64,000 bases of DNA from NCBI GenBank assembly GCA_947455595.1, contig CANGOP010000007.1, forward strand, positions 62,001 to 126,000, written 5' to 3'. This document shows positions 1 through 64,000 of the stretch, piece by piece. This DNA comes from Gammaproteobacteria bacterium (lineage in GTDB: Bacteria > Pseudomonadota > Gammaproteobacteria > Steroidobacterales > Steroidobacteraceae). The translations under genes and the position numbers were made by a program. Position 1 is the first letter of the stretch. Every line of letters begins with the position of its first letter. The notes beneath the pieces were generated by a model, which was given only the letters and a program-made list of their open reading frames with translations, was not told where the DNA came from and did no database searches.

Positions 1-717
1 ACGCATAGTGAGAGTGACCCGCCCGCGGCGCTGACGTTGTTTGATCCGAGCTGGCACCCCGGGGTGGTGGGTTTGGTCGCCGGCCGTGTGAAAGACGTGG
101 TCCACAGGCCCGTTGTGGTCTTTGCGCCGGCCGAGGATGGGTTGCTGCGAGGATCGGCCCGGTCGGTGTCCGGAATCCATATTCGGGATGCCCTTGAGGC
201 GGTGTCGACGGCTCACCCGGGTCTGATCGACCGCTTCGGTGGCCATGCGATGGCGGCCGGGTTGTCGCTGCAGCCGCAGTTCGTGAAGGCGTTTGCCACC
301 GCGTTTGAGGGAGAAGTGGCGCGACGCGCAGAGCCAGGCTCGCTTGATGGCGCGATCCTCACGGACGGGGAATTAGAAGCCACCGCGATGACGGTCGAGG
401 TGGCGGATCGGTTACAGGCAGCAGGTCCGTTTGGGTCCGGCTTTCCTGAGCCGACCTTCGATGGTGAATTTCGTGTCCGTGACGTGAAAATCCTCAAGGA
501 GCGTCACCTGAAGATGACCTTGACCGGGGGGCCGCGGACGCCCCCCTTGGACGCAATTGCCTTCAACTGGATGGCCAAGCCCGACGCCTGGGAGCCGGCG
601 CGAGACAGTACGGTTCGCGTGGTCTATCGACTGGACGTGAATGATTGGCAGGGCCTGCGGCGCCCGCAGTTGCTATTGGAGTACCTGGAGCCGATCGAGA
701 CCACCCGCATGCTATGA
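1..717 (+). CDS. recJ: Single-stranded-DNA exonuclease RecJ, C-terminal part (5' end outside window)
   Basis: RecJ is the 5'-3' ssDNA exonuclease of recombination and mismatch repair. Frame 1 is open from the first base to a TGA at 715-717, giving 238 residues of the C-terminal part. The run HPGVVGLVAGR followed by RFGGHAMAAGLSL is the DHHA1 signature of RecJ, with the conserved GGH. The last ~100 residues form the OB-like domain typical of the family. The next gene is prfB, as in the recJ-prfB-lysS order of Escherichia coli. The catalytic DHH domain is outside the window, so activity cannot be judged. Confidence 0.93.
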   Translation, partial: THSESDPPAALTLFDPSWHPGVVGLVAGRVKDVVHRPVVVFAPAEDGLLRGSARSVSGIHIRDALEAVSTAHPGLIDRFGGHAMAAGLSLQPQFVKAFATAFEGEVARRAEPGSLDGAILTDGELEATAMTVEVADRLQAAGPFGSGFPEPTFDGEFRVRDVKILKERHLKMTLTGGPRTPPLDAIAFNWMAKPDAWEPARDSTVRVVYRLDVNDWQGLRRPQLLLEYLEPIETTRML

Positions 718-749
718 TTCGCGGCTTGAATTGCTGCGTCGAGCCGATC

Positions 750-1863
750 ATGAATGTCGATATTTCCCAGCTTGCTGGCCCCATTCGCCGCCAATTGAAG
801 GATCTCGGGGAACGCCTCGAATCCTTAAGGGGGTATCTTTGAATACGACCGTAAGAGCGAACGTCTCGCGGAAGTCACGCGCGAATTAGAGGACCCGAAA
901 ATCTGGGATGCCCCAGAAAAGGCTCAGGCACTCGGCAAGGAACGCTCGCAGCTAGAAGCGATTACGACACGCCTGGATCGGGTTCGCGAGAATATCGAGG
1001 GCGCGCTTGAGTTGCTGGAGCTCGCGGAAATGGAGGCCGAGGTGTCGGCCATCCATGGCGTCGAGGCGGATGCCACCGGTTTGGAACGCGACGTCAAAGA
1101 ATTTGAGTTCCAGCGGATGTTTCCCGGCCAGATGGATCCCTCCAACGCCTTTTTGGACATTCAGGCGGGCGCGGGTGGTACGGAGGCGCAAGACTGGGCC
1201 TCTATGCTGCTGCGGATGTATTGCAAGTGGGCTGATCAACACGGGTTCCACTACGAAATCCTCGACCAGAGCGATGGTGAAGTGGCCGGTATCAAGGGCT
1301 GTTCGCTGAAGATCGACGGCCAATTCGCGTACGGCTGGCTGCGCACGGAAACCGGTGTGCATCGCTTGGTGCGCAAGTCACCTTTTGACTCAGGTAATCG
1401 GCGGCATACGTCGTTTGCCTCGGTGTTCGTCTCGCCGGAAGTCAACGATGACATCAATATCGACGTCAACCCGGCAGACTTGGAAGTGGATACCTATCGG
1501 TCCAGCGGTGCCGGTGGTCAGCACGTCAACAAGACGGAGTCTGCGATCCGCATCAAGCATGTGCCCACGGGAATCGTGGTGGCGTGCCAGAGCGAACGGA
1601 GCCAGCATAAGAACCGATCGGCGGCAATGAAGATGTTGAAAGCGAAGTTGTACGAGCTCGAATTCAACAAGCGAAATGCCGCAGCGAAGGTGCTCGAGGA
1701 CTCAAAGTCCGACGTCTCTTGGGGTAACCAAATTCGTTCTTACGTGCTCGATCAGGCGCGAATCAAAGATTTGCGCACCAATGTGGAAATCGGCAACACG
1801 ACCGCCGTTCTCGATGGAGGGCTTGATCCCTTCATGGAAGCCAGTTTGAAGCAGGGGCTCTAA
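750..1863 (+). CDS. prfB: Peptide chain release factor 2, with programmed +1 frameshift
   Basis: RF2 reads UGA and UAA stop codons and triggers peptide release. The gene is in two frames: 750-839 (30 codons) ends at an in-frame TGA (840-842), and decoding resumes at GAA 841 in the +1 frame to TAA 1861-1863, giving 370 residues (E. coli 365). The peptide-anticodon motif SPF falls at about 210-212 and the catalytic GGQ at about 255-257, both offset by five from E. coli. ATG 750 gives an N-terminus of normal family length; an upstream in-frame ATG near 714 would add 12 residues. lysS begins three bases after the stop, so the two are probably cotranscribed. Confidence 0.95.
827..843 (+). promoter_or_regulatory. 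RF2 autoregulatory +1 frameshift site
   Basis: AAGGGGGTATCTTTGA contains the three classic parts: a Shine-Dalgarno-like AGGGGG just upstream, the slippery CTT codon (837-839) and the in-frame TGA (840-842). Low RF2 makes termination slow, so the ribosome slips forward by one base into the long frame. The residues before the slip, LRGYL, are the same as in E. coli. The base after TGA is A, whereas E. coli has C. Confidence 0.95.
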
Positions 1864-1865
1864 CG

Positions 1866-3371
1866 ATGACTGTCAATGAGACGGCCGCTACGGCGGGAGA
1901 TGACAACAAGTTGATCGCCGAACGGCGTCAGAAGCTTGCCGCACTGCGCGAGAAGGGTATTGCGTTCCCCAATGATTTTCGTCGCGATGCGCATGCCGGC
2001 GAATTACAGTCGACATTCGCCGAGCGGGACGCTGCATGGCTCGATGCGCACCCGACGCGAGTGCGTGTGGCCGGCCGTATGTTGGCCAAGCGCGATATGG
2101 GAAAGTCGAGCTTTGTGCGGATGGAAGACGGCTCCGGTGAGATTCAGCTCTACTTGCAGATGAACACCCTGGGCGCGCCTTACGACGAATTCAAAACTTG
2201 GGATGTCGGCGATATCGTCGCCGCGTCGGGTCAGTTGATGCGTACGCGCACCGGTGAGTTGTCGGTCAAGGCCGATGAATTGCGATTGTTGACCAAGTCG
2301 CTGCGGCCGCTGCCGGATAAGTGGCATGGATTGACGGATACCGAAGCACGCTACCGCATGCGCTACGTCGACCTGATCGTCAATCCCGAGAGCCGCAAGA
2401 CGTTTCAGACGCGTACGCAAATCATTCGCTATATCCGCAGCTTTCTCGACGCGGCGAACTTCATGGAAGTCGAGACGCCCATGATGCAGCCGATCCCCGG
2501 AGGTGCGGTGGCGCGTCCGTTTATCACGCACCATAACGCGCTGGATATGCAGATGTACCTGCGTATTGCTCCGGAGCTGTATCTCAAGCGACTGGTTGTC
2601 GGCGGTTTTGAGCGCGTGTACGAGATCAACCGCAACTTCCGTAATGAGGGATTGTCGACCCGTCACAATCCCGAATTTACGATGCTCGAGCTGTACTGGG
2701 CGTATGCCGACTATCACGAGCTGATGGATCTCGTGGAACGGCTCTTCACGGGCATTGCCGATGCGGTGCTCGGCGAGCGGCAGGTCGTCAACCAGGGAAC
2801 GACGATCCATCTTGATAGCCCGTTCCGGCGCGTGTCCGTTGAAGACATCATCATGGAGTGCAACCCAACACTGGATCGCGCGCGGCTGCGTGATGTGCCG
2901 TATCTGCGCTCGGTGCTCGACGGCTTGGGTGCGACCTACACGCCGGGGGATGGCGCGGGCAAGTTGCAGATGGAATTGTTTGATCGCACGGGCGAGCACA
3001 CGCTGGTTCAGCCGACCTTCGTGTATGCCTATCCCACCGAAGTGTCGCCATTATCGCGGTGCAATGATGCGGATCCGTTCATCACGGATCGGTTTGAATT
3101 TTTTGTCGGTGGCCGCGAACTGGCCAATGGCTTCTCGGAGCTGAACGACGCGGAGGATCAGGCAGCGCGCTTCCACGCACAGGTGGAGCGTAAGGATGCC
3201 GGTGATGACGAGGCGATGTACTTCGATGCCGACTACGTACGGGCATTGGAGTACGGCTTACCGCCGACGGCCGGACTTGGGATCGGTATCGACCGTCTGG
3301 TCATGCTCTATACGAACGCGGCATCCATTCGCGACGTCCTGTTGTTCCCGCAGATGAAGCCGGAAACCTGA
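1866..3371 (+). CDS. lysS: Lysine--tRNA ligase, class II
   Basis: Charges tRNA-Lys with lysine in the cytoplasm. At 501 residues it is normal length for the class II enzyme. An N-terminal OB-fold anticodon-binding domain (about 60-150) precedes the class II core. Motif 2 is visible as [15 protein letters not shown] and motif 3 as GLGIGIDRL near the C-terminus. It starts two bases after the prfB stop, the usual prfB-lysS arrangement. Its TGA abuts the stop codon of convergent ygfZ with no spacer, so any terminator must lie within coding sequence. Confidence 0.97.
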
Positions 3372-4133
3372 TCAGCTATTGCCGCTGATCGGGTAGGGCA
3401 AGGGCGCCAGCGTGCAGGGGCGTCCGTCGCTTAAATGCACGGGTGCGCCTTGTGCTTCGATTGCCAAAACGGCGAGGCACTCGGCTTGGGTCTCATTCAC
3501 CGCTGCGGCAAGCACGACCTCGCCGACCTTGGTCTCGCCGTCGTACAGCGATTCCAGAGGGGCCGGCGCTGTGCCTTCAAGACAAAAGCGGAACAGTCGT
3601 CGTTTGATCCGGCCCAAATGCTGGGTCCGCGCGACGATTTCTTGGCCCGTATAACAGCCTTTATCGAAGCGGATCGCGCCCAAGAGATCGAGATTGAGCA
3701 TCTGCGCGATCCACTCGCCGCTGGTGGCAGCTGAAATCTCAGGCTCCCCGAGCCGGATGGAACCGAGATGCCAATTCAGGGCGCCAGTCGCCGCTCGAGC
3801 TGAGCGTGCCCGCTCAACGTCGGCGGAACTCGGTGTGTCCACCGTCAATTGCACTTTCGCGCGCAGGACATAGCGGCTCAGGTGAGCGCGTAAGGCCTCG
3901 ACGAGATCGGCCGGGAGCACGAGGCGCAAGCCGGCCTCCGTGCCGTGGACCTCTACATAAGCGAGGACACGTCCTTGAGCGGTCAGGACGGCAGCGGGCG
4001 TCGTGGCACCGGACGCCAGATCGGCGACCGACTGCGTGCATTGCCCATTGAGAAAGGTGCGCGCATCCCGACCGTTTAACACCAACACGGCGAGGTGGTC
4101 GGGCAGGCACTGCGAAGGGGTGGATTCAGACAT
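3372..4133 (-). CDS. ygfZ: YgfZ/GcvT-like folate-binding protein, Fe-S cluster maintenance
   Basis: YgfZ is a tetrahydrofolate-binding GcvT-fold protein needed for activity of several Fe-S enzymes such as MiaB. The protein has 253 residues, shorter than E. coli YgfZ (326), but carries the hallmark KGCYTGQEIVARTQHLGR with the functional cysteine. The start at 4133 follows the N-terminal LNGRDARTFLNGQCTQ, where the domain normally begins. It is convergent with lysS and divergent from the sdh operon. Confidence 0.88.
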   Translation of the reverse strand: MSESTPSQCLPDHLAVLVLNGRDARTFLNGQCTQSVADLASGATTPAAVLTAQGRVLAYVEVHGTEAGLRLVLPADLVEALRAHLSRYVLRAKVQLTVDTPSSADVERARSARAATGALNWHLGSIRLGEPEISAATSGEWIAQMLNLDLLGAIRFDKGCYTGQEIVARTQHLGRIKRRLFRFCLEGTAPAPLESLYDGETKVGEVVLAAAVNETQAECLAVLAIEAQGAPVHLSDGRPCTLAPLPYPISGNS

Positions 4134-4270
4134 GGCCCAAGACTTTCGGAAACTGCCGACAGGATACCGAATTGATGGCGGCGTCGCCGCAGACCTTCGG
4201 CTGTATAGGACAGTTCAATCAACTACTTGTGTAATTGTTGCGGTGCGTTATGTGTGGCAGAATCCCGGGT

Positions 4271-4462
4271 ATGTCGTCGCAACCACAGAATGCTCTTGAG
4301 CCGGTCGCGCAAGCCACACCGAGCGTGGTTCGTTCTGGAGCGCCGGAGTCGCCGATGGCGGTACCGGTCGCGTCTGCGGCGCAAGAAATCGGTGGACGCT
4401 CCGGTCCTGAACCGACTCGGTTCGGGGATTGGGAGCGCGCCGGTCGCTGTATCGACTTCTGA
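4271..4462 (+). CDS. DUF1674 protein, SDHAF4-like succinate dehydrogenase assembly factor
   Basis: A 63-residue protein whose C-terminal half, EIGGRSGPEPTRFGDWER then AGRCIDF, matches the DUF1674/SDHAF4 signature. In mitochondria SDHAF4 binds flavinylated SdhA and helps it dimerise with SdhB. Here it lies 64 bp upstream of sdhC on the same strand, which fits that role. The N-terminal third is low-complexity and probably disordered. The start is uncertain: in-frame ATGs lie at 4250 and 4271, neither with a clear ribosome site; 4271 leaves a plain hydrophilic N-terminus. The family call rests on the C-terminal motif, and the function is transferred from eukaryotes. Confidence 0.78.
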   Translation: MSSQPQNALEPVAQATPSVVRSGAPESPMAVPVASAAQEIGGRSGPEPTRFGDWERAGRCIDF

Positions 4463-4526
4463 GCCCAACGTCGCGCGTGGCGATCGGGGCTCGGTCCCCG
4501 GTCACCCGTGCCGAGGATCTGACCGC

Positions 4527-4907
4527 ATGAACAAACGCGAACGACCTCTTTCCCCGCATCTGCAGGTGTACAAACTCGAGTACACGATGGCGCTTTCGGG
4601 TGGCCATCGTATTTCGGGTATCGCGCTGTCTGTTGCGTTCATTGCGCTGGTCATTTGCCTTGCCGCGCTGGCTGCGGGCCCCGATGGCTACAACGTCATT
4701 GCCGGCTGGTTGGGTTCTGTGTTCGGCAAGGTGCTCTTCTCGGCAGCCGTCACCGGTTTCTGGTACCACTTCACGACCGGGTTGCGGCATCTGCGTTGGG
4801 ACGCAGGTGTGGGTTTCGAGCGTGCTGAGGCCCGTCGCAGTGCTTGGGTGGCCGTTGTGGTCATCGTGGTGCTGAGTGCCGCCAGCATCTGTGCCATTTT
4901 CTGCTGA
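4527..4907 (+). CDS. sdhC: Succinate dehydrogenase cytochrome b556 subunit
   Basis: Membrane anchor of complex II, 126 residues with three membrane segments (about 30-50, 65-88, 106-125). It starts MNKRERPLSPHLQVYK, the usual SdhC opening. SGGHRISGI supplies the Ser/Arg of the quinone site and WYHFTTGLRHL carries the candidate haem-ligand His. ATG 4527 is preceded by GAGGAT about ten bases upstream. The longer open frame from 4227 is rejected because it covers the DUF1674 gene in another frame. Confidence 0.93.
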   Translation: MNKRERPLSPHLQVYKLEYTMALSGGHRISGIALSVAFIALVICLAALAAGPDGYNVIAGWLGSVFGKVLFSAAVTGFWYHFTTGLRHLRWDAGVGFERAEARRSAWVAVVVIVVLSAASICAIFC

Positions 4908-4917
4908 GGGTGCTGTT

Positions 4918-5301
4918 GTGACCTCGAAGTCTCCGCTTGGAACGATACTCGGACTCGGTAGCCACAGTGGCACGCATCACTGGTGGATGCATCGAGTGAC
5001 CTCCATCGCCTTGGCATTGCTGGGGCCCTGGTTTGTGATCACGCTGTTGCGCTTGCCGGACTATCACTACGCGACGGTGCATGCCGCGTTGGCTCGACCC
5101 ATGAATGCGGTGCTCACAGCGCTGTTCATGATCACGGTGGCACATCATTCCTCTGCGGGCATCTCGGTCATCATCGAAGACTACGTGCCGTCGAAGAGCA
5201 AAAAGTTTGCTGCGCTCATCGTGACGCAGTTCGTGCACTGGTTGCTGGCGGCGTACGCCGTGCTGTCCGTGCTTAAAGTAGCGCTCGGGAGCGCAGCATG
5301 A
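4918..5301 (+). CDS. sdhD: Succinate dehydrogenase hydrophobic membrane anchor subunit
   Basis: Second membrane anchor of complex II, 127 residues from a GTG start at 4918, with GAGGG seven bases upstream inside the end of sdhC. Three membrane segments are visible; [12 protein letters not shown] near the N-terminus and the [16 protein letters not shown] helix match the family. An ATG at 4876 in the same frame would overlap sdhC by 32 bases and has no clear ribosome site, so GTG is preferred. The 3' end overlaps sdhA by four bases (ATGA). Confidence 0.9.
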
Positions 5302-7085
5302 GCAGTTATTCTTTCATTGACCATACGTATGACGTGGTGGTTGTCGGTGCCGGCGGCGCGGGTTTGCGCGCGATTTTCGGCCTCGCCGAATCGGGCCTCA
5401 AAGTGGCGGGCGTCTCCAAAGTCTTCCCCACCCGCAGCCATACCGTGGCAGCGCAGGGCGGCATTTCGGCGGCACTGGGCAACATGGGGGATGGGGACAA
5501 CTGGCGTTACCACTTCTACGACACCATCAAAGGTTCGGATTGGCTGGGCGACCAGGATGCCATCGAGTACATGACCAAGGAGGCGCCGAGCGCCGTCATT
5601 GAACTTGAGCATTACGGTGTGCCGTTCTCGCGCACGGAAGATGGCCGGATCTACCAGCGTCCGTTCGGCGGCATGACGACAGAGTATGGCAAGGGTATTG
5701 CGCAGAGAACCTGTGCGGCGGCCGATCGCACTGGCCACGCCATGTTGCACACCTTGTACCAGCAGTCGTTGAAGCACGACGCGACGTTCTTCATCGAATA
5801 TTTCGCGATTGATTTGATCATGGAGAACGGCGCTTGCCGTGGCGTGATTGCTCTGGATATGGCGACAGGTGAGCTGCATCGGTTCCGCGCTCACGCCGTG
5901 ATTCTGGCAACCGGTGGTTACGGTCGTGCCTATTTCTCCTGCACCTCTGCTCATACGTGCACCGGCGATGGCGGTGGCATGGTGGCGCGTGCCGGTTTGC
6001 CGTTACAGGACATGGAATTCGTGCAATTCCATCCGACCGGCATTTACGGTTCCGGCTGCTTGATCACGGAAGGTTCGCGCGGTGAGGGTGGTTATCTGAC
6101 CAACTCGCGTGGTGAGCGATTCATGGAACGCTATGCGCCGAATGCCAAGGATCTGGCGAGCCGGGACGTGGTGTCGCGCTCCATGACAATTGAGATTCGT
6201 GAGGGTCGTGGCGTCGGTGAACAGGCTGACCACATCCATCTGCACTTGGAGCATCTGGGCCCGTCGGTCATTCACGAGCGGTTGCCGGGTATTGCCGAGA
6301 CGGCGCGAATTTTCTCGGGCGTCGATGTGACCAAAGAGCCGATTCCGGTTCTGCCCACCGTGCACTACAACATGGGTGGCGTCCCCACCAACGTGTACGG
6401 CGAAGTGGTAACGCTCAAGGACGGCAATCCTGACACCGTGGTGCCGGGCCTGTTCGCTGTTGGAGAGGCTGCCTGTGTGTCCGTCCATGGCGCGAACCGC
6501 CTCGGCTCGAACTCGCTGCTTGACCTCGTGGTTTTCGGTCGCGCTGCCGCCCGTCGCGCTGCCGAGGTCGTGAAGCCGGATACCCCGCACGCGCCGTTGG
6601 CCAAGGATTCGAGTGATCCGATTGTGGCGCGACTCGATCGCTTGCGTAATGCGAAGGGCTCACGCCCGACGGCCGAGATTCGACTGGAAATGCAGAAGAT
6701 CATGCAGTCCGATGCGGCCGTATTCCGGACCACCAAAACCCTCAGCGAGGGCTGCGAGAAGTTGGCCAAGACGTTTGCGTCGTTCGCTGATGTCGGCATT
6801 ACCGATCGCTCGTTGATCTGGAATACCGATCTGATTGAGACGATGGAGCTCGAGAACCTGTTGCTGCAGGCGACCGCGACCATCCGTTCAGCCGCAAACC
6901 GAACGGAAAGTCGCGGCGCACATGCGCATGAAGATTTCCCGAACCGCGACGATGTCGAGTGGCAGAAGCACTCGCTCGCGTGGGTGGATGGTGATGGTTC
7001 GGTGCGGATTGATTACCGTCCGGTCCATATGAACACCTTGACCACTGACGTTGAACCGATTCCGCCGAAAGCGCGTACCTACTGA
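5298..7085 (+). CDS. sdhA: Succinate dehydrogenase flavoprotein subunit
   Basis: Catalytic flavoprotein of complex II that oxidises succinate to fumarate, 595 residues as usual. [12 protein letters not shown] is the FAD dinucleotide fold. SHTVAAQGG contains the histidine that carries the covalent [12 protein letters not shown] and the C-terminal [18 protein letters not shown] are active-site and FAD motifs. It overlaps sdhD by four bases and is followed 19 bp later by sdhB. The flavinylation factor sdhE lies in the same operon. Confidence 0.97.
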
Positions 7086-7104
7086 AACCGAGCGAGACAC
7101 CCGC

Positions 7105-7893
7105 ATGGCCGATTTCACACTGCCAGCCAATTCCCGCTACAACGAAGTTCCGGGGCGCGAGTTCCGGGCCGTTGCCGGCGCCAGCCGCGTCAAGACCTTC
7201 AAAATCTACCGTTTCGACCCGGATTCCGGCGAGAAGCCGCGGGTCGATCGCTACGAAGTCGATCTGGACCGCTGTGGTCCGATGGTCTTGGACGCACTGA
7301 TCAAGATCAAGAGCGAGCTGGATCCGACCCTCACCTTCCGCCGTTCTTGCCGGGAAGGTATCTGCGGCAGCTGTGCGATGAACATCGACGGCAAGAACAC
7401 CTTGGCCTGCACGAAGTCGATCGCGGACGTGAAGGGCAACGTGAATATCTTCCCGTTGCCACACATGCCGGTCGTCAAAGATCTGGTGCCGGATCTCACC
7501 AACTTCTACGCCCAGTATGCGGCGGTGAAGCCGTGGCTGCAGACCCGTACGCCGGCGCCACCGGATCGGGAGCGTCTGCAGAGCAAAGAGGATCAGGAAA
7601 AAATCGACCGTCCGTCTGCGTGCATTCTGTGTGCGTGCTGTTCGACGAGTTGCCCGAGTTACTGGTGGAATCCGGAGCGATACCTCGGTCCGGCGGCGCT
7701 GCTCGCGGCCTATCGCTGGATTATCGACTCTCGCGACGAGGCGACCGGCGAGCGGTTGGACTTCCTGGATGACGCCTACCGGCTGTATCGCTGCCACACG
7801 ATCATGAACTGTGTCGAAGCCTGTCCGAAGGACTTGGCGCCCGGTAAGGCGATTGCCGAGATCAAGAAGCTCTTGGTTTCGCGCACGCTCTGA
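7105..7893 (+). CDS. sdhB: Succinate dehydrogenase iron-sulfur subunit
   Basis: Electron-transfer subunit of complex II, 262 residues. [21 protein letters not shown] holds the four cysteines of the 2Fe-2S cluster, [13 protein letters not shown] those of the 4Fe-4S cluster and [13 protein letters not shown] those of the 3Fe-4S cluster, so the full electron wire is present. ATG 7105 follows the sdhA stop by 19 bp; an in-frame ATG at 7051 would lie inside sdhA and is rejected. Its TGA overlaps the ATG of sdhE by one base. Confidence 0.96.
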
Positions 7894-8210
7894 TGACGAG
7901 TTCAGACCCCGTCCTCAATCGCCTTAAGTGGCGCTGCCGACGGGGTATGCGGGAGTTGGACGTCCTGCTCACGCGGTATCTCGCCGAGCGCTGGCCGACA
8001 GCCTCCCCAGCGGAGCAATCCGCCTTCGAGCATTTTTTGGAATTACCCGATCCTGAGATTTACGACCTGTGCCTACGTCGCGCAGGGTCTCCCACGGCGG
8101 CCTTTGAGCGGCTCGCCGATCTTCTGACGTCATCCTCGGAACTTTCCGCGCAGCAGGTTGTCCATACGACCGAGGATGGCCGTCCGGCGTCCCGGGAGCC
8201 TGAGACTTGA
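7893..8210 (+). CDS. sdhE: FAD assembly factor SdhE (YgfY/CptB)
   Basis: SdhE binds SdhA and promotes covalent attachment of FAD. The 105-residue protein has the diagnostic RGxxE motif (RGMRE, about 17-21) and the small five-helix domain ending in the LELPDPEIYDLCL motif. Its tail after residue 80 is a longer, probably disordered extension. It overlaps sdhB by one base (TGATG) and rpoE by four (TTGA), so it sits between the respiratory genes and the sigma-E genes. A sigma-E-type promoter lies within its 3' third. Confidence 0.92.
   Translation: MTSSDPVLNRLKWRCRRGMRELDVLLTRYLAERWPTASPAEQSAFEHFLELPDPEIYDLCLRRAGSPTAAFERLADLLTSSSELSAQQVVHTTEDGRPASREPET
8138..8166 (+). promoter_or_regulatory. Candidate sigma-E-type promoter for rpoE
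   Basis: GGAACTT (8138-8144), 15 bp, then GTCCATA (8160-8166). The -35 is identical to the E. coli sigma-E consensus; the -10 resembles GTCTAA with substitutions. It lies about 40 bp before the rpoE start, inside sdhE. rpoE genes are commonly autoregulated by such a site. This is inferred from motif and position only. Confidence 0.5.
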
Positions 8211-8806
8211 CCCCAGAACAAAGTGATCTTGCGCTGGTCGAGCGGGTACAACGGGGCGAACGATCGGCGTTCGATGTGTTGGTATTACGGTACCAGCAAA
8301 AGGTCCTGAAGCTCGTCTTGCGTTATATCCGTGATCCCATGGAAGCCGAGGACGTGGCGCAGGAGGCGTTCATCAAAGCTTTCCGGGCGATCGGGTCATT
8401 TCGAGGCGACAGCGCCTTTTATACTTGGATCTATCGGATCGCGATCAATACGGCGAAAAACGCACTCGTGGCGAGCAAACGACGGCCTGTTAGCTTTGGA
8501 ATCGATGTTCAAGATCCCGAGCAAGGTGATCTTGAGGCGCGACTGACCGATGGCGAAACCCCGGAGCAATTGGCCTTAACGGAAGAGATCCGCGAAACGG
8601 TCAATGCGGCAATGGGCGATCTTCCAGAAGAGCTGCGTACCGCGATCGTCTTGCGAGAGATCGACGGCCTGTCGTACGAGGAGATTGCGGCATCGATGGA
8701 TTGCCCAGTCGGTACCGTGCGCTCGCGGATTTTCCGGGCGCGTGAGGCCATTGATCGCCGCTTGCGCCCCATTTTCGCCGGCGGCTTAGGCCGCGAGGAT
8801 GAATGA
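8207..8806 (+). CDS. rpoE: ECF sigma factor sigma-E (RpoE/AlgU)
   Basis: Extracytoplasmic-function sigma factor that directs the envelope-stress regulon. The 199 residues show sigma region 2 (EDVAQEAFIKAFRAIGSFRG, TWIYRIAINTAKN) and region 4 (LPEELRTAIVLREIDGLSYEEI, VGTVRSRIFRAREA), very close to E. coli RpoE and Pseudomonas AlgU. The start is a TTG overlapping the sdhE stop (TTGA); the TPEQSDLALVERVQRG that follows begins where family members begin. rseA and rseB follow. Confidence 0.94.
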   Translation: MTPEQSDLALVERVQRGERSAFDVLVLRYQQKVLKLVLRYIRDPMEAEDVAQEAFIKAFRAIGSFRGDSAFYTWIYRIAINTAKNALVASKRRPVSFGIDVQDPEQGDLEARLTDGETPEQLALTEEIRETVNAAMGDLPEELRTAIVLREIDGLSYEEIAASMDCPVGTVRSRIFRAREAIDRRLRPIFAGGLGREDE

Positions 8807-8849
8807 CCGTGTTGTGTACCCATCATTACGTCCCGTCAGAGGGGTGGTC

Positions 8850-9479
8850 ATGAGTGACCTTTTGAACGAGCAGTTGTCGGCATTGATGGACGGTGAGTTG
8901 CCGCCGGAGGAAACCGCGCTGTTGTTGCGTCGGTTGGAACGGGAGCCTGCATTGGCTCGCCGATTGGCGCGCTATCGAGCCATGGGCGACGTGCTGCGTG
9001 GAGATCGCGTGCAACCGTCTGCCGATTTCGCCAGCCGAGTCAGCGCGGCGATCGCGCAAGAGCCCGCGCCAGTGGCGCCGATTCAACCGGCGCGGCGACC
9101 GCCCGTGCTCAAATCCCTGCGGCCGCTGATCGGTTTTGGTGTCGCGGCTGCGGTCGGTGCGCTGGCGGTGGTGTTGATCGCGCATGATCCGCACGGCGCC
9201 GCGCCGACGCAGACCGCTTCGGTGGTCGCGGCAACCGGCGTCCCCGCCGTTGCCAAATCACTGCCCGAGAGCGCGTCGTTGGCGCCATTGCCGGTGTCGG
9301 CAGAGCCGGCCAGTTATGTGACACCCGCCGCGGCGCCATCGCAATTGCGACCGATTAGCGGCGCGATGTTGGCGAATTATGTCGCATCGCATGCCCGCAT
9401 GAGCAGCACCCTGGGTGGCCGAGACGTGCTCATCCATTTGGTTGCGGATCCCTCCACCGAGGACGCCAACTCGCCATGA
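8850..9479 (+). CDS. rseA: Anti-sigma-E factor RseA (MucA-like)
   Basis: Inner-membrane protein that sequesters RpoE until it is degraded. The N-terminal LNEQLSALMDGELPPEE is the anti-sigma signature, and one membrane segment lies at about 92-110. The periplasmic tail is rich in Ala and Pro. ATG 8850 has AGAGGGG about seven bases upstream and gives the standard N-terminus; the in-frame ATG at 8799 would overlap rpoE. It has 209 residues and its TGA overlaps the rseB ATG. Confidence 0.88.
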   Translation: MSDLLNEQLSALMDGELPPEETALLLRRLEREPALARRLARYRAMGDVLRGDRVQPSADFASRVSAAIAQEPAPVAPIQPARRPPVLKSLRPLIGFGVAAAVGALAVVLIAHDPHGAAPTQTASVVAATGVPAVAKSLPESASLAPLPVSAEPASYVTPAAAPSQLRPISGAMLANYVASHARMSSTLGGRDVLIHLVADPSTEDANSP

Positions 9480-10540
9480 GGGGAGCTGCCGTGCGACTGC
9501 TGCGTTTGGCCGGAATCGCCGGATTACTCGGGGTCGCCACGGTGGCGCGTGCGGACAGTGAGGCACGCCGTTGGCTCGCCGATATGACCGAGGCACTTGC
9601 CACGCAGTCTTACGCCGGTGAGTTTTTGCATTTGGGCAATGGCCCCGTTGAAAAGCTCCGGATCATGCATCGCGTCCGGGATGGTCATGTCTCGGAGCGA
9701 CTGGTGGGTCTCGGTAACGCGCGTCGCGAAGTGCTGCGCAATGACGGTGACATGCAGGTCATTCTGCCGGACCAAGCGGTCATCGTGATGGAGGAAGCGC
9801 CATCGGCCGGGTCCTTACTCGGTTCGCTACCGACCTTCGACGTCGACGTCGAGGAACATTACCAAGTCGAATTCTCAGGCCTCGCCCGCGTGATCGGGCG
9901 ATCGGCGCGCGTGGTGACCGTGGAGTCTAAGGACGCCTATCGGTTCGGGTATCGCTTGTGGCTGGATGAGACCACGCGCATTCCCTTGCGTACGGATTTG
10001 ATTGACAGCAAAGGCCGGGTCTTGGAGCAGGTGGTCTTCACAACCCTGGACATCGGGGCCGCGATTCCAGACAGCGCGTTTCGTACCTCGATCGACACCA
10101 GTCGGTTCAGCGTCGTGCGTGAGCATGCCCATGATGGGGAGACGGGCCATGACGATGAATGGACGTTGAGTCATCTGCCGCCGGGCTATCGCATTCGGTC
10201 GCGCTCCATTGAGCGCCTGCCGGGTACGGGGGCGCCAGCCACGCATCTACTCATCACGGATGGGCTAGCCAGCGTCTCCGTCTTCATCGAAGAGCCTCCG
10301 GCGCCGCCCCGGCAGGGTGTGGAAGGGGAGGGCCGTTTTGGCTCTGCCTATGCGTATTCTCGCATCGTGGCGGGCCACCAAGTCACCGCCGTGGGCGAGG
10401 TTCCGGCGGTCACGGTCGCCTTTTTGGCGGGCGCGGTGGTCCCGGCGGGTCGTCAGCGCGTCGAATTGGGGCCTAATGCCCCGATTCCACCCCTCGTGCC
10501 CTCGCGGGGGTCGCGCCCGCGTCTGCCTCCCCGCCCATGA
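9476..10540 (+). CDS. rseB: Sigma-E regulatory protein RseB (MucB)
   Basis: Periplasmic protein that binds RseA and protects it from DegS cleavage. The 354-residue product has a signal peptide (about 1-26, ending VARADS), a LolA-like N-terminal domain starting at ARRWLADMTEAL, and the C-terminal MucB domain (LPPGYRI onward). The last 25 residues are Pro/Arg-rich. It overlaps rseA by four bases and the next gene by four. Neither rseC/mucC nor a mucD-type protease follows. Confidence 0.88.
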   Translation: MRGAAVRLLRLAGIAGLLGVATVARADSEARRWLADMTEALATQSYAGEFLHLGNGPVEKLRIMHRVRDGHVSERLVGLGNARREVLRNDGDMQVILPDQAVIVMEEAPSAGSLLGSLPTFDVDVEEHYQVEFSGLARVIGRSARVVTVESKDAYRFGYRLWLDETTRIPLRTDLIDSKGRVLEQVVFTTLDIGAAIPDSAFRTSIDTSRFSVVREHAHDGETGHDDEWTLSHLPPGYRIRSRSIERLPGTGAPATHLLITDGLASVSVFIEEPPAPPRQGVEGEGRFGSAYAYSRIVAGHQVTAVGEVPAVTVAFLAGAVVPAGRQRVELGPNAPIPPLVPSRGSRPRLPPRP

Positions 10541-10776
10541 GTCGTCTGACCGTTTACAGCCGGGAAGACTGCCCGCTGTGCGAAGAATTGCTTGCCGAGC
10601 TGCTGCCGTGGGCAGATGAACGGGGGTTCGCGGTTCAGATCATCGATGTCGACTCCGATCCGCAACTGCTCCGCCGTTATGGTCTCAAAGTGCCGTTGGT
10701 GGATTGGTCGGGGGAAACCGTGTGTTTCGGCCATTTGGACCTTTTGGCCCTGAAGACGATCACTCGCTCTGCTTAG
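10537..10776 (+). CDS. Glutaredoxin-like protein (DUF836)
   Basis: A 79-residue thioredoxin-fold protein with an N-terminal CPLC motif (Cys12 and Cys15) after the strand SRLTVYSRED, then LKVPLVDWSGE, which contains the cis-Pro typical of glutaredoxins. It probably takes part in thiol-disulfide exchange; no substrate is predicted. It overlaps rseB by four bases. It ends the operon, since a separate promoter-like element precedes lepA. Confidence 0.82.
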   Translation: MSRLTVYSREDCPLCEELLAELLPWADERGFAVQIIDVDSDPQLLRRYGLKVPLVDWSGETVCFGHLDLLALKTITRSA

Positions 10777-10802
10777 CGGGCAGTCGTAGCGGCCGGGGCT
10801 GC

Positions 10803-10808
10803 TATAAT
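10803..10808 (+). promoter_or_regulatory. Candidate -10 element for lepA
   Basis: A perfect TATAAT 51 bp before the lepA start in an 82-bp intergenic gap. The GC-rich bases upstream hold no convincing -35 at 16-18 bp, so the assignment rests on the -10 and its position. Confidence 0.5.
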
Positions 10809-10858
10809 CCCGTGATTCGCCCGGCCTCCTGTAGTGCCGGCAGGACCCGACGCCTCGC

Positions 10859-12652
10859 ATGCCGAACATTCGAAATTTTTCCATCATCGCTCATGTCGAC
10901 CACGGCAAGAGCACTCTGGCTGACCGACTGATCCAGTTGTGTGGCGGCCTGCAGCAACGCGAAATGCAGGAGCAGGTTCTCGACTCAATGGACCTTGAGC
11001 GTGAGCGTGGCATCACGATCAAAGCGCAAAGCGTGACGCTGCGGTACGTCGCCCAGAATGGAGTCGACTACCAGCTCAACTTCATCGATACCCCGGGGCA
11101 CGTAGACTTCTCGTATGAGGTCTCGCGCTCACTGGCTGCCTGCGAGGGCGCGCTCTTGGTGGTGGATGCCGCCCAGGGCGTTGAAGCCCAGTCGGTCGCC
11201 AACTGCTATACGGCGTTGGATCAGGGCTTGGAAGTGCTCCCGGTCATCAACAAAATTGACCTGCCGTCGGCTGACATTGGACGCGTCTCCACTGAGATCG
11301 AAGAGATCATCGGCATCGACGCGACGGATGCTGTTGGCGTTTCCGCCAAAACGGGGCAGAACGTCGACCAGCTCCTGGAAGCGATCATTGCCCGCATTCC
11401 TGAACCCAAAGGTGATCCACAGGCGCCCCTGCAGGCGCTGATCATCGATTCTTGGTTCGATAACTATGTCGGCGTCGTGTCGCTCGTCAGGGTGATGAAC
11501 GGGACGCTCAAAAAAGGTCAGAAGATTCGCGTCTGGTCGACAGGACGGGCGCACGAATGCGCGCGTCTCGGTCGCTTCACGCCGAAGCGCGTGGACGGCG
11601 AGGAACTGTCGGCCGGTGAAGTGGGCTTCATCATCGCGGGCATCAAGGAAATCGACGGGGCCCCGGTCGGTGACACCATCACGCTGGAATCAGAGCAGTG
11701 TAAGGAAGCCTTGCCCGGCTTCAAGAAAGTTCAGCCGCGCGTGTTCGCCGGCCTGTTCCCCGTCTCGACGGATGATTACGAGCAGTTCCGCGACGCGCTG
11801 CAGAAGCTGCGTCTGAACGATTCGGCGTTGCAGTACGAACCTGAAGTCTCGACGGCACTGGGCTTCGGCTTCCGTATCGGCTTCCTCGGTCTGTTGCACA
11901 TGGAAATCGTGCAGGAGCGTCTGGAGCGCGAGTACGGTCTTGATCTTGTGACCAGTGCACCCACCGTGGTGTACGAGATTGTGACGAGCGATGGCGAGGT
12001 GCACAACGTCGATAATCCCTCGAAACTGCCACCGCTTGACCGTATTGAAGAGATGCGCGAGCCGATTATCACGGCCAATATCCTCGTTCCCCCCGAGCAT
12101 GTGGGCGGTGTTCTGCAGCTGTGTACGGAAAAACGCGGTGTGCAGAAGAAGATGTTGTACGTCGGTAATCAGGTCTCTCTGCAGTACGAACTGCCCCTGG
12201 CCGATGTCGTGCTCGACTTTTTTGATCGTCTAAAGAGCACGAGTCGTGGCTATGCGTCGTTCGACTATGAATTTAACCGCTTTCAACAAGCTAATCTCGT
12301 TCGCCTCGATGTGCTGATCAACGGTGATCGTGTGGATGCGTTGAGCCTCATCGTGCACCGCGACACGGCCTACCATCGTGGTCGCGATCTGGTCGATAAG
12401 ATGCAGGAACTTATTCCGCGGCAAATGTTCGAAGTCGCGATTCAGGCGGCTATCGGCAGTCAGGTGGTGGCACGAGCGACCGTGAAGGCGATGCGCAAGA
12501 ACGTGTTGGCCAAGTGTTACGGTGGCGACATCAGTCGTAAGCGCAAGCTTCTTGAGAAGCAGAAAGAAGGCAAGAAGCGGATGAAGCAGGTAGGTTCCGT
12601 TGAGATTCCACAGGAAGCGTTCCTCGCTGTCCTGCAACTCGGCAACAAGTAA
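10859..12652 (+). CDS. lepA: Elongation factor 4 (LepA)
   Basis: Ribosome-associated translational GTPase acting in back-translocation and 30S biogenesis. With 597 residues it is standard length. The start [19 protein letters not shown] includes the P-loop; DTPGHVDF and NKIDLP are G3 and G4. The C-terminal [20 protein letters not shown] is the LepA-specific domain. lepB follows ten bases after the stop. Confidence 0.97.
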
Positions 12653-12661
12653 GGTGCCCGT

Positions 12662-13537
12662 ATGAGTTCGATGGGATTGATCTACGACTTTTCGCTCGCG
12701 CTGTTGGTGCTCGCCGCTATTTCAGGGCTCATTTTGCTGGTGGATCGTCTGACGGGTGGCGCAAAGCGCCCGGTGGGTGCGCCGATGCCGGTGGCTGTGG
12801 ACTACGCCAAGTCGTTTTTCCCGGTGATCCTGTTTGTCCTCGTGATTCGCGCATTCGTGTTTGAACCCTTCCGGATCCCGTCGGACTCCATGATGCCGAC
12901 GTTGCTGGACGGTGATTTTATCTTTGTGAGCAAGTTCAGTTACGGGCTGCGCTTGCCGGTCTCAAACGTGAAGGTCGTCGAGACGGGTAGCCCCAAGCGG
13001 GGGGATGTCATCGTCTTTCACAAGCCCAGTGAGCCGCAGGTGAACTACATCAAGCGACTCATTGGATTGCCGGGTGATCGCATTGAGGTGCGTGGTGATG
13101 CCGTTTGGGTCAACGGCGTGGAAATGGTGACGCGCGACGAGGGGCCGTTCGTCGAGGATGACTGCTACCAAAACTTTCATCAGGGAACCGAGCACCTGGA
13201 TGCGGGCGATCATCGCGTGATGTATTGCCCCGTTGAGCCTCGACGGATGTATCGCAAGTGCACGGACTCCCGCGACCTTTCGGAGTGCCCGGTGGACCCT
13301 TCGGTGACTGCCGCACTGTCGGCTGATGCGACGTTGGCGCCGATGGGGGTCTTCTACGTACCGCCGGGACACTACTTCTTTATGGGCGACAATCGCGACA
13401 ACAGTGCCGATAGCCGCTTCGCTGAACTCGGTTTCGTGCCCGAGGACCATCTCGTTGGCAAGGCGGTTCGTATCTGGGCGAGCTTCGGTGCGCACTTCAT
13501 GCCCCGCTGGCGCCGGATCGGCATGCCGGTCCGCTGA
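12662..13537 (+). CDS. lepB: Signal peptidase I
   Basis: Inner-membrane serine protease that removes signal peptides from exported proteins. It has 291 residues with two N-terminal membrane segments (about 9-28 and 50-66). The catalytic serine is Ser76 in PSDSMMPTL and the general-base lysine is Lys131 in YIKRLIGLPGD. The late box GDNRDNSADSR is present. The order lepA-lepB-DUF4845-rnc-era is widespread in gammaproteobacteria. Confidence 0.96.
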   Translation: MSSMGLIYDFSLALLVLAAISGLILLVDRLTGGAKRPVGAPMPVAVDYAKSFFPVILFVLVIRAFVFEPFRIPSDSMMPTLLDGDFIFVSKFSYGLRLPVSNVKVVETGSPKRGDVIVFHKPSEPQVNYIKRLIGLPGDRIEVRGDAVWVNGVEMVTRDEGPFVEDDCYQNFHQGTEHLDAGDHRVMYCPVEPRRMYRKCTDSRDLSECPVDPSVTAALSADATLAPMGVFYVPPGHYFFMGDNRDNSADSRFAELGFVPEDHLVGKAVRIWASFGAHFMPRWRRIGMPVR

Positions 13538-13548
13538 GAGGGGACTCC

Positions 13549-13929
13549 ATGCGTCAACCCCGAGAGTCGACTGTCCGCGGTGTAAGCCTGTTATCAGCAC
13601 TCTTTCTGCTGTTCGGGCTGGGGTTCGCGGTGGTGATTGGGGGCCGTCTCGTGCCGCTCTATCTGGAGTTCAAGGGCGTGTCGCAGACGCTTGAAGGTAT
13701 CGCGCAGGGCGACAGCCAAGACGAAGCGACGGTACGCTCTTTGTTGGTGCGGGGCTTTGATACGGCGGGCGTCACGACCATCAAGCCGAGTGACGTCGAT
13801 ATCACCCGGGCGGATGGCGAGCTGACGGTATCCGCAGACTATGACGCGGTGGCGCCGTTCATCGGTAATGTGGGTTTCGTGGTGCATTTCCATAAGACTG
13901 TCACGGTCGCTGGCGCAAAACAGTCGTGA
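13549..13929 (+). CDS. DUF4845 membrane protein
   Basis: A 126-residue protein with one N-terminal membrane segment (about 11-32) and a small soluble domain, predicted periplasmic. It belongs to the DUF4845 family, which sits between lepB and rnc in many gammaproteobacteria; its role is unknown. GAGAGGGG precedes ATG 13549. Its TGA overlaps the GTG of rnc. Confidence 0.83.
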   Translation: MRQPRESTVRGVSLLSALFLLFGLGFAVVIGGRLVPLYLEFKGVSQTLEGIAQGDSQDEATVRSLLVRGFDTAGVTTIKPSDVDITRADGELTVSADYDAVAPFIGNVGFVVHFHKTVTVAGAKQS

Positions 13930-14627
13930 AAGTTGCGCCGGGCAATGATGCCGAATGGCTGTTTCTCGCGGTCGGTTACCGCGCTCGCGACAAAGCACTG
14001 TTGGAGCGGGCGCTGACGCATCGGTCGTCCACCGGCGCCGATAACGAGCGCCTCGAGTTTCTCGGTGATGCCGTGCTGTCGTTCGTTGTCGCGGATCTCC
14101 TGTACCGGGACTTTGGGCAGTCTGACGAAGGTGATCTGACCCGCTATCGGGCGGCGCTGGTGAGCGGCGATGTCCTTGCCGACGTGGGCAAGCGCACCGG
14201 TATCGGCGAGCGGGTGCGACTCGGTTCGGGCGAATTGCGCTCCGGCGGGTTTCGACGTCCCTCGATTCTCGGGGATGCCTTCGAGGCGGTATTGGGATTT
14301 ATTTACCTTGACGGTGGCATGGACGCTGTTCGCGACGTGATTGAGCGACTCTGGAGTGCTCGGGTGGCGGCGATTCGTGAATCGCCACCGGAGAAGGATC
14401 CGAAGACGCGGTTGCAGGAATGGTTGCAGGGGCGCTCGCTGGGGCTGCCGGAGTATCTCGAGGAGTCTGTCCGTGGCGAACCCCACGCGCGGACCTTTAC
14501 CGTGTTGTGCCGGGTGGCGCAGTCGGAGATCGAAGCGCGGGGAGTCGGTTCTAGCCGACGCCGCGCCGAACAGCTGGCTGCCGAGCAAGTGCTCGCGGCT
14601 TTGGCAAAGGAAATTGTGAATGACTGA
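13926..14627 (+). CDS. rnc: Ribonuclease III
   Basis: Double-strand-specific endoribonuclease for rRNA and mRNA processing, 233 residues. The signature ERLEFLGDAVL places acidic residues at 41, 44 and 48, and LGDAFEAVLGF gives Asp117 and Glu120, matching the two-metal site of E. coli RNase III. A dsRNA-binding domain occupies about 155-230. The GTG start overlaps the DUF4845 stop; the 3' end overlaps era by eight bases. Confidence 0.96.
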   Translation: MKVAPGNDAEWLFLAVGYRARDKALLERALTHRSSTGADNERLEFLGDAVLSFVVADLLYRDFGQSDEGDLTRYRAALVSGDVLADVGKRTGIGERVRLGSGELRSGGFRRPSILGDAFEAVLGFIYLDGGMDAVRDVIERLWSARVAAIRESPPEKDPKTRLQEWLQGRSLGLPEYLEESVRGEPHARTFTVLCRVAQSEIEARGVGSSRRRAEQLAAEQVLAALAKEIVND

Positions 14628-15528
14628 GGTATCGCATCGTTCTGGCTTCGTCGCATTGGTCGGTCGACCGAATGTGGGTAAATCCACGCTCTTGAATGCG
14701 CTCTTGGAGCAGAAGCTGTCCATCGTTTCGCCGAAGCCGCAGACGACGCGCCATCGAATTTTGGGTTTGTTGAATCGCGCGAATTATCAGATCGCGTTGG
14801 TCGACACGCCGGGGCTGCATCTGGGGGGTAAGCGGATGTTGAATTCGGTCATGAACCGGACGGCAGCCTCGAGCCTCGCGGATGCCGATCTCGTCGCCTT
14901 TGTTGTCGAAGCCCTGCGCTTTACGGAAGAAGACGAGAATGTGCTTCAGCGGATTCAACACCTTGAACTGCCGACCGTGCTGATCGTCAACAAGGTCGAT
15001 CGGGCCCAGCCGCGTGAGCGGCTGTTGCCGTACATCGCCGATATTTCGGCGCTACACCCCTTTGTCGATGTCATCCCACTGTCGGCGCTCAAGCAGGACA
15101 ATCTGCAGGCCTTGCCGGATGTGTTGGCTAAGCACCTCCCGGAAGCCCCGCCGATGTTCCCTGCCGAGCAGTTGACCGACCGTTCTGAGAAATTCCGTAC
15201 CGCAGAAATCATTCGCGAGAAGCTGACCCTGCGCTTGCAGCAGGAGTTGCCGTACGGTCTGACCGTCGAAATCGAGCGGATGGCGGATACGGAAGATGGT
15301 CGGTTGGAAATTCATGCCGTGATTTGGGTTGAGCGCGAGGGCCAGAAGGCGATCGTGATCGGCGAGAAGGGTGCGCTGCTCAAGGAAGTAGGCCGCGCCG
15401 CTCGTTATGACCTCAACGGCATGTTCGGTCGCCGGACACACCTCGTCTTGTGGGTAAAGGTGAAGGACAATTGGGCGGACAGTGCCAACGCGCTGCGAGC
15501 CTTCGGTTACGACGGATACGAAGGCTGA
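14620..15528 (+). CDS. era: GTPase Era
   Basis: Essential GTPase that binds 16S rRNA during 30S assembly, 302 residues. GRPNVGKST (G1), DTPGLH (G3) and NKVDRA (G4) are in the N-terminal domain. The C-terminal KH domain is seen in EKGALLKEVGRAARYDL. It overlaps rnc by eight bases, implying translational coupling, and is followed by recO after one base. Confidence 0.97.
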   Translation: MTEVSHRSGFVALVGRPNVGKSTLLNALLEQKLSIVSPKPQTTRHRILGLLNRANYQIALVDTPGLHLGGKRMLNSVMNRTAASSLADADLVAFVVEALRFTEEDENVLQRIQHLELPTVLIVNKVDRAQPRERLLPYIADISALHPFVDVIPLSALKQDNLQALPDVLAKHLPEAPPMFPAEQLTDRSEKFRTAEIIREKLTLRLQQELPYGLTVEIERMADTEDGRLEIHAVIWVEREGQKAIVIGEKGALLKEVGRAARYDLNGMFGRRTHLVLWVKVKDNWADSANALRAFGYDGYEG

Positions 15529-15529
15529 C

Positions 15530-16273
15530 ATGTCCCAGGCTCGAGGCCGTCGGGTCGAGCTGCAACCTGCCTACCTTCTGCACCAGCGGGATTGGCGCGA
15601 CTCGAGCCGTATCATCGAGTTTTATGCACGGGACTATGGCCGAATTGCACTGTTTGCCAAAGGTGTTCGCAGACCCGGTAGCGGACTCGGTTCAGTGCTC
15701 AGGCCCTTTGTACCGATTCTGCTCACGTGGCAGGGGTCTGGCGATGGCGGGACGTTGATCGCCGCAGAGACCCCCCAGGTCGTTTCCCCGGTCGCGCCCG
15801 CTTGCATCATGAGCGGTTTTTACCTGAATGAACTGCTGATGAAGCTGCTCGGGCGGGAAGATCCGCATCCCGACATTTTCGAATCTTATGCGGCGACGCT
15901 GACACGCCTCACGGACCCGGTCTCAGAGCGCGCGGCCCTGCGGCTGTTCGAAAAACGCTTTCTGGATGCGCTGGGATTTGGGGTCGATTACGCCCACTGC
16001 CTGGAGGATGGCGACGGCGTCGTGTCGGGACGATACTATCGCGTCGACCCCGCTCGGGGCGTCGTGTCGGTGGTGTCGGCGCAGGCGAGCGGGGCGGTGG
16101 CCGGCGATGATCTTTTGGCGCTAGCCGCTGAATTACTCGTGGATGATGCCCAGCTGGCGGTCGCCAGACGTTTGTTAGGCGCAACGCTCGAAGCTGTTTT
16201 AGACGGCCGCGAGTTGAACAGTCGGCGAGTCGCACGCGCGGTAAAGGCGCGTCCGGCTCCAATGGAGGGTTGA
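15530..16273 (+). CDS. recO: DNA repair protein RecO
   Basis: RecO anneals ssDNA and loads RecA in the RecFOR pathway. The 247-residue protein opens with an OB-fold (ELQPAYLLHQRDWRDSSRII), continues with YGRIALFAKGVRRPGS and ends in a helical domain. ATG 15530 lies one base after the era stop; an in-frame ATG at 15482 inside era is rejected. No zinc-finger cysteines are visible, as in other gammaproteobacterial RecO proteins. Confidence 0.92.
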   Translation: MSQARGRRVELQPAYLLHQRDWRDSSRIIEFYARDYGRIALFAKGVRRPGSGLGSVLRPFVPILLTWQGSGDGGTLIAAETPQVVSPVAPACIMSGFYLNELLMKLLGREDPHPDIFESYAATLTRLTDPVSERAALRLFEKRFLDALGFGVDYAHCLEDGDGVVSGRYYRVDPARGVVSVVSAQASGAVAGDDLLALAAELLVDDAQLAVARRLLGATLEAVLDGRELNSRRVARAVKARPAPMEG

Positions 16274-16276
16274 CGG

Positions 16277-17023
16277 ATGTCGCATACACAAGTTCCCGGC
16301 TCGATTGCCTTGGGTGTCAACATTGATCACGTGGCGACGGTGCGCCAAGCGCGTCGCGCTCGCTTTCCGGACCCCTTGTTGGCCGCGTTGGTGGCCGAGC
16401 AGGCCGGTGCAGACAGCATCACGCTGCATCTGCGAGAGGATCGGCGGCATATCGTCGATCGGGACGTTGAGCGCTTTGCCATGAGCCTCACCACCCACAT
16501 GAACCTTGAAATGGCCGCGACCGACGAGATGTTGGCGATTGCTGAACGCGTTCGGCCCTCGGATGTTTGTTTGGTGCCGGAAAAGCGCACGGAAGTCACG
16601 ACGGAGGGTGGCCTCGATGTGTTCGGTGGCGGGGCGCCGCTCGCGCGTTCGGTCGCGCGCCTGCGGGATGCCGGCATTCGCGTCTCGCTCTTCATCGACC
16701 CGGATATGCGTCAGATCCAGCAGGCCGCTGCCATTGGCGCGCCCGTGATCGAGTTGCATACCGGTGCTTATGCCGAGGCTACCGGAGCGGCTCGGTGGAC
16801 GGAACTGAAGCGACTGCAGTCAGCCGCGACAGGTGCCGCCGAATTAGGCCTCGTCGTAAATGCCGGTCATGGTCTTGACTATCACAACGTTCAACCCGTG
16901 GCAGCCATCCGGGAAATCGCTGAGTTGAACATTGGTTTTGCCATCATTGCGCGCGCCATCTTTTCAGGACTCGAGCCCGCAGTGCGGGAAATGAAGCGCC
17001 TCATGATGGAGGCACGGCGTTGA
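16277..17023 (+). CDS. pdxJ: Pyridoxine 5'-phosphate synthase
   Basis: Condenses 1-deoxyxylulose 5-phosphate with 3-amino-2-oxopropyl phosphate to give pyridoxine phosphate, the last ring-closing step of vitamin B6 synthesis. The 248-residue TIM barrel shows [37 protein letters not shown] and [12 protein letters not shown], which carry the active-site residues. It follows recO after three bases and its stop overlaps acpS. Confidence 0.96.
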
Positions 17024-17427
17024 TTTTCGGTATTGGCACCGACCTCGTCTCAATTGAGCGGATTGCCGACAGTTATCGCCGCTTCGGCCGCCACTTCGTT
17101 GAACGCATCCTGATGCCTCGGGAAGTGGCCGTATTCGATCGTTTGCCGGACCGCGAGCCACGTCGCATTCGCTTTCTCGCGCAGCGCTTCGCCGCAAAAG
17201 AGGCGATTGTGAAAGCCTTGGGGACGGGCTTTGCGCATGGCATGTGGGTGCGCGACTGTGGCGTCCTGGCCAACGAATGGGGGCGTCCCGATGTCATCTG
17301 GAGTGAGCGCGGCGCTCGGCGTGCCGCTGAACTTGGCGCAGGCGTGGGTCACATCACGCTGACGGATGAGCAGGGGTTGATCGTTGCGGTGGCCGTCCTT
17401 GAGAAGGCGGTAGGAGAGGCGCCATGA
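17020..17427 (+). CDS. acpS: Holo-[acyl-carrier-protein] synthase
   Basis: Transfers 4'-phosphopantetheine from CoA to acyl carrier protein. The 135 residues begin [14 protein letters not shown], with the metal-ligand Asp, and contain [16 protein letters not shown] with the second ligand Glu. The start is a TTG overlapping the pdxJ stop; the residue after it is exactly where other AcpS proteins begin. Gene order is the common recO-pdxJ-acpS. Confidence 0.94.
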
Positions 17428-18728
17428 AGGGCGGTTTTGAAGTTGAGATTGTCGGACTGTCGCATGAGGGGCGAGGGGTCGCCCGGCACAATGGCAAGGC
17501 GATGTTTGTCGCCGGCGCACTACCCGGTGAAACGGTATCGGTCACGCGCAACAAGCGCCGCTCCCGCCATGATGAGGCGGAGCTTGAGTCCGTGCTGGTT
17601 GCCTCGCCTGAACGTGTGGAATCACCCTGCGTGCACTTTGATCGCTGTGGCGGATGCGCCTTGCAGCATCTACAACCCCAAGCACAGTTGCGGGAAAAGC
17701 AGGCCCAGTTACAAAACGAACTGGAACGTATCGGCAAGGTGAGTCCGCAATCTTGGCTGGAACCCTTGGACGGGCCATGGCTTGGCTACCGGCGTAAAGC
17801 TCGACTGGGTGTCCGAGTTCTACCCAAGAGTGGGCGCGCGATCATTGGATTCCGTGAGCGGAGTTCCGCTTTGTTGGCCAATGTGCGGGCCTGTTCGGTG
17901 TTGGCGGAACCCGTGGGTAGCCTCGTCGATACGCTCGGTACGCTCATCAGCACGCTGTCGATCGCCGAGCAGGTGCCGCAAATCGAAATCGCGATTGGCG
18001 AGCGCATCACCGTGCTGGTGTTGCGGGTCATGCAGGCGCCCACCGATGAAGATGTGGAGACGTTGCGCGCGTTCGGCCTTGAGCGGCAGCTGTCGTTCTG
18101 GCTGCAGCCGGGCGGGCCTGCGACTGCGGGACCCATTGATCCCATGGCGCACCCCTTGGATTATTCCATTCCGGAATTTGACCTGAGGATGGAGTTTCAG
18201 CCGCTCGATTTCGTGCAAGTGAATGCCGAATTGAATCGTCGGATGATCCAGCGTGCGGTTGAGCTCCTGGATCCCAAGCCCACGGACCGCGTCTTGGATC
18301 TTTACTGCGGGCTCGGGAATTTCACCTTGCCCATCGCCCGTCGGGCCGGTGCTGTGGTGGGCGTCGAGGGTGATGAGGGGCTCGTGGCGCGTGCCCGAGC
18401 CAACGCCGAGCGAAATGGCGTGACGAACGTTCGCTTCGCGGTGGCCGATCTGTTCAAGCCGGTCGCCGATGAACTTTGGTCGCGCGAAAAATATGACCTC
18501 ATCTTGCTCGATCCGCCGCGAGCGGGATCTGTGGAGATGTTGCCGACGATCGCGGCCATGAAGGCTCGCAGAATCGTGTACGTGTCCTGCCATCCGGGCA
18601 GCCTTGCGCGAGATGCGGGGCTGTTGGTGCATGAACACGGGTATCGCCTAGTGACCGCCGGGATCATGAACATGTTCCCGCATACGGCACATGTCGAGTC
18701 GATCGCCGTCTTCGAGAGGGAAGCATGA
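17424..18728 (+). CDS. rlmD: 23S rRNA (uracil-1939-C5)-methyltransferase
   Basis: Methylates U1939 of 23S rRNA. The 434 residues show an N-terminal TRAM domain (EVEIVGLSHEGRGVAR), a 4Fe-4S motif (CVHFDRCGGC with a further Cys downstream), a SAM-binding DLYCGLGNFTLP and the catalytic DPPRAG plus YVSCHPGSLARD, in which the Cys is the likely nucleophile. It overlaps acpS and nagZ by four bases each. Confidence 0.93.
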   Translation: MKGGFEVEIVGLSHEGRGVARHNGKAMFVAGALPGETVSVTRNKRRSRHDEAELESVLVASPERVESPCVHFDRCGGCALQHLQPQAQLREKQAQLQNELERIGKVSPQSWLEPLDGPWLGYRRKARLGVRVLPKSGRAIIGFRERSSALLANVRACSVLAEPVGSLVDTLGTLISTLSIAEQVPQIEIAIGERITVLVLRVMQAPTDEDVETLRAFGLERQLSFWLQPGGPATAGPIDPMAHPLDYSIPEFDLRMEFQPLDFVQVNAELNRRMIQRAVELLDPKPTDRVLDLYCGLGNFTLPIARRAGAVVGVEGDEGLVARARANAERNGVTNVRFAVADLFKPVADELWSREKYDLILLDPPRAGSVEMLPTIAAMKARRIVYVSCHPGSLARDAGLLVHEHGYRLVTAGIMNMFPHTAHVESIAVFEREA

Positions 18729-19786
18729 GCCTCGGATGCCTAATGGTCGACGTAGCCGGCCGCTCCCTGCTGCCGGAAGATCGCGACGTCCTTGAGCACC
18801 CACTGGTCGGCGGCGTGATCCTGTTTACCCGCAACTACGAGTCCCCCGCGCAATTGGCAGCACTGGTGACGGAGATTCGTGCGTTACGACGGCCGCCATT
18901 ACTGGTGGCGGTGGATCACGAGGGTGGGCGTGTCCAGCGTTTCCGTCCAGGCTTCACCCTCATTCCATCGATGCGCCGACTCGGGTACGAATTCGACGTG
19001 AGTCGGACGGAAGCCGTGGTCGCTGCGCGAGAGATCGGCTGGTTGCTGGCTGCCGAACTGCGTACCCTGAATATTGATCTTGCCTTTACGCCTGTCGTTG
19101 ACTTGGATTACGGCGTGAGTTCGGTGATTGGAGATCGCGCGTTTCACCGCCGGGCCGTCGTTGTGCATGAATTATCTCACGCACTCATGGGCGGTATGCG
19201 GGAAGCCGGGATGGCCGCGACAGCTAAGCACTATCCAGGGCACGGTGCGGTGTCCTTGGATTCCCATGTCGCGCTGCCCGTCGATCGACGCGAATGGGAA
19301 GATCTGCAGCGGGATGTATATCCCTATCATCGACTCATCGCGAACGGGCTGCCCTCGGTCATGATGGCGCATGTGGTTTTCGAGAAGATCGACAGCTTGC
19401 CGGCGAGTCTTTCGAGGCGGTGGGTGCACGATATCCTGCGCATCGAATCCGATTTTCGCGGCGCGGTCTTTACCGATGATTTGAGTATGGCGGGCGCGGC
19501 TGCATTTGGGGGACCACTGGAACGGTGTCGCCTCGCGCTGGCCGCCGGTTGCGACATGCTGCCGTTGTGTAACCATCGGCCCTCCGTGCTCGCGGTCCTC
19601 GAAGGTCTCCAGGTGGCGCCGGAGCCTGTGTCGGCGCTGCGCCTGGCCCGACTGCATGGTAAGGCGGGTGTTGTGCCGGCGACGTTGGCGGAATTGCAGG
19701 CGTTGCCCCGCTGGCAGGCGGCGCATGCCTTGGCGGAACGGTTGCGCGAGGCGCGTCCAGATCTATCGTTGAACGGCGGCACTTGA
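18725..19786 (+). CDS. nagZ: Beta-N-acetylhexosaminidase NagZ
   Basis: Cytosolic GH3 enzyme that removes GlcNAc from recycled anhydromuropeptides. The 353-residue protein has the GH3 signature AKHYPGHGAVSLDSHVALP, with the catalytic Asp/His loop, and TDDLSMAGA with the nucleophilic Asp. There is no signal peptide, in keeping with a cytosolic recycling enzyme. It overlaps rlmD by four bases and closes the operon. Confidence 0.94.
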   Translation: MSLGCLMVDVAGRSLLPEDRDVLEHPLVGGVILFTRNYESPAQLAALVTEIRALRRPPLLVAVDHEGGRVQRFRPGFTLIPSMRRLGYEFDVSRTEAVVAAREIGWLLAAELRTLNIDLAFTPVVDLDYGVSSVIGDRAFHRRAVVVHELSHALMGGMREAGMAATAKHYPGHGAVSLDSHVALPVDRREWEDLQRDVYPYHRLIANGLPSVMMAHVVFEKIDSLPASLSRRWVHDILRIESDFRGAVFTDDLSMAGAAAFGGPLERCRLALAAGCDMLPLCNHRPSVLAVLEGLQVAPEPVSALRLARLHGKAGVVPATLAELQALPRWQAAHALAERLREARPDLSLNGGT

Positions 19787-19819
19787 GCGACCGGCGGCAG
19801 ACCGAAGGCAGCTTCGTAA

Positions 19820-20827
<1,008 letters not shown>

Positions 20828-20864
20828 TCGATGCTTGCCGGCCGACGCTCGCGGTTCGCGCCGC

Positions 20865-21461
20865 TTAAGGCGCGTCCGTCGCCGCTGCGCCTTTGGCGGC
20901 GGTGACTTGGGCGATGACGCCAAAGGCGGGGTGATCGAAGTAATGCCGCTCACCGAACTTGACCCGACGTTTTTCACGTAGCCCATAGGTCTGGTTGCCG
21001 ACGGTGTAGTCAAGCTCAAGTCCCATGAAGAGGTACTGGCTGCGCTGGACAGCCAGACTCCCAGCCAGCGGCGCTGCATCAGCTGTATTGACGAGATCCG
21101 CTAAGTGCGTGGTGGTGCGGCCATTGGGCGGCACGATCGCTGCCCACACCAGGTGGCTCAAGATCTTAAAGCCGCCTTTACGCACCAAGGCGTCTTTGGC
21201 CGCGCCCAACTGAAACTGATCACTGCCCAAAGGCTCTACGCGACCGGCCAGCGTTTGCGCCGGCGTCAGCGCAGGCACAGGGTAGGCATGTGCCGGCGCG
21301 GCGCCGGGCGGATGGAACGCCAGTAGTTCAATGATGTAGCGTGCACTGCCGGCCGGCGGTGCTGTTGCCGTTGTCGGGGGCGTCTCGGCCCAGGTGAGGG
21401 GCGTGCTGAGCGCAGCGGCAAGCGCCGCGAGCACTTCACGTCGATTACGGAGGGCGTTCAT
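20865..21461 (-). CDS. csiV: CsiV-family envelope protein
   Basis: A 198-residue exported protein. The signal peptide (about 1-26) is followed by a small domain with YIIELLAFHP, SQYLFMGLELDYT and RRVKFGERHYFDHPAFGVI, the pattern of the CsiV family, usually annotated as peptidoglycan-binding and encoded next to mfd. Its ATG overlaps the mfd stop (ATGA), so translation is probably coupled. The precise role is not known; the name rests on family pattern and position. Confidence 0.72.
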   Translation of the reverse strand: MNALRNRREVLAALAAALSTPLTWAETPPTTATAPPAGSARYIIELLAFHPPGAAPAHAYPVPALTPAQTLAGRVEPLGSDQFQLGAAKDALVRKGGFKILSHLVWAAIVPPNGRTTTHLADLVNTADAAPLAGSLAVQRSQYLFMGLELDYTVGNQTYGLREKRRVKFGERHYFDHPAFGVIAQVTAAKGAAATDAP

Positions 21462-24400
21462 CGTTTGAGTTTAGCGGAAGCCGGCGGCTTCGGCGTTGAT
21501 GGCGGCGTGACGGGTAGGGGCGCGCTGAGCATTTCAAGCAGCGCATGCCCCATTTTGACCCGCTCACTCGCATCAGGGACCTTGCGGATGAAGCGCAGCT
21601 TGTTCGGGCCATCCAGACGGTAAATCGTCGATTCTCGTTGGACGAGGCGCAACACGTTGGCCAATTCAACGGTGTGTTCCGGGCCGAACTCCACCAAGCC
21701 GCCCCCAGGTCCAATATCGAGGCGGGTGAGCCCAAGACGCGTAGCCGCGAGCTTGAGGCGCGTGATCTTGAAGAGCGTCTCGATCGGCGGCGGCAGATCA
21801 CCGAAGCGATCGATCATTTCGCCCGTCAGTTCATTGAGCGCAGATTCATCTTCCGCCGCGGCGATGCGCTTGTAGAGCACCAGTCGCAGATGGACATCGG
21901 GCATGTATTCTTCCGGGATGAGCGCCGGCGCATGCACGTCGACCTCCGGCCCGGCATGCAGCGGCGCCTCCAAGTTCGGGGTCTTGCCGGACTTGAGCGC
22001 CTTGATGGCCCGATTCAGCATGTCCATGTACATCGCGAAACCGACTTCGGAAATCTGCCCGCTCTGCTCGTCACCGAGCAGTTCACCTGCGCCGCGAATT
22101 TCCAGGTCATGGGTCGCCAGCGCAAAGCCGGCGCCGAGATCTTCCAAGGATTCGATCGCTTCGAGGCGCCGCACGGCATCATCCGTGAGAGCCGCTTTGG
22201 CGGGTGCAATCAAATAGGCAAAGGCGCGATGGTGCGAACGGCCGACGCGTCCGCGCAATTGATGCAATTGCGCCAAACCGAACCGGTCGGCGCGATCAAT
22301 GATGATCGTATTCGCTGTCGGGACGTCGATGCCGCTCTCAACGATCGTTGTGCACATCAGAACGTTGAAGCGCCGATGATAAAAATCGAGCATCAATTGT
22401 TCGAGGTCTCTTTCCCGCATTTGGCCGTGACCGATGCGAATGTCGGCCTCCGGGACCAGCGTGCGAATCTCCGCCGCGCGACGTTCGATCGATTCGACCG
22501 TGTTGTGCAAGAAGTAGATCTGGCCACCACGGCGAATCTCCCGCAGCATGGCTTCGCGGATCGTGGCGGCATTCCATTCGAGTACGAAGGTCTGCACGGC
22601 CAATCTCTCGGCGGGAGGTGTCGTGATCAGCGATAAGTCACGCAATCCGCCCATCGCCATGTTGAGTGTTCTCGGGATGGGAGTGGCTGTGAGCGTGAGT
22701 ACGTCTACATCAGCGCGCAATGCTTTGAGTTTTTCCTTGTCGCGGACGCCGAAGCGCTGCTCTTCGTCAATGATCGTGAGGCCGAGACGCGCAAATTTGA
22801 CGCCGGACTGCAGCAGACGATGGGTGGCGACGATCACGTCGACCGTCCCGTTAGCGAGTCCCTCCAGGACAGCCTTGGATTCCTTCGCCGAGCGGAAGCG
22901 GGACAGACTTTCCACTCGAATCGGCCAATCGGCAAAGCGATCGGAGAAGTTCTGAAAGTGTTGTTGAGCCAACAGCGTGGTCGGTACCAAGACCGCGACC
23001 TGCTTACCGGCCTGCACAGCCGCGAAGGTGGCGCGCATGGCCACCTCCGTCTTGCCGAAACCGACATCGCCGCAGACCACACGATCCATCGGTTTGGGTG
23101 CTGCCAGATCATCCAGAACGGCCTGAATGGCTTCTAACTGGTCATGCGTTTCCTCAAACGGGAATGTGGCCTCGAAGGCCGCATATTCCTGCGGATCGGG
23201 TCTGAGGGAAGTGCCTTCGCGGGCAGCACGCCGTGCGTAGATGTCCAATAATTCCGCGGCGACGTCACGGATCCGTTCAGCCGCCTTCCGGCGCGCTTTG
23301 CTCCACTCTGCCCCGCCCAATTTGTGCAGGGGAGCGCTATCGGCGGGCGCGCCGGTGTAGCGGCTGACACGGCCAAGGGCCGTGACCGGCACGTAGAGTT
23401 TGTCGCCTCCCAAATATTCGATCACCAAGAACTCATAGGGCGAACCGTCGACATCCAGAGTCTTGAGTCCCTGGTAACGGCCTACGCCATGTTCCTCATG
23501 AACGACGGGTGCGCCGATCGTGAGGTCACGCAAGTCGCGCAGAATCTGCTCCGGATCCCGCTCGGCCCGCTTGCGGCGGCGTTCCTGGCGAGCGCGCTCG
23601 CCGTAGAGTTGCTCTTCCGTGATGACCGCTAACCCCGGTGTCGGCAGCAGCATGCCGCCCACCGCCGGATTCACCGTGATCGTGAGGCGTTCGTCGGCGC
23701 TTACGAAGTCGGACCAGCCGGCTACCGCACGGGGAGTGAAATTGTGGCGACGCAGGAATTCCAGCAGAACTTCACGACGTCCCGCGGATTCCGCCACCAG
23801 GAGGACCCGTCCCGTATACGACTGAATAAACGCCCCGAGCGCGCCGGCGTCCTCTTCACGTCGCGGATCAATCCGCAGCGGGGGTGGCGGTTCGCTCGCG
23901 AAGTTCTGTAGATCCTCATCCGCCAGTTCAGCGCCGATCGGCTCCGCTTTGGCGGCGGAGAGGCGAATGCGCAGACGCTGGGTGAGTGCATCGGCTAATT
24001 CGTCGGATTCGAGGAAGACCTCTTTGGGGTCTAACAGGGGCCGCTCAACGTCATGTCGGCGCTGCTCGTGGCGTTCTGCAATATCCCGTGCCGCCAGTTC
24101 GGCCGTGGCTTCAATTCCACAGGCATCAATGACGAGTGGCGTGCCAACCAAGTGCTGGAAGAGCGTCTCCAATCGGTCAAAGCACAGGGGTAAGTAATAC
24201 TCGATGCCTCCCGTGGGCATGCCTTCACTGAAGCTCTTGTAGATGGCTGACCGGGTGACATCGCCTTCGAATCGCTGCCGGTAGCGGCGCCGGAACTCCT
24301 TGATCGCCTCAGGCGTGAGCGCGAACTCACGCGCCGGCAGTAGGCGAATGTGTTCGAGTTTTTCTTGCGAACGCTGGGAATCGGTGTCGAAGGTTCGAAT

Positions 24401-24979
24401 GCTCTCGACGTCCGTATCAAACAGATCAATGCGATACGGCTGCTCTGCGCCCATCGGATACAAGTCGATCAGCGAGCCGCGAACCGCAAACTCGCCGGGA
24501 GCTACGACCTGCGAGACCGACGCATAACCGGCTGCCGCGAGGCGTGACTTGAATGCTTCGACGTCGAGGGCCTGGCCGGCATTCAGGACCAACGTGTGCT
24601 GGGCGACGAATTGCGCTGGCGGCAAGCGCATCAGCAGCGCGTCGATCGCCACCACGAGCAAACCGCGCTGAAAGTTGGGTAGCGCGGCGAGGGTCGCCAA
24701 GCGACGCGAGGTGATGTCGGGATGGGGCGAGAAGACGTCGTACGGCAGGGTTTCGTAGTCGGGAAGTGTCAGAACGGGCAGGCGCGGCCCCGCAAAAAAC
24801 CGCAATTCTTCACTGAGGCGGTCGGCGTCTCGGGCCGTGGCCGTGACCACGAGGACGGGGCCGGTATGGCGTTCGGCTGCATTGACCACGGCGAGGGCCC
24901 GGGCGGAACCGTAGAGCTCCCCCCAACGGATGGGGCGGCTCGGCACATGCGGCAGGCGGGGGTCGATCACCGGGGTCAC
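21458..24979 (-). CDS. mfd: Transcription-repair-coupling factor
   Basis: SF2 translocase that removes stalled RNA polymerase and recruits UvrA, 1173 residues. A UvrB-like N-terminal module is followed by an RNA polymerase-interaction domain (about 480-550, HEEHGVGRYQG), then Walker A GDVGFGKTEVAMRA, DEEQRFG and the RecG-like TATPIPRTLNM. The C-terminal TRCF domain regulates UvrA binding. It is divergent from lolC across 145 bp and followed by overlapping csiV. Confidence 0.97.
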   Translation of the reverse strand: MTPVIDPRLPHVPSRPIRWGELYGSARALAVVNAAERHTGPVLVVTATARDADRLSEELRFFAGPRLPVLTLPDYETLPYDVFSPHPDITSRRLATLAALPNFQRGLLVVAIDALLMRLPPAQFVAQHTLVLNAGQALDVEAFKSRLAAAGYASVSQVVAPGEFAVRGSLIDLYPMGAEQPYRIDLFDTDVESIRTFDTDSQRSQEKLEHIRLLPAREFALTPEAIKEFRRRYRQRFEGDVTRSAIYKSFSEGMPTGGIEYYLPLCFDRLETLFQHLVGTPLVIDACGIEATAELAARDIAERHEQRRHDVERPLLDPKEVFLESDELADALTQRLRIRLSAAKAEPIGAELADEDLQNFASEPPPPLRIDPRREEDAGALGAFIQSYTGRVLLVAESAGRREVLLEFLRRHNFTPRAVAGWSDFVSADERLTITVNPAVGGMLLPTPGLAVITEEQLYGERARQERRRKRAERDPEQILRDLRDLTIGAPVVHEEHGVGRYQGLKTLDVDGSPYEFLVIEYLGGDKLYVPVTALGRVSRYTGAPADSAPLHKLGGAEWSKARRKAAERIRDVAAELLDIYARRAAREGTSLRPDPQEYAAFEATFPFEETHDQLEAIQAVLDDLAAPKPMDRVVCGDVGFGKTEVAMRATFAAVQAGKQVAVLVPTTLLAQQHFQNFSDRFADWPIRVESLSRFRSAKESKAVLEGLANGTVDVIVATHRLLQSGVKFARLGLTIIDEEQRFGVRDKEKLKALRADVDVLTLTATPIPRTLNMAMGGLRDLSLITTPPAERLAVQTFVLEWNAATIREAMLREIRRGGQIYFLHNTVESIERRAAEIRTLVPEADIRIGHGQMRERDLEQLMLDFYHRRFNVLMCTTIVESGIDVPTANTIIIDRADRFGLAQLHQLRGRVGRSHHRAFAYLIAPAKAALTDDAVRRLEAIESLEDLGAGFALATHDLEIRGAGELLGDEQSGQISEVGFAMYMDMLNRAIKALKSGKTPNLEAPLHAGPEVDVHAPALIPEEYMPDVHLRLVLYKRIAAAEDESALNELTGEMIDRFGDLPPPIETLFKITRLKLAATRLGLTRLDIGPGGGLVEFGPEHTVELANVLRLVQRESTIYRLDGPNKLRFIRKVPDASERVKMGHALLEMLSAPLPVTPPSTPKPPASAKLKR

Positions 24980-25124
24980 GAGGGGTATCCAACGTCAGAA
25001 AAAGGCGCAGCATCCGGAACAGACGCCGGCAGGCCGCGAGAGGATACCGACTGTGTCGGACAAGGCAACGGGTTCGTCTGTCCTAGGGTGCGTCAGGGGG
25101 TGGGGCGTGGTCTAATCCGCAACC

Positions 25125-26363
25125 ATGTTAAGGCCCCTGGAACTTGCCATCGCCCTGCGTTTCGTTCGGTCCCGCGAGGCCGGGCTGTTCGTGTCCTTTG
25201 TGACGTGGGCGTCCTTGATCGGGGTGGCGCTGGGCGTCGCGGCGCTGATTACGATCCTGTCGGTGATGAACGGATTCGAGGCGGAGTCCCGCCAGCGACT
25301 CTTGTCGTTGTCCGGTCACGCCACCGTTTACCGAACGGACGGCGCCGCCTTCGACGGCGCTGCGTTGGCCGATGCGGCCCGAAAGGTCCCCGGCGTGACC
25401 GGAGCCGCACCCGTGATCGAGCAGCAGGCGCTGTTCATCCATGGGGAAGAGATGGCGCCGGCGACTTTACGCGGCATCGATGTGGATCGAGAGGACTCGG
25501 TGACCGCGCTGTCGAGCGTGCTATCGGGCGCCCAGTTGAGTGACCTCACGGCTGGCGACGATCGGCTGTTCCTGGGTCGTGCACTGGCGTTTCAGTTGCA
25601 CGTCGTGCCGGGTGAGGAGGTGACCCTGCTACTGCCCACGGTCGATCCCGATGGGGCCTTGGCGCCGCGGTTACGCACCTTCCATGTGGTCGGTTTATTC
25701 GAGGCAGGACTGCAGGAGCACGACGCCACACTGGCGATCGGCACGTTGGCCGATGTGGCGGCGTTTGCCGAGACACACGGGGCGACCGCGTTACGGTTGC
25801 GCTTTGCGGACATCTACGCCGCGCCAGGCGGTGCACGGCATCTGGCGGCCGGCTGGAAGGGCTTCGGCGTGCGCGATTGGACAGAAGAAAACGCCAGTTA
25901 TTTCCGGGCAGTTCGGCTCGAAAAGACCATGATGGCGCTGATTCTGCTGCTGGTGGTGGCGGTGGCGGTGTTCAATATCGTAGCGATGTTGGTGATGGTG
26001 GTCAGAGCCAAGCGAACGGACATCGCGATCCTGCGGACCCTCGGGCTTTCTCCGGGCGGCATCGTGCGGATCTTTCTCGGCCAAGGCCTCTTGATTGGTT
26101 GGAGCGGCGCCTTCGGCGGAGTGGTGTTGGGTACGGCGTTAGCAACCCACGTCGATCCGGTCGCCAGCTTTCTGCAGCGCTTGTTGGGCTTTGAAATCTT
26201 TGACTCCAACGTTTACTACATCACGCAGATTCCGTCCCTCCTGAAACCCTGGGATGTCTGTGCGATCGCTCTGATCGCCATGCTGCTGACGCTGCTCGCC
26301 ACGATCTACCCGGCACGCCGCGCAGCGGCCACCCATCCCGCGGAGGCGTTGCGCTACGAATGA
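25125..26363 (+). CDS. lolC: Lipoprotein-releasing ABC transporter permease LolC
   Basis: Inner-membrane permease that extracts outer-membrane lipoproteins for LolA. The 412-residue protein has a first membrane helix (about 25-50), a large MacB-like periplasmic domain (50-260) and three C-terminal FtsX helices. ALRFVRSREAGLFVSFVTW and SVMNGFEAE are family signatures. It starts the lolC-lolE-lolD operon. LolC and LolE are hard to tell apart by eye; first position in the operon favours LolC. Confidence 0.88.
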   Translation: MLRPLELAIALRFVRSREAGLFVSFVTWASLIGVALGVAALITILSVMNGFEAESRQRLLSLSGHATVYRTDGAAFDGAALADAARKVPGVTGAAPVIEQQALFIHGEEMAPATLRGIDVDREDSVTALSSVLSGAQLSDLTAGDDRLFLGRALAFQLHVVPGEEVTLLLPTVDPDGALAPRLRTFHVVGLFEAGLQEHDATLAIGTLADVAAFAETHGATALRLRFADIYAAPGGARHLAAGWKGFGVRDWTEENASYFRAVRLEKTMMALILLLVVAVAVFNIVAMLVMVVRAKRTDIAILRTLGLSPGGIVRIFLGQGLLIGWSGAFGGVVLGTALATHVDPVASFLQRLLGFEIFDSNVYYITQIPSLLKPWDVCAIALIAMLLTLLATIYPARRAAATHPAEALRYE

Positions 26364-27613
26364 GTTACGCAGTGCCGATGGCTTGGCGTTTGGCGCGCCG
26401 TTACTTACGTCCCAAGAGCGACAGTGGCTTCCTGTCGTTTATTTCGCTCGTGGGCATGGCCGGAGTGGCCATCGGGGTGGCCGTCCTATTGGTGGTGTTG
26501 GGCGTGATGAACGGCTTCGAATCCGAATTGAAAAATCGGATCCTGTCGGTTGCATCGCACGCCACCATCACGGGTCTGGACGGGCCGATCATGGATTGGC
26601 AACCGTTGGCGGATTCCGCGCGCCGCGCGCCGGGGGTCAGCGCGGTGGCGCCCTATGTCGAGGCGCGCGCGCTGATGGCGCAAGGCCGAACGGTTCGGGG
26701 GGTGCTGGTGCGTGGCATCGATCCTGCCATCGAGCGCACGGTTTCCTCGATCGATCAGCATGTACGATCCACCACCTTGGCGGCGCTCGTGCCGGGCCGA
26801 TACGGTGTTTTGCTCGGCAAGTCGCTCGCCGAGGATCTGCACGCCAAGCCCGGTGATGCGGTGGTGATTGCCGCACCTCAGGGTGTGGCCACGCCGGCGG
26901 GTGTCGTGCCGAGGCTGCGTCGCTTTACGGTCATCGGGACGATCGATTCCGGTCTGTATGAGTTTGATCACAACGTGGCTCTCGTCGCTCGGCAGGACGC
27001 CAGTCGCTTGTTCAAGACCGGAGCCGGCATCACCGGGTTGCGCTTAAAGCTGGATGATCCCTTCGCAGCCGGTGCCGTCGTACGACGGGTCGCCGTGGAT
27101 CTGGGCGGCGGTTTTTATATTTCGGATTGGACGCGCGAGCACGGCAATTTCTTCCGTTCGATCGCGACCACGAAGTCCATCATGTTCGTGTTGTTGCTGC
27201 TTGTCATGGCGGTCGCAGCCTTCAATATCGTGGCCACGCTATCCATGCTGGTGCGTGAGAAACGCTCGGATATTGCCATCTTGCGCACGATGGGCGTGCC
27301 GCCCCGAACGATTTTGGCGACCTTTGTCCTACAAGGCACGGTCATCGGCTTGGTTGGTACCGTGCTGGGACTGGCAGCCGGCGCGCTCATCGCCAGCAAT
27401 CTCACCGCTATTGTGCATGGGCTCGAAGCGCTGTTGCACACGACATTGATTGATCCGCGCGTCTATTTGCTGGATGAATTGCCGGCCCAGATTACGGGGT
27501 CCGATGTGCTGCGCGTGTGCGGTACTGCCATCATCCTGTCGATTCTCTCGACTTTGCCGCCGGCGGCGACAGCTGCCCGAACTCAGCCTGCCGAGGCCCT
27601 GCGTCATGACTGA
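26360..27613 (+). CDS. lolE: Lipoprotein-releasing ABC transporter permease LolE
   Basis: Second permease of the LolCDE complex, 417 residues, with the same layout as its neighbour (one N-terminal helix, periplasmic domain, three C-terminal helices) and clear similarity to it (ARRYLRPKSDSGFLSFISLVG, LGVMNGFESELKNRIL). It overlaps lolC by four bases. The order lolC-lolE-lolD differs from the E. coli order lolC-lolD-lolE. Confidence 0.87.
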   Translation: MSYAVPMAWRLARRYLRPKSDSGFLSFISLVGMAGVAIGVAVLLVVLGVMNGFESELKNRILSVASHATITGLDGPIMDWQPLADSARRAPGVSAVAPYVEARALMAQGRTVRGVLVRGIDPAIERTVSSIDQHVRSTTLAALVPGRYGVLLGKSLAEDLHAKPGDAVVIAAPQGVATPAGVVPRLRRFTVIGTIDSGLYEFDHNVALVARQDASRLFKTGAGITGLRLKLDDPFAAGAVVRRVAVDLGGGFYISDWTREHGNFFRSIATTKSIMFVLLLLVMAVAAFNIVATLSMLVREKRSDIAILRTMGVPPRTILATFVLQGTVIGLVGTVLGLAAGALIASNLTAIVHGLEALLHTTLIDPRVYLLDELPAQITGSDVLRVCGTAIILSILSTLPPAATAARTQPAEALRHD

Positions 27614-28301
27614 ATCCAGTGCGTCCGTGTTATCCGCTCGGGGACTTATCAAGGAATTTCGCGAAGGTCCAACGACGCTGCGCGTCTTGGATGGCGTGAA
27701 CTTCGAGGTGATGCCGGGAGAGCGCATTGCCATTGTCGGATCGTCCGGCTCGGGTAAGACGACGCTCTTGCAGTTACTCGGCGGACTGGATCTACCCACG
27801 TCGGGAGAAGTCTGGGTGGACGGTGAGTCAATGAACGCCTTGTCCGAGTCGCAGCGGGGCGATCTGCGCAACCGGGCGGTCGGTTTTGTGTATCAGTTTC
27901 ACCACCTGTTGCCAGAGTTTACGGCATTGGAAAATGTCGCCATGCCGCTTCTGGTGCGGCGCGTGCCGAGTACGGCGGCGCTGGCCGCGGCGGCGGCATT
28001 GCTGGAGCGGGTCGGTCTGTCTAACCGCCTGGGGCACCGACCAGGGCAACTCTCAGGTGGCGAGCGGCAGCGAGCGGCAGTGGCGCGTGCGTTGGTGACG
28101 CGTCCCGCCTTAGTCCTCGCCGATGAACCGACCGGTAACTTGGATGGCATCAATGCCGCGGCGGTGTTCGATCTCATGCTTGAACTCAATCGCGAGGTCG
28201 GTTCGAGCCTTGTGATCGTCACGCACGACGAGCGCCTGGCAGCCCGCTTAGACCGGACGGTCATCCTGCGTAACGGACAGCTGTTAGAGGCCGGTAGCTA
28301 A
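27606..28301 (+). CDS. lolD: Lipoprotein-releasing ABC transporter ATPase LolD
   Basis: ATPase of LolCDE, 231 residues. It has Walker A GSSGSGKTT, the LolD-type Q-loop YQFHHLLPEF, signature LSGGERQRAAVARAL and Walker B LVLADEPTGNLD. ATG 27606 overlaps the end of lolE by eight bases; the open frame upstream from 27450 is inside lolE. exbB follows after 66 bp. Confidence 0.95.
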   Translation: MTESSASVLSARGLIKEFREGPTTLRVLDGVNFEVMPGERIAIVGSSGSGKTTLLQLLGGLDLPTSGEVWVDGESMNALSESQRGDLRNRAVGFVYQFHHLLPEFTALENVAMPLLVRRVPSTAALAAAAALLERVGLSNRLGHRPGQLSGGERQRAAVARALVTRPALVLADEPTGNLDGINAAAVFDLMLELNREVGSSLVIVTHDERLAARLDRTVILRNGQLLEAGS

Positions 28302-28367
28302 GGCCCCGCGAACGAGTTGAGTCGAGTATCATCAGGGACTTGCGCGGTACGGGTAGGTGAACGAGCG

Positions 28368-28976
28368 ATGTGGGAACTGTTTCTGGCCGGGGGTCCGGTC
28401 ATGTGGCCGATCCTCCTTCTGTCGGTGGCTGCCGTTGCGATCATCGTCGAGCGGGTTTGGGCCCTGCAGCCTGCCAAGGTGTTACCGCCGGAGCTGCTGG
28501 CCTCGGTTGTCTCAGCGAATGGCGCGACCATCGCGGCGACGGCGAGCCAGTCGCCGCTTGGGCGCGTCGTGTCGGCGGCACTCGCCAACCAGCACCGTAG
28601 CCGAGAACTGCTCAAAGAGGCCGTTGAAGACACCGGACGGCATGTCGCCCACGAGTTAGAGCGCTATCTGAATCTCCTCGGCACGATTGCGGCGGTCTCC
28701 CCATTGCTGGGGCTCCTTGGAACCGTGATTGGCATCATCGCTGCATTCAGCGCGATTACGCATACCGGCATCGGTGATCCCAAAGCGCTGTCGGGTGGTA
28801 TCGGTCAAGCGCTGGTGTCGACCGCCGGAGGGCTGCTCGTGGCGATCCCTTCGTTGATGGGCTACCGCTACCTGCGTGGCCACGTAGACGGCCTGGTCAT
28901 CGAGATGGAGAAAGCGGCGCTGGGTCTGATCGCGCGGATCGACGCTGAGCGCGATCGTGGTGGGTCGGCGACGTGA
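28368..28976 (+). CDS. exbB: ExbB/TolQ-family proton channel
   Basis: A 202-residue MotA/TolQ/ExbB protein with three membrane helices (about 8-26, 105-130, 150-170); LNLLGTIAAVSPLLGLLGTVIG is close to the family consensus. With ExbD it uses the proton gradient to energise an envelope partner. No tonB lies here; the same exbB-exbD-lpxK arrangement occurs in Pseudomonas beside lipid A genes. ATG 28368 gives the family N-terminus MWELFLAGGPVMWPIL. It overlaps exbD by four bases. Confidence 0.88.
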   Translation: MWELFLAGGPVMWPILLLSVAAVAIIVERVWALQPAKVLPPELLASVVSANGATIAATASQSPLGRVVSAALANQHRSRELLKEAVEDTGRHVAHELERYLNLLGTIAAVSPLLGLLGTVIGIIAAFSAITHTGIGDPKALSGGIGQALVSTAGGLLVAIPSLMGYRYLRGHVDGLVIEMEKAALGLIARIDAERDRGGSAT

Positions 28977-29398
28977 AGTTTTCCCGGCGCCGTGACCTGG
29001 AACCGGAAATCAACGTGACGTCGCTGATCGACGTGGTGTTGCTGCTCGTGATGTTTTTCATGGTGTCGACCAGTTTTGTGCGCGATGGGCATCTGCGTCT
29101 GCAGTTGCCTCAGGCCGGTGCCGATGCCGTACCGGCAGCGGTTGGGGCGGTGACGATCACGATCGCGTCCGACGGGTCTTACCATGTGAATGGTCAGGCC
29201 TTGGTCAATAGCCGTCCCACCACGTTGAGGTCGGCATTGCAACGCGTGGCCGGTGACGGCGCGATGGGTGCGACCGTGACGATCCGCGCGGACGCGCGAG
29301 CTACTCATCAGGCCGTCGTGACTGCGATGGATGTCGCCGGAAAGCTCGGGTTCGCTCAGGTGAATATCGCCACCGTCAATCTGCAGCCGGGGAGTTGA
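28973..29398 (+). CDS. exbD: ExbD/TolR-family protein
   Basis: A 141-residue partner of ExbB. The N-terminal INVTSLIDVVLLLVMFFMV is the single transmembrane helix and carries the conserved proton-carrying Asp; the rest is periplasmic. The GTG start overlaps the exbB stop (GTGA). msbA begins one base after the stop. Confidence 0.9.
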   Translation: MKFSRRRDLEPEINVTSLIDVVLLLVMFFMVSTSFVRDGHLRLQLPQAGADAVPAAVGAVTITIASDGSYHVNGQALVNSRPTTLRSALQRVAGDGAMGATVTIRADARATHQAVVTAMDVAGKLGFAQVNIATVNLQPGS

Positions 29399-29399
29399 G

Positions 29400-31139
29400 A
29401 TGAGCGTAGCCGAGCAAAACGCGCGGGAAGTGTATGCGCGACTACGGGCCTACATCTGGCCGCATTGGCCCATGTTTCTGCTCGCGATTATCGGTATGGC
29501 GATGTTTGCCTCGGTCGATACCGGTTATGCCTATCTGGTGAAGCACTTTCTCGACGGCGCGTTCGTTGATCGCAATCGCGGCACATTGGTTTTTGTGCCG
29601 GTCGGTATTGTGGTGCTGTTTGCAGTTCGTGGTGTGGGTGAGTATCTCGCTCAGTACGGGTCCGGTTGGGTCGGTCGCCAGATCATCAAGAAACTGCGTG
29701 GCGAGTTGTTCCGCCACTATCTCGATTTGCCGTGTGGTTACTACGATCGGGTCAGTTCCGCCGATCTGCTGTCGAAGCTGACCTACAATACCGAATTGGT
29801 GGCGCAGGCTGCCACGGAGTCCATCACGGTGATCGTCCGCGATACGCTCACCATCCTCGGCTTGCTGTCGTGGTTGTTGTGGCTGAACTGGCGACTGACC
29901 TGCGGTGCTTTGGTGGTCGCGCCGCTGATCGTCGGCTTGCTGCAGATTATCAATAAAGCGTTCCGTCGCTATTCGTCACGCATTCAGAACTCGATGAGTG
30001 ATGTGACACGCGTCGCTAAAGAAGCCATCGATGGTCAGCGTTTGATCAAAGTATTCAATGCGCAGGATTTCGAATCGGCGGCTTTTGAGACCGTGAACGA
30101 GGCGAATCGTTTTCAAAATATGAAGCTGATGCGTGCCCGGGCGTTATCAAATCCGATCGTGCAGTTCATCGCCTCCATCGCGCTCGCGGGTGTGCTGTTT
30201 CTGGCGATCCGACAGGTACTGAACGAGCACTTATCGGTCGGTGATTTCGTCTCGTTTCTCGGTGCCTTGTTGTTGCTGACCGCACCTTTGAAACGATTGG
30301 TGGCGGTCTTTGGTCCGCTGCAGCAAGGTATTGCCGCGGGTCGAAGCATTTTTGAACTCATTGATGAACCTGGTGAGCCAGATACCGGCACTCGGCTATT
30401 GCCGCGCGCAACGGGCCGTGTGACCTTCGAGTCGGTGCGGTTTTCGTATCCCGGCAAAGCGCCGGCCGTGGACGGGGTAAGCTTTGAGGTGGCTCCCGGG
30501 CAGACCGTGGCCATCGTTGGCCGTTCAGGGAGTGGCAAGTCGACGCTCGTGGGGCTCATCGCTCGGTTCTATGATGTGTCGGATGGACGCGTCTGTGTCG
30601 ATGGCGTTGATGTCCGGGATTTTCAGCTCGGTGAATTGCGCCGCAACGTCAGTCTCGTGAGTCAGGACGTGGTCCTTCTGAACGGCTCCATTCGCGACAA
30701 CATTATTTTCAACACCGAAGGCGCAACGACTGATGCCGTTGAGCGAGCCGCGAAGGCGGCGCACGTGTTGGAGTTTGCGGATCAGCTGTCAGCCGGGCTC
30801 GATACGCCGGTCGGCGACCGCGGGGTGCTCCTATCGGGTGGGCAACGGCAGCGTATTGCTATCGCGCGAGCCTTGCTGAAAAACGCACCGATTCTGATTC
30901 TGGATGAGGCCACGAGCGCGCTCGACACGGAGTCGGAGCGCACCATCCAAGAAGCTTTGACGACGTTGATGCGCGATCGGACGACGCTCGTGATCGCGCA
31001 TCGACTCTCGACGATCGAACATGCGAATACCATTGTGGTGATGGAAGAGGGACGATTGGTGGAGACCGGTAGTCACAGCGAATTGCTGGCTCGAGACGGC
31101 ATCTACGCTGCGCTGCACCGGATGCAGTTCAACGCCTGA
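29400..31139 (+). CDS. msbA: Lipid A export ATP-binding/permease protein MsbA
   Basis: Half-transporter that flips core-lipid A across the inner membrane, 579 residues. Six membrane helices occupy residues 20-310. The ATPase has Walker A GRSGSGKST, signature LLSGGQRQRIAIARALL and Walker B ILILDEATSALD. Position directly before lpxK supports MsbA over other ABCB exporters. Confidence 0.93.
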   Translation: MSVAEQNAREVYARLRAYIWPHWPMFLLAIIGMAMFASVDTGYAYLVKHFLDGAFVDRNRGTLVFVPVGIVVLFAVRGVGEYLAQYGSGWVGRQIIKKLRGELFRHYLDLPCGYYDRVSSADLLSKLTYNTELVAQAATESITVIVRDTLTILGLLSWLLWLNWRLTCGALVVAPLIVGLLQIINKAFRRYSSRIQNSMSDVTRVAKEAIDGQRLIKVFNAQDFESAAFETVNEANRFQNMKLMRARALSNPIVQFIASIALAGVLFLAIRQVLNEHLSVGDFVSFLGALLLLTAPLKRLVAVFGPLQQGIAAGRSIFELIDEPGEPDTGTRLLPRATGRVTFESVRFSYPGKAPAVDGVSFEVAPGQTVAIVGRSGSGKSTLVGLIARFYDVSDGRVCVDGVDVRDFQLGELRRNVSLVSQDVVLLNGSIRDNIIFNTEGATTDAVERAAKAAHVLEFADQLSAGLDTPVGDRGVLLSGGQRQRIAIARALLKNAPILILDEATSALDTESERTIQEALTTLMRDRTTLVIAHRLSTIEHANTIVVMEEGRLVETGSHSELLARDGIYAALHRMQFNA

Positions 31140-31143
31140 CGCT

Positions 31144-32139
31144 ATGCAAGCCTTCCTCGAACGAGTCTGGTTCGGTGGCGGGCGTGGCGGCTGGCTGCTC
31201 GCGCCGCTTGAGTGGTTGTTCATCATCATCTCATCGCTTCGGCGGTTCGCTTATCGACGCCGACTCTTGGCGAGTTTTCATCCCGGTCGCCCGGTTGTGG
31301 TGGTCGGCAATCTCACGGTCGGCGGCAGCGGCAAGACGCCGACGATCATTTGGCTCGCCAATGCCCTTTCGGATCGCGGGTTGCGGGTGGGGGTCATCAG
31401 CCGGGGCTATGGCGGCTCCGATAGTGGACCGTCAGAGGTCCAATCCACCTCGAATCCAGAGCGGGTGGGCGATGAGCCGGTGCTGATTGCCCGGCGCACA
31501 CGCGCCCGCGTCGTGGTGGCGCGTGATCGCGTGGCGGCGGCGGCACAGTTAGCACCCGCCGTGGACGTGATGTTGGCGGACGATGGCTTACAGCATTACC
31601 GCTTGGCACGTGATCTGGAAATTGCGGTTGTCGATGCGCGCCGCGGCTTTGGTAACGAGCACCGCTTGCCACGCGGGCCGATGCGTGAATCACGCAGTCG
31701 GCTGTCGAGCGTTGCGGCGGTGATCGTGACCGGAGAGGGCGATCCCGGAGTCCCCGGCATCCGCTCGCGCTTGGTGCCGACGTCGCTGGTGCCCCTCGGC
31801 GGTGGCCCGCGTGTCGTGCTGGATGAGTGGGCAGGGCGTCGCGTGCATGCGGTGGCCGGTATCGGAGATCCGGAACGATTCTTTCGCACGCTCGAGGCCG
31901 CCGGGCTGCACGTCATCCGCCATCCCAAGCCCGACCATGCGCGCCTGGCGGCTCAGGATGTTGAGTTCGCGGATGGCTTTCCGGTGCTTATGACCGAGAA
32001 GGATGCCGTAAAATGTCGGTCCTTCGCGCGAGCCGGACTGTATTACCTCGAAGTCTGTGCGCAGCCGGAAGCGGTGGCGGCAGATCGGCTCGTTGAACGA
32101 ATTCTGGCTCTGGTTGCGCAACGCAAGGGATCGACATGA
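31144..32139 (+). CDS. lpxK: Tetraacyldisaccharide 4'-kinase
   Basis: Phosphorylates the lipid A disaccharide at the 4' position on the inner membrane, 331 residues. The P-loop VVVGNLTVGGSGKTP and the downstream DDGLQHYRLARDLEI are diagnostic. It follows msbA by four bases and overlaps the Trm112-family gene by four. Confidence 0.95.
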   Translation: MQAFLERVWFGGGRGGWLLAPLEWLFIIISSLRRFAYRRRLLASFHPGRPVVVVGNLTVGGSGKTPTIIWLANALSDRGLRVGVISRGYGGSDSGPSEVQSTSNPERVGDEPVLIARRTRARVVVARDRVAAAAQLAPAVDVMLADDGLQHYRLARDLEIAVVDARRGFGNEHRLPRGPMRESRSRLSSVAAVIVTGEGDPGVPGIRSRLVPTSLVPLGGGPRVVLDEWAGRRVHAVAGIGDPERFFRTLEAAGLHVIRHPKPDHARLAAQDVEFADGFPVLMTEKDAVKCRSFARAGLYYLEVCAQPEAVAADRLVERILALVAQRKGST

Positions 32140-32312
32140 AAAAAATCCTATGGGATCTCCTGGCGTGTCCGCGCTGCCGCGGGCCGTTGACCGAGACGGC
32201 AGCGGGTGATCTGTTGTGTCGCACCGAGGGGTGGGTGTTCCCAGTCATCGACGGTATTCCCATGCTGCTGCCCGAACAGGGGCAACCGCTCACACCGGTC
32301 GAGGGCGCGTGA
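32136..32312 (+). CDS. Trm112 family protein (YcaR-like)
   Basis: A 58-residue protein starting MKKILWDLLACPRCRGPL and continuing LLCRTEGWVFPVIDGIPML, the zinc-ribbon-like Trm112/YcaR pattern with CPRC and a third Cys. YcaR lies between lpxK and kdsB in E. coli and Pseudomonas, as here. ATG 32136 overlaps the lpxK stop and the TGA overlaps the kdsB GTG. The biochemical role is not established in bacteria. Confidence 0.9.
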   Translation: MKKILWDLLACPRCRGPLTETAAGDLLCRTEGWVFPVIDGIPMLLPEQGQPLTPVEGA

Positions 32313-33052
32313 GCTTCCGCATCGTCATCCCAGCGCGCTACGCATCGACTCGGTTGCCGGGTAAGCCGCTGCTGCCGATCGCGGGGCGTCCGATGATTGA
32401 GCACGTCTGGCGTCGGGCGCAGGCAACCGGCGCCATTGAGGTGCTCATTGCCACCGATGATGTGCGGATCCAAGCGGCGGCATCGGCCTTCGGCGCGACC
32501 GTCATCATGACGTCGCCCGACCATCTCTCCGGGACCGATCGCCTGGCGGAGGTTGCGCAGCAGCAGGGTTGGCTCGCGGACAGCGTCATCGTGAACGTGC
32601 AGGGCGACGAACCGCTGTTGCCAGCGGCCAACGTGGATCAGGTGGCTGCCTTACTGCAGGCGGATCCTGAGGCGGCGATGGCGACGCTCATGACGCCGAT
32701 CACCGATGAACGCGACTTTCAGGACTCGAATATCGTCAAAGTGGTGAGCGACCGTTTCGGCCGCGCGCTGTACTTCTCACGAGCCCCCATCCCTTGGCCG
32801 CGTGACGGCCGCGGGGCCGATGCCGAGGTGCTGGGCTGGCGCCATATCGGTTTGTACGCCTATCGGGCAGGCGCGCTCGCGAACGTGGCAGCGCTTGCGC
32901 CCACTCCGTTGGAAACGACCGAGCGGTTGGAACAGTTACGCGTGCTCGAGAATGGCCTCAAGATCACGATTGCGGCTGCGCAGGAGGCGCCGGGGCCGGG
33001 GGTCGATACGCCAGAAGACTTGGCGCGGGTCGCCCAACTGTTGGGACGCTGA
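32309..33052 (+). CDS. kdsB: 3-deoxy-manno-octulosonate cytidylyltransferase
   Basis: Activates Kdo as CMP-Kdo for lipopolysaccharide core assembly, 247 residues. PARYASTRLPGKPL is the nucleotide-binding signature; NVQGDEPLLP and the AGALANVAALAPTPLETTE region match KdsB. The GTG at 32309 overlaps the previous stop and gives the family start SFRIVIPARY; the in-frame ATG at 32216 lies inside the preceding gene. Confidence 0.95.
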   Translation: MSFRIVIPARYASTRLPGKPLLPIAGRPMIEHVWRRAQATGAIEVLIATDDVRIQAAASAFGATVIMTSPDHLSGTDRLAEVAQQQGWLADSVIVNVQGDEPLLPAANVDQVAALLQADPEAAMATLMTPITDERDFQDSNIVKVVSDRFGRALYFSRAPIPWPRDGRGADAEVLGWRHIGLYAYRAGALANVAALAPTPLETTERLEQLRVLENGLKITIAAAQEAPGPGVDTPEDLARVAQLLGR

Positions 33053-33162
33053 CGGTCAACCGTCGGGGCAGATGGCCGTTAGATGAGTCACTTGCGGGGA
33101 TCCGCCGGTGCGGTGATGATGCCCGGCAGAGAGTCTTCTGTTCGACTGTAGAGGCCATCACC

Positions 33163-33744
33163 ATGTCACTGCGCCGCTTTGCCCTTGCTGCCTTCAGCGT
33201 GTTGGTTCTCGCCGGATGTGCGTCTGGACCGAATGTGCGCACCAGCCTCGATGCATCGGTCGACTTTGGTGCCTTTAGAACTTACGGCTTCGTTGAACAG
33301 CCGGGTACCGACCGGGGTGAATACGCCACGCTTGTGACGCGAGCGCTTAAGGCGACAGTGTCCGCCGAAATGGAAAAGCGGGGATACCACCCCGCGGAAC
33401 ATCCCGATTTGTTGATCAATTTTCAGGGTCATTCCGAGGACAAGCAGTCCGTGGATGGCATGGTGCTGGGCGCCGACTTCCGCCGTGGTCTGATGTGGGA
33501 TCGGTTTGGCGGCGATTACAGCTGCTATCGCGGTGTCCGCGACGTCACGCAGGGGACGCTCAATATCGATATCGTCGACCGCGTCAAGAAAGTGACGGTG
33601 TGGGAGGGCTCGCTCGTGCGTGAACTGACCACTGAAGAGAAGAAAGACCTCGTCAAGTCACTCCCGGCGCTGGCCGCATCGGTGTTGCAGGCGTATCCGT
33701 ATGTGGCGGGCCAAACCGCTCCCGCGCTGCCTGCAAAGCACTGA
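33163..33744 (+). CDS. DUF4136 lipoprotein
   Basis: A 193-residue lipoprotein: signal peptide with lipobox LAGC (Cys19), then a DUF4136 domain (FGAFRTYGFVEQPGT, RGYHPAEHPDLLINF, NIDIVDRVKKVTVWEG). Function is unknown; proteins of this type are predicted to sit in the outer membrane. It is monocistronic: 110 bp separate it from kdsB and a good terminator follows. It lies between kdsB and the phosphatase gene, where Pseudomonas has no such gene. Confidence 0.82.
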   Translation: MSLRRFALAAFSVLVLAGCASGPNVRTSLDASVDFGAFRTYGFVEQPGTDRGEYATLVTRALKATVSAEMEKRGYHPAEHPDLLINFQGHSEDKQSVDGMVLGADFRRGLMWDRFGGDYSCYRGVRDVTQGTLNIDIVDRVKKVTVWEGSLVRELTTEEKKDLVKSLPALAASVLQAYPYVAGQTAPALPAKH

Positions 33745-33812
33745 GTTTGCTTGTTTAGGCGATGTCGCCGACTATTTTAGGATTGACTGCTAACTTATTG
33801 GTTTTCATACAT

Positions 33813-33850
33813 AAAAGCCGGAATCCTGATGGCGGTTTCCCGGCTTTTTT
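33813..33850 (+). terminator. Rho-independent terminator after the DUF4136 gene
   Basis: Stem AAAAGCCGG (33813-33821) pairs with CCGGCTTTT (33840-33848), ending in a run of six T (33845-33850). It lies 69 bp after the lipoprotein stop codon and is the clearest intrinsic terminator on the plus strand of the window. Confidence 0.85.
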
Positions 33851-33980
33851 ATGATTGTCAGCAAGTCAAAAGCGCTCTTGGCGGCGAATACCGACCGATC
33901 TCAGGCTCGCCGGTAGGGGGGCCGTATCCTGACAACCCTACTTTTTATCGCGGCACGTTTAAAGTGCTCTAAATTGACGG

Positions 33981-34013
33981 GTCGACCGCCTGGAACCCAG
34001 GTTGCACGTCGAC
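33981..34013 (+). other. Hairpin in the leader of the phosphatase gene
   Basis: Outer arms GTCGAC (33981-33986 and 34008-34013) and inner arms CCTGG/CCAGG (33989-33993, 33997-34001) form a two-part hairpin ending 18 bases before ATG 34032. The rest of the 33851-34031 gap is AT-rich and probably holds the promoter, but I cannot assign one. It may be a leader structure or a palindromic binding site. Confidence 0.35.
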
Positions 34014-34031
34014 TGAAACTTAATTTTAATC

Positions 34032-34538
34032 ATGAACTTAGAGCCTAAATCGAAGAACGTGCGTGTGCTCATGGTGTGCATGGGCAACATCTGCCGTTCC
34101 CCGACCGCCGAGGGTGTTTTACGCCGCGCGCTGCAGCGTCATGCCCCGTACCTGAACGTTGAGGTCGATTCTGCCGGGACGCACGGTTACCACATCGGCG
34201 AGCCACCGGATCGACGCAGCATCGCGCATGCCCAGCGTCGAGGCATCGATTTGTCCGGCCTGCGGGCGCGGCAGTTGGTCGCCGAGGACTTCCAGCGCTT
34301 TGATTGGATCGTCTGTATGGACGCCGCGAACGTGAGGGCTGCGGAACGCTTACGGCCTGAGGAGAGTAGCGCGCAGTTGGTTCGGCTGTTGGACTGGTCG
34401 CCAGATCACGTGGAGCGCGATGTTCCGGACCCGTACTACGGGGGAGCCGAAGATTTCGAGCGAGTGCTCGATCTCGTCGAACGAGCAGTCCTTGGATTGA
34501 TCGAGGAACTGCGCCAACCGTGGCGCAGTCCCTCGTAG
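34032..34538 (+). CDS. Low-molecular-weight protein-tyrosine phosphatase
   Basis: A 168-residue cysteine phosphatase. The P-loop is CMGNICRS (Cys16 to Arg22, the CX5R motif) and the general-acid Asp is in DPYYGG. In Pseudomonas a homologue follows kdsB and precedes murB and rne; here murB is absent and rne is convergent. Bacterial members often regulate exopolysaccharide kinases, but no such kinase is nearby, so the substrate is open. Confidence 0.92.
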   Translation: MNLEPKSKNVRVLMVCMGNICRSPTAEGVLRRALQRHAPYLNVEVDSAGTHGYHIGEPPDRRSIAHAQRRGIDLSGLRARQLVAEDFQRFDWIVCMDAANVRAAERLRPEESSAQLVRLLDWSPDHVERDVPDPYYGGAEDFERVLDLVERAVLGLIEELRQPWRSPS

Positions 34539-34543
34539 ACCCA

Positions 34544-37408
34544 TCAAAGGCCCTGAGCGGGCTTCTCTGACGGGTTCACCGGCGTCACGTCAGCGGTCAC
34601 GGCCGGCGCCGCAGGGGCGACGTCCGTGCTGGCGATCGCCGGTGCGGGCTCGTCGGCCACCGCCGCAATGACCGCTGGGGCCTCGACGACTGGCGCCGAC
34701 TCCACAACGGGTGGCGTCGCGTCGACAACCGCTGCCGGCGCTTCTGCGATGACCTCGGCAATGGCTTCGGTCACGACGACGGTGGCAGCTTCCGTTACCA
34801 CCGGTTCCGCGACCACCGCAGCGGGTTCCGCCACCACAGCGGGTGCTGCGGGGGCTTCCACTCCGATGGGATCGGTGGGGGCTGCTGCTGCCGACACCGT
34901 TTGTGCCGATGCCTCGACCGCGACTGCTGGGCGTAACCCTTGTTCGCGTTCGTACGCTTCCACATTGAGTGCCGGGAATTCACCCGACTCGCCGATGTCC
35001 GGCACGTCCGATCCGAACTCGGAGCCGGACGTCGCGCCCTCAGGACCGGAAGCGCCGGGTGCACCGTCACGGCCGCGACCACCGCGACCACGACGACGGC
35101 CACGACGGCGTCCGCGACGCTCGCCCTGACGCTCATTGCCCTCGGCGTTATCGGTCGGTGCGTTCTCGTTGGTTGGACCGTTTGAGCCTACGCTCTCCAC
35201 CGGCGCTGCCGGTGTCGGGGCTGCGGCGGCCGGCGCTGAACGCTCACCGCCGTCACGCGGCCGACGTTCCTGGCGCTCGCCACGTTCGTGACGCTCACCG
35301 TCTCGCGGGCGACGCTCGCCACCGCGCTCACCGCGCTCACCGCCACGTTCCTGACGATCGTTGCGTTCCTGACGCTCGCCACGCTCCGCGTGGCGGTCGT
35401 TGGGTCGCTCCGATTTCTCGTTACGCTCGTTCTGGTTGGGTCGATCATTGCGATCCGTTCGTTCGCCACGATCCCCGCCGCCATCTCGCGGCCGGTCACC
35501 ACGATCGCGGCCACGATCGCCGCGGTCACGGCCGCGGTCGCGGTCACCGCCACGGCCTCGATGTCGGTCGCCATCACGGCCACCGCCGTCACGTCCTGCG
35601 CGGCCACCCCGGCCACCTCGGTCGTCGCGCTTGCGCTCGGTGCGGTTGTCGTCCGTCTTGGTGCTCTTGGGCTTGTAGCCAAAGAACCAGCGCCAAATCC
35701 GCACGAAGATGCCGACCTGTTCGGCCGAGAGCACCAATGCGGGTGCAGCGGCAGGCGTCGGCTCTGGGGTTGCGCTCCAAATGTTGGGCGCGTCCGGTGC
35801 CGGTGCGGTGGGCATGATCGGCTGCACGGCGGCGGCTTCCGGAGCCTTTTTGGGCTCGGTCGAGGTGGTCTGCACCTCGGTCGCCGGGCGCTGAGCCATC
35901 TGGTAGCTGGTCGCGGTGTTCTCAAACAGACCCATCTCGTCGTCCCGAACGCGGCGCAGCAGATAGTTCGGCGTCTGCATGTGTTCGTTCGGAACCAGGA
36001 CGATTTCGGCGTGATTGCGTTCTTCAACGCTGCGCAGCCAGTCGCGCTTCTCATTGATGAGGAAGGTGGCGACATCGACTGGTAACTGGGCAATGACCTT
36101 GGCTGTGCGGTCCTTGCGGGCTTCTTCGCCGATCAGGCGCAGCACCGCGAGCGACAAGGACTCGACACTGCGAATGTCACCCAAGCCTTCGCAACGCGGG
36201 CACACAAGGTGGGTCGACTCGCCCAGCGAGGGACGCAGGCGTTGCCGCGACATCTCGAGGAGTCCAAAGCGGGAGATCTTGCCGATCTGGATACGCGCAC
36301 GATCCATTTTGACGGCGTCGCGCAGACGATCTTCGACGGCGCGCTGGTTCTTCGTCGACTCCATATCGATGAAGTCGATGACGATCAGGCCGCCCAAGTC
36401 GCGAATACGCAGTTGGCGGGCGATCTCATCAGCGGCTTCCAAGTTCGTGTTGGTCGCTGTTGTCTCGATGTCCCCGCCACGGGTGGCGCGTGCCGAGTTG
36501 ATGTCGATGGCCACGAGCGCTTCGGTGTGGTCGATCACAATGCTGCCGCCGGAGGGCAGATTCACCTTGTGCGAGTAGGCCGATTCGATCTGGCTCTCGA
36601 TCTGGAAGCGCGTGAACAGTGGCACTTCGTCGGTGTAGTACTTCAGCTTGCGACGGTACTCAGGCGGCATGAACCGCGCCATGTAGTCGTGGCCGCGCTG
36701 GTAGGTGGCCTCGTCGTCACACAGCACTTCCCCGATGTCATCCGACAAGTAGTCACGCAGGGCGCGGGCCACCGGGTCGCTGTCTTGGTAGACGAGGAAG
36801 GGGGCCGAACGCTCGCGCGCAGCTGCCTCAATCGCATCCCAGTTCGCTTTGAGGTTCTGAAGATCCCATTGCAGCTCTTCGGTCGAGCGGCCCACACCGG
36901 CGGTGCGCACGATGGCGCCCATGCCGTCGGGGATGTCGAGACCTTCCATCGCTTCGCGCGTCAGGTCACGATCCTCACCCTCGATTCGGCGCGAGACACC
37001 GCCGGCGCGCGGGTTGTTCGGCATGATGACGAGGAAGCGGCCGGCGAGGCTGATAAAGGTCGTCAGAGCGGCGCCTTTGTTGCCACGCTCTTCCTTTTCG
37101 ACCTGAACCAAGATGTCCTGACCTTCGGTCAGCAGGTCGCGGATATTCGTCTTGTTGCCTTGCGGCTGGGTACGGAAATATTCCTTCGCGACTTCCTTGA
37201 GCGGCAGGAAGCCATGGCGCTGTGCGCCGTAGTCGACGAATGCAGCTTCGAGGCTGGGTTCTACACGGGTGATTCGACCCTTATAGATATTGGCTTTCTT
37301 CTGTTCCTTGGAAGGAATCTCGAGGGAAAGGTCGTAGAGCTTCTGTCCGTCAACAAGAGCGACGCGCAGCTCTTCTTGCTGCGTCGCATTGATCAACATT
37401 CTCTTCAT
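34544..37408 (-). CDS. rne: Ribonuclease E
   Basis: Endoribonuclease that starts mRNA decay and matures rRNA and tRNA; scaffold of the degradosome. The 954 residues comprise an N-terminal S1 domain (about 35-120), the catalytic DNase I-like domain with [13 protein letters not shown] and [11 protein letters not shown] (metal-binding aspartates), and the zinc link CPRCEGLG. The C-terminal half is disordered: an Arg/Asp/Gly/Glu-rich tract (about 580-760) and an Ala/Pro/Val tail, typical RNA- and partner-binding scaffolds. It is divergent from rluC over 513 bp. Confidence 0.95.
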
Positions 37409-37921
37409 GGGCCCCTACTTGGGATTTTGCGGGGGCCGAGGCTCGGGAATTGCGGTCCACGGGGGTGGGCGTCTCGAACGATGCGAGGCGTAGGCGGATC
37501 GACGCTGGTCGGTCAGTGGCCATCTACTTCTTATCTCAGGGCGCCCGGTTGTTCTGTCGCGTCTCCGCGAAATCGAACCAGCGCCCCGCCTGCAGTCCTT
37601 CTGGCGCCCTCCGACCGGTCGTCGCCCTGCCGGTCCCATCGCTTAAGGTGGGGGAGGTGGGGCGGGCGGCAACAGCGCCGCGCGATCCGAGTCATCGGCC
37701 GTCAACGATGGTCCGGGTCTCTTTCGGAGGCGCGGGCCAACTAAAATGCGGTCTTGGAACTTGGCGCAACCCGGGGCCGGGGGCCTTCTGGAGGCGCTGC
37801 CGGCGGGGGTGCGACGAGGTCATCGGACCGCTGCTCGAGTGGCGGCCAAGAAACGCTTCGCGTATTCCTGCGCCGAACACCCTATACTTCTCGAATGTAA
37901 CAGGACGGTGCCGCTGAATCA
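37409..37921. other. Divergent rne/rluC intergenic region
   Basis: 513 bp with no supported gene; frames such as 37450-37917 have coding-unlike composition and match nothing I recognise. It should hold the rne leader (long in E. coli) and both promoters. On the rluC side TATACT (37883-37888) is a plausible -10, 33 bp before the start, without a good -35. On the rne side a hairpin covers the ribosome site. Confidence 0.6.
37410..37437 (-). promoter_or_regulatory. Hairpin over the rne ribosome-binding site
   Basis: GGCCCC (37410-37415) pairs with GGGGCC (37432-37437) around a 16-base loop, directly upstream of the rne ATG on the minus strand. The only purine-rich element near the start (AGGGG) is inside the stem, so the structure could limit translation. 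Autoregulation through the leader is known for E. coli rne; applying it here is inference. Confidence 0.35.
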
Positions 37922-38929
37922 ATGTCTTACGACACGAAACCCGAGACTAGTTCACCCTTTTCGAAGGTCTCTCACGTCACCGTGGGAGCCGACGAGGATG
38001 GTCAACGTCTCGACAATTGGCTTATCCGGACCCTGAAAGGGGTTCCCCGGACGCGCATCTATCGAATCCTGCGCAAGGGTGAAATTCGCGTCAACGGCAA
38101 GCGGGCCAAGCCCGAGCAGCGGGTGCAGGGCGGGGATGACATTCGTCTGCCGCCGATCCGCGCGGCTGAGCCGGACGCGGAGGGGGCCAGAGCGCCGCGT
38201 GTCCCCAAGGGATTGCTCGAGACGATTGAGGCGTCCATCGTCCATCAGGACGACAACATGCTGGTGATTGGCAAGCCTGCGGGTCTGGCTGTCCACGGTG
38301 GTAGCGGGCTCAGTTTCGGCGTGATTGAGGCACTTCGGGCCTCCCGTCCCAACGAAACCTTGGAGTTGGCGCACCGCTTGGACCGTGACACGAGTGGCTT
38401 GCTGCTCGTGGCCCGCAACCGCACCGCCTTGCGCATCCTGCATGAGTTGCTGCGGGAAGGTCAGATGGAGAAACGCTATCTGACCCTGGTCAAGGGGTCG
38501 TGGGATCTGGGCACTAAACTGATCGATGCGCCGTTGCTGACGCACACGCGGACGGGCGGTGAGCGCACGGTGCGAGTGGCGCCGAACGGAAAAGAGTCCT
38601 CGACGACGTTCGCGCCAGTCGACTTTTTCGGTGCTCGGGCAACGCTCCTCGATGTCACGTTGGGCACCGGCCGAACGCACCAGATCCGCGTGCACGCCGC
38701 CCATACAGGGCATCCGGTCAGCGGTGACGACAAGTATGGCGACCGGGAGCACAACGAGGCCATGCGCGAATTAGGTCTCGACCGGCTCTTCCTGCACTCA
38801 CAATCCCTCAGCTTTGAATGGCCAGGATCCCGTAAGAACTACGCCTTTAGCTTGCCGTTGCCGGCAGATTTGGCGCAGGTTCTCGAGAATCTGGCCGCGA
38901 CCCGACGCAAGCGGAGCCGTCGCCGATGA
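37922..38929 (+). CDS. rluC: 23S rRNA pseudouridine synthase RluC
   Basis: Makes pseudouridines 955, 2504 and 2580 in E. coli 23S rRNA. The 335-residue protein has an N-terminal S4 domain (RLDNWLIRTLKGVPRTRIY, about 30-95) and the catalytic RLDRDTSGLLLVARN, whose second Asp is catalytic. Position divergent from rne, as in E. coli and Pseudomonas, supports RluC over RluD. Its TGA overlaps the ATG of the carbonic anhydrase gene. Confidence 0.92.
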   Translation: MSYDTKPETSSPFSKVSHVTVGADEDGQRLDNWLIRTLKGVPRTRIYRILRKGEIRVNGKRAKPEQRVQGGDDIRLPPIRAAEPDAEGARAPRVPKGLLETIEASIVHQDDNMLVIGKPAGLAVHGGSGLSFGVIEALRASRPNETLELAHRLDRDTSGLLLVARNRTALRILHELLREGQMEKRYLTLVKGSWDLGTKLIDAPLLTHTRTGGERTVRVAPNGKESSTTFAPVDFFGARATLLDVTLGTGRTHQIRVHAAHTGHPVSGDDKYGDREHNEAMRELGLDRLFLHSQSLSFEWPGSRKNYAFSLPLPADLAQVLENLAATRRKRSRRR

Positions 38930-39585
38930 GTGTGCAGCGCGATCTATTCGCCAGTAATCGGGCCTGGGCCCGGGCCATTACCACAGAAGACCCGGAATTC
39001 TTCGAAAAGCTGTCGCGGCAGCAGCGGCCGGAATACTTATGGATCGGTTGCGCAGACAGTCGCGTACCGGCAAACGAAATCGTCGGTCTCTTGCCGGGCG
39101 AGCTGTTCGTCCACCGCAACGTGGCCAACGTCGTGGTCCATACGGACCTCAATTGCCTGTCGGTGATCCAGTACGCCGTGGAAGTGCTCGGGATCAACGA
39201 GATCATCGTGACGGGGCACTACGGCTGTGGCGGCGTGATTGCGGCGCTCGAGCAGCGCCCGCTCGGACTCATCGATAATTGGCTACGCCACATCCAGGAC
39301 ATCCACCGCCACCATGAGGCGATGTTCGTGCCGCTCCCCGACGGGCCGGATCGCGCCAACCTCTTGTGTGAATTGAACGTCATCGAACAGGTCGCGAACG
39401 TCTGTCAGACGACCATGGTCCGTGATGCGTGGGAGCGTGGCCGTCCGCTGACTGTCCGCGGCTGGATCTATGGATTGGCCGATGGCCTGCTACATGATCT
39501 GGAAATGGAGGTGACCCTCGGGGATGACCCTGCGGAGGTCTATCGCCATGCCGTGGAGGCCGCCGGGCTCAGGCGCGCGCGCTGA
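38926..39585 (+). CDS. can: Beta-class carbonic anhydrase
   Basis: Interconverts CO2 and bicarbonate in the cytoplasm. The 219 residues carry zinc ligands Cys42 and Asp44 (GCADSR) and His98 and Cys101 (GHYGCGG), at the same numbers as E. coli Can. It overlaps rluC by four bases. Its 3' end overlaps the convergent maf gene by 17 bp. Confidence 0.96.
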   Translation: MSVQRDLFASNRAWARAITTEDPEFFEKLSRQQRPEYLWIGCADSRVPANEIVGLLPGELFVHRNVANVVVHTDLNCLSVIQYAVEVLGINEIIVTGHYGCGGVIAALEQRPLGLIDNWLRHIQDIHRHHEAMFVPLPDGPDRANLLCELNVIEQVANVCQTTMVRDAWERGRPLTVRGWIYGLADGLLHDLEMEVTLGDDPAEVYRHAVEAAGLRRAR

Positions 39586-40171
39586 GCGGATCGAGCCCGG
39601 CGCGACGTAAGGCGCCGGCGAGCCAGACCAGCGGCAGGCCGATGAGTCCCGTGGGGTCTTGGTTGTCGACACGCTCCAAGAGGGCGGCGCCTAACCCTTC
39701 GGAGCGGAAACTACCGGCGCAGTCCAGTGGCCGATCCAGCGCGACATAGCGGCGTACCTCGGACTCACTGAGCGTGCGGAAGACGGCTGTGGTGCGGTCT
39801 GTGTGCGTGTCGAGGGTCCCATCGCTGCGCACCACGGTGACGGCGGTGAGAAACACCACGGCATGCCCACTGGCGGCCAGGAGTTGCTCGACGGCACGTT
39901 CCTCGGTCCCGGGCTTGCCCAGAAGCCGGCCATCCGGCGTCGTCGCTACTTGGTCCGATCCGATGACGACCGCGCCGGGATGGCGCTGGGCCACGGCGGA
40001 GGCTTTTTCTTGGGCTAGGCGGGCGGCCAAGGCTGCAACGGGTTCGTCGGCGCGACGCGCCTCGTCAACGCCGGGGGCCTCGGCTATGAACGGCAGCGCG
40101 AGCCTTTCGAGGAGGCTCCTGCGGTAGGCGGAAGTCGAGGCGAGGTACAAGGCGGGCGCAGCTTGGGTCAT
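39569..40171 (-). CDS. yceF: Maf-like m7GTP pyrophosphatase (YceF)
   Basis: Nucleoside triphosphate pyrophosphatase of the Maf family, 200 residues from ATG 40171. ASTSAYRRSLLERLALPF and GSDQVATTPDGRLLGKPG match the YceF subgroup, which hydrolyses m7GTP, better than the dTTP/UTP-specific YhdE subgroup. Upstream in-frame ATG 40237 would extend into the yceD promoter and is rejected. It is divergent from yceD, as in E. coli. Confidence 0.88.
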   Translation of the reverse strand: MTQAAPALYLASTSAYRRSLLERLALPFIAEAPGVDEARRADEPVAALAARLAQEKASAVAQRHPGAVVIGSDQVATTPDGRLLGKPGTEERAVEQLLAASGHAVVFLTAVTVVRSDGTLDTHTDRTTAVFRTLSESEVRRYVALDRPLDCAGSFRSEGLGAALLERVDNQDPTGLIGLPLVWLAGALRRAGLDPLSARA

Positions 40172-40230
40172 CGGATAGCTCAGTGGGGTCTCGGGTACTT
40201 TGCAAATCAACGCTTTGCAGCGGGTTTTCT

Positions 40231-40259
40231 TTGACACCGTGCGGGTGCGTCTCTATCAT
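40231..40259 (+). promoter_or_regulatory. Sigma-70 promoter for yceD-rpmF
   Basis: TTGACA (40231-40236), 17 bp, TATCAT (40254-40259). The -35 is consensus, the spacing ideal, and the -10 differs at one position. The predicted start of transcription is only a few bases before ATG 40270, so either the mRNA is nearly leaderless or translation begins at ATG 40291. Confidence 0.75.
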
Positions 40260-40269
40260 ACGCGACCCT

Positions 40270-40791
40270 ATGACGAGCCCCCATGCAGAGATGATCGATG
40301 TCGGGGTGCTCGCCGCCCAGACGGCTGGGGTGCAGCGAGAGTTTGCACTGGCCTTGTTCGATCGTCTGGCCGATCGCTTGGTGCGTCCTGACGGACGTGT
40401 TCAGGTGCAGTTGAGTTACACCGAGATCGGGGAGTTCCCCGGGCTCGTAGGAACATTGCAGGCGCGCCCGTGGTTGGTGTGTCAGCGCTGTCTCGAAGCA
40501 TTCGAGGCGGATGTGGAATCGCCGGTGCGCATCGCCTTTGTGGCCGATGACGCTGATGCGGACCGTCTGCCGGATGAGTTCGAGCCAGTAGAGATCGTGG
40601 CAGGTCGCTTTGATCTGCATGCGGTCGTCGAAGACGAGTTGTTGTTGGCGTTGCCGCTCGTGCCGATGCACGCAACGGCAGCGGAATGCGCGAATGCGCA
40701 GGTAGTGATCGAGGAAAGCGAAGCGGTTGTGCCCGAGAAGAGCCCGACCCATCGTCCCTTCGGTGATCTGCGTGCGTTGCTGAAGCGCTGA
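40270..40791 (+). CDS. yceD: YceD (DUF177) large-subunit rRNA accumulation protein
   Basis: A 173-residue DUF177 protein linked to 23S rRNA accumulation. The core [24 protein letters not shown] holds the conserved CxxC, and the C-terminal [12 protein letters not shown] is the family end. The start is either ATG 40270 or ATG 40291; the strong promoter immediately upstream favours the latter if a leader is needed. It is followed by rpmF, a near-universal pair. Confidence 0.9.
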
Positions 40792-40817
40792 AGAATGAGG
40801 GTTTAAGGAGTAGATCG

Positions 40818-41009
40818 ATGCCTGTACAGAAGAGCCGAAAGACGCCGTCCAAGCGCGGCATGCACCGTTCACATGACCACCTGACCGCGCCGACCTTGTC
40901 GAAGGATCCGACGTCGGGTGAGACGCACGTGCGTCACCGCGTCAGCCGCGATGGTTTCTACCGCGGTAAGAAGGTGATCGAGACCCCGGTCGTTACGGTC
41001 GACGAGTAA
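40818..41009 (+). CDS. rpmF: 50S ribosomal protein L32
   Basis: A 63-residue ribosomal protein with the invariant start [20 protein letters not shown] and the basic GFYRGKKVI near the C-terminus. It lacks the zinc cysteines found in some L32 proteins, as in E. coli. AAGGAG precedes the ATG. The gene after it is fabH rather than plsX. Confidence 0.97.
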
Positions 41010-41332
41010 CTCGACCGCGCCCGGACGCTGGACGCCACGGGTCCTACGGGATCACGTCGGTGTTGCGAGACGACTGGGCAGACCGTATCGGTGAGTACGG
41101 CCCCGGCACCCGTGTGTCCGGGGCCGTTCCCGTTATGAAGATGTCGGTGGGAAGCGATCAACCCAACATCCTCGAATGGCGCTAGCATGGCTCCATCGAG
41201 CCGGTGGATCGTCGGCTATCGACAGGGCGACAACGCACCGTGTGGGCGTTGTCCGGGTGGGGCAGGGGTGGGACTCGACAGCGATCGGCGGACGACCGAT
41301 TCGTGTCGTTTGGATGGGAAGGGCAGCCTGAC
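41010..41332. other. rpmF-fabH spacer
   Basis: 323 bp with no supported gene. It holds a strong GC hairpin at 41097-41127, and the 41140-41330 part presumably carries the fabH promoter, which I cannot assign. plsX normally lies here; no frame resembles PlsX or a fragment of it. Confidence 0.6.
41097..41127 (+). terminator. Hairpin after rpmF, likely terminator
   Basis: ACGGCCCCGG (41097-41106) pairs perfectly with CCGGGGCCGT (41118-41127) around an 11-base loop. No T-run follows, so it is a weak intrinsic terminator by rule, but it lies 88 bp after the rpmF stop. Confidence 0.55.
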
Positions 41333-42301
41333 ATGTATTCAAGAATCACCGGCACGGGCAGTTATCTTCCGCCGCGTGTGGTCACCAATACGGATCTCGA
41401 GAAGATCGTCGATACGACCGACGAGTGGATCCGCACGCGCAGTGGCATCGAGCGACGCCACCATGTCGATCCAGGCGAAACGACGTCGACCATGTGCGTC
41501 AAGGCCGCACAACGAGCCATGGAAATGGCCGGTGTGACGGCGGCCGATATCGACTTCATCGTTGTCGGTACCTGTACACCCGATCAGATCTTCCCCAACG
41601 TCGGCACGATGGTGCAAGCGGCACTGGGGATCAGCGACACCCCTGCATTTAGCGTGGAGACAGCTTGCAGTGGCTTTATCTACGCGCTGTCGATTGCGGA
41701 CAAGTACATCCGCTTGGGCGAAGCCAAGTGCGCGCTGGTCATTGGTGCTGACGCACTCAGCAAGATTCTCAACTGGAAAGATCGTGCGACGTGCGTGCTC
41801 TTTGGCGACGGCGCCGGTGCCGTGGTCTTGCAGGCCTCAGAAGAACCTGGCCTGCTGACGACGGTGATTTCGGCCGACGGCAAATACCGTGATCTGCTGC
41901 AGTGCCAATATGGTCCCTCACGCGGCTATGACGCGTTGATCGCCGGTGAAGCCGCTGGCGTGGAGATGAAGGGCGCGGAAGTGTTCAAGGTGGCCGTGAA
42001 TACGCTGTCAGCTCTCGTCGATGTCACGCTCGAGAAGGCCGGCGTCGATCGCGCGGCGGTCGATTGGTTGGTGCCGCATCAGGCCAACCTGCGCATCATC
42101 CAAGCGGCGGCCAAGAAATTAGGCTTGCCCATGGAGCAGGTGGTGGTGACCGTGCAGGATCATGGCAACACCTCCTCGGCATCGATCCCCTTGGCCTTGG
42201 ATCGCGCGGTGCGCGACGGGCGCATACAAAAGGGCCAAACCTTGCTGCTGGAAGCTTTTGGCGGTGGGTTCACTTGGGGCTCTGCGCTCCTACGTTTCTA
42301 G
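41333..42301 (+). CDS. fabH: 3-oxoacyl-[ACP] synthase III
   Basis: Starts fatty acid synthesis by condensing acetyl-CoA with malonyl-ACP. The 322 residues carry Cys112 in ETACSGFIYAL, His in VPHQANLRI and Asn in DHGNTSSASIPLAL, the Cys-His-Asn triad. ATG 41333 gives the standard start YSRITGTGSYLPP; a longer frame from 41204 is rejected. It is not followed by fabD, fabG or acpP: the next gene encodes an L,D-transpeptidase ten bases downstream. Confidence 0.96.
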   Translation: MYSRITGTGSYLPPRVVTNTDLEKIVDTTDEWIRTRSGIERRHHVDPGETTSTMCVKAAQRAMEMAGVTAADIDFIVVGTCTPDQIFPNVGTMVQAALGISDTPAFSVETACSGFIYALSIADKYIRLGEAKCALVIGADALSKILNWKDRATCVLFGDGAGAVVLQASEEPGLLTTVISADGKYRDLLQCQYGPSRGYDALIAGEAAGVEMKGAEVFKVAVNTLSALVDVTLEKAGVDRAAVDWLVPHQANLRIIQAAAKKLGLPMEQVVVTVQDHGNTSSASIPLALDRAVRDGRIQKGQTLLLEAFGGGFTWGSALLRF

Positions 42302-42311
42302 GATCACGCCC

Positions 42312-43256
42312 ATGCGGATGGTGTTGCGGTCGCTGATCTTAGCGCTGCTCGGGTTGACGGGCGCTGCCGTGCAGGCGGCAGTCTTCGCCCTACCGGTCGA
42401 TGGCGATATTGTTGGCGACATGCTCGAGGTGACGGCCACTCACGACGATACCCTGATCGATATGGCGCGCCGGTACGGCCTCGGCTATGAAGAGGTGGTG
42501 AACGCCAATCCCGGTGTCGACCCCTGGTTGCCGGGTGAGGGGACAGTGGTGCGGATGCCGCTCAAGCGCATCCTCCCGGACACACCGCGCGAAGGCATTG
42601 TCGTCAACTTGCCTGAGCATCGACTCTATTACTACCCACCGGTGAAGCCCGGCGAGGCGCGCGTCGTTGTCACCTATCCGGTGAGCGTCGGCAAGATGGA
42701 CTGGTCGACGCCGATTGGACTGACGAAGATCCAAGCCAAGATCAAGGATCCGTCGTGGACGCCCCCAGAGTCCGTGCGGCGCGAGCATGCGGAGCGGGGC
42801 GATATTCTGCCTAAGGTGATTCCGCCAGGACCGGATAATCCGCTCGGTCTTTATGCGATGCGGCTCGCGATTCCCGGTGGCTCTTACATGATCCATGGGA
42901 CGAATCGTCCGGCGGGTGTCGGGATGCAAGTGACGCACGGTTGCATGCGGTTGTATCCAGAACACATCGAAGAGTTGTTCAAAATGGTGGCGGTGGACAC
43001 GCCAGTGCGTCTCGTGAATCAGCCGCAAAAAGTGGGCGTGTCGGATGGCCAGTTGTACGTCGAAGTGCATCCGGCCATGGAGACGACCAGCAGTGCGATC
43101 GTGCGACCGGATCGCACGACGCTGGCGCGTCTGGTGGCCAATACCGCACGCGCGAAACCCAACACGGGTCCGATCATTTGGGAAACGGTCGAGAGCGCGT
43201 TTGGTGAACGCCGTGGCATGCCGGTGAGTGTGGCGCCCACGACCCTTGTGAATTGA
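42312..43256 (+). CDS. L,D-transpeptidase with LysM-like domain (ErfK/YbiS type)
   Basis: Periplasmic transpeptidase, 314 residues. It has a signal peptide (about 1-22), a LysM-like segment (TLIDMARRYGLGYEEVVNANP) and a YkuD domain with the catalytic signature HGTNRPAGVGMQVTHGCMRL, in which Cys is the nucleophile. E. coli homologues ErfK, YbiS and YcfS attach Lpp to peptidoglycan; an Lpp-like protein ending in Lys is encoded 2 kb away. It follows fabH by ten bases and ends at a strong hairpin. Confidence 0.92.
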   Translation: MRMVLRSLILALLGLTGAAVQAAVFALPVDGDIVGDMLEVTATHDDTLIDMARRYGLGYEEVVNANPGVDPWLPGEGTVVRMPLKRILPDTPREGIVVNLPEHRLYYYPPVKPGEARVVVTYPVSVGKMDWSTPIGLTKIQAKIKDPSWTPPESVRREHAERGDILPKVIPPGPDNPLGLYAMRLAIPGGSYMIHGTNRPAGVGMQVTHGCMRLYPEHIEELFKMVAVDTPVRLVNQPQKVGVSDGQLYVEVHPAMETTSSAIVRPDRTTLARLVANTARAKPNTGPIIWETVESAFGERRGMPVSVAPTTLVN

Positions 43257-43264
43257 TGCCAATC

Positions 43265-43294
43265 TCAGCGGGATGACATCGGTCATCCCGCTGA
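43265..43294. terminator. Bidirectional hairpin between convergent genes
   Basis: TCAGCGGGATGAC (43265-43277) pairs perfectly over 13 bp with GTCATCCCGCTGA (43282-43294) around the tetraloop ATCG. It lies nine bases after the transpeptidase stop and nine bases beyond the convergent DUF6249 stop, so it can serve both strands. Confidence 0.75.
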
Positions 43295-43306
43295 TCGTTC
43301 GATCAG
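43291..43306. repeat. Palindrome overlapping the DUF6249 stop codon
   Basis: CTGATCG-TT-CGATCAG, perfect 7-bp arms, sharing four bases with the right arm of the preceding hairpin. The two structures are mutually exclusive, so this may be an alternative terminator fold. Confidence 0.4.
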
Positions 43307-43725
43307 TGCGTCGATGCGCTCTGATCGTTCGCGCGGCGCGAAATGATGTAGTACAGCAAATTCGCGACGCCGATGGCGGCCGGGATGAGTCCCCACGCCC
43401 AATGCTCTTTGTCTTCCAGATACATCGCGGTCGAGATCGCAGCGCCAACGAGCGTCCAAATCAGGCCGCTGCGTAACGGATCACGTGGCTTGCCCGGCGT
43501 CATGGTGTTGGCAAAGAGTTCGGCCGGCAGTGCAGGCACCTCCAGTCCTTTTTCAATCGCAGCCATCCGCTCGCGATGATGCAATTCGAAGACTTCCTTC
43601 TTCTTCTTGTAATCGAGCCATGAGCGCAGCATGGCCAACGAGAGGCCGAACACAATCGCCACGATGGGGATTGCGATGGCGATGATTCCTTCCGGGTCGG
43701 TCTGGTTCATGTTGATATTCTCCAT
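43303..43725 (-). CDS. DUF6249 membrane protein
   Basis: A 140-residue protein with three hydrophobic segments (about 12-33, 86-101, 109-128) and a charged cytoplasmic stretch HHRERMAAIEKGLEVP between them, the pattern of DUF6249 proteins found beside ECF sigma factors. Function is unknown. ATG 43725 has AGGA ten bases upstream; ATG 43710 is a weaker alternative. A copy of the TGAAACC-N17-GTCTCA motif ends 34 bp before the start, so it is probably controlled by the neighbouring sigma factor. Confidence 0.75.
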   Translation of the reverse strand: MENINMNQTDPEGIIAIAIPIVAIVFGLSLAMLRSWLDYKKKKEVFELHHRERMAAIEKGLEVPALPAELFANTMTPGKPRDPLRSGLIWTLVGAAISTAMYLEDKEHWAWGLIPAAIGVANLLYYIISRRANDQSASTH

Positions 43726-43755
43726 GGTGAAGGTTCCTAGTTGTCTGCTGGGTGA

Positions 43756-43908
43756 TTAATGAGACCCGCGGATGGCGGAGACGGTTTCAAATAAATGAGC
43801 TTTCAATTGGGGTTTCTGTGGGCGCTTTGACCACAGCCAGACGACGATGCCGACCAGCAAAGGCAGGCAAAGGGCGAGCAGGGTATCGATGGTGAGCATG
43901 GTTTTCAT
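43756..43908 (-). CDS. Small membrane protein, 50 residues, unrecognised
   Basis: Reads MKTMLTIDTLLALCLPLLVG then IVVWLWSKRPQKPQLKAHLF and a short tail, ending TAA at 43756. One strong membrane helix (about 7-26) is followed by a basic cytoplasmic tail. I know no named family. Support for it being real: a promoter-like motif ends 31 bp before the ATG, and it faces the sigma operon. Against: the ribosome site is weak and its last codons double as the promoter of the next gene. Confidence 0.55.
   Translation of the reverse strand: MKTMLTIDTLLALCLPLLVGIVVWLWSKRPQKPQLKAHLFETVSAIRGSH
43760..43789 (-). promoter_or_regulatory. ECF-type promoter P3, upstream of the DUF6249 gene
   Basis: On the minus strand TGAAACC (43789-43783), 17 bp, GTCTCA (43765-43760). 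It is embedded in the last codons of the 50-residue ORF and ends 34 bp before ATG 43725. Its spacer closely resembles that of P2 (shared GCC, TCC and terminal GG). Confidence 0.65.
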
Positions 43909-43939
43909 GATCGGGTACGCTCAGTAATGGCGACCAACA

Positions 43940-43969
43940 TGAGACCCTTGGACGGCCAGAGTGGTTTCA
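43940..43969 (-). promoter_or_regulatory. ECF-type promoter P2, upstream of the 50-residue ORF
   Basis: On the minus strand TGAAACC (43969-43963), 17 bp, GTCTCA (43945-43940), ending 31 bp before ATG 43908. Its -35 is one arm of an inverted repeat whose other arm is the -35 of P1. Confidence 0.65.
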
Positions 43970-43978
43970 GTATTTTTT

Positions 43979-44008
43979 TGAAACCGTCGGCGCGATGACC
44001 GGGTCTTA
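43979..44008 (+). promoter_or_regulatory. ECF-type promoter P1, upstream of the sigma factor gene
   Basis: TGAAACC (43979-43985), 17 bp, GTCTTA (44003-44008), ending 36 bp before ATG 44045. The AAC core in the -35 and GTC in the -10 are typical of ECF promoters. With P2 it forms a back-to-back pair nine bases apart, and the matching motif before the opposite-strand genes suggests one sigma factor reads all three. Confidence 0.65.
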
Positions 44009-44044
44009 CAGCAGAGTGCAGAGGATAGGCTAGGTTGTGAACGG

Positions 44045-44614
44045 ATGACGGCGCAGACCCAAGCGATCGATGAGACGATTTTGGCGCTGCGCGAGCAGGG
44101 TCGAATGGAGGACGCGTTGGCGCGCCTCTTGGATCATTACGAAGCGCGCGTCTATCGGATGTGCCGAGCTTTTTTGCGGGATGAGACGTGGGCGGAGGAT
44201 GTCGCACAGCAGTCTCTGATTCGGATCTGGAAGGGTTTGCCGGGTTTTGATGGCCGTGCTGCGCTGTCGACCTGGATTTACTCGATCACGCGCAACCGCT
44301 GCAACACGGCCTTGAGTGGTCGCCGTGGCGACGAGCTCGGTGATGAGGTGCTGGTCCAATTGGCTGATGAGAACGCCGTCGACCCGAGCGGCGCCGATGC
44401 TACCTCGGTGATTGAACAATTGGTGTCTGCATTGCCGGACAAGTATCGAGTGCCCATTACGCTGTATTACTTTGAGGACGAGTCGGTGACCGAAGTCGCA
44501 GAGCGTCTCGGTTGCCCGGTCGGCACCGTCAAGACGAACCTGTCGCGTGCTCGCGCGGAACTGCGCGCGCGCTTGGACGCGATGGGATTAGGAGATTGGA
44601 CGCTATGGAATTGA
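44045..44614 (+). CDS. ECF-family RNA polymerase sigma factor
   Basis: A 189-residue sigma-70-family protein with only regions 2 and 4. Region 2 is seen in VYRMCRAFLRDETWAEDVAQQ and STWIYSITRNRCNTAL; region 4 in ALPDKYRVPITLYYFEDESV and CPVGTVKTNLSRARAELRARL. It is clearly different from the RpoE encoded at 8207. The next gene overlaps its end and encodes a small two-helix membrane protein, the usual place for an anti-sigma factor. The trigger signal is unknown. Confidence 0.9.
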   Translation: MTAQTQAIDETILALREQGRMEDALARLLDHYEARVYRMCRAFLRDETWAEDVAQQSLIRIWKGLPGFDGRAALSTWIYSITRNRCNTALSGRRGDELGDEVLVQLADENAVDPSGADATSVIEQLVSALPDKYRVPITLYYFEDESVTEVAERLGCPVGTVKTNLSRARAELRARLDAMGLGDWTLWN

Positions 44615-45009
44615 AGAACACAGATCTCAGCGACGCCGCGCTGGAGGCTCACTTGCGTCGTTCACTGGCGTCGCCGGCGCTGCCCAATGAATTTCGGTCG
44701 CGGCTCTTGACGCGGATGGTCAGCGAGCCGGTGGATGCACAAGCGCGGGCCGCGCTGGAGCAGGAATGGCGCCGGACTCAAGAACGGTTACTGGCCGAGT
44801 CCATTCAACTGCGACGGCAGACGTTGTTGTGGTTGTTGGGCGGCGCCTTTGCCGCGGGCGCTATCACGATGGCCGCCATGCCGTGGGTGACGGCACACTT
44901 TGGGGCGCGTTGGTCGGTTTGGGTGCCGGTGGCGGTGGCCGCGCTGGGCTTGGTGGCCAGTTGGGTCGGCGACCCGCGCGTGCGCCGAGCGCTCGCATCG
45001 ATCGGCTGA
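44605..45009 (+). CDS. Probable membrane anti-sigma factor partner
   Basis: A 134-residue protein with a cytoplasmic, charged, helical N-terminal part (1-70) and two membrane helices (about 73-95 and 103-121). It overlaps the sigma gene by ten bases, which implies coupled expression. No zinc anti-sigma motif (HxxxCxxC) or named domain is visible, so the anti-sigma call is from context and topology. ATG 44605 is chosen; the frame upstream lies inside the sigma gene. Confidence 0.6.
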   Translation: MELKNTDLSDAALEAHLRRSLASPALPNEFRSRLLTRMVSEPVDAQARAALEQEWRRTQERLLAESIQLRRQTLLWLLGGAFAAGAITMAAMPWVTAHFGARWSVWVPVAVAALGLVASWVGDPRVRRALASIG

Positions 45010-45017
45010 TCGAAGTC

Positions 45018-45052
45018 GAAAAAAAACCCCGGGACCAGGGGTCTCGGGGTTT
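45018..45052 (-). terminator. Terminator of the Lpp-like gene
   Basis: AAACCCCG (45024-45031) pairs with CGGGGTTT (45045-45052); read on the minus strand the stem is followed by a run of T (complement of the A-run at 45019-45026). It lies about 60 bp after the lipoprotein stop and just after the convergent anti-sigma gene. Confidence 0.8.
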
Positions 45053-45113
45053 CGCGGTGCACCGCGTCGGAGGCGGGGACGTCGTGGACGTCACCCGGCC
45101 ACCGGAAGGGTCC

Positions 45114-45446
45114 TTACTTCTGGACCGACTTCTTGAACATGCGATCGATCTTCTCGTTCGTCGCGTCGCAGCACTCCTTGTTCGCCTGCGCAGCGGCCAT
45201 GGCGGCGTCCGCACGGCTCTGAGCAGCCTGGGCAGCCGTCGAGGCAGCCTGGGCAGCGCGAGCGGCGCTGTCAGCAGCAGCCTTGGCAGCGTCAGCCGAA
45301 GCCTGAGCCTTCGAAGCACCGGCCGAAGCGGCCGAAACCTGGGTCTTCAGGTCGTCGATCTGGGCCTGCAACGGCTTGAGGTCCGTGCAACCGGCGGCGA
45401 AAACAACACAGAGGGCGGCGGCGCCAACCTTGATGAACTTGTTCAT
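45114..45446 (-). CDS. Lpp/OprI-like alanine-zipper lipoprotein
   Basis: A 110-residue lipoprotein: MNKFIKVGAAALCVVFAAGC is the signal peptide with lipobox FAAGC (Cys20). It is followed by a long Ala-rich coiled coil (about 30-90) and KIDRMFKKSVQK. The C-terminal Lys is the residue that L,D-transpeptidases attach to peptidoglycan in Lpp. Two adjacent Cys near the C-terminus (NKECCDATNEK) are unlike E. coli Lpp. GAGGAG precedes ATG 45446; the longer frame to 45554 is rejected because it would bury the lipobox. Confidence 0.82.
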   Translation of the reverse strand: MNKFIKVGAAALCVVFAAGCTDLKPLQAQIDDLKTQVSAASAGASKAQASADAAKAAADSAARAAQAASTAAQAAQSRADAAMAAAQANKECCDATNEKIDRMFKKSVQK

Positions 45447-45541
45447 GTAAAGACTCCTCAGTCTGTATGCAAAGAAACTTGTGACCACACCGGCCCAGTG
45501 TTGAGACCGTTGGGAACGCGCCAAACGCGTCACTGACAGAG

Positions 45542-45562
45542 ACATATTCTGCATGAATATGT
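45542..45562. repeat. Palindromic site upstream of the Lpp-like gene
   Basis: ACATATTC-TGCAT-GAATATGT, perfect 8-bp arms with a 5-bp centre, about 96 bp upstream of the lipoprotein ATG and 163 bp upstream of lexA. AT-rich against a GC-rich background, it looks like an operator for a dimeric regulator; the regulator is unknown. It does not fit CTG-N10-CAG, so it is not a LexA box. Confidence 0.4.
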
Positions 45563-45661
45563 AATCGGTTACTACACTCGGTTCAGTCGTTTACAAGCGA
45601 CAAACGATGAAAAACCGAAGGCTTCTGCGGGATGTCGCAAAAGTAGGAAAAGCGTGGGGGG

Positions 45662-45689
45662 TTGCCAAGCGCAATGGGCTGTATATAAT
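45662..45689 (+). promoter_or_regulatory. lexA promoter
   Basis: TTGCCA (45662-45667), 16 bp, TATAAT (45684-45689). The -10 lies inside the first SOS box, so bound LexA would block RNA polymerase. Confidence 0.75.
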
Positions 45690-45694
45690 CACAG
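45679..45694 (+). promoter_or_regulatory. SOS (LexA) box 1
   Basis: CTG-TATATAATCA-CAG, a match to the gammaproteobacterial CTG-N10-CAG consensus, covering the lexA -10. Confidence 0.85.
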
Positions 45695-45697
45695 CAT

Positions 45698-45713
45698 CTG
45701 TATATTCATACAG
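45698..45713 (+). promoter_or_regulatory. SOS (LexA) box 2
   Basis: CTG-TATATTCATA-CAG, 19 bp centre to centre from box 1 and overlapping the start of the AGGAG ribosome site. E. coli lexA also has two boxes. Confidence 0.88.
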
Positions 45714-45724
45714 GAGTTGTCATC

Positions 45725-46345
45725 ATGAGCGACCTGACCCCTCGTCAACGGCAGATTCTCGATTTCATCCGTGAACGGGTGGAAGAATCGGGCATGCCCC
45801 CCACGCGTGCGGAGATTGCGCTCGCGTTGGGCTTTAAGTCCGCCAATGCGGCGGAGGATCACCTCAAGGCGCTCAAGCGCAAGGGTGTGATCGAGCTGGT
45901 GCCGGGGACATCCCGCGGCATTCAGTTGAAAGACACGATGCGCGATCAGATGGGATTGCCACTGATCGGCCGCGTCGCCGCTGGCCGACCCATTCTGGCC
46001 GAGGAACATATCGAAGCCCGTTATCAGGTGGATCCGAACCTGTTCCATCCTCAGCCCCATTACCTCTTGCGGGTGCAGGGTATGTCGATGAAGGACATCG
46101 GCATCATGGATGGCGACTTGGTTGCGGTGCATCGCACTCCGGAAGTGCGCAATCGCCAGATCGTGGTGGCGCGCCTCGAGAACGAGGTGACGGTGAAGCG
46201 CTACCGCCAAGAAGGCCCGGTCGCCTGGTTGCTGCCGGAGAACGCCGATTTCGAGCCGATCCGAGTCGACCTGCGCGAGCAGTCGATGCTGATCGAAGGC
46301 ATCGTGGTCGGCGTGCTGCGGCGTGGGGACCGGGTTCTGCAGTAA
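45725..46345 (+). CDS. lexA: SOS repressor LexA
   Basis: Represses the SOS regulon and self-cleaves when RecA is activated. The 206 residues have an N-terminal winged helix (1-70), the Ala86-Gly87 cleavage site in GRVAAGRP, and the Ser121/Lys158 dyad (GMSMKD; EVTVKRY), two residues on from E. coli. AGGAG lies eight bases before ATG 45725. It heads the lexA-imuA-imuB-dnaE2 cassette; no further SOS box is seen before imuA, so one LexA-controlled transcript is likely. Confidence 0.97.
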
Positions 46346-46374
46346 CCGGTCGACCGATGCGGGTGTGAGCCGCC

Positions 46375-47010
46375 ATGAAGGCCTCTTTGGAGGCAATCCT
46401 GCAGGGCGCAGGCGTCTGGCGCGGGCTAGAGCCTGCCACGGCGGTCCTCAGCGCACGCTGCCCCAGTGGCTGGCCACGACTGGACGCCGTCTTGGCCGGC
46501 GGCGGCTGGCCCTTGGGCACACTGATCGAATTGCTGTTGCCTGCGCATGGGCTCGGCGAGTTGCGTCTACTGATGCCGGCGCTGCGCCGGCAGTTGCTGC
46601 CCTCGCCGGGGGATGGGCCTCGTTGGTTAGTCTGGATTTCTCCTCCACACGAGCCCTATCCCCCGGCGCTGGCGCAGTCAGGTCTGGATCCCGCAAGGAT
46701 GTTACGTATCGAGGCCCCGCAGCCTGCGGATCGGCTCTGGGCCGTTGAGCAGGTGCTGCAGTCGGGTAGTGCTGCGGTGGTGTTGTGCTGGCTCGACGCG
46801 GTGGATGACCGCTGGCTGCGTCGACTCAAACTGGCGGTGGAGAATCAGTCTGTGCTGCTCATCGCCTTGCGGCCGACCGCGCGTCGACAGACACATTCCC
46901 CCGCGTCACTGCGGATCGAACTCGTACCCGCGCCGCACGGGCTGGATCTGACGATCCTCAAGGAGCGGGGCCGCGCACCGACGCGCGTCACACGCGTCTT
47001 CGGAGAGTAG
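46375..47010 (+). CDS. imuA: ImuA, translesion-synthesis accessory protein
   Basis: A 211-residue RecA/SulA-like protein acting with ImuB and DnaE2 in damage-induced mutagenesis. The pattern GWPRLDAVLAGGGWPLGTLIELL and SVLLIALRP matches ImuA. A degenerate P-loop region is present but the Walker lysine is not evident. It lies 29 bp after lexA and four bases before imuB. Confidence 0.85.
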   Translation: MKASLEAILQGAGVWRGLEPATAVLSARCPSGWPRLDAVLAGGGWPLGTLIELLLPAHGLGELRLLMPALRRQLLPSPGDGPRWLVWISPPHEPYPPALAQSGLDPARMLRIEAPQPADRLWAVEQVLQSGSAAVVLCWLDAVDDRWLRRLKLAVENQSVLLIALRPTARRQTHSPASLRIELVPAPHGLDLTILKERGRAPTRVTRVFGE

Positions 47011-47013
47011 GGC

Positions 47014-48606
47014 ATGGCGATCCGTCCCCGTTTGCGTCGGCTCGTACCGGAGCGCCGCGTTCAGAACGCCACTCTCGATCTATTCGCATCGACAGAGCGA
47101 GCAACGCCGCATCCGACACCGCCACCGGTAGCGCGCGTGCTGCCACAACCGGCCCAACTGTGGTTGGCCGTGCGGTTTCCAACTTTGCCGCTGGTGGTGG
47201 TACCCGATCCTGCCGCCGTGCAAGCGGTCGTGGAGGGCCTGCCGGGTCGGCAGTGGCTGGTCGCCGTGACGGCGGCAGCATGCCAATTCGGACTGGAAGC
47301 GGGTTTATCGCGCGCGGCGGCAGAAATTCGGGTGCCGTCCGTCACGCTCTATGAGCGTTGTGCGGATCGCGAAGCACAGGCGCTGAAGGCACGCGCGCGG
47401 GCTGCATTCGCCTTCACGCCCTTCGTCAGTCTGGAAGCGCCGGATACGCTGCTCTTGGAAATCCGAGGCAGTCTGCGCCTCTTTGGCGGACTGGAGGCGT
47501 TGCTGTCACGTGTGCGCAGCACGCTGGCGACCCCCCTGATAGCCACTGTTCAGGCGACGGCGCCGACGGTACGTGCTGCGCTGTGGCTGGCCCGCGCCCG
47601 AGTTGAACGCCCCGTGCTCTCGACAGCCGAGTTGCCGGGAGCCTTGGCTGCGTTGCCCTTGGCGGTGACAGGTTTTGAGGCCTCCGTGCTGCAGACCTGT
47701 GAGCGGATGGGGGTCTCGACACTGGGTGAATTGATCCGTCTGCCGCGGGATGGTGTGGCGCGCCGGCTGACACCGGACGTACCCCGGCAATTGGATGAAG
47801 CGCTAGGCAGAGCTGCGCAACCACGGCGACGACATGTGTTGGCGGAGCGTTTCACGGACCAGATTGATCTGCCGGCCGAGAGTTTGACGACCGACAGTCT
47901 GCTGCCGTGGTGTGCGCATCTACTCGCCGCGCAGCAACGTTTCCTCGTGCAGCGGGATGCAGCGGTCGCGCAGTGTCGCTTTCGCTTCCAACACCGATCG
48001 GGGCAAGGGTCGACCACCTTGGTGCTGCAGCGTTCCTTAGCGGCAACCCAGGCAGCCGAGTGGCAACTCTTGCTGGTGGAAAGATTGGGGCGATTGATAT
48101 TGCCGGCTCCAGTCGTGGCGATCACGCTGCGCTCGGGTGTGGTGCTGCCGGCCGTACCGCTGGACGAAGGCATCGGCGGTGTGGGACACGATGGTCAGGC
48201 GGCCGCTGCCCGCTTGCTGGATCGGCTGCGGGCGCGGCTGGGCGAGGAGGCGGTACACGGGGTCTGTTTGGTCCCCGAACACCGTCCTGAGTGCGCTTAT
48301 GCACGAGTACGCCCGACGCTGCCATCTGTCATAGCCGATCCGGGCCAATGGCCCATGGCACCTCGTCCGTTATGGCTGTTGGCTGCGCCGCAGCCCTTGC
48401 CGGTACGAGACGCCGCGCCATCGTATGGTGGACCCTTGCGACTGTTGTCTGGGCCTGAACGCATCGAGAGCGGCTGGTGGAGCGGTCAGGGCGTGGCTCG
48501 TGACTACTACGTGGCGTGCGCTGCGAGCGGTGCACGGGTGTGGATTTTCTGTGAGCGTGATGCTGACGGTCAGCGTCACTGGTGTCTGCACGGCGTCTTT
48601 GCGTGA
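47014..48606 (+). CDS. imuB: ImuB, catalytically inactive Y-family polymerase homologue
   Basis: A 530-residue Y-family polymerase relative that bridges DnaE2 to the sliding clamp. The N-terminal strand reads LWLAVRFP where active Y-family enzymes have an acidic DxD, and the SIDEA-type motif is replaced by LLLEIRGSLRLFGG, so the protein is predicted to lack polymerase activity, as usual for ImuB. It lies between imuA and dnaE2. Confidence 0.88.
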   Translation: MAIRPRLRRLVPERRVQNATLDLFASTERATPHPTPPPVARVLPQPAQLWLAVRFPTLPLVVVPDPAAVQAVVEGLPGRQWLVAVTAAACQFGLEAGLSRAAAEIRVPSVTLYERCADREAQALKARARAAFAFTPFVSLEAPDTLLLEIRGSLRLFGGLEALLSRVRSTLATPLIATVQATAPTVRAALWLARARVERPVLSTAELPGALAALPLAVTGFEASVLQTCERMGVSTLGELIRLPRDGVARRLTPDVPRQLDEALGRAAQPRRRHVLAERFTDQIDLPAESLTTDSLLPWCAHLLAAQQRFLVQRDAAVAQCRFRFQHRSGQGSTTLVLQRSLAATQAAEWQLLLVERLGRLILPAPVVAITLRSGVVLPAVPLDEGIGGVGHDGQAAAARLLDRLRARLGEEAVHGVCLVPEHRPECAYARVRPTLPSVIADPGQWPMAPRPLWLLAAPQPLPVRDAAPSYGGPLRLLSGPERIESGWWSGQGVARDYYVACAASGARVWIFCERDADGQRHWCLHGVFA

Positions 48607-48610
48607 TCTC

Positions 48611-51600
48611 ATGACGGTCGCTTACGCCGAGTTGCATGCGCTCTCGAACTTCACATTTCTACGCGGTGCCTCGCATCCTGAAGAGTTAGTCGAGCAGGCT
48701 GATGCGCTCGGTTATCGGGCACTCGCGCTCACCGATGAGTGCAGTTTCGCGGGATTGGTTCGTGGCCATGTGGCGGCGCGGGGTAAGGCCGTGCGGTTTT
48801 TGGTCGGCAGCGAGTTGCGTCTCGCCGATGGGCCCACCTTGGTAATGCTGGCGACGGACCGTCGCGCCTATGGTCATTTATGCGGGTTGATCACGACCGC
48901 ACGGCGCGCAGCGCCCAAAGGGGAATATCGGCTCACGCGCGCACAGATCGAGTCAGCTGATCTCACCGGCTGTCTGGCGCTATGGCCGGCGCCTGTACAC
49001 GCTTCGACGGAAGAGGCTGCGTGGCTGAAAGAACGCTTTGGCGCAGAGGCGGCCCTTGCTGTGGAGCGGGTAGCGGACGGCCGTGATGGCGAGCGTCTCA
49101 CGCGCTTACCGGCGCTGGCGAAGTCGTTTGGGTTGCCCGTGACGGCCAGTGGTGACGTGCATTTGCATGTGCGCTCACGGCAGCGCTTGCAAGATGTCCT
49201 CACGGCGATCCGCGTCGGAGTTCCGCTGCAAAACGCAGGTCACGCGTTGCTGCCCAATGCAGAGCGCTGCCTGCATGATCTGGCGACATTGGCGAAGCGC
49301 TATCCGCGTGCACTGCTCGATGGCTCCGTCGCGCTCGCCGAACGCTGCACGTTCTCGTTGGAGGAGTTGCGTTATGAGTATCCGCAGGAACTCGTACCGG
49401 ATGGTCATACGCCCACGACGTGGCTTGCCTGTCTGACAGAGCGGGGGCTCGCTGCACGCTGGCCGGGTGGAGCCCCCGCGTCGGTGCGGACACTGGTGCA
49501 GCGCGAACTGATTCTCATCGCTGAATTGCAGTACGAGCCCTTCTTTCTGACGGTCGAGGATCTGGTGCGCTTTGCCCGCAGTCGCGGGATTCTCTGTCAG
49601 GGGCGAGGCTCCGCCGCTAACTCCGCGGTGTGCTACTGCCTAGGGATCACCGAAGTAGATCCGATGCGGATGGCGCTGCTCTTTGAGCGCTTTGTCTCTA
49701 AAGAACGGGATGAACCACCCGACATCGACGTCGACTTTGAGCACGAGCGACGCGAGGAAGTGATCCAGTACCTGTATGCCAAGTACGGACGTCACCGCGC
49801 GGCATTGGCCGCGACGGTGATTTCTTATCGGCCCAAAAGCGCGCTGCGCGACGTCGGGCGTGCGCTCGGGGTGGACCCGACGACCATTGAGCATCTTTCG
49901 AAGAACGTGCGTTGGTGGCATGGCAGCACGATTGAAGAGACGCCACTACGCGAGTGCGGACTGGACCCTTCTGCACCGAAGTTGGCGATGCTGCTGTCTC
50001 TGGCGCGCGAGTTGATGGGTTTTCCGCGCCATCTCTCGCAACACGTGGGTGGCTTTGTTATTGCTCGCGATACGCTGGCAACCCTAGTCCCCGTGGAGAA
50101 CGCCGCTATGGCAGACCGCACGGTGATCCAGTGGGACAAGGATGATCTGGAGGACTTGGGTCTCCTCAAAGTCGACGTGCTCGCGCTCGGCATGCTGACC
50201 GCGATCCGTAAGGCGCTCGCGATGGTCGCGGCCAAGCGGGGTGAGCCCTTTGCGATGGCGGACGTGCCGGCCGAGGATCGCACCACCTACGACATGATCT
50301 GTCGCGCCGACACGCTCGGCGTGTTTCAAATTGAGTCGCGTGCGCAGATGGCGATGCTGCCACGGATGCGACCCCGCAATTTCTATGACTTGGTGATCGA
50401 GGTCGCCATCATTCGGCCAGGCCCAATCCAAGGTGGCATGGTGCATCCGTATCTGCGCCGTCGCGCGGGGCTCGAGCCGGTGGAGTACCCGAGTGACGCG
50501 GTGCGGTCGGTGCTCGAGCGCACACTCGGGGTGCCGATTTTTCAAGAACAGGTCATGCAGTTGGCCGTCGTCGCAGCCGGCTTCAGCCCCGGTGAGTCGG
50601 ATCAATTACGACGCGCCATGGCGGCGTGGAAGCGTAAGGGTGGGCTTGGACACTTCGAGGCGCGACTCATCGGGGGTATGCGCGAACGTGGCTACACCGA
50701 AGAATTCGCGCAAGCGATTTATCGACAGATGCTCGGTTTTGGTGAATACGGCTTTCCACAGTCCCATGCGGCGAGCTTTGCGCTACTCGTGTATGTCTCG
50801 GCGTGGTTGAAATGCCATGAGCCCGCCGCGTTCACGGCAGCGCTGCTCAACAGTCAGCCGATGGGTTTCTATGCGCCAGCACAGTTGGTGCGCGATGCCC
50901 GCGAGCATGGCGTGACCGTGTTGCCGGTGGACGTGAACCGCAGTGCGTGTGATGCCACATTAGAAGGGCGAGGCCACGAACACTTACGCTTGGGACTCCG
51001 CGGTATTCGCGGGCTCAAAACCGACACCATGCAGCGCATCGTCGAGGCGCGCGCAGTCGCTCCCTATGAATCTGTCCAAGAGTTGGCAGAGCGCGCGGCG
51101 CTCACGGCCGCGGATTTGGCGACACTGGCGGCTGGGGGTGCGTTGGCTGGTTTGGCTGGCCATCGCCATCGGGCCGTCTGGCAGGCCAGCGGCGTGATGG
51201 CCCCGACACCGCTCTTTCCCTCGCCGCGCGTGGCGGAGGGGGTGCCGCTGTTACGTGCCCCCTCCGAGGGCGAGGATGTGGTGGCCGACTACCGCGAGCT
51301 GGGCCTGACACTGGGGCGTCATCCACTGGCTTTGCTGCGGGGGCGACTGGAGGCCCGCGGTCTCCTCACGGCTGTTGAACTGCGCGCGTTGCCACCGGGT
51401 ACCCGTACCCGCACGGCAGGCCTTGTACTGGTGCGCCAGCGCCCCGGGACGGCTTCGGGTGTCACCTTTATCACGGTCGAGGACGAGACGGGGGTCACGA
51501 ACCTGATCGTCTGGCGCAATTTGGCGGAACGCTACCGTTCGGCAGTCTACGAGTCGCGCCTTCTGGCCGTGGAGGGAATCGTGCAGCGCGAGGGTGAGGT

Positions 51601-51682
51601 CCTGCATCTGGTCGCGGAGCGCCTAGCGGATCGCTCGATGTGGCTTGGGCGTCTGATCACTCGCTCACGGGACTTTCACTAA
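48611..51682 (+). CDS. dnaE2: Error-prone DNA polymerase DnaE2 (ImuC)
   Basis: C-family alpha subunit used for SOS translesion synthesis, 1023 residues. A PHP domain (YAELHALSNFTFLRGASHPEE onward) is followed by the palm with PDIDVDFEHERRE, which carries catalytic aspartates, then QSHAASFALLVYVSAWLK and a C-terminal OB-fold (about 930-1000). ATG 48611 lies four bases after imuB; the frame open from 48425 overlaps imuB and is rejected. Confidence 0.95.
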   Translation: MTVAYAELHALSNFTFLRGASHPEELVEQADALGYRALALTDECSFAGLVRGHVAARGKAVRFLVGSELRLADGPTLVMLATDRRAYGHLCGLITTARRAAPKGEYRLTRAQIESADLTGCLALWPAPVHASTEEAAWLKERFGAEAALAVERVADGRDGERLTRLPALAKSFGLPVTASGDVHLHVRSRQRLQDVLTAIRVGVPLQNAGHALLPNAERCLHDLATLAKRYPRALLDGSVALAERCTFSLEELRYEYPQELVPDGHTPTTWLACLTERGLAARWPGGAPASVRTLVQRELILIAELQYEPFFLTVEDLVRFARSRGILCQGRGSAANSAVCYCLGITEVDPMRMALLFERFVSKERDEPPDIDVDFEHERREEVIQYLYAKYGRHRAALAATVISYRPKSALRDVGRALGVDPTTIEHLSKNVRWWHGSTIEETPLRECGLDPSAPKLAMLLSLARELMGFPRHLSQHVGGFVIARDTLATLVPVENAAMADRTVIQWDKDDLEDLGLLKVDVLALGMLTAIRKALAMVAAKRGEPFAMADVPAEDRTTYDMICRADTLGVFQIESRAQMAMLPRMRPRNFYDLVIEVAIIRPGPIQGGMVHPYLRRRAGLEPVEYPSDAVRSVLERTLGVPIFQEQVMQLAVVAAGFSPGESDQLRRAMAAWKRKGGLGHFEARLIGGMRERGYTEEFAQAIYRQMLGFGEYGFPQSHAASFALLVYVSAWLKCHEPAAFTAALLNSQPMGFYAPAQLVRDAREHGVTVLPVDVNRSACDATLEGRGHEHLRLGLRGIRGLKTDTMQRIVEARAVAPYESVQELAERAALTAADLATLAAGGALAGLAGHRHRAVWQASGVMAPTPLFPSPRVAEGVPLLRAPSEGEDVVADYRELGLTLGRHPLALLRGRLEARGLLTAVELRALPPGTRTRTAGLVLVRQRPGTASGVTFITVEDETGVTNLIVWRNLAERYRSAVYESRLLAVEGIVQREGEVLHLVAERLADRSMWLGRLITRSRDFH

Positions 51683-51761
51683 CGATTCGCCGCATCTGAA
51701 TTGACGGCGTCGAACCAGAGTGTGACGCTGCTTGCCTACACCATCTATTGGGGATCCACCC

Positions 51762-52559
51762 ATGCCGAGATTCCGCTCCTTTGTGCTGCTCAGCCTACCC
51801 TTGGCGCTGTGCGCCAGTGCGGCGCTGGCCTTGGTCGCGCCACCCGCGCAACTGCGGGCTGGCGTGGACGCGCTGATTACCCGTCATGTCGCCGCGCGCG
51901 GCGGCGCGGACCGCCTGCGCGCGATCCAGAGTCTGGAGCGACGCGGTCACTTCGTGGTGCCTGGGATGGGCATGCGGTTGGACCTCGCCGAATGGCAGGC
52001 GCGAGGCGGACATTACCGTCAGGACATCACTTTGCAGGGACTGACGGCGACGGACGCCACCGACGGGCACGATGGTTGGCAGGTCTCGCCGTTTGAAGGT
52101 CGAAAGGACCCGTCGCATCTCTCGGGGGACGAGACCAAAGACCTCATCCTGCGGGCTGATTTCGAATTTCCGTTTGTCGATTATCGCGCCAAAGGGCATC
52201 GCGTCACGCTCGGTCAGCGCGAGGACATTGATGGCACACCCGCCGATGCCATCGTCGTGCATCTCGCCGATGGCAACGAGGCGACGTATTGGATTGATCC
52301 GGACACCGGCATGGTGATCCGCGCGCTCATCCGCGAAACGGTTCGTGGCGCCGAGGACGTGACCGAAATCGACTATGGCGAATACCGCCAGGTCGAGGGC
52401 GTCTGGATGCCGATGACCGAGGAAATGGGTCCGAAGGGCAGTGATCCTTCGCGCCGTCAGAAGCTCGTCTTTGAGACGGTCAAGGCGAACCCATCAGAGC
52501 CCGCCACTCTTTACACCTTCCCCTCACAGGCGGCACCGGCCGCCGGGAGCCATCCGTGA
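51762..52559 (+). CDS. LolA-like outer-membrane lipoprotein-sorting family protein
   Basis: A 265-residue exported protein with a signal peptide (about 1-25) and a beta-rich domain of the outer-membrane lipoprotein-sorting superfamily (HVAARGGADRLRAIQSLERRG, TYWIDPDTGMVIRALI, GEYRQVEGVWMPM). Such proteins hold hydrophobic ligands; this one is not LolA itself. Its TGA overlaps the GTG of the next gene, so the two are coupled and probably work together in the periplasm. It lies 79 bp after dnaE2. Confidence 0.72.
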   Translation: MPRFRSFVLLSLPLALCASAALALVAPPAQLRAGVDALITRHVAARGGADRLRAIQSLERRGHFVVPGMGMRLDLAEWQARGGHYRQDITLQGLTATDATDGHDGWQVSPFEGRKDPSHLSGDETKDLILRADFEFPFVDYRAKGHRVTLGQREDIDGTPADAIVVHLADGNEATYWIDPDTGMVIRALIRETVRGAEDVTEIDYGEYRQVEGVWMPMTEEMGPKGSDPSRRQKLVFETVKANPSEPATLYTFPSQAAPAAGSHP

Positions 52560-55500
52560 AGTCCCTGTCCCTGATTCTTGCGGCCGCCACATTGGCCTCA
52601 CCGCTGGCACTCAGTGCGGCGAAGATGACCGTCACCCCAGCACCCGCTATCGATAGCGCAGCGATCTCGGGTTTGGGTGCACGCAATATCGGCTCAGCCC
52701 AGATGAGCGGCCGCGTCGCGGCGATTGCCGGTCGCGCCGAGGGGGATGGCGCCGTCACGCTCTATATCGGCACGGCCTCGGGCGGTGTCTGGCGCTCCAA
52801 GGATGCCGGCACGACCTTCCAGTCGCTGTTCGACAAAGCGCACGTGCAGTCGATCGGCGCGATTACGCTCGATCCGAAGGATCCGAAGACCGTCTGGGTC
52901 GGCACCGGCGAGAGCTGGATGCGTAACTCCGTCTCGATCGGCGATGGCATCTACGTCTCGCATGACGGCGGCGACACCTGGCAGCACAAAGGGCTGCCCA
53001 CCTCAGAGCACATTGTGCGCATCATCGTCAGTCCCGAAGACTCGAACGTGGTGTACGCCTGCGTGCCGGGGCGCCTGTGGTCCGACTCCGCTGATCGCGG
53101 GGTGTATCGCACCACCGACGGTGGCGTGAGTTGGTCGCAGATCTTGAAGGGTAGCAACCTCTCCACCGGTTGTTCGTCGTTGGCGATGGACCCGAAAGAC
53201 GCGAAGCGGCTGTATGCCGGTACGTGGGATTTCCGTCGCAAAGGCTGGACGTTCCGCTCTGGCGGCGAAGGCCCGGATGCACCCTCAGGCTCTGGCCTGT
53301 TTGTCAGCGACGACGGGGGTGATCATTGGCAGGCGATGACCAGTGACAACACCAAAGGCCTGCCGGCCAAGCCGTGGGGGCGTGTCGAGGTGGTGGTGGC
53401 GCCATCCCAGTCCAACGTGGTCTACACCTTCATCGAGAGTGCACGCTCGGCGTTGTTCCGTTCGGACGATCGTGGCGCGAGCTTCGATGAGCGCGATCGC
53501 TCGAGCAGCATGGTCTGGCGTCCCTTCTACTTCGCGCATCTGATTGTTGATCCGACCAACCCGGACCGGATCTACAAGCCCGATATGCGTCTGATCGCCT
53601 CGGAAGACGGTGGTAAGAGCTTCTCCATGGTCTCGGGTGGCACGCATGCGGATCACCACGATGTCTGGATCAACCCCAAGAACCCGAAGTTCGTGGTCAC
53701 GGGTGACGACGGCGGCTTGTGGATCAGCCATGACGGCGCGAACAAGTGGGCGAAGGTCGACTCGTTGCCGGTGTCGCAGTTCTACCACGTGACCGTCGAT
53801 AACCAAGATCCCTACCAGGTCTACGGCGGTCTGCAGGACAACAGTTCATGGGTGGGTGATTCCGCCTATCCCGGTGGCATTACCAACGGCCGCTGGGAGA
53901 ATCTCTACGGCGGTGACGGGTTCTGGGTCTATCCGGATCCCACCGATGCCAACTATGCCTATGCCGAAGCGCAGGGCGGCGCAATTGGACGGGTCAACCG
54001 GCATACGCTCGTCCAACGGGATATTCAGCCCAAGGCGGGCCTACACGAGAAGTTGCGCTTTAATTGGAACGCGCCGATCGCCCTGTCGCCGCATGATCCC
54101 AAGCGGCTGTACCTCGGTGCGCAGTTCCTGTTTCTCACCCGCGACCATGGTCAGAGCTGGACACGCATCTCGCCGGATCTGACGACGAACAATCCGGATA
54201 AACAAAAGCAGGAAGAGTCGGGTGGCATCACGGTCGACAACTCGGCCGCTGAGATGCACACGACGATTTACACGGTCTCCGAAAGTCCCGCCGAAGCCGG
54301 TGTGATTTGGGCCGGCACGGATGACGGCAATCTGCAGTTGACGCGGGACGACGGTAAAACGTGGCATAACGTCGTGGCCAACATCGCCGGCCTGCCGGCT
54401 GCCAGCTGGGTGTCGACCGTCGAGGCTGGACATGCCAAGGGTGTGGCCTACGCCACCTTTGACCGGCACACCTACGGTGACTTCGTCCCGTACGTGTATG
54501 TCACGCAGGATTACGGCGCAACCTGGACGCGGTTGGCGGCTGACGGCTCCGGGGTGCGAGGCTATGCGCACGTGGTCCGTGAGGATCCGACGGACGCTCG
54601 CGTGCTGTACCTCGGTACCGAGTTTGGGCTTTGGATCTCGGTGGATCAGGGCGCGCACTGGGCGGAGTTTAAGGGCGGCAATTTCCCGTCCGTCGCGGTG
54701 CGGGATCTGGCTATTCAGCATCGGGACCATGACTTGGTGATCGCGACCCACGGACGCGGCATTTGGATCATTGATGATCTGGTGCCGCTGCGCGCGCTGG
54801 CCAACTCGACATCGGACGGGTTCCGTTTCCTGCCGACACGCGCGGTCCAGCAACGACTCGAGGGCAATGGCGGCTGGCCGGAAGGCGATGCGAAGTTCCG
54901 CGGCGCCAATCCGCCGAGCGGCGCCGAGATCGCGTATTTCCAGCCGACGCGCCATGTCTTTGGTGCGCTGCAGGTCGAGATCTTGAATGCCGAGGGCAAG
55001 GTGATCGACACCCTGCCGGCGGGTAAGCGCAAGGGCATCAACCGCGTGTACTGGTCGATGCAGGCCAAACCGCCTCGCGTGCCGAGCGCCGCACAGGCGT
55101 CCATGGCCGGCACGGTCGGTGCGCGTGTGGTCCCGGGTCATTACACCGTACGCATCACCAAGAACGGTGAGGTTTACGAGCAGGGTCTCGACATTGGCGT
55201 CGATCGCCGTGCGGACTACACGGTGGCCGATCGGGGCGAACACTTTGCTGCCGCGATGAAGGTGTCTGCCCTGTTCGAGCGGATGTCGACGGTCGTTGAT
55301 CGGATCAACGCGACGCGCGCCTTGCTCGGTGAACGCGCGGCCGCCATGACGTCGGAAGGCCTTAAGAAGGGCCTCGCGCTCTACGACGACTCGTTAGACG
55401 CGCAGCGCCGCCTGATCGTGGCGACGAAGGAAGGTGGTGCGATTACGGGTGAAGAACGGCTGCGCGAACATCTCGATCAGGTGTACGGCGCCCTGTTGGG

Positions 55501-55771
55501 CTACGAGGGTCGCCCTGCCAGCTATCTGTTGGAGCGCATCAGCGTGCTGGACAAGGAGCTCTCCGAAGTCGAGGCGGAAGTCGGGCGTCTGATGGGGCCG
55601 AGCTTGGATTCGGTCAATCACTTGCTCGAGATGGAAGGCCTAAAGCCGATTACCCGCGCAGCCGTCGACACCGAAATGGCCACGCAGTGGGCAGAAGTGA
55701 TGATGGAGCGCGCACTCGTGGGTGATGACGAGAGGGAGGTGGCGGTGGCCACGCGGATGGAACGTGACTGA
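52556..55771 (+). CDS. Large exported Asp-box (BNR/sortilin-like) beta-propeller protein
   Basis: A 1071-residue protein with a signal peptide (about 1-22) and many Asp-box hairpins: SKDAGTTF (81-88), SHDGGDTW, TTDGGVSW, SDDGGDHW, SEDGGKSF, TRDHGQSW, TRDDGKTW, TQDYGATW and SVDQGAHW. They indicate one or two propellers of the kind found in Vps10/sortilin proteins and sialidases, but I see no catalytic sialidase residues. The last ~180 residues are helical and charged. The GTG start overlaps the previous gene. Function unknown; similar proteins are often annotated as glycosyl hydrolases without proof. Confidence 0.8.
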   Translation: MKSLSLILAAATLASPLALSAAKMTVTPAPAIDSAAISGLGARNIGSAQMSGRVAAIAGRAEGDGAVTLYIGTASGGVWRSKDAGTTFQSLFDKAHVQSIGAITLDPKDPKTVWVGTGESWMRNSVSIGDGIYVSHDGGDTWQHKGLPTSEHIVRIIVSPEDSNVVYACVPGRLWSDSADRGVYRTTDGGVSWSQILKGSNLSTGCSSLAMDPKDAKRLYAGTWDFRRKGWTFRSGGEGPDAPSGSGLFVSDDGGDHWQAMTSDNTKGLPAKPWGRVEVVVAPSQSNVVYTFIESARSALFRSDDRGASFDERDRSSSMVWRPFYFAHLIVDPTNPDRIYKPDMRLIASEDGGKSFSMVSGGTHADHHDVWINPKNPKFVVTGDDGGLWISHDGANKWAKVDSLPVSQFYHVTVDNQDPYQVYGGLQDNSSWVGDSAYPGGITNGRWENLYGGDGFWVYPDPTDANYAYAEAQGGAIGRVNRHTLVQRDIQPKAGLHEKLRFNWNAPIALSPHDPKRLYLGAQFLFLTRDHGQSWTRISPDLTTNNPDKQKQEESGGITVDNSAAEMHTTIYTVSESPAEAGVIWAGTDDGNLQLTRDDGKTWHNVVANIAGLPAASWVSTVEAGHAKGVAYATFDRHTYGDFVPYVYVTQDYGATWTRLAADGSGVRGYAHVVREDPTDARVLYLGTEFGLWISVDQGAHWAEFKGGNFPSVAVRDLAIQHRDHDLVIATHGRGIWIIDDLVPLRALANSTSDGFRFLPTRAVQQRLEGNGGWPEGDAKFRGANPPSGAEIAYFQPTRHVFGALQVEILNAEGKVIDTLPAGKRKGINRVYWSMQAKPPRVPSAAQASMAGTVGARVVPGHYTVRITKNGEVYEQGLDIGVDRRADYTVADRGEHFAAAMKVSALFERMSTVVDRINATRALLGERAAAMTSEGLKKGLALYDDSLDAQRRLIVATKEGGAITGEERLREHLDQVYGALLGYEGRPASYLLERISVLDKELSEVEAEVGRLMGPSLDSVNHLLEMEGLKPITRAAVDTEMATQWAEVMMERALVGDDEREVAVATRMERD

Positions 55772-55779
55772 TGCGCAGG

Positions 55780-55813
55780 TCTCCGGCGTCGACCGTCTGG
55801 TCGGCGCCGGAGA
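55780..55813. terminator. Long hairpin between convergent genes
   Basis: A continuous 15-bp stem (one T-G wobble) around the tetraloop GTCT, from TCTCCGGCG (55780-55788) to CGCCGGAGA (55805-55813). There is no T-run. It starts nine bases after the Asp-box gene stop and faces the small acidic gene on the other strand, so it may end transcription from both sides. Confidence 0.5.
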
Positions 55814-55852
55814 TGACCGTCCGATGTCAGTCGGATGGCAGTGCGATGTCAC

Positions 55853-56077
55853 TCAGTCGTTGTCGATGTCGAAGTCTTCGAAATCTTCGACCAAATGCTG
55901 AGTGCGCTTTTTCTCGAAATACTGTTCCAGACGTCGCCACGCAGGTTCTTCGCCGGGCTTGGTTTTACGGCGTTTTTGCGCATCCAGTGAGCGCAAGACG
56001 TGATCGACGTTGACGGCATCACCGTCTGGCGCATCATCCAGATCTTCGAACTCGTCGTCTTCAGGCTTCTCGCTCAT
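55853..56077 (-). CDS. Small acidic protein, unrecognised
   Basis: A 74-residue soluble protein: acidic N-terminus (EDDEFEDLDD), a basic middle, then a helix EPAWRRLEQYFEKKRTQHLVED and an acidic end. It resembles in layout the short acidic proteins of the PA3496 type in Pseudomonas, but I am not sure of homology. ATG 56077 is taken over ATG 56092. It follows gspF by 67 bp on the same strand, where gspG would be in a full secretion operon. Confidence 0.6.
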   Translation of the reverse strand: MSEKPEDDEFEDLDDAPDGDAVNVDHVLRSLDAQKRRKTKPGEEPAWRRLEQYFEKKRTQHLVEDFEDFDIDND

Positions 56078-56144
56078 GTCACTGACCGGCAAGCAAGGAG
56101 GTCGCCGCGGTTATAAGACAGCGACGACCCTGCGTGCAAGAGGG

Positions 56145-57371
56145 TCAATGCACGAGTTGGTTCAACTCGAAGATCGGCAGCAATAGGGCCAGCACAATGA
56201 GCAGCACGATGCCACCCATGACGAGAATCATGGCCGGACCCAGGATGTTGACGGCTGTATTGACGATGCCGTCCATGTCGCGTTCCTGATTCGTCGCCGC
56301 GCGTTCGAGCATTGTTTCCAACTCGCCGCTCGATTCACCGCTCGCGATCAAGTGGATCAGCATCGGCGGAAAGAGGCGTGAGACCCCCAGCGATCGGGCA
56401 ATGGGTGCGCCTTCGCGTACTTTAACCGCCGCCTCGGCCACGGCCTCGCGCATCGGCAGATTGGCGACGACTTCGCCTGAAATCCGCAGCGCCTCGAGGA
56501 CGGGGACGGTGCTGGCGGTGAGAATCGAGAGGGTTCGTGCGAAGCGGGCCGCATTCACGCCACGTGCGACGCGGCCGATAATGGCTAGGCGCAGTACCCC
56601 GTGATCCCAGCGGCGTCGATTGTTCGGGTTCTGCAGCCACCGCTTGGTGCCCCAGATCACCCCCGCAACGCCTGCCGCCAAGAGCCACCACCACTGACGG
56701 AATCCATCGCTCGCGGCTATCAGTACGCGCGTCAGCAGTGGCAACTGATGCTTGCCGGCCTTAAAGACGTTGACGACTTCCGGTACGACGTAACCGAGCA
56801 GCAGGGAGACGATGACGATACACACGATCGTCAACAAGATCGGGTAGACCAGCGCATTGCGCACCCGCGACTGGAGGATCTCGCGATTTTCGGTGTAGTC
56901 GGCGAGGCGCTCCAAGACACCATCGAGGCGGCCGGCCTGCTCACCGGCCGCGACGGTGGCACGATAGATCTCCGGAAACACTTGTGGAAAGACACCCAGG
57001 CCATCGGCGAGCGTGCGTCCTTCCAGGACGCGGGCGCGGACACCGGAGATGATGGCGGCGACGCGCGGTTTCTCGGTTTGCTGAGAGGTTGCCAGCAACG
57101 CTTCCTCTAGCGGAAGACCGGCGCGTGTGAGGGTCGCCAACTGCCGGGTGAGCAGAGCCAGATCGGTGGCTGAGATCCCTCGGCGCAGAGTGAAGCGTCC
57201 GCCAGCGCGGTTTTGTTCGGTACGCTCGACTTCGCTGATGGAGACCGGCAGCAAGGCTTGCTCGCGCAGTTGCTGACGGACTTGGCGCGCATTGTCGCCC
57301 TCCAGAAGGCCGCGTTTCTCGCGACCGGCCGTATCGAGGGCCACATACTGGTAGGCGGGCACGGGTCTCAA
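56145..57371 (-). CDS. gspF: Type II secretion inner-membrane protein GspF
   Basis: Polytopic platform protein of the type II secretion system, 408 residues. Two GspF cytoplasmic domains are present (about 70-195 with LTRQLATLTRAGLPLEEALLA; 275-380 with FARTLSILTASTVPVLEAL) and three membrane helices (about 172-192, 222-240, 375-400). The start is a TTG overlapping the gspE stop (TTGA); a GTG three codons later (57362) is an equal candidate. Confidence 0.93.
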   Translation of the reverse strand: MRPVPAYQYVALDTAGREKRGLLEGDNARQVRQQLREQALLPVSISEVERTEQNRAGGRFTLRRGISATDLALLTRQLATLTRAGLPLEEALLATSQQTEKPRVAAIISGVRARVLEGRTLADGLGVFPQVFPEIYRATVAAGEQAGRLDGVLERLADYTENREILQSRVRNALVYPILLTIVCIVIVSLLLGYVVPEVVNVFKAGKHQLPLLTRVLIAASDGFRQWWWLLAAGVAGVIWGTKRWLQNPNNRRRWDHGVLRLAIIGRVARGVNAARFARTLSILTASTVPVLEALRISGEVVANLPMREAVAEAAVKVREGAPIARSLGVSRLFPPMLIHLIASGESSGELETMLERAATNQERDMDGIVNTAVNILGPAMILVMGGIVLLIVLALLLPIFELNQLVH

Positions 57372-58843
57372 TCCTCCCGAGTGACGCGCAGAACTTCTTC
57401 CAGCGTCGTTTCGCCGGCGAGAATACGGCGACGGCCGTCGTCGCGAATACCGCAGGTGGTCTTGCGGGCATGTTGCTCGAGTTCGTGCTCGCCGGCGCCG
57501 TCATGGATCAACTGGCGCATGCCGTCGTCGATCATGGTCAGCTCATAGATGCCGGTGCGGCCACGATAGCCGCCGTGCGCGCCGCCACCCGCGTGGTAGA
57601 GGGTGGTCGGCGTACCCGGTGGGACGTTGAGCAGTTCACGTTCGCGGTCGCTGGCCTCGTAGGCGATTTTCGAGGCGGGTTCCAGTACGCGCACGAGGCG
57701 CTGGGCCACGACACCCAGCAGGGTGGAGGAGAGCAGAAAGGGCTCCACGCCCATGTCACGCAAGCGCGTGATAGCGCCGACAGCGGTGTTGGTGTGCAGA
57801 GTCGAGAGCACCAAGTGACCCGTGAGCGAGGCTTGCACCGCGATCTGGGCTGTTTCGATGTCACGGATTTCGCCGATCATGACGACATCGGGATCTTGTC
57901 GCAGGATGGCGCGCAGACCGCGTGCGAAGGTCATGTCGACCTTTGTGTTGACCTGCGTTTGGCCGATGCCGTCGATGTAGTACTCGATCGGGTCCTCGAC
58001 CGTCATGATGTTGCGGGTCGCGTCGTTCAAACGCTCCAGCGCCGCATACAGCGTCGTCGTCTTACCCGAGCCGGTCGGTCCTGTGACGAGGATGATGCCG
58101 TACGGTTTGTGAATCAGTTCATCGATCTGCTGCCGGGTGGTCGGCTCCATGCCGAGGCGCCCAAGGTCCAGCCGACCCGCCTGTTTGTCGAGGAGACGCA
58201 TCACGACGCGTTCGCCGTGGCCCGAGGGCAGGGTGGAGACGCGGACATCGACCGGTCGACCGGCAATGCGCAGGGAAATACGGCCGTCCTGTGGGAGTCG
58301 CTTTTCCGCGATGTCGAGCTTGGACATCACCTTGATACGGGAGACGACGATCGCCGCCAGCGCCCGTTTGGACTGCAGCACTTCGCGCAGCACGCCGTGG
58401 ACGCGGAAGCGAATCACCAAGCGATTTTCGAACGGCTCGATGTGAATGTCGGAGGCGTTCTCGCGCACTGCTTGGGTGAGGACCGCGTTGATCAACTTGA
58501 TGATCGGCGCATCGTCCTCACTCTCCATGAGGTCAGATGGCTCAGGGAGCTCATCCGCCAAGTGCGTGAGGTCCGTGTCTTCCTCCAAGCCCTCGGCGGC
58601 TTCTGCCGCCGCATTCTCACCGGACGCATAGTTCGCTTGCAGCAGCGCTTCAAAACGCAGCTCGTCGACACGCTCGACACCGACGCCGCGACGCCCCAGG
58701 TGACGGCGCGCCTCGGCGATCGTCAGGTCGTCGACCCCAATGCGGGCCACGAGTTTCAGGGCGCCATGATCGTCATTGGCCGCGAGCACACCGTGCTTTT
58801 TGGCGAACGCAAACGACAGGCGCCGATCCACGACGGCGCTCAT
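57368..58843 (-). CDS. gspE: Type II secretion ATPase GspE, zinc cysteines absent
   Basis: Cytoplasmic hexameric ATPase driving pseudopilus assembly, 491 residues. It has Walker A GPTGSGKTTTLYAAL, Walker B region DVVMIGEIRDIETA and His-box HLVLSTLHTNTA. In most GspE proteins a CxxC-x~29-CxxC zinc domain follows; here those places read LEPASK (388-391) and GGGAHGG (421-424), with no Cys, although the flanking RLVRVL and GYRGRTGIYEL are intact. It overlaps gspD and gspF. Confidence 0.95.
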   Translation of the reverse strand: MSAVVDRRLSFAFAKKHGVLAANDDHGALKLVARIGVDDLTIAEARRHLGRRGVGVERVDELRFEALLQANYASGENAAAEAAEGLEEDTDLTHLADELPEPSDLMESEDDAPIIKLINAVLTQAVRENASDIHIEPFENRLVIRFRVHGVLREVLQSKRALAAIVVSRIKVMSKLDIAEKRLPQDGRISLRIAGRPVDVRVSTLPSGHGERVVMRLLDKQAGRLDLGRLGMEPTTRQQIDELIHKPYGIILVTGPTGSGKTTTLYAALERLNDATRNIMTVEDPIEYYIDGIGQTQVNTKVDMTFARGLRAILRQDPDVVMIGEIRDIETAQIAVQASLTGHLVLSTLHTNTAVGAITRLRDMGVEPFLLSSTLLGVVAQRLVRVLEPASKIAYEASDRERELLNVPPGTPTTLYHAGGGAHGGYRGRTGIYELTMIDDGMRQLIHDGAGEHELEQHARKTTCGIRDDGRRRILAGETTLEEVLRVTRED

Positions 58844-61017
58844 CAGCCGGGCCCATCCGTCGTCGGTTTGACGGCACCCTCGGGTGCTTTCGGTGCCGGC
58901 GTCGACTCAATCGCCGGTTGCCCTTGGCGACTCGCACGTCCTTTGGGCGTTTCGGTCGGCGGGGCTGCCGAGGGCTGCAGATCCTTCAGATCCGGCATCG
59001 TCGGTTGTGGCACGCCCGGCTGCATGTCAACGGTGCGCCCATTGCGCAGTTCCAGACTGCGCATGTAGTTGTACTTGGCCGAGGTTTCCGTCGCCATCTG
59101 GGTACCGTCCACCAGGATCTTCGGCCGCAGGAAGACCATCAGGTTGGTCTTTTCCTTGGTCGACGACCGGGTCTTGAACAGGTTGCCGATGCCGGGGATC
59201 GCGCCGAGATAGGGGATGGCTTGGTTGCTGGATGAGACGTTGTCCGAGATCAGGCCACCGAGCACGATGATCTCGCCGTCGTTTGCTAACACGCGCGTAT
59301 TGATGACGCGCTTGGAAGTCTGCACGTCGACGGTGGCGATGGAGCTCTTGATCAGGTTGGAGACTTCCTGCTCGATCTTGAGCAGCACGGTGCCGTCGTC
59401 CGTGATCTGCGGCGTGATCTTCAAGATCGTACCGACTTCCTGACGCTGAATGGTCTGGAAGGGATTCACGTAGTTCGAGGTTCCCGTCGTCGTGCCGGCG
59501 CCATTGGCGCCGCCGGCCGCCATGCCGTAGCTCGACGAGTACTGACCCGTCAGGAACGGCACCTCCGTTGCTACCTTGATCTGCGCTTCTTGGTTGTCGA
59601 GCGTGACGATGGAGGGCGTGGAGATGATGTTGGTGTTCGCCTTGCCCTGCAGCGCGTGCAGGATCGCGCCAAAGTTGACGCCCGCCTTGTTGAGGCGACC
59701 GACACCCAACGTCAAGCCGTTTGGAATGGACGAGGGACTCGAGGCGGCCGCCGTCGGATTCAGCGCAGCGGCCGCGATGGTGGCAATCGACGGGCCCGAC
59801 GTTCCGATGGGGTTTACGAACCCGCCGACCGGCCCGTTCTTGTTGGAACCATCCACAAACCAGTTCACGCCCAGATCGACGTTGGAAGAACCGGTGATCT
59901 CCACGATGATCGCCTCGACCTGGACTTCCAAGCGGCGGATATCCAGATGATCGACGATATCCATGAGCTGGCGCATCTGCTTGGATGGCGCCGTCAGGAC
60001 CAACGCGTTGGTGGCCGGGTCCGCCCAGATCGACGTCGATTTGTCGGAGCTCGCGGCGCCACCGGCGGCTGCGCCGCCTTGGGCGGCCGTCGCTTGTAAC
60101 TGCTCTTTGAGCTTGCCCGCGATCTTTTCCGCGTCCCCGTACTTCAGGTAGCGGACTCGGGTACCCGATCCGGTTTCGAGCGGCGTATCGAGGTGCGCCA
60201 CGAGTGCGCGCAGCTTGAGGCGTTGGTTCTTATCACCGGAGAGCAGGACGCTGTTGGTGCGGTCATCGGCAATGACTTTCGCGGCACTGCCACCCCCTTC
60301 CGCTTGGCCACCGGCCGAGAGTTGGTTGATGACGCGCGTGATTTCACCGGCCGTCGCGTGTTCAAGGCGAATGACGTCGATGTCGTCATCGCCACCTTGC
60401 TCGATGCGCTCCAGAATACGCACCATGCGGTTCACGTTGTTGGCGTGGTCCGAGATGATGAGCATGTTGGTCGCCGGGTAGGCGGCGAGGTGTCCATTCT
60501 GCGGAATGAGCGGACGCAGAATCGGGACCAGCTGCGCGGCGTTTGCGTTCTTCAGTTGCACGACCTGGGTCACCAACTCATCCGAGCTGTCGCTCACCGA
60601 TTCGGGCAGGTCGTTCGCCGGGACCTGGCGTGAATTGGCGTCAGGGATGATCTTCCACAACTTGCCGGTCGGGACGGCCACAAAGCCGTGGACTTGCAGG
60701 ATCGACAGGAAGGCCTCGTAGAACGCGTCAGGGGTCATCGGCGTTGAGGACAGCATCGTCACCTGCGCTTTGACGCGCGGGTCGATGATGAAGTTCTTGC
60801 CGGTGATCTGGCTGATGGCCTCGACGATCTGCGTGAGATCCGCGTCCTTGTAATTGGGCGTGATCATCGCTTGGGCGAGCGCTGACGCTTGCGGCGCGGA
60901 CTGCGGGGCCATGGGAGCGGGGGGTACCGGCTGGGCGCCAGCACTCACGACGACCGCCAAGGCCGAAGCGACGGCAGTGGCCAGGGTTCGAGTAGAAGTC
61001 TTGAGGTTCATCCGCAT
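58843..61017 (-). CDS. gspD: Type II secretion outer-membrane secretin GspD
   Basis: Outer-membrane channel of the type II secretion system, 724 residues. It has a signal peptide (about 1-28), an N0 domain (NYKDADLTQIVEAISQITGK), N1-N3 repeats (about 125-350) and the secretin core with VPFLTGQ, TVLLKIEQEVS and VLGGLISDN. The C-terminal ~70 residues are Pro-rich and may be the pilotin-binding S domain; no pilotin gene lies here. It follows gspC by 20 bp. Confidence 0.95.
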   Translation of the reverse strand: MRMNLKTSTRTLATAVASALAVVVSAGAQPVPPAPMAPQSAPQASALAQAMITPNYKDADLTQIVEAISQITGKNFIIDPRVKAQVTMLSSTPMTPDAFYEAFLSILQVHGFVAVPTGKLWKIIPDANSRQVPANDLPESVSDSSDELVTQVVQLKNANAAQLVPILRPLIPQNGHLAAYPATNMLIISDHANNVNRMVRILERIEQGGDDDIDVIRLEHATAGEITRVINQLSAGGQAEGGGSAAKVIADDRTNSVLLSGDKNQRLKLRALVAHLDTPLETGSGTRVRYLKYGDAEKIAGKLKEQLQATAAQGGAAAGGAASSDKSTSIWADPATNALVLTAPSKQMRQLMDIVDHLDIRRLEVQVEAIIVEITGSSNVDLGVNWFVDGSNKNGPVGGFVNPIGTSGPSIATIAAAALNPTAAASSPSSIPNGLTLGVGRLNKAGVNFGAILHALQGKANTNIISTPSIVTLDNQEAQIKVATEVPFLTGQYSSSYGMAAGGANGAGTTTGTSNYVNPFQTIQRQEVGTILKITPQITDDGTVLLKIEQEVSNLIKSSIATVDVQTSKRVINTRVLANDGEIIVLGGLISDNVSSSNQAIPYLGAIPGIGNLFKTRSSTKEKTNLMVFLRPKILVDGTQMATETSAKYNYMRSLELRNGRTVDMQPGVPQPTMPDLKDLQPSAAPPTETPKGRASRQGQPAIESTPAPKAPEGAVKPTTDGPG

Positions 61018-61037
61018 GGGTTCCCGGCGCTTTAGCG

Positions 61038-61913
61038 CTAGTCGTTATTAGGGGATTCGATGGGGGCCGGCACAGTGCCGGGTTGGGTCAGTCGTGTCGG
61101 GTCCGTCAGTGTCGCTAATTGCGATGAATCAATCGTGACGGACTGGATGACACCACCGCGCTCGACGGTCACTTGCGCGGAGGTCGACGACCCGAGTGAC
61201 TGGAGCATCTCCAAGCCGTGCTGGGCGTCCTTGATGGGGACGCCGTTCACCTGGGTCACCATATCGCCGGGCTGCAAGCCCAACTGATCGAACTTTTTAC
61301 GATCCCGGCCCGGGAAGAGCTTAAACCCGCGCAATTGTCCGGCCACGTAGTTTGGCATGGGGCGCATCAGGTCGCCGATGACCTCAGGTGCCGCGACCGC
61401 CTGTCGGGCCACATCGGCGAGGGCCGGCGCTGGCTGCGTGAGCCCGGCGGCGCCGGAACCGGCATGGGGCAGATTGAGCGATTCGCGGATGCCGCCACGA
61501 TCGATCAGAACATGATCGGCGTAGACCTCCAGCAAACGCACGCCGGGCACCACGTCGCTGCCGGTGGCGTAGACGTGGGCGTCGGTGGCGGAGGGACCGA
61601 GAATCGCGAGGCCCGCCGTCGCATCGGAGACGGCGAGGGTGCCGACCAAGGTCAGCGCGATATTCGTTTGCGGCGCCGGGCCCTCCTGGGTGGGGGCGGG
61701 TGGTTCGCCGAAGACGCGGCTGGCGTTGTTCGTGTTGACCCCGGTGTCCATGGTCACCGGCGTGACCGTTGGGGCCGCCGGCTTCGAGGGCAGGAATTTC
61801 CAGGTGAGCAACGCCAGTTGGGTCGCCACCAGAATGGTCCCCACGGCGGCCAGTATCCGCGGCAGGGAGGACCCGGAGAGGAGACGGGTGAGCGATGGCG
61901 GCAAGGCGGACAT
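61038..61913 (-). CDS. gspC: Type II secretion protein GspC
   Basis: Inner-membrane protein linking the secretin to the platform, 291 residues. It has one N-terminal helix (about 20-38), a homology region ([12 protein letters not shown], about 90-160) and a C-terminal PDZ domain ([17 protein letters not shown]). The start is uncertain: ATG 61913 is used; a TTG three codons upstream has a better-placed GAGGAAGG, and a TTG at 61976 would add 21 residues. First gene of gspC-D-E-F. Confidence 0.88.
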
Positions 61914-62059
61914 CAGTGACAAAACAGATCCCTTCCTCGGCGCGTGTGTTTGAAAAAAATCAAGGAGATGTCCCAATCCATGGTCGACAGCCTGCGATCA
62001 TACGGAGGGAAGCGAGTGCCTCACAAGCGCGGCCTGTCACAGGATTCGTGCGAGGTGTC

Positions 62060-62088
62060 TTGAGTTGCCCGGTCCGCACCCCTATAAA
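62060..62088 (+). promoter_or_regulatory. Possible clpS promoter
   Basis: TTGAGT (62060-62065), 17 bp, TATAAA (62083-62088), eight bases before ATG 62096. If used, the clpS mRNA would start almost at the ATG, so the AAAGGG at 62086-62091 could not serve as a ribosome site. A further-upstream promoter in the 182-bp gap is equally possible. Confidence 0.35.
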
Positions 62089-62095
62089 GGGTCCG

Positions 62096-62434
62096 ATGAG
62101 TGCCCAAGACCCCTCCGATCCGACCCCGCACGACCCCGGCCACAGCCTGGTGGTCGAAGAGGCTACCCCGAAACTGAAGCGCCCACCGCTTTATCAGGTG
62201 GTGCTGCTCAATGACGACTACACTCCCATGGAGTTCGTGGTCGAGTTGCTCGAGCGGATATTTAGCCTTGACCGTGTCCAAGCCACCCGAGTGATGCTCG
62301 AGGTGCACACGCATGGTCGCGGCGTTTGCGGTGTGTACACCTTCGAGATCGCGGAGACGAAGGTGGCTCAGGTGATGGCGTATGCGCGCCAGCACCAGCA
62401 TCCCCTGCTGTGCACGATGGAGGAAGCCGGCTGA
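62096..62434 (+). CDS. clpS: ATP-dependent Clp protease adaptor ClpS
   Basis: N-degron adaptor that delivers proteins with destabilising N-termini to ClpAP. The 112 residues include [20 protein letters not shown], with the substrate-pocket Asn-Asp-Asp, and [19 protein letters not shown] with the conserved His. ATG 62096 leaves the usual ~30-residue flexible N-terminus; the frame open from 61895 overlaps gspC and is rejected. clpA follows by 20 bp. Confidence 0.95.
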
Positions 62435-62454
62435 GCCGGTTTTGGGAGGTTTCC

Positions 62455-64000
62455 TTGCTCTCCAGTGAACTTGAATTTTGTCTGAATACGGCCTTTCAGG
62501 CCGCGCGCGAAGCCCGGCACGAATACATGACGGTCGAACATCTGTTGCTGTCGATCGTCGATACGCCGTCGATCCGTGAAATTCTTAAAGCCTGCGGTGC
62601 GGACGCGCCGAAGTTACAACGCGAATTGCAGAGCTTTATCGCCGACTCGACCCCCCGGTTGACGACGGACGACGACCGGGAAGTCCAGCCGACGCTGGGC
62701 TTCCAACGGGTTTTGCAGCGGGCCGTTTTCCATGTGCAGTCGAGCGGCAAGAAAGAGGTCACTGTCGCGAACGTCTTGGTGGCGATCTTCAGCGAAAAAC
62801 AGTCGCATGCGGCTTATCTGCTTTCCAATCACGACGTCAGCCGTCTGGATGTCATTAATTTCATCTCCCACGGCTTGGCCAAAACGGATGAGACACCGCC
62901 CAAAGACCCCGCAGGCGAGTCGGCCGAGCGCGGCGAAGCGGAGTCGGCTGAGAGCGCGCTGGAAAAATACGCGACAAACCTCAACCTCGCTGCCGAGGCG
63001 GGTCGGATCGATCCCTTGATCGGCCGTACACACGAAGTTGAACGCACCATCGAAATCCTCTGCCGGCGCCGGAAGAACAATCCGCTGTACGTCGGGGAGG
63101 CGGGCGTGGGCAAGACGGCCATCGCCGAGGGGCTGGCTCGCCTGATTGTCGAAGGCAAGGTGCCTGACGTCTTGGCCGATGCCACGATCTATTCACTGGA
63201 TTTGGGCGCCCTCGTGGCCGGCACGAAGTACCGCGGTGACTTTGAAAAGCGCTTGAAAGGCGTGCTGCAGGATCTGCGCAAGCGTCCGGGTGCTGTGCTC
63301 TTCATCGATGAAATTCACACCATTATTGGCGCAGGCTCCGCCTCCGGTGGCGTCATGGATGCCTCCAACCTCATCAAGCCGGTGCTCGCCAACGGCGAAT
63401 TGCGGTGCATTGGTTCGACCACCTATCAGGAATACCGCGGCATTTTCGAGAAGGACCACGCCCTCGCGCGCCGGTTCCAGAAAATCGATGTGGTGGAGCC
63501 CTCGGTGGCCGAAACGGTCGAGATCTTGAAGGGCCTGCGCTCACGCTTTGAGGAGCATCACGGGGTCCGTTATGAGGACGACGCCCTCAAGGCAGCCGCT
63601 GAACTTGCGGCGCGTTATATCAACGACCGCCACCTGCCCGATAAAGCGATCGACGTGGTCGACGAGGCCGGCGCCAACCTGCGTCTCAAACCTCTGGATC
63701 AGCGCCCTGACGCGGTGACGGTGGAGCACATCGAGGCGGTCGTGGCGCGCATCGCGCGGATTCCGCCCAAGCAGGTCTCGACCTCGGATCGCGAAGTGTT
63801 GCGCCACTTGGAGCGGAACCTGAAGCTCGTCATTTACGGGCAGGATCCGGCCATCGAGACGCTTGGCGCCGCCATCAAGATGGCTCGCTCCGGCTTAGGG
63901 GATGCCCGCAAGCCCGTCGGTTCCTTCCTGTTTGCAGGTCCCACCGGGGTTGGTAAGACCGAAGTCACGCGACAATTGGCGTTGGCGCTCGGTGTCGAGT
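62455..64000 (+). CDS. clpA: ATP-dependent Clp protease ATP-binding subunit ClpA, N-terminal part (3' end outside window)
   Basis: AAA+ unfoldase partner of ClpP. The 515 codons present begin at TTG 62455 with GGGAGG five bases upstream, giving LSSELEFCLNTAFQAAREAR, the standard ClpA N-domain start. The first AAA domain has Walker A GEAGVGKTA and Walker B VLFIDEIHT; the second Walker A GPTGVGKTE lies close to the right edge. The ClpP-binding loop is outside the window. clpS directly upstream supports ClpA over ClpB or ClpC. Confidence 0.96.
   Translation, partial: MLSSELEFCLNTAFQAAREARHEYMTVEHLLLSIVDTPSIREILKACGADAPKLQRELQSFIADSTPRLTTDDDREVQPTLGFQRVLQRAVFHVQSSGKKEVTVANVLVAIFSEKQSHAAYLLSNHDVSRLDVINFISHGLAKTDETPPKDPAGESAERGEAESAESALEKYATNLNLAAEAGRIDPLIGRTHEVERTIEILCRRRKNNPLYVGEAGVGKTAIAEGLARLIVEGKVPDVLADATIYSLDLGALVAGTKYRGDFEKRLKGVLQDLRKRPGAVLFIDEIHTIIGAGSASGGVMDASNLIKPVLANGELRCIGSTTYQEYRGIFEKDHALARRFQKIDVVEPSVAETVEILKGLRSRFEEHHGVRYEDDALKAAAELAARYINDRHLPDKAIDVVDEAGANLRLKPLDQRPDAVTVEHIEAVVARIARIPPKQVSTSDREVLRHLERNLKLVIYGQDPAIETLGAAIKMARSGLGDARKPVGSFLFAGPTGVGKTEVTRQLALALGVE

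Follow-up and report, generated by a model that had tools for sequence, protein, structure and literature searches.

A compact, probably autoregulated ECF sigma factor cassette encoding a DUF6249 membrane protein in a member of the Steroidobacteraceae

The window analyzed here is a 64,000-nucleotide stretch of a Steroidobacteraceae genome (assembly GCA_947455595.1, contig CANGOP010000007.1), in which a small group of divergently oriented genes lies between positions 43303 and 45009. On the plus strand, 44045..44614 encodes a 189-aa sigma factor with Sigma70_r2 at residues 28-93 and Sigma70_r4_2 at residues 123-173, both above the Pfam cut-offs. This domain content assigns the product to the ECF (group IV sigma-70) factors, described as having regions 2 and 4 only, joined by a short stretch (PMC8103513). 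Its best PDB sequence match is SigW of Bacillus subtilis, with the -35 recognition helix GTVKT, including Thr164, being common to both. It nevertheless scores far under the cut-offs of the SigW equivalog (NCBIfam NF007223 / TIGR02948; 99.8 against 209 and 90.3 against 243.1 bits), and a named ECF group for this factor may already exist.

The sigma gene is followed by a 134-aa ORF (44605..45009, plus strand), which begins before the sigma gene has ended and whose product has two predicted membrane spans by hydropathy. The first-pass annotation had called this product a membrane partner, a description that can be sharpened to a co-operonic protein that is probably an anti-sigma factor, judging by the anti-sigma signatures carried by relatives at the same position. 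A membrane-span ORF was found there in 57 of 58 testable loci, a count that has no control and comes from an ORF picker that itself seeks a membrane span; an earlier picker gave 49 of 61, with the 12 misses being mostly wrong-frame picks. Of these 57 ORFs, 40 overlap the sigma gene by four bases and 17 carry the Hx3Cx2C zinc signature of zf-HC2, while three of the five tested against Pfam zf-HC2 scored above the cut-off. The 134-aa protein has position, sigma-gene overlap and membrane spans in common with class I anti-sigma factors (ASDI, zf-HC2 / ZAS type), but differs from the zf-HC2/ZAS proteins in lacking Hx3Cx2C and in matching no Pfam family above cut-off, anti-sigma families included. 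Zinc and non-zinc members are reported to be intermixed within groups (PMC7406223).

On the minus strand, 43303..43725 encodes a 140-aa DUF6249 membrane protein (PF19762, E 3.6e-13; 49.8 bits against a gathering score of 33) with a conserved HxERMAAIEKG stretch. The AlphaFold2 model has three long helices (pLDDT 81, pTM 0.48) and matched nothing significantly among PDB structures (best E 2.2). An ECF sigma gene is almost always found near DUF6249 relatives. No function for DUF6249 was found in the open-access library searched, the one paper there naming it being concerned with a plant kinase family, and no description of such a sigma/DUF6249 cassette was found there, going by titles and abstract openings. 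Between the DUF6249 and sigma genes lies a 50-aa ORF (43756..43908, minus strand), a candidate membrane microprotein with a single span. Two related loci, L008 and L009, have similar peptides in the same place, and in 14 others the position is taken by short ORFs that are mostly hydrophobic; codon-position and dN/dS tests on the 50-aa ORF were uninformative as to coding. Downstream of the cassette, a consensus scan placed a terminator-like hairpin at 45027..45040 in the minus sense, in a scan that performed near chance (four matches against 2.2 in shuffles). A scan of the region for sigma-70-type promoters found none, an uninformative result with 0.4 expected by chance.

Three exact copies of TGAAACC-N17-GTCTYA, an ECF-type promoter motif, lie among these genes. 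The first (43979..44008, plus strand, TGAAACC-N17-GTCTTA) stands ahead of the start of the sigma gene and would serve the sigma/anti-sigma operon; its AAC-type -35 and GT-type -10 design recurs in relatives, with exact copies kept in L008 and L009 and variant forms in more distant loci. The second (43940..43969, minus strand, TGAAACC-N17-GTCTCA) is placed back to back with the first, the two -35 elements being 9 bp apart, and would serve the 50-aa ORF and probably also DUF6249. The third (43760..43789, minus strand, TGAAACC-N17-GTCTCA) falls in the 3′-terminal part of the 50-aa ORF and would serve DUF6249; such a third exact copy was noticed in the window, L008 and L009 loci only. The first-pass annotation had placed the copies at these coordinates, each with a 17-bp spacer, GG before GTCT and 31-36 nt from motif end to start codon, all of which was borne out, the distances being 36 nt for the sigma gene, 31 nt for the 50-aa ORF and 34 nt for DUF6249. 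It had also held the two minus-strand spacers to be alike, a claim that failed, with only 8 of 17 positions identical; the spacer of the third copy is nearer to that of the plus-strand copy (11 of 17, against a random mean of 4.5).

In the genome as a whole (G000; 3,038,052 bases in 60 contigs, 87.7% complete), these three are the only exact matches, while the base composition of the window would lead one to expect 0.08 per genome and 6e-6 per 250 bp. Allowing one mismatch added three matches elsewhere, against four for a reversed control pattern, which is background level. The earlier description of the regulon as self-contained is supported at exact-match stringency, and weaker targets outside the cassette may exist. 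The motif is conserved at orthologous loci, with L009/L026 keeping the full set of copies and L008/L025 having two that are exact and a CGAAACC form of the second promoter. Across 15 genomes of the same genus, 18 of 19 matches to TGAAACC-N17-GTMTYA fall at the sigma/DUF6249 locus, the control pattern giving two matches, and family-wide 58 of the 59 exact matches to the commonest promoter form fall at loci of the sigma/DUF6249 type. The three one-mismatch sites noted above look accidental: one at window position 30086 is inside a 579-aa ABC-transporter-like frame, one (L006) is inside a 300-aa LysR-like frame (both labels being readings of the translation), and one (L004) is antisense and aimed into the end of the adjoining gene.

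The back-to-back arrangement is widespread among relatives. The promoter motif also scores well when reversed, so that overlapping self-matches are possible, and pairs were hence required to be non-overlapping. Among 67 non-redundant divergent sigma/DUF6249 loci, a pair facing both genes was present in 64 at a score threshold of 10 (shuffle mean 0.27), in 65 when the threshold was lowered to 9 (up to 15 in shuffles, with a mean of 9.5) and in 56 at threshold 11 (shuffle mean 0), with 21 of the 22 later-fetched loci having a pair at threshold 9. Two of the 67 lack a pair, and L054 was counted as having one although its sigma match lies 2.5 kb off. More distant relatives have the same divergent design with a -10 that is mostly GTATCA, and in L013 and L019 GTCT and GTAT forms are mixed within a locus. 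Where a long gap precedes DUF6249, a start codon stands 5-6 nt past the -10 element in 14 of 18 loci, which fits messages beginning at that codon and suggests, on sequence grounds, a leaderless microprotein message in these loci.

The 30-bp elements might instead be operators of a dimeric regulator, since TGAAACC...GGTCTCA is a near inverted repeat and a second one is made up by the divergent -35 elements. In keeping with such symmetry, each copy matches the pattern on the opposite strand with two or three mismatches, and a gap of exactly 9 bp separates the divergent -35 elements both in the window and at seven further loci. Over the whole set, however, that gap ranges from 0 to 192 bp (the misplaced L054 left out), and a fixed 9-bp spacing was rejected as an operator signature. 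Relatives also lose the symmetry, since their -35 side remains TGMAAC but their -10 side reads GTATCA, GTCCAA or ATATAA. With start codons standing at the point where a transcript driven by the -10 would be expected to start, and with variation that tracks a DNA-contact residue of the sigma factor (see below), the operator explanation is very improbable, and the elements are here taken as promoters.

The variation of these promoters is coupled with that of the adjacent sigma factor. In 64 of 65 loci the two promoters have the same third -35 base (49 A/A, 15 C/C and one A/C), with the promoter caller taking A or C freely at this position. Residue 164 had the highest mutual information with this base among the sigma columns tested, being Thr in 44 of the 46 A-type rows that have a residue there and in none of the 14 C-type rows; its natural alternatives at this position are Ala, Ser and Asn. 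In SigH, S182 contacts base -33 (PMC6411747), and by alignment and arithmetic these correspond to residue 164 and the third -35 base. Of 31 distinct codirectional loci, 19 have no upstream match scoring at least 10; all seven scoring at least 11 obey the base/residue rule, and among the five scoring 10-10.5 one (L138) contradicts it. The -35 base changed five to six times on the tree, giving two independent pairs on well-supported branches and five on the best tree, so few that a sign test cannot attain significance. A sigma residue behind the GTCT and GTAT forms was also sought and rejected, the best columns (184, 49 and 185) looking like lineage signal. Separately, residue 91 tracks the base immediately before the -10, being Arg in each of the 26 C-type rows where it is present; it is a lead only, being outscored for this base by residue 184 close to the C-terminus.

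Such conservation could in principle reflect common descent of the intergenic region alone, with no functional coupling, in that all loci may derive from one sigma/DUF6249 arrangement and independent changes are few. This is a most improbable account of a region in which the spacer is nearly unconserved against conserved -35 and -10 columns (a contrast owed in part to the caller, which itself selects -35 and -10 bases), both promoters of any one locus change in step, and residue 164 tracks the switch best of all columns tested.

A further possibility, though an improbable one, is that the promoters are real and that a different sigma factor encoded in the genome reads them, in whole or in part. 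Six Sigma70_r2 matches were found, three of them ECF-sized besides the cassette sigma factor, namely an RpoE-like factor at window positions 8207-8806, one on contig C12 and one on contig C3; the remaining two are frames of 637 and 306 residues, presumably RpoD and RpoH from their sizes. The C3 factor has the helix GSVKTHYFRA with Thr at the place equivalent to Thr164, so the helix alone cannot single out the adjacent sigma factor. The RpoE-like factor has the helix of E. coli sigma-E (GTVRSRIFRARE), whose -35 consensus GGAACTT differs from that of the cassette, and the C12 factor has GTSKAQ. Four same-genus genomes in which DUF6249 was not detected hold one exact match altogether, and over the loci promoter variation tracks the adjacent sigma factor. 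The earlier proposal that this factor reads all three promoters is well supported by comparison, in that both promoters co-vary with residue 164.

A compact autoregulated ECF cassette, comprising sigma factor, anti-sigma factor, three promoters and, as outputs, the microprotein and DUF6249, is accordingly the highly probable reading of the sequence evidence. Among the points against it are the two divergent loci without a pair, the GTCT/GTAT mixtures, the small number of switches, the GSVKT helix of the C3 factor and L138. The pair is likely a SigW-like autoregulated sigma/anti-sigma system. SigW promoters have a -35 of TGAAAC and a -10 of CGTA, which the cassette promoters resemble, and the anti-sigma factor of SigW is membrane-bound and encoded together with it. 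The SigW regulon is large, whereas exact motif copies here are limited to the locus itself, and in comparison with the RsiW system the zinc signature is absent from the probable anti-sigma protein. The sites, their exact-match exclusivity, their conservation and their variation with the sigma factor are properties of the sequence; direct transcription, release from the anti-sigma protein and the signal are parts of the explanation that we infer. The sigma factor would be held by the co-encoded membrane-anchored anti-sigma factor and freed by a signal, probably from the cell envelope. Once free, it would use the helix of region 4, with Thr164, to bind TGAAACC and region 2 to bind the GTMT-type -10, transcribing its own operon as well as, from the tandem promoters on the opposite strand, the membrane microprotein and DUF6249. 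The most likely guess is that these two act as membrane effector or feedback partner of an envelope-sensing loop.

The cassette looks like an instance in which the targets of an ECF factor are confined to its own locus and in which leaderless start codons would reveal the transcription start site. That one sigma residue and one base of both promoters vary together amounts to a naturally occurring experiment on the promoter specificity of ECF factors. It is possible, rather than probable, that this is a relocatable one-locus regulon, in which the entire output of the sigma factor is its own operon, a leaderless or short-leader membrane microprotein and DUF6249, the last two serving at the membrane as the sensing or feedback arm of a closed loop that changes genomic site as a unit. 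The near-constant pairing of DUF6249 with one type of ECF factor and their common promoter code make its membership of a membrane-signalling loop open to test, and with the cassette design recurring in related and distant bacteria, this provides an initial clue to a family of membrane proteins that has yet to be studied.

The three copies of TGAAACC-N17-GTCTYA described in the first-pass annotation are exact, lying at 43979-44008 on the plus strand and at 43969-43940 and 43789-43760 on the minus strand; its facts were right except for the remark that the two minus-strand spacers are alike, the likeness being weak (8/17 identical). A pattern scan of the window's 3.04 Mb genome (G000) detected no exact copy elsewhere and three one-mismatch copies, compared with four using a reversed control pattern; two of the three are embedded in long coding frames and the other points, antisense, into a gene's end. 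The looser TGAAAC-N17-GGTMTNA gave a single extra hit, against two with the control; it falls on contig C11 where an unrelated gene ends, in antisense orientation to that gene.

Relatives were collected using the DUF6249 (PF19762) protein (43303-43725, minus strand) as query, blind to neighbors (48 loci), with further loci added by genome searches, such that 159 loci (L007-L165, copies included) were processed. DUF6249 was matched by the analysis's own model in 155 of these and an ECF sigma match lay on the fetched stretch in 151 of the 155 (118 divergent, 33 codirectional), being absent from the fetched stretch in L068 and in three loci truncated at contig ends (L072, L143 and L158). Dropping copies and sigma factors of at least 85% identity left 67 divergent loci, whose sources are Gammaproteobacteria together with records bearing Verrucomicrobia or Acidobacteria in the title. 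DUF6249 itself is patchy, occurring in 89/217 genomes of the window's family and 7/274 sampled from its class. At L065, one sigma factor lies beside two tandem DUF6249 copies.

A TGMAAC/GT-type promoter pair, one each way and back to back, was present in 65/67 divergent loci at a threshold of 9 of 12 (shuffle mean 9.5, largest 15), including L054 in which the sigma match is 2.5 kb off, in 64/67 at threshold 10 (shuffle mean 0.27, largest 2) and in 56/67 at threshold 11 (shuffle mean 0). No pair was found at threshold 9 in L130 or in L070, where merely 3 bases separate the two match starts, while 21/22 later-fetched loci had the pair at this threshold. The spacer was 17 bp in 59/65 DUF-side and 60/65 sigma-side promoters and 18 bp on both sides in L060 and L071. 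Information content was 1.4-2 bits in most -35 columns and at the G, T and final A of the -10, and below 0.5 bit in most spacer columns, a contrast partly built in by the promoter caller. The -10 form of the window's clade is GTCTYA; in the whole set, the third base of the -10 is most often A, as in GTATCA. L013 and L019 have GTCT at one promoter and GTAT at the other, and because both forms are mixed within a locus one sigma factor may accept both.

The third -35 base agreed across the two promoters of a pair, being A/A in 49 loci, C/C in 15 and mixed in one (Fisher 8e-14, relatedness ignored). Among the sigma columns tested, residue 164, a Thr in the region 4 recognition helix (GTVKT) of the cassette sigma, was the most informative on this base: where the residue was present it was Thr in 44/46 A-type rows, the exceptions being L033, with Val, and the apparently frameshifted L050, and one of Ala, Ser and Asn in 14/14 C-type rows. 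Across 31 distinct codirectional loci, an upstream score of at least 11 was found in seven, several of them close kin, and all seven fit the rule (L052, L053, L055 and L129 with C and Ser; L058, L061 and L062 with A and Thr); five scored 10-10.5, of which L138 breaks the rule, and 19/31 had nothing scoring 10 upstream. Codirectional loci such as L114, L118, L147 and L161 form a second arrangement, with DUF6249 preceding sigma on the same strand; most of them have a GTVKS helix and lack a strong upstream motif of this form. The coupled-variation argument is limited by relatedness, since the tree holds only 5-6 changes and two independent pairs on well-supported branches (five on the best tree). 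For the two well-supported pairs, both promoters changed jointly in 200/200 pairings, and a promoter changed along with the residue in a mean of 1.9 out of 2.

In the Mycobacterium tuberculosis SigH open complex, base -33 is contacted by S182 and base -34 by R186 (PMC6411747). In the alignment, Thr164 pairs with the Ser of the sigma-E helix GTVRS; counting along the reported SigH stretch, on the assumption of a two-residue tag, makes it equivalent to S182, and with GAAAC set under GGAAC the third base falls at -33. Three other ECF-sized factors are encoded in G000, with helices GTVRS, GTSKA and GSVKT; the last (L188, 177-836 minus, contig C3) has Thr at the place of Thr164 and, judged by its helix, counts against the adjacent sigma factor as the sole reader. 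The first-pass proposal that the adjacent sigma factor reads these promoters is very probably right. At residue 91, Arg accompanies a C immediately preceding the -10 of both promoters in 26/26 rows with a residue there (65 loci), other residues mostly occurring with G or A, making this a possible second coupled contact.

In 15 same-genus genomes, 18/19 matches to TGAAACC-N17-GTMTYA lay at the sigma/DUF6249 locus (two control matches), the other being in G002, where no DUF6249 was found; G006 and G008, which have DUF6249, gave no match to this pattern. TGAAACC-N17-GTATCAA gave 59 matches over 41 of 217 family genomes (one control match), 55 of them at most 311 bp from a DUF6249 match and three of the remaining four also at sigma/DUF6249 loci. 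The last (L169, 1524-1553) is some 60 bp upstream of a possible start codon for an ORF that opens like a signal peptide and continues as a repetitive body, and may be an additional target in a single species. Since exact matches concentrate at sigma/DUF6249 loci, the regulon appears to consist of a single locus at this stringency.

The cassette sigma (44045-44614, plus strand) is a plain two-domain ECF factor, the solved structure nearest to it by sequence being Bacillus subtilis SigW. The gene overlapping it (44605-45009, plus strand) encodes 134 aa with two spans by hydropathy, for which no Pfam family scored above cut-off. With a picker that selects for a membrane span, an ORF with such a span was found at the sigma stop in 57/58 testable loci (none in L119; nine further loci were truncated or broken), overlapping sigma by four bases in 40/57; a first picker had given 49/61. 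Hx3Cx2C occurs in 17/57 picked ORFs, and of five such proteins compared with Pfam zf-HC2, L034, L035 and L075 were above cut-off and L014 and L060 below. The signature is absent from the window protein and its kin, which by eye seem to have the adjoining downstream segment (LDxxLxxALxxPxLPxxFxxRL) in common with the signature-bearing proteins. Zinc and non-zinc members are mixed within anti-sigma groups, according to PMC7406223. The 134-aa protein is likely a zinc-free class I anti-sigma factor.

On the divergent side lie a single-span ORF of 50 aa (43756-43908, minus strand) and DUF6249. In 18 loci with at least 140 nt between promoter and DUF6249 match, an ORF of 40-51 codons began a fixed short distance after the -10 hexamer in 14 (exactly 6 nt in 12 and 5 nt in two), any other offset up to 59 occurring in at most two loci each. 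These offsets fit leaderless messages and mark the expected start point of transcription. The best 17-residue hydropathy of the 14 ORFs was at least 1.6 in 11 and 1.39-1.58 in the rest. In the window's clade (L007, L009) the ORF starts 31-33 nt past the -10 instead, and the third promoter sits within the 3′ end of the ORF, where promoter sequence therefore dictates the final residues. Codon statistics did not prove the putative 50-aa ORF to be coding.

The cassette is flanked by genes for a YkuD L,D-transpeptidase (42162-43256) and an alanine-zipper major outer-membrane lipoprotein (45117-45446). The gap between them is cassette-filled and 1.86-1.88 kb in the window genome, G009 and G014, and the same genes are 129-214 bp apart in G002, G011 and G013; DUF6249 is on a different contig in G011 and was not found in G002 or G013. 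In six other genomes the gap is 1.2-8.5 kb with DUF6249, where found, on another contig, and in three the flanking genes are split over contigs. Outside the three cassette-bearing genomes, neither a related sigma nor DUF6249 was found closer than about 1.5 kb to the lipoprotein gene. Compared with G009 and G014, identity is 59-71% for the three larger cassette proteins and 88-95% for the flanking genes. Most simply, the cassette would have changed place as a unit.

DUF6249 is conserved at IPI in the first span, then at HxERMAAIEKG and at glycines in the later spans. Its predicted model has three long helices at modest overall confidence (pLDDT 81, pTM 0.48) and showed no significant resemblance to solved structures. 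Its pairing with the sigma factor suggests a part in the regulatory loop itself, with an ordinary effector equally possible. The kind of system, an autoregulated ECF sigma factor with an anti-sigma factor and an adjacent target, is known, and the cassette may already fall within a named ECF group; what seems new is the link to DUF6249, the one-locus regulon, the predicted leaderless microprotein and the coupled promoter switch.
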